38,839 nucleotides of DNA, taken from contig JALSJH010000116.1 in assembly GCA_026989455.1 (NCBI GenBank), forward strand, positions 1 to 38,839, in the 5' to 3' direction. The notes beneath the pieces are model-generated. The model worked only from the letters and a program-made list of their open reading frames with translations. It ran no database searches and was not told the origin of the DNA. This document shows positions 1-38,839 of this stretch, in pieces. Position numbers and translations under genes: made by a program. Source of the DNA: Chromatiales bacterium. Its GTDB lineage: Bacteria; Pseudomonadota; Gammaproteobacteria; RBG-16-57-12. The first letter of the stretch is position 1, and every line of letters begins with the position of its first letter.

Positions 1-497
1 TGGTAACGCCTTACGAATGGCAACCAACAGGTAACATCACCCCTGCCATAGGCTTCGATAATATGACAACAGCCACCATCAGCGGCCTCGAAGCGAGTTT
101 TGAATACGCCAGCAAAAGTTTTGATGCGCTCCTAACATATAGCTACACAGATATTGATCACCAAAATAGGGTAATGATTACAACCCCATACCCCTATTCA
201 AGTTCAGCCCCCAGACACAGCGCGAGCTTATTAGTTGCAAAAACATTTAACAACGAACTCACAACATCCGCTACTTATCACTACGTTGATAGCTTCAACT
301 GGCTTGGTGGATGGAATTCGGTAGAGAGTTACAATCGACTAGACTTAAGAGTCTCCGCAGAGGTCAACATCAACAATAATAAAGCCTCTGTGGCTGTTGT
401 CATGCAGAACATATTCACGGATGAACACTATGATTTTGATGATCGATACCTCTTTACCAAGCGACTCTATATCTCCTTTACAATGGACCTTCACTGA
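1..497 (+). CDS. TonB-dependent outer-membrane receptor, C-terminal fragment (cut by window edge)
   Basis: The frame is open from base 3 to the stop at 495-497, giving about 164 residues, so the gene starts outside the window. The visible part alternates polar and hydrophobic residues in beta-strand fashion, has a late motif of the type N-I-F-T-D-E-H-Y-D-F, and ends in an aromatic strand (YISFTMDLH). This is typical of the last strands of a TonB-dependent receptor barrel, which takes up iron chelates, cobalamin or other large ligands using TonB energy. The plug domain and TonB box are not visible, so no ligand can be named. The next gene begins about 60 nt downstream in the same direction and may be co-transcribed. 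Another outer-membrane barrel is possible but less likely. Confidence 0.75.
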   Translation, partial: VTPYEWQPTGNITPAIGFDNMTTATISGLEASFEYASKSFDALLTYSYTDIDHQNRVMITTPYPYSSSAPRHSASLLVAKTFNNELTTSATYHYVDSFNWLGGWNSVESYNRLDLRVSAEVNINNNKASVAVVMQNIFTDEHYDFDDRYLFTKRLYISFTMDLH

Positions 498-558
498 TGG
501 TTAGCAATAGAATTAACCACAGTGGCCAAGGGGTGAAAAAGGAGTGTCAACCACTCCC

Positions 559-1509
559 ATGATGGCCTTTTCACAAAAAAAATCCCCGCGCACAAGATGG
601 GCACTCTGCTGCACTCTTGTTGCTATATGCCTGCTGTTGCCTCCGGCAATCAGCCTGGCGGGTGATTCAATAAAAGTTGCCTTTATCGGAAAGATGAACA
701 GCAAAAATCAGCAAAAACTGGTCACCCAGACGCAACAGCAGTTGCAAAACAGAGCCATCACCCTTGTGGTCGACACCTATGCGACCGATACTTTTTTTAA
801 CACACGGCAAAATGAATCGAGTTATGACTTAATTGTGACGGTTGGCAATCGTGCCGCAAGCCTGTTGGAAGAGCGGACAACCGAGACCCCAACCATTTCA
901 ACATTCACCTCTTCAATGGCTTATAAAGAGAAACCGTCGCCTCATCACACTGCAATCTTTATCGATCAACCGGCGGCACGCTATCTTGCCTTGATTAAAG
1001 AGATACTCCCTTACAGCCGCACCGTTTCGCTGCTCTACAGTGACTACAGCGAACCCTTTTATCAACAACTGAAGCAAGCGGCGACCACGCAGCAGCTTAC
1101 CATTAACGGTAAAAAAGTATCCGCAACCAGCGATATCTACAACGCACTGGACAATGCGGTCAAAAACAGTGATGTGCTGCTCGCCATCCCGGACCCCACC
1201 ATTTATAACCGCCACACCATAAAAACAATATTTTTAACCAGCTATCAAGATGAGGTTCCCATCATCGGGTTTTCGCGCTCATACACCAAAGCAGGCGCTA
1301 TTAGCTCACTACACAGTGATATTTCTGATATCTCAAAACAGCTGGCTGAGGTCATTAGTTACTTTATTCAAAACAGTAAAAAATTACCTGCGGCCAGTTA
1401 TCCAAACTATTTCCACGTCAGCACTAACCATAAAGTTGCACACTCACTCTCAATACCCCTCAATGATCCTGAAAGACTGTTACAAAAAATAATAGCCAAA
1501 AGTAGATAA
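559..1509 (+). CDS. Periplasmic ABC_sub_bind-type substrate-binding protein
   Basis: The product is about 316 residues. It starts with a basic n-region and a hydrophobic stretch ending near PPAISLAGD, which looks like a Sec signal peptide. The mature part has the two-lobed fold pattern of the ABC_sub_bind family (PF04392): an early VAFIGK strand, a central SRTVSLLYSDYSEPF strand, and a late segment with IPDPTIYNRHTIK and PIIGFSRSYTKAGA. I chose ATG 559 because AAGGAG at 539-544 lies 14 nt upstream. A GTG at 544 in the same frame overlaps that site, and ATG 562 is also possible. No permease or ATPase lies beside it. The histidine kinase gene begins 1 nt after the stop, so the protein may act as a sensory binding partner instead of feeding a transporter. 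The ligand is unknown. Confidence 0.72.
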   Translation: MMAFSQKKSPRTRWALCCTLVAICLLLPPAISLAGDSIKVAFIGKMNSKNQQKLVTQTQQQLQNRAITLVVDTYATDTFFNTRQNESSYDLIVTVGNRAASLLEERTTETPTISTFTSSMAYKEKPSPHHTAIFIDQPAARYLALIKEILPYSRTVSLLYSDYSEPFYQQLKQAATTQQLTINGKKVSATSDIYNALDNAVKNSDVLLAIPDPTIYNRHTIKTIFLTSYQDEVPIIGFSRSYTKAGAISSLHSDISDISKQLAEVISYFIQNSKKLPAASYPNYFHVSTNHKVAHSLSIPLNDPERLLQKIIAKSR

Positions 1510-1510
1510 G

Positions 1511-4234
1511 ATGATTTTCAAATCGATAAAATCACAGCTACTGGCCATTTCGATTATCCCCATTATCACGCTGTCGATCATTTTGGCGATCAGCTACTCC
1601 ATAATGCAGGTTAATTACATCAGTAAAATAAACTACGACTACGGCGCTACGCTGACAAATAATATTGGCCCCGCCTGCGAGTTTGGCATTCTCACTGGTA
1701 ATCAGGATTTTTTGGAATCAATCGCAAAGAAAATCATCGAAACAAGCCATGCAGTTAATGTGACAATTTTCGATGAGCAACATCAGGTGTTAGTCGATAT
1801 CGAGAGTGAACAATCCCATCAATTACCTGAAAGATGGCACATTATTGATAACAATATAAACAGTAAATATTACGAAACTGAGCATTTCATCTCCTTCCTC
1901 TCTGCCATCTACAGTCGCCCGATAGATGTCTACGATGACTTTGATAATATTCAAGAAGCCAATGATGAACCAGAGAGTGCGATTGGCTATATCATGATCA
2001 CCCTCTCTAAAGATGCGAGCAATAGTGAAAAACAACAGGCTTACATCGCCTCCATTGCTATCACACTGATTGCGATCATTATTTTTTCGATTATTGCTCA
2101 CATCAACAGCAATCGTATCGCAAGACCCATACACCAGTTGTCCACATTAACCCGCAAGATCGAACAAGGTGACCTCTCGACCCGCTCTCCTCTGGACGGT
2201 AGTGGCGAAATACGTGATCTGCAATCAGGCATCAACTCAATGTCCGATGCTCTGTTCAACTCCCATGAAAAGATGCAACAGGAGATCACCAAAGCAACCG
2301 CTTCATTTAAAAAAGCCAACACTGAACTCAAAAATAAAAATATAAAACTGGCTGTGGCAGAGCAGTCCGCACTTGAGGCAAGCAGAGCCAAGTCACAATT
2401 TCTTGCTAATATGAGCCATGAAATTCGTACCCCACTTAATGGCATGATTGGCTTTGCCAAGCTGTTACAAAAGACCAACTTAAGCCCAATTCAGAGCAAC
2501 TATATCAGTATTGTACAGCGTTCAAGCCACTCATTACTCAATATAATCAACGATATACTTAACTTTTCAAAAATAGAAAATGGCAATGTACATGTCGACA
2601 AAACAAGCGTGAATCTTTACGATCTTATTGATAATGTCATCAACATTGTTACACCCTCAGCACATGAAAAAGACCTTATTCTCAGCTACATAATCTATGA
2701 CGATGTCACCCCCAACATCATCAGTGACGAGCAGAAAATCCACCACATCCTGCTTAACTTGGTGAGTAATGCCATTAAATTCACCCATCACGGGAGCATT
2801 GAAATTCGTGTATCGCGAGATGAAGAGGAGGAGAGTGGAGAGCAGAAGCTACTGTTTTCAGTTACCGACAGCGGTATTGGTATTGACAAGAAAAACCAGC
2901 AACTTATCTTCGAAAAGTTTCAGCAAGCAGATACCACTACCACCCGAGATTATGGCGGCACTGGACTGGGACTTTCCATCTCGAAACATTTTTCTGAGCT
3001 GCTAAATGGCGACATCACCCTTGAGAGTAGCCTTGGGAATGGTGCCACCTTCCATGTCACACTCGACTACCAACCCGATACCAAGGCCACCCTACCCACC
3101 ACAGAAAAATTCTTGAACGACTACAATATATTGCTCCACTCCGATCACAAGCTCACGCTGTTCAAACTTAGCCACACACTGGAGTCACTTGGAGCAAGGG
3201 TAGAGCATGAGATCTCAACGATCGCCTTCAACCAGAGAATAACCGAGCAACCGCACGACCTGATCATTATCGCTTGCAGACAACAACAACTATTAAGCGG
3301 AGAGACCGCGCAACAACTGAAAACAGTCCATACCCAACAACCTGAATGTAAAACTCTGGTATTGATCAACAGCTGTAACCCAAAACTATTGAATAGGCTC
3401 CCTTGCCAGTTAAACAGCATCTCGATCAGTCAGCCATACACCCACAAAGCGCTCATTCAGGCACTACAACAACTCGTTAGTAGCCACACTCAACCTACCC
3501 CTGAAGCCACGGAAACAGAAACGGAGGGTGTCAGTAGCCCCACACTCAACCATGTGCTAATCGCTGAGGATAATCCGATTAACAGCACACTTTTGATCGC
3601 CTTGCTGAAGCAGTTTAGGATTGAAGCAACACTGGCTGAAACAGGTAAACAGGCTGTAGAGTTATGCAACGAAGAGCGCTTTGACCTTATCTTTATGGAT
3701 CTACACATGCCGGAGATGGATGGCCTTGAAGCAATGGCACTCATTAAGCATGAGAAGCCTGATCTGCCCATTATCGCCACCACAGCGGATATTCTAGCCA
3801 ATGCGAATAATGCACTCATTAATCAGGGGTTTGATGCGGTTATTGAGAAGCCAATCGATGAGCAAAAACTCATTGCCTGTTTAGAGAAGTGGCTAGCCAA
3901 AGAGCAAAACAACACATACCAGGCACTCATGCAGCACTTTAATGGTAAACAGAAAATCGCGGATGAGATGTATCAAATGTTGATAAAAGAGCTTAGTTCG
4001 CAGCAGCCACGTTTACAGTCACTTTGGGATAACCAGCAACTACAGGCGCTACTACAGTTGGTTCACAAGCTCAATGGATCAGCCAGTTACTGCGGCCTCA
4101 CATCACTACAAGAAGCCGCACAGACTCTTGAAATAACACTTAAACAGCAGCAACTAAACCGTGTGCCTGATGAGCTGGATCGGCTGCTCAACGAAATAGC
4201 CGCTATTCTTAAGGAAGCTAAAAAGTCAGGCTAG
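1511..4234 (+). CDS. Hybrid sensor histidine kinase with receiver and HPt domains (BarA/TorS-like)
   Basis: The product has 907 residues. Domains in order: TM1 near residues 10-32, a periplasmic CHASE8-like sensor at about 35-170, TM2 near 175-197, HAMP at about 198-250, and HisKA with [15 protein letters not shown] (phospho-acceptor His303). Then come HATPase_c with [15 protein letters not shown] and GGTGLGLSI, a degenerate receiver at about 530-660 lacking the acceptor Asp, a true receiver with [11 protein letters not shown] (Asp730), and an HPt domain with [13 protein letters not shown] (His852). This is the full phosphorelay order of tripartite kinases such as BarA and TorS. The start follows the binding-protein stop by 1 nt with no clear Shine-Dalgarno, which suggests translational coupling. 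A bidirectional terminator follows. The response regulator that takes the phosphate from His852 is not in view. Confidence 0.92.
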
Positions 4235-4260
4235 CGGATTAAAGGGCGTTTTTAGACATA

Positions 4261-4292
4261 AAAAAAGCCCGCTTCTATCAAGCAGGCTTTTT
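4261..4292. terminator. Bidirectional rho-independent terminator
   Basis: The arms AAAAAGCCCGCTT and AAGCAGGCTTTTT enclose a 5-nt loop with one C-A mismatch. The plus strand ends in T5 and the minus strand in a longer T-run. It sits between the hybrid kinase (plus) and tRNA-Pro (minus) and can serve both. Confidence 0.85.
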
Positions 4293-4298
4293 GAAATG

Positions 4299-4375
4299 TG
4301 GTCGGGACGGCAGGATTTGAACCTGCGACCACCTGCCCCCCAGGCAGGTGCGCTACCAGGCTGCGCTACGCCCCG
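4299..4375 (-). tRNA. tRNA-Pro(GGG), CCA encoded
   Basis: The minus strand folds as a 77-nt tRNA. The acceptor arm CGGGGCG pairs with the 3' side ending CGTCCCG, followed by discriminator A and an encoded CCA. The D-arm contains GCGCAGCCTGGTAGCGC, the anticodon stem CCTGC/GCAGG encloses CTGGGGG (anticodon GGG), and the T-arm contains GGTTCAAATCC. C1-G72 is normal for bacterial tRNA-Pro. It is transcribed toward the terminator at 4261-4292. Confidence 0.97.
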
Positions 4376-4449
4376 AAGTACAATAGGATCTTTATTAACT
4401 CGGCGCGGAGTTTAACCGATTTTAAGTATTAGATAAATAACTTTTTTGT

Positions 4450-4586
4450 AACTGCTCAGCGTATTCATCTTTTGCTTCAACTCTTCGTTATTTTCGTACT
4501 CAATCGGTCACATATTTCCTATATGCTCCCTCTTTCCGTGCGAAAATGCCTCGATTTGCAGCAAAATCTAAACACGCTGAATAGTT
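4450..4586. repeat. 137-bp imperfect palindromic repeat (MITE-like)
   Basis: The two ends are inverted copies with scattered mismatches: AACTGCTCAGCGTATTCATC on the left and, read from the other strand, AACTATTCAGCGTGTTTAGA on the right. Further in, TTATTTTCGTAC pairs imperfectly with GTGCGAAAATG, so nearly the whole unit can fold into one long hairpin. It has no ORF and lies just beyond the stop of the MerR-like gene. I recall similar dispersed repeats in other gammaproteobacteria, but this cannot be checked here. It fills most of the gap between tRNA-Pro and merR. Confidence 0.65.
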
Positions 4587-4594
4587 CCAAATTT

Positions 4595-4951
4595 TCAGCT
4601 TTTAAGGGTTTTAAGCAGATCTTCCAAGTCACTCATCAAAGATGAGATTTTCTGGCGGTTGTCACTACTATTTTCTTGCTTTTTTTCACCTTTCAACTGC
4701 TGGCGTGCTCCGCCAATGGTGAAGCCCTGCTCGTAGAGCAAACCTCTAATTTGACGAATAAGCAGCACATCATGGCGTTGGTAGTAACGTCGATTACCAC
4801 GACGTTTAACGGGTTCAAGCTGATCAAACTCTTGCTCCCAGTAGCGCAATACATGTGGTTTAACACCACACAGCTCACTCACTTCACCAATGGTGAAATA
4901 GCGTTTCCCGGGGATGACCGGAAGCTCACTATTATTCGACGCTTCCAACAT
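4595..4951 (-). CDS. MerR-family transcriptional regulator following ihfA
   Basis: This 118-residue protein has an N-terminal MerR winged helix-turn-helix: [20 protein letters not shown], then [19 protein letters not shown] and a second helical part with [16 protein letters not shown]. The C-terminus is a short polar coiled segment (about residues 90-118) without cysteines, so it is not a metal sensor of the MerR/CueR type. A small MerR-like gene directly after ihfA is a conserved arrangement in gammaproteobacteria, and its regulon is generally unknown. It overlaps the 3' end of ihfA by 20 nt, which implies translational coupling. The palindromic repeat begins 9 nt after its coding end. Confidence 0.88.
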
Positions 4952-5231
4952 AAGCTTCTACTCTCGCCTTTAATTTTTGGCCCGCTTTAAAGGTGACCAC
5001 ACGGCGTGCTGTAATAGGAATCTCTTCCCCGGTTTTAGGGTTGCGACCCGGACGCTGGCTTTTATCGCGCAGATCAAAGTTACCAAAACCCGATAGTTTT
5101 ACCTGCTCACCACGCTCTAGAGAGATTCTAATCTCTTCAAAAAAACACTCTACGATCTCTTTCGCTTCACGCTTGTTCAAGCCAAGCTCCTGAAACAGCG
5201 TTTCTGCTATGTCGGCCTTCGTCAATGCCAT
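4932..5231 (-). CDS. ihfA: Integration host factor subunit alpha
   Basis: This 99-residue HU/IHF-family protein starts [20 protein letters not shown]. The DNA-bending arm contains [18 protein letters not shown] and the body contains [20 protein letters not shown]. It dimerises with IHF-beta (not in this window) to bend DNA sharply at sites used in replication, recombination and sigma54 promoters. It lies 5 nt after pheT, the usual pheST-ihfA order, and overlaps the MerR-like gene. Length and sequence are normal for IhfA. Confidence 0.98.
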
Positions 5232-5236
5232 GGTGA

Positions 5237-7612
5237 TTATTCTCTCAGTTTAGCGTTTAGCTTCTCTGACAAGGTTTTAAGGATTTTGGTGACTGCGGCT
5301 TCCACATCCTCATCAGTCAATGTCTTGGAATCATCCTGCAAACTCAGGGCGATAGCAAGACTTTTCTTGTCAGAATCAATACCTTTGCCGGTATAAATAT
5401 CAAACAACTTCAACTCTTTCAATATAACTGGGGCGGCAGTTTCAATGCATTCTTGAACACTTTGCACAGAAACATCCGCATCCACGATCAAAGCGATGTC
5501 ACGACGAATCGATGGAAACTTAGAGAGTTCATTAAACAGAGGAAGCTGCGCTTCAAGCAACGGCTTCTGAGAGATTTCAAACAGGTAGGCTTCCGCGGGC
5601 AGATCCAGCTGTTTAGCCACTTGCGGACTCACCTTACCCACCCAGCCAATCGACTCGCCACCTCGGGAGATTAATGCTGACTGCCCGGGATGCAGTGTCG
5701 GGTGCTGCTGAGGGGTAAAGCAGGCATCATCTATACCCCCCGCTGATAACAACGCCTCTACATCCCCTTTCACATCAAAAAAATCGACCTGACGCGTTGG
5801 CTCCCCCCACTGCTCAGGATTCACTTCACCAGAGACCAGACCCGCAATGACGGGCTCCTGTTTTAACTGACCATCCACCTCAACAAAGCGGCATCCTGTT
5901 TCGAAAAAGCGGATACGTGTTTGCTGACGATTGGCGTTATAAACAAATGCAGGAAGCAGCCCGGCCCATAAGGTGGTGCGCATTACCGACATATCATTTG
6001 AGATCGGGTTCACCAAGCGCATAGCCGCTGAATCGGGTGTTAATACCGACTGAATTTCAGGGTCAACAAAACTATAGGTGATCGCCTCTTGATAACCTCG
6101 ATTCACCATGATTTGACGTAAGTGACTCATCGGCAAGCGCAACTCTGTTTGCGGTTGCATCTCCAAGGTGGGCGATGGTCGCGATATGGGTAGGTTGTCA
6201 TAACCAAAAATACGCCCAACCTCTTCAATGAGGTCAACTTCGATATTAATATCAAAGCGGAAGCTGGGTGCCTGCACCTGCCAAGCGCCCTCCACCGCAA
6301 CACACGGCATGCCCAGCGTTGCCAGAATACGCTCAACCTCGGCAGGGGCGATATCCATACCAAGCACACGCTTGATACGCTCAGCGCGCAACAGGATATT
6401 TGAGGCTGTCGGTAGGTAGCTGTCATCAACGACTTCGGTCACAGGACCTGGGTTGCCACCGCAAATATCAAGCAACAGTTGGGTGGCACGCTCCATCGCC
6501 AAAATTTGAAGCTGCGGATCTACACCGCGCTCAAAACGGTGAGATGAATCCGTATGCAGGCCATAGCAACGTGCTTTTCCGGCAATCGCATTCGGCGAGA
6601 AAAATGCGCTTTCGAGCAGTACATCGCGGGTTTGATCAGTCACGCCAGAGTCAGCCCCACCCATGATACCCGCCAGCGCCACAGCCTTGTTATGATCAGC
6701 AATCACCAGAGAGCCACTATCAAGCTCGACCTCTTTGCCATCGAGCATCTGCAAGCGCTCGCCCTGTTGAGCCATACGCACACAAATACCACTGTCCAGT
6801 GTTGCCAAGTCAAACGCATGCATCGGCTGACCCAGCTCAATCATCACATAATTTGTAATGTCGACTAAGGGGTTGATTGAGCGTAGGGCACTGCGACGCA
6901 GTCGCTCCACCATCCAGAGAGGTGTTTCAACACTCAAATCAACTTCGTTGACAACCCGACCAAGATAACGAGGGCAGAGGTCAGGCACCTCAACAGTCAC
7001 TGAAAAGCTCGCCTTACTGGTTGCTGGAATCGCCTCAATGACCGGCTCTGTCACCTGAAGGCCATTCAAAACGGCAACTTCACGGGCAATACCACGAAGA
7101 CTAAAACAATCACCACGATTAGGGGTTAAGTCGACATCGATACAGGGATCATCTAGCTCAAAAAAATCACGAATACTCTGTCCAACAGGAGCCTCTTGCG
7201 GCAGAATCAACAGGCCATCGGCCAGGTCAGCCATACCAATCTCTACAGCTGAACAGAGCATTCCAAGTGATGCCACTCCACGTAGCTTTCCTTTCTTTAT
7301 TTTCAACCCACCTGGAAGCACCGCACCAATCAGAGCAGCGGGCACCTTTACCCCTTGGGCTACATTACTCGCTCCACAAACAATCTGAATAAGCGCCTCA
7401 TGACCCACATCAACGGTGCAGACTTTAAGGCGATCGGCATCCGGGTGCTTCTCTACAGAGATCACCTCTGCTACCACAACATTGTTAAAGTCAGGTGCTG
7501 CGGGTTCAATAGAGTCGACCTCTAGGCCGGCCATTGTCACTTGATGTGCGAGTGTCGCAGTATCAACCGCCGGATTCACCCACTCACGTAACCACTTTTC
7601 GCTGAATCGCAT
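5237..7612 (-). CDS. pheT: Phenylalanyl-tRNA synthetase beta subunit
   Basis: The 791-residue beta subunit of the class II alpha2-beta2 PheRS charges tRNA-Phe in the cytosol. An N-terminal EMAP-II-like tRNA-binding domain (about residues 39-150) holds [16 protein letters not shown]. The B3/4 editing domain (about 210-370) includes [20 protein letters not shown] and HRFERGVDP, and B5 contains [18 protein letters not shown]. The C-terminal FDX-ACB domain begins near [12 protein letters not shown]. Length matches the E. coli protein (795). pheS ends 21 nt upstream and ihfA starts 5 nt downstream, so the three genes form one operon. Confidence 0.98.
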
Positions 7613-7633
7613 AATCTTTTACCTAAGCAGAAT

Positions 7634-8674
<1,041 letters not shown>

Positions 8675-8679
8675 CTAAG

Positions 8680-8847
8680 TTTAAGGAAGCTCTGATCAAG
8701 TCATGAATGTTTTATGCTGGCTGAAATCACCCTCATTTATCCCGAAAACCACACCAATAGAACAACTATAACTGCGCATTTCGGAACAAATGAGAGCAAC
8801 TCCCTCTTAGCCTAAACTCATCCAGACTTAATCAGAGATTCCTTAAA
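8680..8847. repeat. MITE-like repeat, copy 1 (22-bp terminal inverted repeats)
   Basis: The 168-bp unit has ends that include AAGGAAGCTCTGATCAAGT at 8683 and, on the other strand from 8844, AAGGAATCTCTGATTAAGT (17 of 19 identical); the pairing extends outward as TTT/AAA. Its interior matches 34704-34865 in reverse orientation along its whole length. It has no ORF. It lies between the rplT terminator and pheS, so pheST transcripts probably start inside it or cross it. Confidence 0.85.
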
Positions 8848-8880
8848 TTACGTGACGGCATTTCAGTACCGTTTTACAAA

Positions 8881-8900
8881 GGGCGTAAGTACTTACGCCC
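8881..8900. promoter_or_regulatory. Perfect 20-bp palindrome, possible operator or hairpin
   Basis: GGGCGTAAGT is followed directly by its reverse complement. With no loop it is a better candidate for a dimeric protein site than for a terminator. It lies between the rplT terminator and the MITE-like repeat, upstream of pheS. No recognised regulator consensus. Confidence 0.35.
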
Positions 8901-8906
8901 AATAAC

Positions 8907-8933
8907 AAAAAGGGAAAGGCTTTCACCTTTCCC
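8907..8933 (-). terminator. Rho-independent terminator after rplT
   Basis: On the minus strand GGGAAAGG, a 6-nt loop and CCTTTCCC are followed by T5. It lies 57 nt past the rplT stop and should end the thrS-infC-rpmI-rplT transcript, leaving pheST to its own promoter. Confidence 0.8.
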
Positions 8934-8989
8934 CTCTGTTTGCATTCTATTGATGGCGTGTTCTTCGCCAACAGACCATCAATGACAAG

Positions 8990-9349
8990 TTAGGCGGAAA
9001 GACCAGCCTTAGCTTGCTCTGCGACGGCTGCAAAAGCGTCTTTGTTACGTACCGCAAGATCGGCCAAGATCTTACGATCAATCTCGATACCTGCTTTTTT
9101 CATTCCGTTGATCATACGGCTGTATGACAAACCACAGGTACGCGCAGCTGCGTTGATACGTGTAATCCATAGCGCACGGAACTGACGTTTACGCTGGCGG
9201 CGATCACGGTAGGCATATTGACCTGCCTTGGTGACTGCCTGCTTGGCAACACGATATACATTTTTGCGACGACCATAATAACCTTTGGCCTGGGCAATGA
9301 CTTTTTTGTGACGGGCACGTGCCGTTACACCACGTTTTACTCTTGGCAT
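8990..9349 (-). CDS. rplT: 50S ribosomal protein L20
   Basis: This 119-residue basic protein starts [18 protein letters not shown] and contains [18 protein letters not shown] and [18 protein letters not shown]. It binds 23S rRNA early in assembly of the large subunit. The long N-terminal extension and the globular C-terminal part (from about residue 60) are both present, with normal length. It follows rpmI by 24 nt and is closed by the terminator at 8907-8933. In E. coli L20 represses its own operon by binding the rpmI leader; the 45-nt infC-rpmI gap here is short and I could not identify such a site. Confidence 0.99.
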
Positions 9350-9373
9350 TTGTTTCTACCTCCTAATCCTGAA

Positions 9374-9571
9374 TTAACTACCGACCAGCATACGACGTAC
9401 TGAACGTACATCACATGAAGCAACCACAGCTGGACCACGAAGATGACGCTTTCGTTTAGAGCTCTTTTTGGTCAGGATATGACGGCGAAACGATGAACCA
9501 CGCTTGATCCCACCGGAACCAGTGCGGCGAAAACGCTTGGCAGCACCACTATTTGACTTGAGTTTAGGCAT
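9374..9571 (-). CDS. rpmI: 50S ribosomal protein L35
   Basis: This 65-residue very basic protein contains [20 protein letters not shown], then [16 protein letters not shown], the standard L35 signature. Length is normal. It sits between infC and rplT, as in nearly all bacteria. Confidence 0.99.
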
Positions 9572-9616
9572 TTCTAAATCTCCGCATTTAAAAGTTTAAT
9601 ACAACGAGCCGAAGCT

Positions 9617-10141
9617 CTACTTTTTATTACTTTTGGGTGATAGCACCATGACCATCTGACGTCCTTCCATCTTGGGACGCTGTTCCACATTCGCGAGCTC
9701 TTCAAGATCAGCTTCGACACGCTTCATAATATTCATGCCGAGTTGCTGATGTTGCATCTCACGACCGCGAAAACGCAGAGTGACCTTGGTTTTATCCCCA
9801 TCGTTCAGGAAACGTGTCAGGTTGCGAAGTTTAACCTGATAATCTCCATCTTCCGTCGTAGGACGAAACTTGACCTCCTTGACTTGAGTCTGCTTCTGTT
9901 TCTTCTTAGCAGCCTGCTTCTTCTTGTTCGTTTCAAAAACGAACTTGCCGTAGTCCATTATACGGCAGACAGGTGGAGTGGAATTACCTGAAATTTCCAC
10001 CAAATCTAAGCTCACTTCTTCGGCACGGGATTTCGCTTCGTTTAACGGTACAACACCGACCTGTTCACCTTCAGCATCAATTAAACGGACTTCACGCGCG
10101 ATAATATCTTCATTGATACGCGCCTTCTTTTCTGCAGCGAT
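9617..10141 (-). CDS. infC: Translation initiation factor IF-3, probable ATC start
   Basis: The product is about 174 residues. The N-terminal domain contains [20 protein letters not shown] and VSLDLVEIS, and a lysine-rich linker leads to the C-terminal domain ([34 protein letters not shown]). It binds the 30S subunit and checks the start codon. I place the start at ATC (10139-10141), because GGAGG lies 8 nt before it. The only other near start, TTG at 10145-10147, is 2 nt from that GGAGG, which is too close. infC is known for non-canonical starts (AUU in E. coli), which let IF-3 repress its own synthesis. thrS ends 21 nt upstream. Confidence 0.93.
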
Positions 10142-10162
10142 AGTCAAACCCTCCGAATCAGC

Positions 10163-12076
10163 TTAGTTTTGACCATGAGTAGTTACCTCATCAGCCAGTT
10201 TTGCAATCAGGGCATCCATTTTCAGGGTACCCAAATTTTCGCCGCTGCGCGTTCGCACGGCGACGACACCTTCTTCTACCTCTTTATCGCCAATAACAAG
10301 CAAATAAGAGACCTTCTGCAAAGTGTGCTCGCGGATTTTAAAGCCAATCTTCTCATTTCTCAAGTCCGATTTTGCTCTAAAGCCATTCTCTTTCAATATT
10401 TCGACCATTTTTTCGACATATTCGGCCTGTCGATCGGTAATATTCATCACCATGACCTGCACCGGAGCCAACCAAAGTGGGAATGCACCGGCATACTGCT
10501 CAATCAAAATACCGATAAATCGCTCCAATGAACCTAAAATTGCGCGGTGCAACATTACTGGCGTTTTTTTGCTGCCATCCTCTGCAATATAGGTGGCATC
10601 GAGACGAGCGGGCATATTGAAATCAACCTGAATAGTGCCGCACTGCCATACTCGATCCAGGCAATCCTTCAACGAGAACTCAATTTTTGGCCCATAAAAA
10701 GCACCTTCACCGGGTTGCAGGTCCCACTCAATTCCCTTGTCATTCAGCGCACGCTCCAGAGCGTGTTCCGCTTTATCCCAAACTTCATCACTGCCCACTC
10801 GTTTCTCAGGCCGTGTTGAAAGTTTGATAATCACCTCGTTAAAACCAAAGTCGGCATACACCTTATAGAGAAGGTCAATAAAGCTCGAGACCTCAGACTG
10901 AATCTGCTCCTCAGTACAAAAAATATGCGCATCATCCTGAGTAAAAGCGCGAACACGCATTAGGCCATGCAATGTGCCAGACGGCTCATTTCGATGGCAA
11001 GAACCAAATTCAGCCATTCGCAAGGGTAAGTCGCGATAACTTTTCAGGCTATGATTGTAGATCTGCACATGACATGGGCAGTTCATTGGTTTAACCGCGT
11101 AATCACGGTTTTCAGAGTGGGTAGAGAAAATCATATCGCCAAACTTATCCCAATGGCCTGATTTCTCCCACAGGCTACGATCAACCACCTGCGGCGTTTT
11201 TACCTCTTGGTAATTGTGTTCCTTTAGCGCATCACGGATATACTGCTCTACCGTGCGATAGATGCTCCAGCCGTTATCGTGCCAGAAGATCATACCCGGG
11301 GCTTCTTCTTGGGCGTGAAACAGCCCTAACTGCTTGCCAATTCGACGGTGATCACGTTTTCCAGCCTCTTCGATACGGAAAAGGTACGCCTTGAGCTCTT
11401 TCTTGTTTGACCACGCCGTTCCGTAAATACGCTGCAGCATCTCATTATTAGAATCACCGCGCCAATAGGCACCCGCCAACTTGGTTAGCTTAAAGGCTTT
11501 TAACGCACCGGTAGAGGGAACATGGGGGCCACGACAAAGATCAACAAAGTCACCCTGACTATAGAGTGACAACACTTCACCATGGGGAATTGACTCGATA
11601 ATTTCAGCTTTATAGTTTTCACCTCTGTCAGCAAAAAAGCCAATCGCCTCTTCCCGCACCAAGGTACTGCGCTCGATGGCGATATTTTGTTTGACCAGCG
11701 CCTTCATTTTATCTTCTATTTTCCCCAAATCTTCTGGAGAGAAGCGATACTCACCGGCAAAGTCATAATAGAAGCCATTGTCAATTACCGGGCCAATGGT
11801 CACCTGCATTTCGGGATAAAGTGCCTTTACCGCTTGAGCCAGCAAGTGGGCGGTGGAGTGTCGAATCACCTCCACAGCCTCTGGCGATTTATCGGTGATA
11901 ATAGTGAGTTCAACATCACTCTCAATCAGGTAGGAGGCATCAACCACTTGGTCACCCACCTTTCCAGCCAAGGTGGCTTTCGCCAGGCCGGGGCCGATAT
12001 CGGCTGCAACATCCATCACTGTTAACGGGTTTTCAAATTGACGCTGACTTCCATCCGGAAGGGTTATCGTAAGCAT
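10163..12076 (-). CDS. thrS: Threonyl-tRNA synthetase
   Basis: The 637-residue class II synthetase has an N-terminal TGS domain from [18 protein letters not shown] and an editing domain with [11 protein letters not shown]. The catalytic core holds zinc-ligand motifs MNCPCH, DDAHIFC and MLHRAILGS, and the C-terminal anticodon-binding domain runs from about residue 540. I chose ATG 12076 because it gives the usual MxxITLPDG start with AAGG about 8 nt upstream. An in-frame start at 12127 would add 17 residues unlike any known ThrS. It begins the infC operon. The upstream leader may be regulatory (see 12171-12196). Confidence 0.97.
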
Positions 12077-12170
12077 TCTATTACCTTGAATTTCGACGAC
12101 ACCTGACGAGCCCCTGAATAGTGCCATTCAGAAGCCGATACCAGGGCCACATAGAGTTAACTGCCATAAC

Positions 12171-12196
12171 AAAAAAAGCGCCACCAAGCGCCTTTT
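12171..12196 (-). promoter_or_regulatory. Hairpin with T7 tail between the PAS kinase gene and thrS
   Basis: On the minus strand AAAAG(G)CGC, loop TTGGTG and GCGCTTTT pair with a 1-base bulge and are followed by a T-run. It can be a rho-independent terminator for the 1338-residue kinase gene, or lie in the thrS leader as an attenuator or operator. The loop contains GGT, the anticodon of tRNA-Thr(GGU). Confidence 0.6.
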
Positions 12197-12229
12197 GCTA
12201 CAAAAAAATGAATTTATAATGCTCACAAG

Positions 12230-12256
12230 GGTATAGACGAAATGATTTAGTGTCAA
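12230..12256 (-). promoter_or_regulatory. thrS: Candidate thrS promoter
   Basis: The minus strand has TTGACA (12256-12251), a 15-nt spacer and TATACC. The -35 is perfect, but the spacer is short and the -10 weak. It would give a leader of about 145 nt that includes the hairpin at 12171-12196. Confidence 0.3.
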
Positions 12257-12342
12257 ATAACCCTACCCGGCCAGCTCGGTGAATTTCTTTTGTTTCACCC
12301 TGAAATCAATGAGTTATGAAATGTACAATTTCCATCTGAGGG

Positions 12343-15300
12343 CTAAGGGGTAACCGCCAGCGCATCAGCTACACTCTCCAGCAACTCCACACTATTGAGT
12401 GGCTTTTTGAGTACACGAAGTACACCAATACGATCCACCACTTCTGGCGTTAAAATATCGGAATAACCAGTGCAAAGAATAACGGGAAGATTTGGATCGT
12501 ACGAATGAATAGATTCAGCCAGTTCAATACCCGTCATTTCAGGCATGGTCACATCGCTGATCACAAGCTGATAGTAGCCCGGTTGTTTTTTGAGCTGTTC
12601 GAACGCTTGCCGTGGTAACGGTTGATAATCACACTCATACCCATACAGGCGCAGTATCTCTTGTAAAAACTCACCCACCGAGGGTTCATCATCAACAACC
12701 AGTATCTTGCCAACACAAGCCTCTTCAGCGCCCAGTTCAATCGCATCACCCTCCCCTTTAGCATGGAGTGCGGTGGGTGGAAAATAGATGGAGACGGTGG
12801 TTCCCTCGCCGGGTGATGAGCTGACACCCACATGACCACCCGCACTGTGTACCACCCCGTGCACCACTGAGAGTCCCATTCCGGTGCCTTTGCCCATCTC
12901 TTTGGTGGTAAAGAAAGGGTCAAACATGCGCACCAGATTCTCTTGATCAATACCACAACCACTATCCGTTATCCTTAACTCCACATAGTCGCCCGCAAAG
13001 TTCTCATGGCAAGAGGCACAATAGCTTTCTTGGCAGTGGTGACTCTGGATCACGATATGCAGCTCGCCCTTCCCCTCCATGGCATCCCGCGCATTAATGC
13101 AAAGATTCATAACAATCTGCTGAAGATTGATGGTATCAACCATCACCGCCGGAACCCCCTCTTCAACCTCAGTGGTGATCGCAATGGAGGCGGGCATCAC
13201 TGAACGTAGCATTTTTAAAACATCGGTCAGTAGTGGTTCGAGTAAAATAGGCTCCGGTTTCGAATCATCGATACCTCGACTGAAAGCCAGCATTTTTGCA
13301 ATCAGGTCTCGCCCTCGTTCACCCGCTTTAAAGATCTCTTCAACATAGCGCACCAGCTTTTCGTTCGGAGAGTGTGACAAAATGCGTAGCGCCAACTCGG
13401 AGTAGCCAAGAATGCTTGCCAGCATGTTATTGAAATCATGAGCAACACCCCCTGTCAGCTGCCCAATGGCATCCATCTTTTGTGCCTGTTGCAGTTGATT
13501 TTGCAGCAGCTTTTTTTCTGACTCAGAGCGAATCTGCTCGCTGATATCACGAAAAGTAACCACCGCCCCAAATGTGGAGCCACCACTCCGCAGAGGCATT
13601 ACGCTGAATTCTACCGGGAAGTGAGCACCCTCTTTATGCCACAAAATATCATGCTGATTGCGCTGAACCCCGCCTTTCACTAACGCCTGATTGAAGGGGC
13701 ACTCACTGATCGGGTACTCACTGCCATTGGCATAACTGTGATGAATCAGTGGGTGCACAGCTTTGCCAACGATCTCATCTGGCGCATAGCCGAGCATCTT
13801 TGAAGCCGATGAGTTTACAAAAGTGGCATTACCCGCATTATCCAGACCAAAAATCCCTTCGGCGGCCGATTCAAGAATCATTCTCATCTGGTTTTCTGCT
13901 TGTTTTAACTGCTCTTCGCTCTCTTTACTCTGGGTAATATCCTGAAAAGTACCTCGTACTTTGCTCGGTACAGCCCCCTGTTCAGTATCGGCTATTATCT
14001 CTGCGTGAACCCACCGCACTGCACCATCTGCTCGAATAATGCGAAAATCATAACCCAACGTTCCACCATCTCGACGGATCTGCTGATCATACTGGTAAAC
14101 GTTGTCACGATCCTCCGGATGAACCACATCCAGAAAACCATCGTACTGAGGTATAAACCAGAGACTATCCTTGCCAAGAATTCGGTAGACCTGCTCCGAC
14201 CAATAAACCACATCTTTCGCCAGATCATGTGACCAGTTACCAATCTGGCCAATCGCTTGCGCCTCTTTCAAGCTATCTTCACTTTCACGCAAGCTGATTA
14301 AACTATCAAAACTTGTTATGTAGTCTGCCAGCCGTTTTGCAATATTCTCTACAATCAGACGATCCTGTTGTGTGGGGGGTGGCTGCTCTTTTCCATAACA
14401 GAGACACAACAACCACGGCTTGGATTTTTTGGGGAAAATGGCAATCGTTAAGATCGCATTCAGCTGGTATTGCTTGGCAATCGAATGAGGCAGTGCTTCA
14501 GCCTGGTCGTCACAAAAAAGGGTCGGAGTGGTACAACTTAATGATTTGTCCATCAGTTGTCGGGTTGTCTCATCAACTGGAAACGTTGTCTCAATTGCAC
14601 CACCATCCTGTTGATCATCAATCAACATGGGAACAAATGACTGCTGTTGTTCCGCTTCACAGGGGTAGATAATCCATGCATTTTGACACTCAAAGGTAGA
14701 TAACAGCTCTTGTAGAACATTTCTCAAGAGGTCATCGACCGAGACCGCCTGAATCCCCACCTCATTCATACGCTCCATAACATTCAAATAGCGGAGATAG
14801 TCCTGAACCGCATATTCGGCTAAACGGCGCTCGGTCATATCAGAAAAAGTGATGAACAGCCGCTCAGGCTTTCCCGTTTGCTCTCCAGCTTGAGCCACGA
14901 CATTCATTGAGATCCACCGCTCCTGGTGACCTTCATGAGTTCTCACACCCAACACCCGTTCATGCAGTGATTTGCCACTCCTCATGGTCACATTGGGTGG
15001 GAACTCTTCTAGGCTAATGGGCTGCTGCTGCTCATCAATCAGCTCAATCTCTCCACACCCCAGCTTCTCGACTAACCCTAGATAACTCATCCCCAAGATC
15101 TTCTCAACCGCTTGATTGGTGATCACCGGCACACCCTGCTCATCAACCACCACCACGCCGTGGTTCATAGACTCAAACAGCAGTCGGAAGCGCTCTTCAC
15201 TCTCAGTCAGCGCCTGAACCACTGTCTTATGCTCGGTAATGTCTTCAAGCACCATGACATAAAACTGCGGATCCCCTTCCCCCCCCTTAACCAGTCGTCC

Positions 15301-16359
15301 ACTGAGCATAAACCAACGCAGTGCACCCGATGAGTGTATTAGCCGGCACTCAAAGCGAGGAAATTCACCATTATCATATTGGATGAGAGCTCGGTTAAAG
15401 GCCTCAATATCATCCTCATAAATAAATTGGTCCATCAATTTACCTAAACCACTCGCCACTGAGTAACCCAGATACTCACTCCAGGCGGGGGAGAGAAAGG
15501 TAAACTGGTGATAGCGATCCATGGTGCAGATAACATTGCTGGCATTTTCAATAATGGTGCGCAACTTCTCTTCACTATTGCGCAGCAACGCCTCTTTCAT
15601 CTGCCATTCGGTATTATTGCGCAGGAAAAACAGGTAGTAGCGACTCGCCCCTTGTTGATAATGAGAGAGAGAAAGCTCCACTGAAAACTCTCTTCCGGAT
15701 GATGTCACCATGGCGACATTCCGCACATCAACAATGCCATCGATACTCTGATGGTTGCTTTCATACTTGACTAGTATGTTATGACAATCCGGCAAAAGTA
15801 GATCAAAATGTGCGTTGATTAATTCATGCGCTGCAAAACCTGACAGGGTAAGAAGAGAAGTGTTACACGCCTCGATATCGCCCTCGCCGTTAACCACCAA
15901 AATACCGTCGGGCGTGTTATCAAAAAACGCTTGGAGTGTTTGCGGGCTTTCACTGAGACCCAGAAGAGGCGGAAGTGAGGTGAGTTCCTCAAGTTTTAAG
16001 TGTGCTTTTATGCGTGCTGAAAGTGTCTTTTCTCTAACAGGCCGAACCACGTAATCCGCAGCGCCGACTTCAAACAGGCGATCAATTTTATCCCCACCAC
16101 TGGCTGCAAGAACAAAAATAACCGGTATTTCGCATGTGAGACTATTGGATTTTATTTTTTGGCAAAGCTCAAAGCCATCCAGCTGCGGCATCTCTGCATC
16201 AAGCAACAGAAGCTCAATTTCCCCATCACTTAATATCTCCAATGCGTGCTGGCTGTCACACGCCACTAAAACAGCCAACTCACCGGCCAATCCGCCTAAT
16301 AGAGCACCCACTTCAGCTTGTGTATTGGCAACCACCAAAATAGTACACTGTCTACTCAT
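12343..16359 (-). CDS. Hybrid histidine kinase: REC, multiple PAS, GAF, HisKA, HATPase, REC
   Basis: The 1338-residue protein has no membrane segment, so it is probably cytosolic. In order: an N-terminal receiver (1-120) with LLLLDAEMPQLDG (Asp54) but without the usual acidic pair (VVANTQ) and with Arg for the conserved Lys (VVRPV). About three PAS/PAC units follow (135-500; WSEYLGYS, WFMLSGRLV), then a GAF-like region (520-690) and two more PAS units (700-945). HisKA has LTGGVAHDFNNMLASILGYS (His974), HATPase has NLCINARDAM and GKGTGMGLSVVHG, and the C-terminal receiver has LVISDVTMPEMTG (Asp1269) and LKKPL. The GGVAHDFNN box is the NtrB-like type. A single-domain regulator lies 42 nt upstream in the same direction and probably acts with it. 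The signal is unknown; several PAS domains could bind haem, flavin or small ligands. Confidence 0.93.
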   Translation of the reverse strand: MSRQCTILVVANTQAEVGALLGGLAGELAVLVACDSQHALEILSDGEIELLLLDAEMPQLDGFELCQKIKSNSLTCEIPVIFVLAASGGDKIDRLFEVGAADYVVRPVREKTLSARIKAHLKLEELTSLPPLLGLSESPQTLQAFFDNTPDGILVVNGEGDIEACNTSLLTLSGFAAHELINAHFDLLLPDCHNILVKYESNHQSIDGIVDVRNVAMVTSSGREFSVELSLSHYQQGASRYYLFFLRNNTEWQMKEALLRNSEEKLRTIIENASNVICTMDRYHQFTFLSPAWSEYLGYSVASGLGKLMDQFIYEDDIEAFNRALIQYDNGEFPRFECRLIHSSGALRWFMLSGRLVKGGEGDPQFYVMVLEDITEHKTVVQALTESEERFRLLFESMNHGVVVVDEQGVPVITNQAVEKILGMSYLGLVEKLGCGEIELIDEQQQPISLEEFPPNVTMRSGKSLHERVLGVRTHEGHQERWISMNVVAQAGEQTGKPERLFITFSDMTERRLAEYAVQDYLRYLNVMERMNEVGIQAVSVDDLLRNVLQELLSTFECQNAWIIYPCEAEQQQSFVPMLIDDQQDGGAIETTFPVDETTRQLMDKSLSCTTPTLFCDDQAEALPHSIAKQYQLNAILTIAIFPKKSKPWLLCLCYGKEQPPPTQQDRLIVENIAKRLADYITSFDSLISLRESEDSLKEAQAIGQIGNWSHDLAKDVVYWSEQVYRILGKDSLWFIPQYDGFLDVVHPEDRDNVYQYDQQIRRDGGTLGYDFRIIRADGAVRWVHAEIIADTEQGAVPSKVRGTFQDITQSKESEEQLKQAENQMRMILESAAEGIFGLDNAGNATFVNSSASKMLGYAPDEIVGKAVHPLIHHSYANGSEYPISECPFNQALVKGGVQRNQHDILWHKEGAHFPVEFSVMPLRSGGSTFGAVVTFRDISEQIRSESEKKLLQNQLQQAQKMDAIGQLTGGVAHDFNNMLASILGYSELALRILSHSPNEKLVRYVEEIFKAGERGRDLIAKMLAFSRGIDDSKPEPILLEPLLTDVLKMLRSVMPASIAITTEVEEGVPAVMVDTINLQQIVMNLCINARDAMEGKGELHIVIQSHHCQESYCASCHENFAGDYVELRITDSGCGIDQENLVRMFDPFFTTKEMGKGTGMGLSVVHGVVHSAGGHVGVSSSPGEGTTVSIYFPPTALHAKGEGDAIELGAEEACVGKILVVDDEPSVGEFLQEILRLYGYECDYQPLPRQAFEQLKKQPGYYQLVISDVTMPEMTGIELAESIHSYDPNLPVILCTGYSDILTPEVVDRIGVLRVLKKPLNSVELLESVADALAVTP

Positions 16360-16401
16360 TCGAATTATCCGTCCTTGGCATTTTCATGCACCAACAGCCG
16401 C

Positions 16402-16779
16402 TCAATTAGCGTTTAAGAGCTCTTCGAGCTTATGACTAAACTCATTAATCGAAAAAGGCTTCTTCAAAATAGCACCCGCCCCTACCAGTGAAGCGATAGG
16501 CAGGTAATCGAAACGCCCGGTAATACCACCACCACCGGAAATCGCCAACACTTTAACATCCGCTTTTATCTGCCTAAACTCGAGAATCAGATCTATTCCG
16601 CTCTGCTCAGGCATCACCAAGTCTGTCACCACCAAATCAATCGCCTGGGATGTAAAGATGGCCTTTGCCTTTGCCACAGAGTCTGCGGTGATCACACGAT
16701 GGCCAGATTGACGAATCACCTCGGAAACCATTTCACGAACGGACGCTTCATCATCTACCAGCAATATGGTTGCCATCAT
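16402..16779 (-). CDS. Single-domain response regulator (CheY-like receiver)
   Basis: This 125-residue protein consists of one receiver domain: ILLVDDEASVREMV (acidic pair), VVTDLVMPEQSG with phospho-acceptor Asp53, VLAISGGGGI in place of the usual T/S switch region, and ILKKPFS with the conserved Lys. It has no output domain, so it must act by protein contact or as a phosphate shuttle. The stop is 42 nt before the start of the multi-PAS hybrid kinase and the genes are probably co-transcribed. Two ATGs lie side by side at the start. Confidence 0.93.
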   Translation of the reverse strand: MMATILLVDDEASVREMVSEVIRQSGHRVITADSVAKAKAIFTSQAIDLVVTDLVMPEQSGIDLILEFRQIKADVKVLAISGGGGITGRFDYLPIASLVGAGAILKKPFSINEFSHKLEELLNAN

Positions 16780-16949
16780 TAGTTTCCTTGTAATTTAGGT
16801 ACTGACCGGAGGGTACATAGAGATTTCGACGCTAAAGGGGATAACTTTAAACAAGAACGTCACGGGGAGTTGTGACACCGTTTTAAGCCTATAAAAATTG
16901 AGCCAGAGTGGATTTTTCGCAGTAGCTTTACCCTAAGCCCGACAGGCTC

Positions 16950-18866
<1,917 letters not shown>

Positions 18867-18929
18867 TCACATCGTATCACAAGGAAATGAGTTTGTTAGT
18901 CCCAGAAAAGACACGAGCAACAGCGAACA

Positions 18930-18958
18930 TTGACCCCATATCGTATCTAGGTTACGGT
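18930..18958 (+). promoter_or_regulatory. xseB: Candidate promoter of xseB-ispA-dxs
   Basis: TTGACC, a 17-nt spacer and TACGGT lie 33 nt before the xseB start in the gap between divergent parE and xseB. Spacing is ideal; the -10 is only partly consensus. Confidence 0.35.
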
Positions 18959-18990
18959 AGCCGATCCTCAATTTTTACAGGCTGGCTGCG

Positions 18991-19236
18991 GTGCCAAGAA
19001 AATCCACAAAGCTCAACTTTGAAAGCTCGATCAAAGAGCTGGAGAGCCTTGTTGAGCAGATGGAGAGTGGCGACATCACTTTGGAAGAGTCCCTCAAATA
19101 CTTCGAGCGCGGTATTGAACTCACGCGCAATTGCCAGCAACTGCTCTCTGCCGCCGAACAGAAGGTGGAGATACTGATGCAGAAAAATGGTCAACCGCAA
19201 CGGCTACCGTTTGATAGTGAAAGCACGCCTGAATAA
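18991..19236 (+). CDS. xseB: Exodeoxyribonuclease VII small subunit
   Basis: The product is 81 residues with the XseB signature: FESSIKELESLVEQMESGDI, LEESLKYFERGIELTRNCQ, then QLLSAAEQKVEIL. It forms the small-subunit coiled coils of the ssDNA exonuclease with XseA, which is elsewhere. It starts at GTG with a weak Shine-Dalgarno. The order xseB-ispA-dxs is conserved in gammaproteobacteria; ispA starts 15 nt after this stop. Length is normal. Confidence 0.95.
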   Translation: MPRKSTKLNFESSIKELESLVEQMESGDITLEESLKYFERGIELTRNCQQLLSAAEQKVEILMQKNGQPQRLPFDSESTPE

Positions 19237-19251
19237 TTACCCAGCGAGTAG

Positions 19252-20148
19252 ATGGCCGTGAATCTGAAAACCTACTTCACCCAATATCGGGACCGAGTTG
19301 AAACGGCCCTAGATCAGTGGCTTCCCGGTGACAATATCCACCCTGCACATCTGCATGAGGCGATGCGTTACTCCACGTTTAATGGCGGAAAACGTGTTCG
19401 CCCACTGCTGGTCTACCTGACGGGTGATGCGCTGGAGATCCCCACGAAACAGCTGGATGGCCCTGCTTGCGCCATTGAGCTTATTCACAGCTACTCACTG
19501 GTGCATGATGATCTGCCCGCAATGGATGACGACGACCTGCGACGAGGAAAGCCCACCTGCCATAAAGCCTATGATGAAGCGACCGCCATTTTAGTCGGTG
19601 ACGGACTCCAAGCACTCGCCTTCCACATATTGGCCAGTGATGACAGCATGGTCAATGATGCGACAGCACGCTTACGCATGTGCGCCCTGCTAGCACACTC
19701 CAGCGGCTCTCGCGGCATGGTGGGTGGTCAAGCAATCGACCTCGCGGCAACCGGAAAATCACTCACATTGGCCGAGCTACAAGATATGCATATTCATAAA
19801 ACCGGTGCCCTCATCCGCACCAGTGTTATGCTCGCCGCCTACAGCAAGCCTGACCTAGATACCTCTTCAATCGAAAATCTCGATCACTATGCAAAATGCA
19901 TCGGCCTCAACTTCCAGATCAAAGATGATATTTTGGATATCGAAGGTGAAACCGAAACCCTTGGCAAGCCGCAAGGATCTGACCTCAACGCCAACAAACC
20001 CACCTACCCTGCCATCGTGGGAATGGACGAAGCCAAGCGAATGATGAACGATCTACACCAAGAAGCACTGGAGAGTCTCAGCCAGTTAGGTGATAAAGCC
20101 GATCCCCTGCGCGATCTTGCCGAGTACATTATCAGTCGTAAATACTGA
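19252..20148 (+). CDS. ispA: Farnesyl diphosphate synthase
   Basis: The product is a 298-residue trans-prenyltransferase. FNGGKRVRPLLVYLTGDAL is the substrate-binding start, LVHDDLPAMDDDDLRRGKPT the first Asp-rich motif, HKTGALIRTSVMLA the middle, and FQIKDDILDIEGETETLGK the second Asp-rich motif. It condenses IPP with DMAPP and GPP to farnesyl-PP for ubiquinone, undecaprenyl-PP and other isoprenoids. The two small residues around the first motif fit the short-chain bacterial type. It is followed 41 nt later by dxs, which feeds the same pathway. Confidence 0.95.
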   Translation: MAVNLKTYFTQYRDRVETALDQWLPGDNIHPAHLHEAMRYSTFNGGKRVRPLLVYLTGDALEIPTKQLDGPACAIELIHSYSLVHDDLPAMDDDDLRRGKPTCHKAYDEATAILVGDGLQALAFHILASDDSMVNDATARLRMCALLAHSSGSRGMVGGQAIDLAATGKSLTLAELQDMHIHKTGALIRTSVMLAAYSKPDLDTSSIENLDHYAKCIGLNFQIKDDILDIEGETETLGKPQGSDLNANKPTYPAIVGMDEAKRMMNDLHQEALESLSQLGDKADPLRDLAEYIISRKY

Positions 20149-20189
20149 TATACTAGAGATACCCATTTTGAAGAGGATGACGCCGAACA

Positions 20190-22079
20190 ATGGCGAATAA
20201 TAATACGGAAAACTCCAACAGCACCTCAACAGATGAAAACGAAGCCAGTACCTCGCTGCTGGAGCAGATCATCACACCTGAGCAACTGCGTGAACTCAGC
20301 CCCCGTCAGCTACCCGCATTAGCCGACGAGTTGCGTCACTTTCTGCTGGACTCCGTCAGCAAAACAGGCGGACACCTCTCATCCGGGCTGGGCGCTATCG
20401 AACTCACCATTGCCCTGCACTATGTTTTCAACACCCCCAGCGACCGTCTTGTATGGGATGTAGGCCACCAGAGCTATCCACACAAAATCCTGACTGGTCG
20501 CCGCGAACAGATGGGATCTATTCGCACACGCAACGGACTATCAGGCTTTCCAAAACGAACCGAGAGCCCTTATGATGCCTTTGGTGTTGGCCACTCCAGC
20601 ACCTCCATCAGCGCTGCACTCGGCATGGCGGTGGCTGCTCAACAGTCCAATAGTGATCGAAAATCGGTGGCTATTATCGGTGATGGTGCCATGACCGCAG
20701 GCATGGCATTTGAGGCACTGAACCACGCGGGTCACCTCGGCACCAATCTACTAGTGATTCTCAACGATAACGAGATGTCCATTTCACCCAATGTTGGCGG
20801 GCTCTCAAACTATCTTGCCAAAGTCCTTTCAGGAAAGCTTTACTCGTCAATGCGTGAGGGGGGTAAAAAGGTATTCAAAAATATGCCTGCGGTTTCCGAA
20901 CTTGCACGTCGTACCGAAGAGCATATGAAAGGGATGGTGGTACCCGGCACGCTGTTTGAAGAGTTGGGTTTCAACTATATTGGCCCAGTGGATGGGCATG
21001 ACCTGGACACCTTGGTCACCACCCTGCAAAACATAAAATCCCTCACTGGCCCCCAGTTCCTGCATATTGTCACTAAAAAAGGCAAAGGCTACAAACAGGC
21101 TGAGGATGATCCCTGTAAATTCCACGGCGTGACCCCTTTTGACCGTGAAAGTGGTGAAAAAACCGCGACCACTAGCAGCAAAAAAAGCTACACCGATGTC
21201 TTTGGCGAATGGTTATGCGATACCGCCACACAAGACCAGCGCTTGATGGCCATAACACCCGCCATGTGCGAAGGCTCCGGCATGGTAAAGTTCAGCCAAC
21301 AGTTTCCCAAGCGTTATATCGATGTGGGAATTGCCGAACAACACGCCATCACACTGGCAGCGGGGCTCGCTTGTGAGGGGCTAAAGCCGGTTGTTGCCAT
21401 CTACTCCAGCTTTCTGCAACGGGGTTATGATCAGCTGCTACACGATGTTGCCATACAGAACCTACCGGTACTGTTTGCAGTCGATCGTGCCGGAATTGTT
21501 GGCCCCGACGGCCCCACTCACGCCGGTTGTTATGACATAAGCTTTCTGCGCTGCGTACCCAATCTGACCATCATGACCCCAGCCGACGAACAAGAGTGCC
21601 GGGCGCTGCTGAGCACCGGCTATCAAATGGAGACACCCGCCGTGGTTCGCTACCCCCGAGGTGGCGGCCCGGGCATTGAAACAGCTGAAAACCTAACACC
21701 ACTCCCCCTCGGTAAGGGTGAAATTCGTCGCCAAGGGAAACAGATCGCCATCCTTAACTTCGGCCCACTATTGCAAGAGGCGCTCAATGCCGCCGAGCAG
21801 CTCGATGCCACAGTCGCCAATATGCGCTTCGTAAAACCGCTGGATGACGCACTGCTGCATCAACTTACCGAGCAACACGAAACGCTGATCACACTTGAAG
21901 ATAACGCAACCATTGGCGGCGCGGGCAGTGGTGTTAACGAGTGGCTAGCTGCGCAAAATATTCTGCGCCGGGTGATCAACCTAGGGCTGCCCGACCACTA
22001 TATCGAACACGGCACCCGGGAAGAGCTACTCAGCAGTTGCGGACTTGATGCTCAAGGCATTATCAACGCACTACAGTGA
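20190..22079 (+). CDS. dxs: 1-deoxy-D-xylulose-5-phosphate synthase
   Basis: The 629-residue thiamine-diphosphate enzyme catalyses the first step of the MEP isoprenoid pathway (pyruvate plus glyceraldehyde-3-P). Visible motifs are [33 protein letters not shown], the ThDP-binding [18 protein letters not shown] with [13 protein letters not shown], and [15 protein letters not shown] in the pyrimidine domain. The transketolase C domain follows from about residue 500. The first 20 residues ([16 protein letters not shown]) are a polar low-complexity extension before the usual start. It ends the xseB-ispA-dxs operon. Its cofactor links it to thiC downstream, though thiC is on the other strand. Confidence 0.97.
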
Positions 22080-22112
22080 GACAAAAGCCAGCATTGAGGT
22101 TTCTTTCGGCAT

Positions 22113-22144
22113 AAAAAAACGCGCCTCCCTAAAAGGGAAGCGCG
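22113..22144 (-). terminator. Rho-independent terminator of the 35-residue ORF unit
   Basis: Arms CGCGC-C-TCCCT and AGGGA-A-GCGCG enclose a short A loop. The minus-strand side ends in T7, the plus side does not. It therefore serves minus-strand transcription ending 15 nt after the stop of the small ORF at 22159, though it may also slow dxs transcripts. Confidence 0.75.
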
Positions 22145-22158
22145 CTTAAAAGTGTTCT

Positions 22159-22266
22159 CTAACCAGTAAATACGTGATAGTAAGCAACACCAACAACCCA
22201 CAGACCGAAGGCTGTAAAACCAATAGTTAATACCATACTTATTTTTGGAATAATTGCATCGACCAT
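22159..22266 (-). CDS. Predicted 35-residue single-pass membrane protein
   Basis: I do not recognise this protein. ATG 22266 is preceded on the minus strand by AGGAGAGGAAGTT, a very strong Shine-Dalgarno. The product has a short N-terminus (MVDAIIPKIS), one hydrophobic helix from about residue 9 to 28 (MVLTIGFTAFGLWVVGVAYY) and a tail HVFTG. A TAG stop is followed 15 nt later by a terminator oriented for this strand. Together these form a compact transcription unit between dxs and thiC. Size and composition resemble small subunits or regulators of membrane complexes (CydX, AcrZ and similar), but there is no sequence match I can name. It is too short to appear in standard gene calls. Confidence 0.7.
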   Translation of the reverse strand: MVDAIIPKISMVLTIGFTAFGLWVVGVAYYHVFTG

Positions 22267-22602
22267 AACTTCCTCTCCTGTAAACTATTTTTATGTGACA
22301 AAACCCAGCAATCTATCTATCAAAGCGATCTGGACACCACAAGAATAATATAAAAACGCCTCATAGCATAGGGTTAATCTAAGCGTGATTTCAAACGGAG
22401 TCTAGCAAATTATCAGTTTTTTTATTAATTAAGGGTAAAAACAAGATAAACACACCCATAATCACTTGATTATTAACAAATAAACCAACAGCAAAGAGAT
22501 ACCAACACGCGCCTAAAACCTAGCCCATGAGAGCAACTTATACCACCCCGCTATGCGCTTTAAAAACAGAGCTCTCCCATGCAACAGCCACCTAAAATTG
22601 TA
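22267..22602. other. AT-rich intergenic stretch, no gene seen
   Basis: This stretch lies between the start of the 35-residue ORF and the end of thiC. It should hold the promoter of the small ORF, but I could not pick a convincing -35/-10 pair. TATATT occurs on the minus strand without a good partner. No ORF, tRNA or clear repeat is visible. Confidence 0.5.
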
Positions 22603-24501
<1,899 letters not shown>

Positions 24502-24559
24502 CTAACTATTGGATATGGGCGCAGGCAAGACTTAATTGATAGAGTATTCTCTAAAATCA

Positions 24560-24648
24560 AGCAGCTTCCCTACGCCGGGATTAACCGGATCAGGTTCAAA
24601 GGGTCTATCTCAGTACACCGATTAGGTGACACCCCTAGCCTGTCAAAC
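24560..24648 (-). ncRNA. TPP riboswitch (THI element) of thiC
   Basis: The minus strand carries the conserved core in order: AGGGGTGTC, ACTGAGATAGACCC, GAACCTGATCCGGTTAAT and CGGCGTAGGGAAGC. These are the P1/P2/P4/P5 elements of the TPP aptamer. Between it and thiC, TTGAT-TTT-AGAG and CTCT-ATCAA (24536-24560) form a hairpin without a T-run, so control may be at ribosome binding. Confidence 0.96.
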
Positions 24649-24668
24649 GCCGCATGTTAACAGGAAAC

Positions 24669-24751
24669 CGATGGTTTTGCGATTAATACCAGATCTTAAT
24701 CATCAACTATTACCCCGCGCCAGCCTCGTGATTATTTACTGAAAACCATCG
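24669..24751. repeat. 10-bp perfect inverted repeat in the thiC upstream region
   Basis: CGATGGTTTT at 24669-24678 and AAAACCATCG at 24742-24751 are exact inverted copies 63 nt apart. It lies between the riboswitch and the methyltransferase gene, where both divergent promoters should be. The role is unknown. Confidence 0.35.
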
Positions 24752-24887
24752 ACCCCTCATCACTCTTGCCAGAAGAACCCAAACCCCGTAATCTCTACGG
24801 GTCTATTACTCTGAGCGAATCATTTATCCAGAGTTAACAGAGATCCAAGCTAACATTTGCACAATAATTATCGCGATGGGGTTAATA

Positions 24888-25553
24888 ATGACAAGCATGA
24901 ATCAAGAGCAAGCCCGCTTCAATATGGTAGAACAACAGGTCCGCACTTGGGACGTACTGAATGCAAGGGTACTGGATGTACTGCACGAAATCCCTCGTGA
25001 GCGATTTGTCCCCCACTCTTTTGAAACCTTGGCCTACGCCGATACCGAACTTGAAATCGGCCATAATCAGGTGATGGATAAGCCCCTTATCAGCGCACGC
25101 CTGCTGCAAGAACTCAACATCCAGGAAGATGAGACCGTGCTGGAGATTGGCACAGGCTCCGGTTACCTGACCGCACTCTTGGCTCAATTGGCCAAGCATG
25201 TCTACAGCATTGATAAAAACAGCCATTTTATCGAAAAAGCCAAAACCGTACTCGCTTCACTTGATATTCAAAATGTCACCCTCTCAACCACCGATGCTAT
25301 CGATCAGACCATTGAAAACGGACCTTTTGATGTCGTCGCCTGTACAGCCTCATTTCCTGATCAAGTACCACAAGCGGTACTTGAAAATATCAAAGTAGGG
25401 GGGCGTATGTTTGCCGTTATCGGCCAGTCACCCCTCATGGAAGCAACACTCATCACACGTACCAGCAATACCACATGGGGTCAGAAAGCACTCTTCGAAA
25501 CAGAAACAGCTGCCATTGAAGGGATCAAAGCAGTTGAAAAATTCACCTTGTAA
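24888..25553 (+). CDS. Protein-L-isoaspartate O-methyltransferase family protein (divergent PCMT)
   Basis: The product is about 221 residues. The PCMT fold starts ARFNMVEQQVRTWDVLNARV, then IPRERFVPHSFETLAYADTE, and SAM motif I is VLEIGTGSGYLTALLAQLA. Where true PIMT has a motif like GQTISQP before the SAM site, this protein has NQVMDKP, and the isoaspartate-contact Ser is not there. That points to the divergent PCMT subfamily found beside tolC in many proteobacteria, with unproven repair activity. I prefer ATG 24888, with GGGGT a few bases upstream; ATG 24876 and 24897 are also in frame. tolC follows 131 nt later. Confidence 0.85.
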   Translation: MTSMNQEQARFNMVEQQVRTWDVLNARVLDVLHEIPRERFVPHSFETLAYADTELEIGHNQVMDKPLISARLLQELNIQEDETVLEIGTGSGYLTALLAQLAKHVYSIDKNSHFIEKAKTVLASLDIQNVTLSTTDAIDQTIENGPFDVVACTASFPDQVPQAVLENIKVGGRMFAVIGQSPLMEATLITRTSNTTWGQKALFETETAAIEGIKAVEKFTL

Positions 25554-25594
25554 AAAATCAATATTAGAATAAACTAATAATCTGATTTTATTCA

Positions 25595-25651
25595 GAGCCT
25601 CACCGGGAGATGCTCATCATAGTGAGCTGAAGATTAACCCCGAGGTGGCTC
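25595..25651 (+). promoter_or_regulatory. Structured leader upstream of tolC
   Basis: Outer arms GAGCC (25595) and GGCTC (ending 25651) enclose an exact hairpin GCTCA/TGAGC with a 6-nt loop (25612-25627). No T-run follows, so it is not a terminator. It may be a structured 5' leader or a protein site. Confidence 0.35.
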
Positions 25652-25684
25652 GCTACTAAATTTACCCGAATCAGAGGTGATAAG

Positions 25685-26968
25685 ATGTCCCGATATTGGT
25701 TTTTGCTGATTGCCTTACCCTTTTGCCCCCCCCTGTATGCCAGTGAAGACCTGCAACAGATTTATCAGATTGCCAAACAGGTAGACCCACTGTTCAAGTC
25801 AGCCGAGGCTTCACGGCTTGCCAGCCAGGAGATCGCGGTACAGGCAAAAGCAGGCTTTCGCCCCAACATTAGCTTTAGCGCCAATACGGGTAAAGATTGG
25901 CGTGAAAGCCCAGGACGCGACATCATCAGCAAGGGCTACGCACTTAATCTAAATCAACCGCTCTATCACCGTAACACCTATGTCACCAGCAACCAGGCAA
26001 AAGCCGAGGTGGTACTGGCTGAGACCAACTTCTCAGCCGCTCAACAAGCGTTGATCATTCGCGTAGCCAGCACCTATTTTGATACCTTGGCGGCGCAAGA
26101 TAACCTTCAATTTGCCCAAGCAGAGAAGGCAGCCATTGAGCGGCAGCTGGAACAGACCAAGCAGCGTTTTGATGTGGGTCTGATTGCAATTACCGATGTA
26201 CACGAGTCACAAGCCGCTTTCGATACCGTAACCGCCACGGAAATTGTCGCCGAAAATCGTTTGGCCATCGCTCGCATTGCCCTGCAAGAGATCATCAACC
26301 AGCCCGTCGAGTTCATTGCCCCCCTCGCTGACAACATCCCCCTGCAGCGACCACAACCCGATGATCCGGCGCACTGGCTAACACAGGCTGAACAGAACAA
26401 CAAAGAGTTGGCGGCACTGATGCAAACACTCTCTATCAGCAAGCAGAGCGTTGAAATGGCACGCGCCGGTCACTACCCCACCCTCGACCTGAACGCCAGC
26501 CATCGCTATTCAGATGATAGCTTCAGCTCCTTTGTGGGTAACACCTCAACCAGCATCTCCCTGCAACTGAATGTGCCACTCTATCAAGGCGGCAGCACCC
26601 AATCAAAAGTGCGCCAGGCGCTGCATCAACTTACTGCCGTTAAAGAGCAGTATGAGCAGAAACGCCGTGCGGTAGAGCGCCAGGTGCGTAGTGCATTTCT
26701 GGAGGTCACCGCCGCTATCAGTCAGGTAAGAGCGCTTCAGCAAGCGCTAATTTCAAGCCAAAGTGCACTGGAAGCCAGTGAGGCCGGTCTAGAGGTGGGC
26801 ACCCGCACCACCGTCGACGTCTTAAATACCCGTCGCGAGCTTTTTGGTGCAAAAAGCAATCTCTCTCAAGCCAAATACGGTTTCATCATCAGCACCCTGA
26901 CACTGAAACAAGCCGCAGGCGTGCTCAATGAAGAGGATATCCAGATCGTCAATCGCTGGTTGCGTTGA
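25685..26968 (+). CDS. tolC: TolC-family outer-membrane channel protein
   Basis: The 427-residue protein has an N-terminal signal peptide (MSRYWFLLIALPFCPPLYA). Two homologous OEP repeats follow: KQVDPLFKSAEASRLAS, then NLNQPLYHRNTY, and in the second half LNVPLYQGGSTQSKVRQAL and GLEVGTRTTVDVLNTRREL. These are the hallmarks of the trimeric TolC channel for type I secretion and drug efflux. AGAGGTG lies just before ATG 25685. No inner-membrane pump or adaptor is beside it. Specific symbol use is by family similarity. Confidence 0.93.
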   Translation: MSRYWFLLIALPFCPPLYASEDLQQIYQIAKQVDPLFKSAEASRLASQEIAVQAKAGFRPNISFSANTGKDWRESPGRDIISKGYALNLNQPLYHRNTYVTSNQAKAEVVLAETNFSAAQQALIIRVASTYFDTLAAQDNLQFAQAEKAAIERQLEQTKQRFDVGLIAITDVHESQAAFDTVTATEIVAENRLAIARIALQEIINQPVEFIAPLADNIPLQRPQPDDPAHWLTQAEQNNKELAALMQTLSISKQSVEMARAGHYPTLDLNASHRYSDDSFSSFVGNTSTSISLQLNVPLYQGGSTQSKVRQALHQLTAVKEQYEQKRRAVERQVRSAFLEVTAAISQVRALQQALISSQSALEASEAGLEVGTRTTVDVLNTRRELFGAKSNLSQAKYGFIISTLTLKQAAGVLNEEDIQIVNRWLR

Positions 26969-26984
26969 GGAGACTCCGCACAGC

Positions 26985-27395
26985 TCATGGCCAATATGTT
27001 TCAACACGGCAGCCATTGCGCACATCGAAATGGAGCCATGAGACACCCATCTCGACGCTCTGGATATATTGGTAAACCGGCTCATCCAGTCGCGTTAAAA
27101 TATCCTCACGCACTTCATCCACAGTCACCGCGCCAAAAAGGCAATCAGCAGCACGCCCAAAACTGTGCTGGCTATAACGGCTATAAAATGGGCTATCCGG
27201 TGTGCGCAAACCACTCCACTCCCGCTCACCACCCCAGAGCCAGTTATTCACTGTGATCGAGCCATAGCGCTTGCGAAGTCGGTCTAGCGTTACTAAAAGG
27301 CGCTCATCCAGCAACGCCCACCCCTTCTCTCCACGCTGCTGATACACGACCCTTGGTAGCAGTTCGTGAAGTGAAAAATGTTGACACTGATACAT
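26985..27395 (-). CDS. M15-type zinc peptidase (D-Ala-D-Ala carboxypeptidase-like)
   Basis: The 136-residue protein has Peptidase_M15_3 features: CQHFSLHELL at the start, SQHSFGRAADCLF with zinc ligands His77 and Asp84, and VSWLHFDVR with His122 and a nearby Glu115. Such enzymes cut peptidoglycan peptides and are often phage endolysins. No signal peptide is visible, so export is unexplained. ATG 27395 has a strong GGAGGAG 8 nt upstream. The 3' end faces tolC at a distance of 16 nt without a clear terminator. The gene shares its upstream region with ppx through a nested palindromic element. Confidence 0.85.
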   Translation of the reverse strand: MYQCQHFSLHELLPRVVYQQRGEKGWALLDERLLVTLDRLRKRYGSITVNNWLWGGEREWSGLRTPDSPFYSRYSQHSFGRAADCLFGAVTVDEVREDILTRLDEPVYQYIQSVEMGVSWLHFDVRNGCRVETYWP

Positions 27396-27441
27396 CCGTA
27401 AGACTCCTCCATGACATTAAGCCTAAATGATAGCCTAACCC

Positions 27442-27610
27442 TTAACCCTAATCCCCGGTTATAAATACGATATAATATGTAAGATATTGATCCCTCAGCA
27501 AAACAAAAAATAGGAACCACGCCCACTGGGTTCGGTGGCTATTTTTTGTTTTGCTGAGGGATCAATAGCTTGTGCCGCATACCTGTTTCTATCCGGGGAT
27601 TAGGGCTTAA
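27442..27610. repeat. 169-bp nested palindromic element (MITE-like)
   Basis: The outer inverted arms are CCCTAATCCCCGG (27446-27458) and its exact complement (27593-27605), flanked by TTAA on both sides. Beyond the 13 bases both ends continue as W-T-A-N-A-A-A. Inside lies an exact 29-bp inverted repeat (27485-27513 and 27539-27567), further extended by CCAC/GTGG after a 3-base bulge. It separates the divergent M15 peptidase gene and ppx and has no ORF. Confidence 0.8.
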
Positions 27611-27676
27611 TTTTAAGTCACCGCAAAAAGGTGTAAACTGGTTGAAAACCCCTATCTATCACGCAGGTACCACCTC

Positions 27677-29179
27677 TTGTCTCAAAAAAATACCCCGCCC
27701 GAATTCATCGCCGCTATCGACCTAGGTTCCAATAGCTTCCACATGATTGTAGCGCGTCTGCACAAGGGGCAATTAGTGGTGGTCGATAAACTGCGTGAAA
27801 TGGTTCGTCTCGCCGAAGGCATCAGCTGTGAAGGTGAGTTACGAGCCGATGTTGCTCAACGGGCTATCGACTGCCTAAAGCGCTTTGGCCAACGGCTACA
27901 CGACTTCCCCTCCGGCAGTGTGCGTACTGTAGGCACTAACACACTGCGCAATGCCAGCCAGGCGGGTGATTTTATTCTGCGCGCTGAAGAGGCGCTTGGC
28001 CATCCGATTGATATTATCACCGGTGTCGAGGAGGCTCGCCTCATCTATCTGGGTGTCTCCCATGGTATCGCCGAAGATAGCAGCCAGCGACTGGTGATGG
28101 ATATTGGTGGAGGTAGCACCGAGTTGATTGTGGGCAAGGCATTTGACCCTCATTACATGGAAAGCCTAGAGATGGGCTGCGTATCCATCACTCAAAAATT
28201 CTTCCCCGAGGGCAAAATCACTGAAAAACGCATTAATAAAGCCCTGTTAGCCGCCAGTCTTGAGGTGGCTCCACACAAAAAAGCACTTAAACAGTTAGGT
28301 TGGAAACAAGCCATTGGCGCATCAGGCACCATCCGCGCCACACGTGCGGTGTTGCTAGAGAATGGCTGGAGCCATGAAGGTATTCCTATCGACGGGCTGC
28401 GCAGCTTGGTGGAAAAACTCGCCACATTCAAACAGATTGATGAAATTTCACTTCCCGGCCTCACCGCCGAGCGTGCACCGGTCTTTCTCGGCGGGGTACT
28501 GGTACTGCTCGCCACTTTTGAAAAACTGCATATCGAGCGAATGATTGTCTCTGATTGTGCGCTGCGTGAGGGGCTGCTTCACGATCTGCAAGGGCGTATT
28601 GAGCATGAAGATACCCGCGCCTACAGTGTCGCTAATATGGTCGATCGCTATCACATTGACCAGGAGCAAGCCAAGCGTGTCACGCAATCTGCACTCTACA
28701 TATTCAAACAACTTCGTGACAGCTGGTCACTGAACAAAGCCAACCATCCCGATTGGATTAACTGGGCCGCTCAGCTCCATGAAATTGGCCTCGACATCGC
28801 CCATAAACACTACCATCTGCACGGTGCCTATATCATCGAGCATTCTGATCTGGCGGGGTTCAGCCAGCAAGAGCAGCGTAAACTAGCACTGCTGATCCGC
28901 CTGCATCGCCGCAAGTTCCAGCCAACACTGGTCGAAAAACTGCCTCAACGCTGGCAGAAAAACACCACCCAAATGGCGATTATTTTACGCCTCGCCTTCA
29001 TACTTAACCGTAGCCGCAGCAACGAATCTGCCGCCGACTTCACACTTGAGGGAAAAGAGAAAAGCCTACAGGTCCACTTTCCAAAAAAGTGGCTTGAGCA
29101 GCACCCGCTCACCCAAGCTGATCTGGAGCAAGAGGCACTCTATTTAGAGAAGACGGGGTTCACACTGACGTACCAATAG
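27677..29179 (+). CDS. ppx: Exopolyphosphatase (Ppx/GppA family)
   Basis: The 500-residue protein has the ASKHA phosphatase fold: FIAAIDLGSNSFHMIVARL (phosphate loop), VRTVGTNTLRNA, VMDIGGGSTELIVG (second loop) and IGASGTIRATRAVL. The C-terminal HD-like helical domain contains LHEIGLDIAHKHYHLHGAY. It hydrolyses terminal phosphates from polyphosphate. The start is a TTG at 27677 with AGG 9-10 nt upstream, since no ATG fits the conserved N-terminus. It is convergent with ppk1, with a gap of only 9 nt, so synthesis and breakdown genes are side by side but on opposite strands. Confidence 0.95.
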   Translation: MSQKNTPPEFIAAIDLGSNSFHMIVARLHKGQLVVVDKLREMVRLAEGISCEGELRADVAQRAIDCLKRFGQRLHDFPSGSVRTVGTNTLRNASQAGDFILRAEEALGHPIDIITGVEEARLIYLGVSHGIAEDSSQRLVMDIGGGSTELIVGKAFDPHYMESLEMGCVSITQKFFPEGKITEKRINKALLAASLEVAPHKKALKQLGWKQAIGASGTIRATRAVLLENGWSHEGIPIDGLRSLVEKLATFKQIDEISLPGLTAERAPVFLGGVLVLLATFEKLHIERMIVSDCALREGLLHDLQGRIEHEDTRAYSVANMVDRYHIDQEQAKRVTQSALYIFKQLRDSWSLNKANHPDWINWAAQLHEIGLDIAHKHYHLHGAYIIEHSDLAGFSQQEQRKLALLIRLHRRKFQPTLVEKLPQRWQKNTTQMAIILRLAFILNRSRSNESAADFTLEGKEKSLQVHFPKKWLEQHPLTQADLEQEALYLEKTGFTLTYQ

Positions 29180-29188
29180 CTGATCGCT

Positions 29189-31267
29189 CTACACCACATC
29201 CGCCTTCTTCTCCAGCAGGCTCTGCTGAATAGAAAACGGTGCCTCCCCTTTTGCAGGCTTGACCTTTTCATAGCTGGCATCTCGCATCAGCTTCCACGCC
29301 TGCTGGTTATCCTTAAGGTAGCCATTGAGGTCTTTAATAATGCGCTCTCTCAACGCTTTTGCTTCAACCGGAAAACAGACTTCAACCCGCTGATAGAGGT
29401 TACGCTCCATCCAGTCGGCACTGGATGCAAACACCTCTGGACTCCCATTATTATCAAAATAGTGAACACGGGTATGCTCAAGAAAGCGTCCAATAATAGA
29501 GCGCACACTGATATTCTCTGAAACCTCAGGAACACTGGGGCGCAGGCGGCAAACCCCACGAATAATCAGATCAACTGTCACTCCAGCCGCAGAAGCACGG
29601 TAGAGCGCCTTGATCACCTCTTCATCGGTCAGTGAGTTCATTTTGGCAATAATCCGACTCGACTTACCCGCCAGCGCATTTTTCTCCTCACGCTCGATCT
29701 TTTCCAGAATGGTTTTTTGCAGCGTAAAAGGTGCGTGCAACAGCTTATTCAACTTGGGTACTTTTCCGAGGCTGGTTAACTGGTTAAAGACATTTAGCAC
29801 ATCATCACCCACCTGCTTGTTGGCGCTAAACAGCCCGTAATCGGTATAGACTCGTGCCGTACCGGGATGATAGTTTCCAGTACCCAAATGGGTGTAATAA
29901 CGCAGCCGCTTCCCTTCGCGGCGAATCACCAGCATCATTTTAGCGTGGGTTTTATAACCCACCACGCCATATACCACATGGGCACCGGCCTTTTGCAGCC
30001 GAGTTGCCAGCGTCACATTCGCCTCCTCATCAAAGCGCGCCCGCAGCTCAACCACTACCGTCACCTCTTTACCCGCCAGTGCCGCTTTTACCAGCGCATC
30101 GGCAATCGCTGACTTTGCCCCGGTGCGGTAAAGCGTCTGCTTAATCGCCAACACTTGAGGGTCCACCGCCGCCTGACTCAGCAGCTCGATCACCGGTATA
30201 AATGAATCAAACGGCATATGCAGCAGCACGTCGCGTTTAGCTATGGTATTAAAAATATTATCTTTATTACTAAGCTGACTGGGAATGCCCGGTGTAAAGG
30301 GGGGGAAAGAGAGATCGGGGCGATTGATCAGGTCAAACACCTTCTGCAGGCGGTTTAGGTTAACGGGGCCGTTGACCAGATAGATATCATCTTCACTGAG
30401 TTGAAACTGCTCTTGTAGAAATGCCACCATCTCCAAGGGGCAGTTATCAGCAATCTCAATACGCACTTCATCGCCATATTGGCGCAACGCCAGCTCACCT
30501 TCAATCGCTCGTTTCAGGTCGAGCATCTCCTCCTCATCCACAAACAGATCTGAGTTACGCGTCACCCGAAACTGGTAACTCCCCTGCACCGTCATACCGT
30601 GAAACAGCTCATCCATGTAGGCGTGAATCACCGAAGAGAGAAATACAAAATCATGGGGGCCGCTTTCAGTTTCGTCAGGGGGTAGCTGAATAACCCGTGG
30701 TACCGAGCGAGGAGCCTGCAATACCGCCAGGCCACTATTGCGCCCAAAAGCATCCTTTCCGGTGAGCGAGACAATAAAACAGAGACTCTTATTCACCACC
30801 TTGGGAAAGGGGTGAGCCGAATCGAGTCCCATCGGACTCAGCACCGGCTGCAACTCCTCATGGAAGTAACGTTTCAACCAACTCACTTGGGAAGCGTTCC
30901 ATTCAGTACGGCGAATAAAATTAATCTGCTGCTCTTTAAGCTCCGGAAGCAACTCATCATTCAATACCCGGTACTGCTCATCCACAAATGCATGGCTGCG
31001 TATGGCCAGCTCTGAGAGCACCTCATTCGCCAGCATATTATCCGGGCCACGGCGCACTGAGCGAGCCGCCTCTTTCTCTTTCAGGCCCGCCACCCGCACT
31101 TCAAAAAACTCATCCAGATTGGTGCAAGAGATCGTCAGAAAACGTAACCGTTCCAACAGCGGGATCGCGGGGTCTTTTGCTTGCGCCAAAACCCGGCGAT
31201 TAAACTCCAGCAGGCTCAACTCGCGGTTAATATAATATTCCGGATTTTTTAGATCAATTTCACTCAT
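29189..31267 (-). CDS. ppk1: Polyphosphate kinase 1
   Basis: The 692-residue protein has NRELSLLEFNRRVLAQA and RFLTISCTNLDEFFEVRVAG in the N domain, VVELRARFDEEANV and GYKTHAKMMLVIRR (autophosphorylated His) in the first catalytic domain, and RVHYFDNNGSPEVFASSADW in the second. It polymerises the gamma phosphate of ATP into polyphosphate at the inner face of the membrane. Length matches E. coli Ppk (688). ATG 31267 has AGG about 8 nt upstream. It is convergent with ppx and lies 36 nt downstream of the yheS-like gene on the same strand. Confidence 0.97.
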   Translation of the reverse strand: MSEIDLKNPEYYINRELSLLEFNRRVLAQAKDPAIPLLERLRFLTISCTNLDEFFEVRVAGLKEKEAARSVRRGPDNMLANEVLSELAIRSHAFVDEQYRVLNDELLPELKEQQINFIRRTEWNASQVSWLKRYFHEELQPVLSPMGLDSAHPFPKVVNKSLCFIVSLTGKDAFGRNSGLAVLQAPRSVPRVIQLPPDETESGPHDFVFLSSVIHAYMDELFHGMTVQGSYQFRVTRNSDLFVDEEEMLDLKRAIEGELALRQYGDEVRIEIADNCPLEMVAFLQEQFQLSEDDIYLVNGPVNLNRLQKVFDLINRPDLSFPPFTPGIPSQLSNKDNIFNTIAKRDVLLHMPFDSFIPVIELLSQAAVDPQVLAIKQTLYRTGAKSAIADALVKAALAGKEVTVVVELRARFDEEANVTLATRLQKAGAHVVYGVVGYKTHAKMMLVIRREGKRLRYYTHLGTGNYHPGTARVYTDYGLFSANKQVGDDVLNVFNQLTSLGKVPKLNKLLHAPFTLQKTILEKIEREEKNALAGKSSRIIAKMNSLTDEEVIKALYRASAAGVTVDLIIRGVCRLRPSVPEVSENISVRSIIGRFLEHTRVHYFDNNGSPEVFASSADWMERNLYQRVEVCFPVEAKALRERIIKDLNGYLKDNQQAWKLMRDASYEKVKPAKGEAPFSIQQSLLEKKADVV

Positions 31268-31303
31268 TGCGATAACCTGCGGTTACTGATTTCAAGGTAA
31301 AGA

Positions 31304-33220
31304 TTAGGCGTTCTCTTCCATCAACTCCAGCGCTTCACACGCTGCCATCCACTCTGTTTCGGTCTGTTCACACTGTAACTTCAGAGTGACTTGAAGTGAT
31401 AACTGCTCTTTTAGCCGCTCTTTCTCCTCATCCTGATAAATATCAGCCTCTGCCAACTGGGCTTCAACCTCCCCAAGGGCAATACTCTGTTGCTCCAGCT
31501 GCTGCTCCAGCTTTTTGATTTTTCGGCTCAGTGGTTGCAATCGTTTACGCTGTTCCGCCTCCTGCTGGCGGCGCGCCTTTTTATTTTGAGCGGAGCTTTC
31601 ACCTTCAGCCACTGGTGCGGCTTGTGCCCGCGCCTCACTGCGCTGCTGTTGCAACCAACGAGCATAATCATCCAGGTCACCGTCAAACGGCGTGACTTTA
31701 TTGTGTGCCACCAACAGTAACCGGTCGCATACACTGCGTAACATATGGCGATCGTGGGAGACCATTACCACCGCCCCCACGTAGTCCTGTATCGCCAGAC
31801 TCAAGGCGGTGCGCATCTCCAAATCCAGATGATTGGTGGGTTCATCCAGCAACAGTAAGTTAGGACGCTGATAGACCAGCATAGCCAACACCAGGCGTGC
31901 TTTTTCGCCACCCGAGAAAACCGCGACCAGATCATTCACGCGATCACCCAAAAAGCCGAAACTGCCCAGATAATCCCGCGCCTCCTGCTCACCCAACGGC
32001 TTGCCGATTTTTTTGGCAACTTGCTGTATGTGCAACAGTGGGCTCTCTTCAGGGTGTAGCTGCTCCAACTGGTGCTGGGCAAAATAGCCAATCCTCAACT
32101 CATTGGCAGGATGAAACTCACCGGCCAACAGTGGCAACTCACCCGCCAGCAATTTAATCAGTGTCGACTTACCCGCACCATTGGCACCCAGCAGACCGAT
32201 GGTATCGCCGTGGTTAATGGTTAGCCCCACCCCACTGATCAAGGGGGTTTCACCGTAACCAACTGCGGCAGACTCCAAGGTCAACAAGGGGTTTGGCAGT
32301 TTCTCTGGGTGAAGGAATTTAAAAGTAAACGGTGAGTCAACATGTGCCTGGGCAATCAGCTCCATACGCTCAAGAGTCTTCAAGCGGCTTTGTGCCTGTT
32401 TGGCCTTGGAAGCCTTGGCCCGAAAACGATCAACAAAACTGCGCACATGGGCAATCTCCCGCTGTTGTCGTTCATAGGCAGACTGTTGCTGGGTTAGCTG
32501 CTCGGCTCGGTACTGTTCGAATGAGGAGAAGTTACCATTATAGAAAGTAACCCCCTGACGCTCTAGGTGAGCAACATGATTTATCACGCTATCAAGAAAG
32601 TCACGATCATGTGAAATCAGTAGTAGCGTGCCACGGTAACCGATCAGCCACTCCTGCAACCACATCACCGCATCCAGATCCAAGTGATTAGTCGGCTCAT
32701 CTAGCAACAAACAATCTGAACGAGCCATCAGCGCCTGCGCCAGGTTCAAGCGCATACGCCAACCGCCAGAAAAGCTCTGCACCGGGTTCTCTTCCTGTGC
32801 CACCGTAAAACCGAGACCCTGCATCAAACGCGCCGCCCGTGAGCGCGCCGTGTAGCCATCAATGGCATCCAGCCGACCATGCAAGAGCGCCTGCTGATGG
32901 CCATCATCCGCCGCTTCGGCAGCTGCAAGTAGCGTTTGCACCTCGCGCAACTCGCGATCACCATCCATTACCGCCTCAATCGCTGGTCTGGTCAGCGTGG
33001 GGGTCTCCTGTGCCACATGAGCCACCACCCAGCTACTGGGCATAGTAAAATCGCCGGTATCGGCATGCAGCACACCCCGCACCATGGCAAACAGGCTGGA
33101 TTTACCGGTACCATTGGCACCCGTAACGCCCACTCGCTGGCCGGGGTGAATCATGAAAGAGACCCGTTCAAACAGCAATCGGGGGCCACGTCGTAAAGAG
33201 ATATTTGAAAAATTTAGCAT
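31304..33220 (-). CDS. yheS: ABC-F family ATPase, YheS type
   Basis: The product is about 638 residues with two ABC cassettes: Walker A GVTGANGTGKSS and GLLGANGAGKST, signatures SGGWRMRLNLAQAL and SGGEKARLVLAML, Walker B LLLDEPTNHLDLD twice. The linker holds YRAEQLTQQQSAYERQQ and ERMELIAQAHVDSPF. The C-terminus (about 540-638) is a coiled coil. This matches E. coli YheS throughout. ABC-F proteins bind the ribosomal E site and relieve stalls. I chose ATG 33220 (MLNFSNISLRRG); ATG 33241 would add 7 residues, and neither has a good Shine-Dalgarno. Confidence 0.92.
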   Translation of the reverse strand: MLNFSNISLRRGPRLLFERVSFMIHPGQRVGVTGANGTGKSSLFAMVRGVLHADTGDFTMPSSWVVAHVAQETPTLTRPAIEAVMDGDRELREVQTLLAAAEAADDGHQQALLHGRLDAIDGYTARSRAARLMQGLGFTVAQEENPVQSFSGGWRMRLNLAQALMARSDCLLLDEPTNHLDLDAVMWLQEWLIGYRGTLLLISHDRDFLDSVINHVAHLERQGVTFYNGNFSSFEQYRAEQLTQQQSAYERQQREIAHVRSFVDRFRAKASKAKQAQSRLKTLERMELIAQAHVDSPFTFKFLHPEKLPNPLLTLESAAVGYGETPLISGVGLTINHGDTIGLLGANGAGKSTLIKLLAGELPLLAGEFHPANELRIGYFAQHQLEQLHPEESPLLHIQQVAKKIGKPLGEQEARDYLGSFGFLGDRVNDLVAVFSGGEKARLVLAMLVYQRPNLLLLDEPTNHLDLEMRTALSLAIQDYVGAVVMVSHDRHMLRSVCDRLLLVAHNKVTPFDGDLDDYARWLQQQRSEARAQAAPVAEGESSAQNKKARRQQEAEQRKRLQPLSRKIKKLEQQLEQQSIALGEVEAQLAEADIYQDEEKERLKEQLSLQVTLKLQCEQTETEWMAACEALELMEENA

Positions 33221-33281
33221 AGAGCCCAGTTTAACAGCCATCGTAGGGCATGCGCTATCAGTTCATCTCTCTCACAGGTTG

Positions 33282-34373
33282 TTAAAACAGCGCTAACGCC
33301 TCTTCAACCATTACACTCGCCTCATCCACCGCAATCACCCACACTTCGCTTCTCTTTTCTGGCAGGCTGATACAACGCTCGCTCGCTTCTAGCGACTCAT
33401 TGGCATTCGTCTGCAAAGCGATACCCAGCCACGCCATTCCGTTAAAGATCTTCTCTCTCACCAGCGCACTGTTTTCGCCTACCCCACCACCAATCAACAC
33501 CCCATCCACACCGCCTAACACAGCCAGGTAAGCGCCTATGTATTTGCGGACGCGATAGCAGTAAAGCTCAACGGCCAGCTGTGCATCCGGACTCTTCGAC
33601 ACCAGTAGCTCACGCATGTCGCCGCTACAACCCGACACCCCTAACAAGCCACTCTTTTCAGACAATAACTGCTCAACCGCCTGCACATCCAAACCCGCCT
33701 CACGCTGTAAAAACAGCACAACCCCCGGATCAAGATCCCCCGAACGGGTGGCCATCACCAAGCCCTCAAGCGGTGAAAAACCCATCGAGGTATCAACCAC
33801 CTGCCCATCTTTAATCGCGGTGATCGAACAACCGGAACCTAACTGTATCGAGATAACACGACCTCCCCCCGCTAATTCCGGCTTAATTTTACGCCAACGT
33901 AACCACATTGCGCGGTGGGCAATACCATGAAAACCATAGCGACGAATCCCATAACGCTGACTCAGCTGGCGTGGTAATGCATAGTGGCGCGCCACATCTG
34001 GCAGGGATTGATAAAAGCCACTATCAAACAGAGCCACCTGCACTATTTTTTCACCCAGCAGCTCACGGCAAACCCTCATCCAACGTAGTGCGACAGGATT
34101 ATGCAGGGGAGCCAGCGGAATCAGTCGTTCAATCTCTCTTTCTACCCGCGCATTGATCAGTGTCGGTGTCGCTAGCCCGGTACCACCATGCACCACACGG
34201 TGCACCACCCGCCCGATCTGAGCAATATCAACCGAAGCTAAAAACTCATTTAACCGTGAAGCATCATTGTCATCATAGTGAGCCTCAGCCAGCCTCACCC
34301 ACCCCACACCAGATGGCTCAAACAGGCTCAAACGTAACGAAGAGCTACCCGCATTTATAGTTAAAACCAACAC
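33282..34373 (-). CDS. ackA: Acetate kinase, short form
   Basis: The 363-residue ASKHA kinase has LTINAGSSSLR (Asn), HRVVHGG (Arg), LFDSGFYQSLP (Asp), YGFHGIAHRAM (His), DTSMGFSPLEGL, RSGDLDPGV (Arg) and VDEASV (Glu), so all known catalytic residues are kept. The usual DTAFHQTMP loop reads DSGFYQSLP and the protein is about 35 residues shorter than typical AckA. It interconverts acetate plus ATP with acetyl phosphate; pta is not nearby. It starts at GTG 34373 or TTG 34370; AGGAGG fits the TTG spacing slightly better. Propionate or butyrate kinase activity cannot be excluded. Confidence 0.88.
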   Translation of the reverse strand: MLVLTINAGSSSLRLSLFEPSGVGWVRLAEAHYDDNDASRLNEFLASVDIAQIGRVVHRVVHGGTGLATPTLINARVEREIERLIPLAPLHNPVALRWMRVCRELLGEKIVQVALFDSGFYQSLPDVARHYALPRQLSQRYGIRRYGFHGIAHRAMWLRWRKIKPELAGGGRVISIQLGSGCSITAIKDGQVVDTSMGFSPLEGLVMATRSGDLDPGVVLFLQREAGLDVQAVEQLLSEKSGLLGVSGCSGDMRELLVSKSPDAQLAVELYCYRVRKYIGAYLAVLGGVDGVLIGGGVGENSALVREKIFNGMAWLGIALQTNANESLEASERCISLPEKRSEVWVIAVDEASVMVEEALALF

Positions 34374-34427
34374 ACAACACCTCCTGATGCCAGATTATTA
34401 GAGGCTCCTATACCTCTTAATCCACAG

Positions 34428-34676
34428 CTAGAAAATCCAACCGACCGTTAGACTACTAACATCCACAGCACGATTACTGGCTTTGTTAGTATCACCCAAA
34501 TAGGCGTATTCAATATATAGCTGGTCATAAACAAACCCGGCTTTAAAAGCCAAGTTCATTGCATAGGATGAGGATACCGATCCCATTGAACTATCCTCAT
34601 AGCCATCGGCCTCGGTTAGCATCTCCTGATCTAACTCATTGAAAGAGACACCAGAACCGAAATAGAGACTAGTAGG
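34428..34676 (-). pseudogene. C-terminal remnant of an outer-membrane beta-barrel protein
   Basis: The open frame shows TSLYFGSGVSFNEL, then SSYAMNLAFKAGFVYDQLY and IEYAYLGDTNK, ending LTVGWIF with a terminal aromatic, as in the last strands of small OmpA-like or porin-family barrels. The frame reaches a stop a few codons upstream and the N-terminal two thirds, including the signal peptide, are missing. A MITE-like repeat starts about 27 nt upstream of the remnant. The gene therefore looks cut by rearrangement and not functional. Confidence 0.65.
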
Positions 34677-34703
34677 ACTCCTTAATTATAATTGGTATCC
34701 GTT

Positions 34704-34865
34704 AGAGAATCTCTGATTAAGTCTGGATGAATTTAGGCTGAGAAGAAATTGTTCTCATTGGTTTCGAAATGCGCAGTAATAGTCGCTCTATTGGTGCGAT
34801 TTTCGAGATAAATGAGGGCAATTTCAGCCAGCGTAAAACATTCATTACTTGATCAGAGCTTTCTT
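34704..34865. repeat. MITE-like repeat, copy 2 (inverted relative to copy 1)
   Basis: The 162-bp unit, read on the minus strand, follows 8680-8847 almost throughout with scattered substitutions. Shared blocks include CTGGCTGAAAT, CCCTCATTTATC, TGCGCATTTCG and CATCCAGACTTAATCAGAG. Terminal inverted repeats are CTCTGATTAAGT (left) and ACTTGATCAGAG (right). It sits between two gene remnants. Confidence 0.85.
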
Positions 34866-34887
34866 ATCATTCATGAGTTATCCCCGT

Positions 34888-35919
34888 TTATCGGGTCGCA
34901 ATAAGAAGCAGATAAGCAAGGCTGGAAACCGCCATTACCGTGATACCTATTTTGCTCCAGATAGCCATCAGCTTGCTGGGTCTCTCTTCTTTTTGAATGG
35001 TCTCCCCCTGCCCTTTCCAGATAAAATAGCTCTCTTCCAATGTGCGTGGGTAAGCATCCAGACAGGTCAAGGTGGTACTGAACATCGTCGCCAGCGCCGC
35101 AATGCCGATCAGTGGATAAGCCCAATCCCCCAATGAATGGGTATACATATCGATCAACTGACCGGCAAAAACAGCCCCCTTTTCAGAAGGCGCTTCGCCG
35201 CTGTCAAACATCACCATCGCACCCAACGCAAGAAAGGCCATTGCCAGCAGTGCAGTACCAAAAAATCCAACTTTGAAATCGAGCATCGCTTTTGGCAACG
35301 AGAGCCGCTGACCATTTTTTCGATTATTCTCTTCCGACCAGACCGAATGCCAAACGCTGACATCCATCGGTGCAGGCATCCAACCAACCAAGAAAGGAGG
35401 CGAGAAAAATAATATCGGCATGTTCATAAAGGCTAAAGAGTGGAGAAACCGCAGCCTCACTGCCCTCCTGACTGGCAAGCAGCACCATGATCAGTACAGT
35501 AACCGTCGTCAGCGTAAGAATAATGATGATCGCTTTCATCATCTTATCCAGCACGCTGTACTGGCCAACATATAAAATAGCCGCCGCTGCGATCAGCACC
35601 AATATTGCCGGAATATGAGGCATATATTCTGCGGGCAAACTGAGACCAAAAAAGTGAATCGCAATGGAGCTGGTCACAATCGTAACCGCCGCCTGAATCA
35701 AACACATGGAGAGCACGGTCATGGCGATATAAATCCCCAGCGCCCATTTTCCCAAGGCATGATAGCCATGCAAAATATTACGCCCCGTCAGCGCAGTGTA
35801 TTGAGGGCCAAATTTATAGAACGGATATTTGATCAGATGAATCAAGGGGATCAGCAGCAAAAACAGAAACTCGTAACTCGCCCCGGCTTTAGTCGACATC
35901 ACCAAATGCGAAACTGCTG
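34888..35919 (-). pseudogene. NRAMP-family divalent metal transporter, frameshifted and 5'-truncated
   Basis: Two frames of one gene are visible. Residues from AVSHLVMSTKAGASYEF, then KYPFYKFGPQYTALTGRN, run to FLASFLGW in one frame (about 35919-35385). The rest, starting MPAPMDVSVWHSVWSEEN and ending SSLAYLLLIATR, is in another frame (about 35380-34888). The break falls in CCAACCAACCA (35380-35390), where one extra CCAA unit explains the shift. Upstream of AVSHLV the NRAMP sequence stops and an unrelated symporter remnant begins on the other strand, so the start and first helix part are lost. Intact members import Mn2+ or Fe2+ with protons. Confidence 0.85.
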
Positions 35920-36471
35920 GCTTTGGTGAGACAATTGATCACTGGTTTGGCCTATTAGTCGGCTATATTGCGGCAGTCTCATTTTTTGATCTGCTATTTT
36001 TTATGGATGATTACGAGCTTCCGTTTGCTGTTGCATGGCTCATTGTGGGTGCAGTTTTTTTCACACTGCGCATGGGTTTCATCAATGTAAGGGCCTTTAC
36101 TCACGCCATTCGCATTGACCAGTGCGGCTTTTGGAAGTGCCATTTCATGGTTCCCTATCATACTGACAATATGTGTCACACTGTTTGCGTTTAGCACCAT
36201 GATCGCCTGGTCTTTTTATGGTGAACGCTGTTGGTCTTACTTGTTTGGTGATCAATCCTCCATCATCTATAAACTGCTGTTTTTACTGTTTGTTTTATTG
36301 GGTTCCATCACCAGTGCACCCAACGTTTTAAACTTCAGTGATTTAATGATTTTACTCATGGCAATCCCTAACCTGATTGGCCTCTACTTTCTGCATGGCA
36401 AGGTGAAAATAGCACTGAAAACTTATATGAAAAAACTAAAAGAGGGAGAGTTTGAGAGAGAGCGCCAGTAG
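35920..36471 (+). pseudogene. Sodium:alanine symporter (AGCS family), internally deleted
   Basis: An N-terminal piece (GFGETIDHWFGLLVGYIAAV, then VAWLIVGAVFFTLRMGFINV, to about 36105) is followed after a frame change by the C-terminal piece (TSAAFGSAISWFPIILTI, MIAWSFYGERCWSYLFG, ending KLKEGEFERERQ). Intact AGCS proteins have about 450-500 residues, so roughly 280 central residues are gone. No ATG or Shine-Dalgarno precedes the first piece. It abuts the NRAMP remnant head to head at about 35917-35925, which suggests that one deletion removed both 5' ends. Confidence 0.82.
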
Positions 36472-36539
36472 CGCTGGCAAGAGGCTACCACGGCTACTTT
36501 TGATCCCTCTTCGTTCCATTACAACGGTCAAACTCAATC

Positions 36540-36559
36540 AAGGAAACTCTAATCAAGGA
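36540..36559. repeat. Solitary end resembling the MITE terminal repeat
   Basis: AAGGAAACTCTAATCAAGG matches the MITE left end AAGGAAGCTCTGATCAAGT at 16 of 19 positions. No second end is found nearby. It overlaps the Shine-Dalgarno of the small ORF at 36571. Confidence 0.4.
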
Positions 36560-36570
36560 GCTACGTTCAA

Positions 36571-36720
36571 ATGACAAAGAAAATGAAAGATGTCGTGACC
36601 ATGCCCCTGGGGTATCTGATACTTTTTGTAGTGTGTACCGTGGTTCTTCCGTGGGTAATTTATCTTATGTGGAAACTGGGGCTGATTTTGATCGGGATCA
36701 TATCAAAACTGCTGGGTTAG
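36571..36720 (+). CDS. Predicted 49-residue small membrane protein
   Basis: I do not recognise this protein. ATG 36571 has AAGGAG 10 nt upstream. The product starts with a charged segment (MTKKMKDVVTMPLG), then has a hydrophobic helix (YLILFVVCTVVLPWVIYLMW, about residues 15-34), a Lys, and a second hydrophobic stretch (LGLILIGIISKLLG) to the end. It lies 99 nt after the symporter remnant in the same direction, so it may once have been its small companion subunit. The Shine-Dalgarno falls in a sequence resembling a MITE end. No terminator is clear after it. Confidence 0.6.
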   Translation: MTKKMKDVVTMPLGYLILFVVCTVVLPWVIYLMWKLGLILIGIISKLLG

Positions 36721-36952
36721 CTGCGTAAGCGGTAACTACTCAGTGTGTTTATATTTTTCGAGGGCGTTCAATCTCTCCCGGAAAATTCCTAGAGTCTTCC
36801 TAGGGTCAGGTCTTGCAATCCAACATTTCACCTGTATGACTAGCTTTGCTATCTCGAACCCTTGGCTACTCGATCAGGCGATACTACCCCTTGACTCAAT
36901 CCAAAAATGAAACCACAATGAAACCATATTGGTTTTTATGGAGATCCGCCTT
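36721..36952. other. Intergenic stretch with repeat and toxin-antitoxin promoter region
   Basis: The stretch holds the first 54-bp direct repeat (36804-36857), followed by a short block ACCCTTGGCTAC resembling the intron 3' remnant at 37789. After that comes the upstream region of the antitoxin gene. No ORF is visible. Confidence 0.5.
36804..36857 (+). repeat. 54-bp direct repeat, copy 1 (left of VapBC-like module)
   Basis: It begins GGTCAGGTCTTGCAATC and ends GACTAGCTTTGCTATCTCGA. It matches 37596-37649 at 51 of 54 positions in the same orientation. Similar GGTCAGGTCTTGCAAT sequences are known to me next to RAYT/IS200-type transposases, which is a recollection, not a search result. Confidence 0.85.
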
Positions 36953-37195
36953 ATGCCCGCCCTTACCATTAAAAATATACCAGATGATCTTTACTCTCGC
37001 TTAAAAGAAGCGGCTAAAGCCCACCACAGGAGTATGAATAGTGAAATACTTTATTGTGTTGAACGTACACTTTTCCCCCATAAAATTGATATTTCTGAAC
37101 ATATTTCTATGGCTAAAAAATTAAGAGCTAAAACTGCTAGCCACCCTCTAACCGATGATGCGTTAGATGCAGCCAAGAACGAAGGCCGACCATGA
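36953..37195 (+). CDS. Ribbon-helix-helix antitoxin (FitA/VapB type)
   Basis: The product is 80 residues. The N-terminal ribbon-helix-helix domain reads LTIKNIPDDLYSRLKEAAKA, then HHRSMNSEILYCVERTL, followed by a flexible C-terminal tail for toxin binding. ATG 36953 has GGAG 9 nt upstream. An upstream in-frame start exists at 36929, but the family starts at PALTIKNIP. The gene overlaps the PIN toxin by 4 nt (ATGA), the usual arrangement, and should repress its own operon. Confidence 0.9.
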   Translation: MPALTIKNIPDDLYSRLKEAAKAHHRSMNSEILYCVERTLFPHKIDISEHISMAKKLRAKTASHPLTDDALDAAKNEGRP

Positions 37196-37593
37196 TTGTC
37201 GTTGATACCAACATCATCTCTTATTTCTACATTTCTGGGGAGCGCTCCAACCAAGCAGAACAGCTATTAATCGCCGATCCTCATTGGAATGCACCCACCC
37301 TATGGCGTAGCGAATTCAGAAATGTTTTGAGTCAGTATTTGCGAAAAGAAATTCTGACTTTTGATGAAATCCTGCTCATCATTCAACAAGCCGAAAAACT
37401 GTTAACAGATAATGAATTCGAAATTCCTTCAGCTCAGATCATGCAGCTTGTAAACTCGAGTAATTGCTCTGCTTATGATTGTGAATTTGTTGCTCTGGCT
37501 CAATATTTAAATGTACCTTTAATCACCGCAGATAAAAAAATTCTTAGAGAATTCCCTAATATCGCCAAATCTCTCGATGCGTATTTCGCCTAG
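37192..37593 (+). CDS. PIN-domain toxin (VapC/FitB type)
   Basis: The 133-residue PIN ribonuclease has four acidic site residues: Asp5 (VVDTNIIS), Glu41 (WRSEFRNVL), Asp96 (SAYDCEFVALA) and Asp114 (TADKKIL). VapC toxins cleave tRNA or rRNA and are neutralised by the cognate antitoxin. The start overlaps the antitoxin stop by 4 nt. The module is intact and bracketed by 54-bp direct repeats, the second starting 3 nt after this gene, so it may have moved as a unit. The RNA target cannot be inferred. Confidence 0.92.
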   Translation: MIVVDTNIISYFYISGERSNQAEQLLIADPHWNAPTLWRSEFRNVLSQYLRKEILTFDEILLIIQQAEKLLTDNEFEIPSAQIMQLVNSSNCSAYDCEFVALAQYLNVPLITADKKILREFPNIAKSLDAYFA

Positions 37594-37595
37594 GC

Positions 37596-37705
37596 GGTCA
37601 GGTCTTGCAATCCAACATTTCATCTGCATGACTAGCTTTGCTATCCCGATCACAACTACTTAATGAGTAGGCCATCCACTGGGTGTATGATTGCAAGACC
37701 TGACC
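37596..37705. repeat. 54-bp direct repeat copy 2 within a 110-bp unit with 17-bp inverted ends
   Basis: GGTCAGGTCTTGCAATC at 37596-37612 and its exact complement at 37689-37705 bound this unit. The first 54 bases repeat those at 36804. The unit can form a stem with a 76-nt loop and resembles REP/REPIN or MITE elements. Confidence 0.8.
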
Positions 37706-37726
37706 CCATCATTTAGCTTCACCATG

Positions 37727-37812
37727 CTAAGTGAAACGCCCTGTGCGGAGCCGCACGCAGGGTGTTGGGGGGACTGAGGGCTAGAGACCCTTGGCTACCC
37801 GATTAGCTGCCT
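37727..37812 (+). mobile_element. Probable 3' remnant of a group II intron
   Basis: A hairpin CCCTGTGCGG/CCGCACGCAGGG is followed by G-rich sequence, GGGCTAGAGACCC and TTGGCTACCCGATTAG. I recall near-identical sequence downstream of bacterial group II intron reverse transcriptases. No reverse transcriptase lies in the window, so this would be a remnant. A shorter relative of its last bases (ACCCTTGGCTACTCGATCAG) follows direct repeat copy 1 at 36858. Confidence 0.4.
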
Positions 37813-38227
37813 AATTCTCGTACGGATGGATAAGATTTACTTGAGGGAAATAGGTTTTATACTTTGCCATATCCCTAGTAACCAGCCAAAATTGCGATAC
37901 CGACGCATGAGCACCAATAAAAAAATCCGGCAAGGGTGATGTTTTCGTACCCTTGTTTTTTCTGTATTTAAAATACGCTTTGCCAGTTAAAAACAGAGCC
38001 TCTCTCGGCAATTCCAGCACTTTAATACCCAAGGCATCAATAGCACTTTCAACTTCTTCAACTCTATCGAAGCCGATGGATACTTCCGTATATACGATTG
38101 AATTGATATACAGAGTATTTGTCTGGCTATATTTTTCTAGCGTGACCTCTGACCAGTCAGCCCAATTTTCATCATCAGTGAAAAGGTCCAGCAACACGCA
38201 AGAATCAACTAAAATACCATTCATCAT
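37811..38227 (-). CDS. PIN-domain toxin (VapC type), partner of AbrB-like antitoxin
   Basis: The product is 138 residues with PIN motifs Asp8 (ILVDSCVLLD), Glu48 (VYTEVSIGF), Asp101 (SPLPDFFIGAHA) and Asp119 (LVTRDMAKY). The sequence differs clearly from the other PIN toxin at 37192, so the two modules are not recent duplicates. The start codons ATG 38227 and 38224 overlap the TGA of the antitoxin, implying coupling. It probably acts as a site-specific RNase held inactive by the antitoxin. Confidence 0.9.
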   Translation of the reverse strand: MMNGILVDSCVLLDLFTDDENWADWSEVTLEKYSQTNTLYINSIVYTEVSIGFDRVEEVESAIDALGIKVLELPREALFLTGKAYFKYRKNKGTKTSPLPDFFIGAHASVSQFWLVTRDMAKYKTYFPQVNLIHPYEN

Positions 38228-38445
38228 GAATCCCTTGTCAGACTCATAATTTCATCCGTGGACATCTTCAATGAGGCGATTCCCCGGAGCTTCCTAAATT
38301 TACCGGCCGCGTTAGGTTCGTTAGTTTTTACGATATAAAACCGGCCACTATCTTCGACAAAATCAACTTCTGTTTCAGGAGATATACCTAAAGCCTCTCT
38401 CACTCCTCTAGGAATTGTGACCTGCCCCTTCGTTGTAACTCGCAT
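38224..38445 (-). CDS. AbrB/SpoVT-type antitoxin
   Basis: The product is 73 residues. The N-terminal swapped-hairpin DNA-binding domain is MRVTTKGQVTIPRGVREALG, then DFVEDSGRFYIVKTN. The C-terminal tail (RGIASLKMSTDEIMSLTRD) should bind the toxin. ATG 38445 has AGAGG 8 nt upstream; a GTG at 38454 overlaps that site. The promoter and an overlapping inverted repeat lie directly upstream (38467-38503), consistent with self-repression. Confidence 0.9.
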   Translation of the reverse strand: MRVTTKGQVTIPRGVREALGISPETEVDFVEDSGRFYIVKTNEPNAAGKFRKLRGIASLKMSTDEIMSLTRDS

Positions 38446-38466
38446 AATCAGCACCTCTCAATAAAT

Positions 38467-38503
38467 GTAATACCAGCATAGTATTACCCTTGGGGTTTTG
38501 CAA
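38467..38503 (-). promoter_or_regulatory. Promoter and operator of the AbrB-VapC module
   Basis: On the minus strand TTGCAA (38503-38498), a 17-nt spacer and TATGCT (38480-38475) form a promoter. The inverted repeat GTAATAC/GTATTAC with a 7-nt spacer (38467-38487) covers the -10 region, as expected for an antitoxin-bound operator. Confidence 0.7.
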
Positions 38504-38532
38504 GTTTTTGGGCAATACCGAAAATCCCATGG

Positions 38533-38839
38533 GCAGCTAGACATAATGATTCCCCCTTCCCTGCAAAGGTGCCGACCACGCACATCGCTAAGGGGGCCAA
38601 CGAAGTCTGGACTTGGGATATCAGCTACCTGCCGACGTTTGTACGAGGGCTGTTTTACTACCTCTACTTGGTAGTGGACATCTATAGTCGAAAGATCGTC
38701 GGCTGGGAGGTCCATGAGAGCGAGACAGGTGAACTTGCAGCGGAGCTGATGCAGCGCGCCGTATTGTCGGAACACTGCTTTAAAGAGCCTCTCGTACTGC
38801 ACTCGGATAATGGCGCACCGATGAAAAGCTACACGTTGC
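38533..38839 (+). mobile_element. IS3-family transposase (OrfB, integrase core), 5'-truncated and cut by window edge
   Basis: The frame reads AARHNDSPFPAKVPTTHIAK, then WTWDISYLPTFVRGLFYY, LYLVVDIYSRKIVGWEVHE and LHSDNGAPMKSYTL, to the window end. These are the first (D in TWDIS) and second (D in HSDNG) residues of the rve DDE core. The upstream helix-turn-helix OrfA and the N-terminal half of OrfB are missing, replaced by the toxin-antitoxin promoter region, so the left end is truncated. The third catalytic residue (Glu) would lie beyond the window. Confidence 0.88.

Follow-up and report, generated by a model that had tools for sequence, protein, structure and literature searches.

A conserved 35-codon gene with its own expression signals, predicted to encode a single-helix membrane protein in a Chromatiales bacterium

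In a Chromatiales bacterium, the gap between dxs (20190-22079, plus strand) and thiC (22603-24501, minus strand), two genes named here from their Pfam and NCBIfam matches, holds a 35-codon ATG open reading frame on the minus strand (22266-22159), and the question is whether so short a frame is a gene and, if it is, what its product might do. The window, to which all coordinates refer, is the whole stretch of 38,839 nucleotides that was analysed. A preliminary description had seen in this gap a strong Shine-Dalgarno sequence, an ATG frame with one membrane helix, a stop, and a strand-specific terminator 15 nt after it, and each of these parts could be confirmed. The Shine-Dalgarno is AGGAGAGGAA, and the frame runs from the ATG at 22266-22264 to a TAG at 22161-22159 (minus strand) and specifies the product MVDAIIPKISMVLTIGFTAFGLWVVGVAYYHVFTG, which has a mean Kyte-Doolittle hydropathy of 2.02 over its best 19 residues and is predicted by AlphaFold2, from a three-sequence alignment, to form one helix over residues 2-34 with a mean pLDDT of 92.5. 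The terminator stem (22147-22117, with seven T) starts 11 nt past the stop codon, and its GC core lies about 15 nt past it. Not included in that description is a promoter-like block at 22405-22370, and with this block the unit reads as follows.

22370..22405, minus strand: promoter-like block, conserved; TAGACT (22404-22399), a 17-nt spacer and TAGATT (22381-22376)
22267..22369, minus strand: predicted 5' leader, its length counted from the predicted start
22270..22279, minus strand: Shine-Dalgarno, seen in the sequence; 11/13 to 12/14 of the surrounding bases kept in pairwise comparisons
22159..22266, minus strand: open reading frame of 35 codons plus TAG for a single-helix membrane protein, on the basis of sequence, conservation, dN/dS, hydropathy and AlphaFold2
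22114..22147, minus strand: rho-independent terminator with T-run, from the terminator scan; hairpin kept at all three orthologous loci

Two terminator-like sites were found in 21900-22700 (shuffle mean 0.7), and they are overlapping versions of one, both on the minus strand. When the whole window was scanned for ATG frames of 20-60 aa with a 5-nt Shine-Dalgarno core, four passed, three of them hydrophobic, and the frame at 22266-22159 was the only one of the four to have a terminator as well, in a scan that was run without a shuffle control. The small gene is present in one copy in the genome of the window, which is 99% complete. As thiC is encoded on the same strand and precedes the unit, read-through from thiC into the small gene is possible in this genome. 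Two further features of the neighborhood are a stretch past the terminator T-run (22095-22113, minus strand), where ATGCC and most of AAAGAAA are common to all three loci outside the hairpin, and an ordinary TPP riboswitch 5' of thiC (24550-24646, minus strand; 68.8 bits, Rfam).

Whether the frame is more than chance was judged mainly from its relatives, and we compared the window's genome (G000) with the other two genomes of the genus (G001 and G002) and with a fourth genome of the family that belongs to a different genus (G003). The gene has a full-length orthologue in both congeneric genomes, with protein identities of 86% and 71% to that of the window. The preliminary description had proposed to look in close relatives for stops, frameshifts and codon substitution bias; stops and frameshifts are absent from both orthologues, and Nei-Gojobori dN/dS is 0.33 for G000-G001, 0.15 for G000-G002 and 0.13 for G001-G002, with fewer amino-acid changes than expected. 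As a null, the same base changes were placed at random 20,000 times for each pair, which gave an in-frame stop 25%, 51% and 54% of the time for the three pairs. Against this null, five amino-acid differences were observed in the closest pair, G000-G001, where 7.8 were expected (P 0.045), ten in G000-G002 where 17.2 were expected (P 0.0002), and 11 in G001-G002 where 18.3 were expected (P 0.0001). The dxs products of the same two genomes are 93% and 88% identical to that of the window and so are more conserved than the small protein, which therefore evolves faster than a housekeeping enzyme, yet is clearly constrained. HVFTG, GFTAF, LWV and GV are invariant across the three orthologues and span the C-terminal half and the end of the protein; no significant helical periodicity was seen among the variable positions of the three sequences (R 0.35, P 0.18). 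This conservation, as read from sequence comparison, is the main evidence against a chance open reading frame, and we consider it almost certain that the 35 codons are a real gene kept by selection. The small protein found no match in G003, whose genome is 86% complete; either the assembly misses the gene, or any partner of the protein is dispensable or lineage-specific.

The claim that the unit is self-contained gains from the finding that its location is not fixed. In G000 and G001 it follows dxs, with dxs and thiC as neighbors, while in G002 it lies after pnp and before a DUF454-like gene (a label that is our own reading of the sequence), and dxs is followed there by another gene. The pnp site of G000 and G001 is without the unit, as are both the dxs and the pnp sites of G003. 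Between G000 and G002, and hence at both sites, the promoter-like block, the Shine-Dalgarno, the reading frame (79/108 bases), the terminator hairpin and the tail TTTTTTTATGCC are kept, so it is the unit, and not its neighborhood, that is conserved. In the hairpin, one base pair is changed on both sides among the three loci. No repeats indicative of a mobile element were found around the unit, and a search of the four genomes gave no second full copy of the DNA unit, all matches other than the three orthologous units being 15-26 bases long. The two-site cassette shows that such a small gene can persist regardless of which genes adjoin it.

The promoter-like block is identical at 36 of 45 bases between G000 and G002, compared with 61% identity (82/135 ungapped) over the 150 bases upstream of it, and its pattern has no other match within the window. 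We read it as TAGACT-17-TA(A/G)ATT. Since each hexamer agrees with the consensus at just four of six positions, and since an automatic scan favored another pair (TTGAAA-18-TATGCT, 22394-22365) that is missing from G002, the exact transcription start is uncertain, and the element at 22370-22405 is best called a predicted, promoter-like sequence. Leader length also varies: counted from the predicted start it is about 102 nt in G000 and about 38 nt in G002, and the comparison of the two sites gives 87 against 23 nt. Further upstream, at 22466-22479, lies an FNR-like site, TTGATTATTAACAA, which departs from the consensus at one base and is common to G000 and G001 and not found in G002; such sites are not above chance in the window (four, with 1.9 expected).

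How far the gene reaches beyond the genus was examined by several searches. When 369 genomes sampled from the class were searched with the protein, no genome other than the three congeneric ones passed E 0.001 (55/369 had matches at E up to 1), and the profile, run against 37 relatives, left the same three at that cut-off (15/37 at E up to 10). Against 398 genomes sampled from the phylum, the profile had matches in 20 at E up to 0.05, and only G000 fell below 0.001; G001 and G002 were not among the matches of this search. The next-best matches were to frames of 216 aa (0.0027, class), 196 aa (0.0137, the 37 relatives) and 87 aa (0.0039, phylum). Seven short-frame matches of the class search were inspected by eye and none looked related; other short-frame matches exist, for example one of 49 aa in G592 from the phylum profile search. 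Phages, plasmids and IMG/VR viral contigs gave no match, and the only match in a search of genome contigs was the metagenome-assembled genome Gammaproteobacteria bacterium isolate MC-02, which we take to be the same genome as G002. The earlier statement that no known family comes to mind stood up, with no Pfam or NCBIfam family matched by any of the three orthologues at E up to 10, a range in which the HMMER filters drop most weak matches; two weak PHROGs matches (0.026 and 0.052), for one orthologue of the three, were taken as chance. As far as these searches reach, the gene would appear to be restricted to the genus, a statement we hedge because a 35-residue query can miss distant relatives.

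With regard to function, we favor, with somewhat better than even confidence, a monocistronic gene whose product would, by analogy, serve some inner-membrane complex as an accessory helix. Once expressed, the 35-residue protein would be inserted in the inner membrane as a single helix. The positive-inside rule can be used to assign its orientation: lysine is found at the N-end only (K8, or K7 and K8 in G002), and the C-terminal HVFTG is uncharged, a charge layout that suggests an N-inside, C-outside topology. Since there is no room for a catalytic site, an accessory packing role is most likely, in which the helix may pack against a larger inner-membrane complex and stabilize or tune it, as CydX, CcoM and AcrZ do. 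The conservation of the C-terminal part is as expected if that part contacts the presumed partner, though the periodicity is not significant. Among the neighbors, which are dxs and thiC in G000 and G001 and, in G002, pnp and the DUF454-like gene, there is no linked partner gene. The protein is a lineage-restricted member of a recognized kind, the single-helix small membrane proteins, and it joins, as a well-supported example, the many such proteins that may escape gene callers; knowing its partner would make it more important, since time and again the small subunits of respiratory enzymes have been noticed only late.

A hydrophobic protein of this size could also be a small type I toxin repressed by RNA, and its short length and single helix, a promoter and terminator of its own, its limited distribution and its shift of location would all be in keeping with this, as would its likeness to TimP (PMC7667032) and DinQ (PMC3567139), short hydrophobic peptides made from short transcripts. 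Unlike the genes of those toxins, however, the small gene is single-copy and shows no antisense signature nearby, in that no plus-strand terminator-like site for an antisense RNA was found in 21900-22700. The Shine-Dalgarno, moreover, is about half open in all three predicted leaders (unpaired probability 0.45, 0.54 and 0.53), which argues against strong sequestration, no relatives were found in phages or plasmids, and selection acts on the frame, all of which leaves a toxin improbable. Selection codon by codon speaks against the idea that the product is a small RNA in which the frame is incidental: the terminator and the promoter-like block are indeed well kept, but the leader is not kept between G000 and G002, and no Rfam family was reached at gathering score (best sub-threshold E 0.037), so that we hold this explanation to be very improbable.

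If the accessory helix serves a terminal oxidase, that oxidase should be of the cbb3 type, because cbb3 is the only O2-reducing terminal oxidase found when the haem-copper and bd families were searched. No cydA was found in any of the four genomes of the family by a search that was positive in ten of 14 control genomes. COX1-family matches above cut-off were found in all four genomes, and G000, G001 and G002 have two COX1-family genes each, those of G001 and G002 being typed by size and score only. NCBIfam identifies one of the two in G000 as ccoN, and behind it come ccoO (both above cut-off) and a 72-aa frame at the position of ccoQ. The other we read as resembling the large subunit of a nitric oxide reductase, because genes for a small c-type cytochrome, an ATPase and a Crp/Fnr-type regulator adjoin it (labels that are again our own reading of the sequence); no NCBIfam model reached cut-off on this gene. 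A perfect FNR-like site (0.2 expected by chance) was seen in L057, some 640 nt upstream of ccoN and within a different reading frame.

The accessory-helix reading can be narrowed to the cbb3 oxidase, of which the small protein would then be, in function analogous to CcoM, an assembly helper or a supernumerary subunit; by analogy this is conceivable, though rather unlikely. The lack of a bd oxidase in the four genomes and the presence of ccoN and ccoO in G000 speak for it, as does CcoM itself, which passages in PMC10433244 and PMC9264385 describe as a 36-residue single-helix cbb3 subunit of Pseudomonas stutzeri (chain in 5djq), late to be recognized like the small protein, whose carriers here have a cbb3 oxidase. 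The likeness does not extend to sequence: the alignment score of 26 against a shuffle mean of 25.4 (P 0.43) led us to reject homology to CcoM, the 5djq chain was not among the PDB matches of the small protein or of its profile at E up to 10, and basic residues lie at the C-end in CcoM but at the N-end in the small protein. The association with an oxidase is made here by analogy only; a COX1-family gene about the size of ccoN is present in G003, yet the small gene was not found there, and the FNR-like site upstream of the unit is at chance level and is not kept in G002. More speculative still, and of lower probability, is a helper, peculiar to the genus and evolved independently, of either the cbb3 oxidase or the nitric oxide reductase, carried in a self-contained promoter-to-terminator cassette at changing sites, which, if true, would mean that respiratory enzymes repeatedly recruit unrelated single-helix subunits from orphan genes. 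A relationship to mitochondrial COX7A can be given next to no credence. COX7A2 was the best PDB match of the window's protein (E 0.06, ungapped, residues 2-30), and the profile of the three orthologues reached E 0.18; the G001 orthologue, however, gave just 0.67, that of G002 no match, and the Pfam COX7a profile (PF02238) matched none of the three at E up to 10, and we treat the resemblance as chance because it is lost with the G002 orthologue and with that profile. A shuffle test for COX7A was strong but biased and post hoc, COX7A having been picked because it ranked first among 177,635 sequences, and was not counted.

Other small oxidase subunits were considered. CydX, CydY and CydZ of cytochrome bd oxidase are likewise small single-helix proteins (CydX has 37 aa in E. 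coli, according to PMC4325964), but the small gene is not beside an oxidase operon, and CydX identity was rejected, no bd oxidase gene having been found in the four genomes of the family. Subunit IIa of ba3 oxidase, according to a passage in PMC3128077, has 34 residues in Thermus, forms one helix and is often not annotated; its gene sits in the oxidase operon, whereas the small gene does not, and with no B-type oxidase found among the COX1-family genes and no Pfam match this identity is unlikely.

Elsewhere in the window, a second short frame (36571-36720, plus strand; 49 aa) has a Shine-Dalgarno and a strongly hydrophobic stretch, with no terminator in the scan and no Pfam match. Two PIN-domain genes (37192-37593, plus strand, and 37811-38227, minus strand) have between them an Rfam group II intron match (37734-37803, plus strand) that at 41.9 bits is just over the cut-off of 40, and a hybrid histidine kinase of 1338 aa, with several PAS domains and a receiver domain, is encoded at 12343-16359 on the minus strand.
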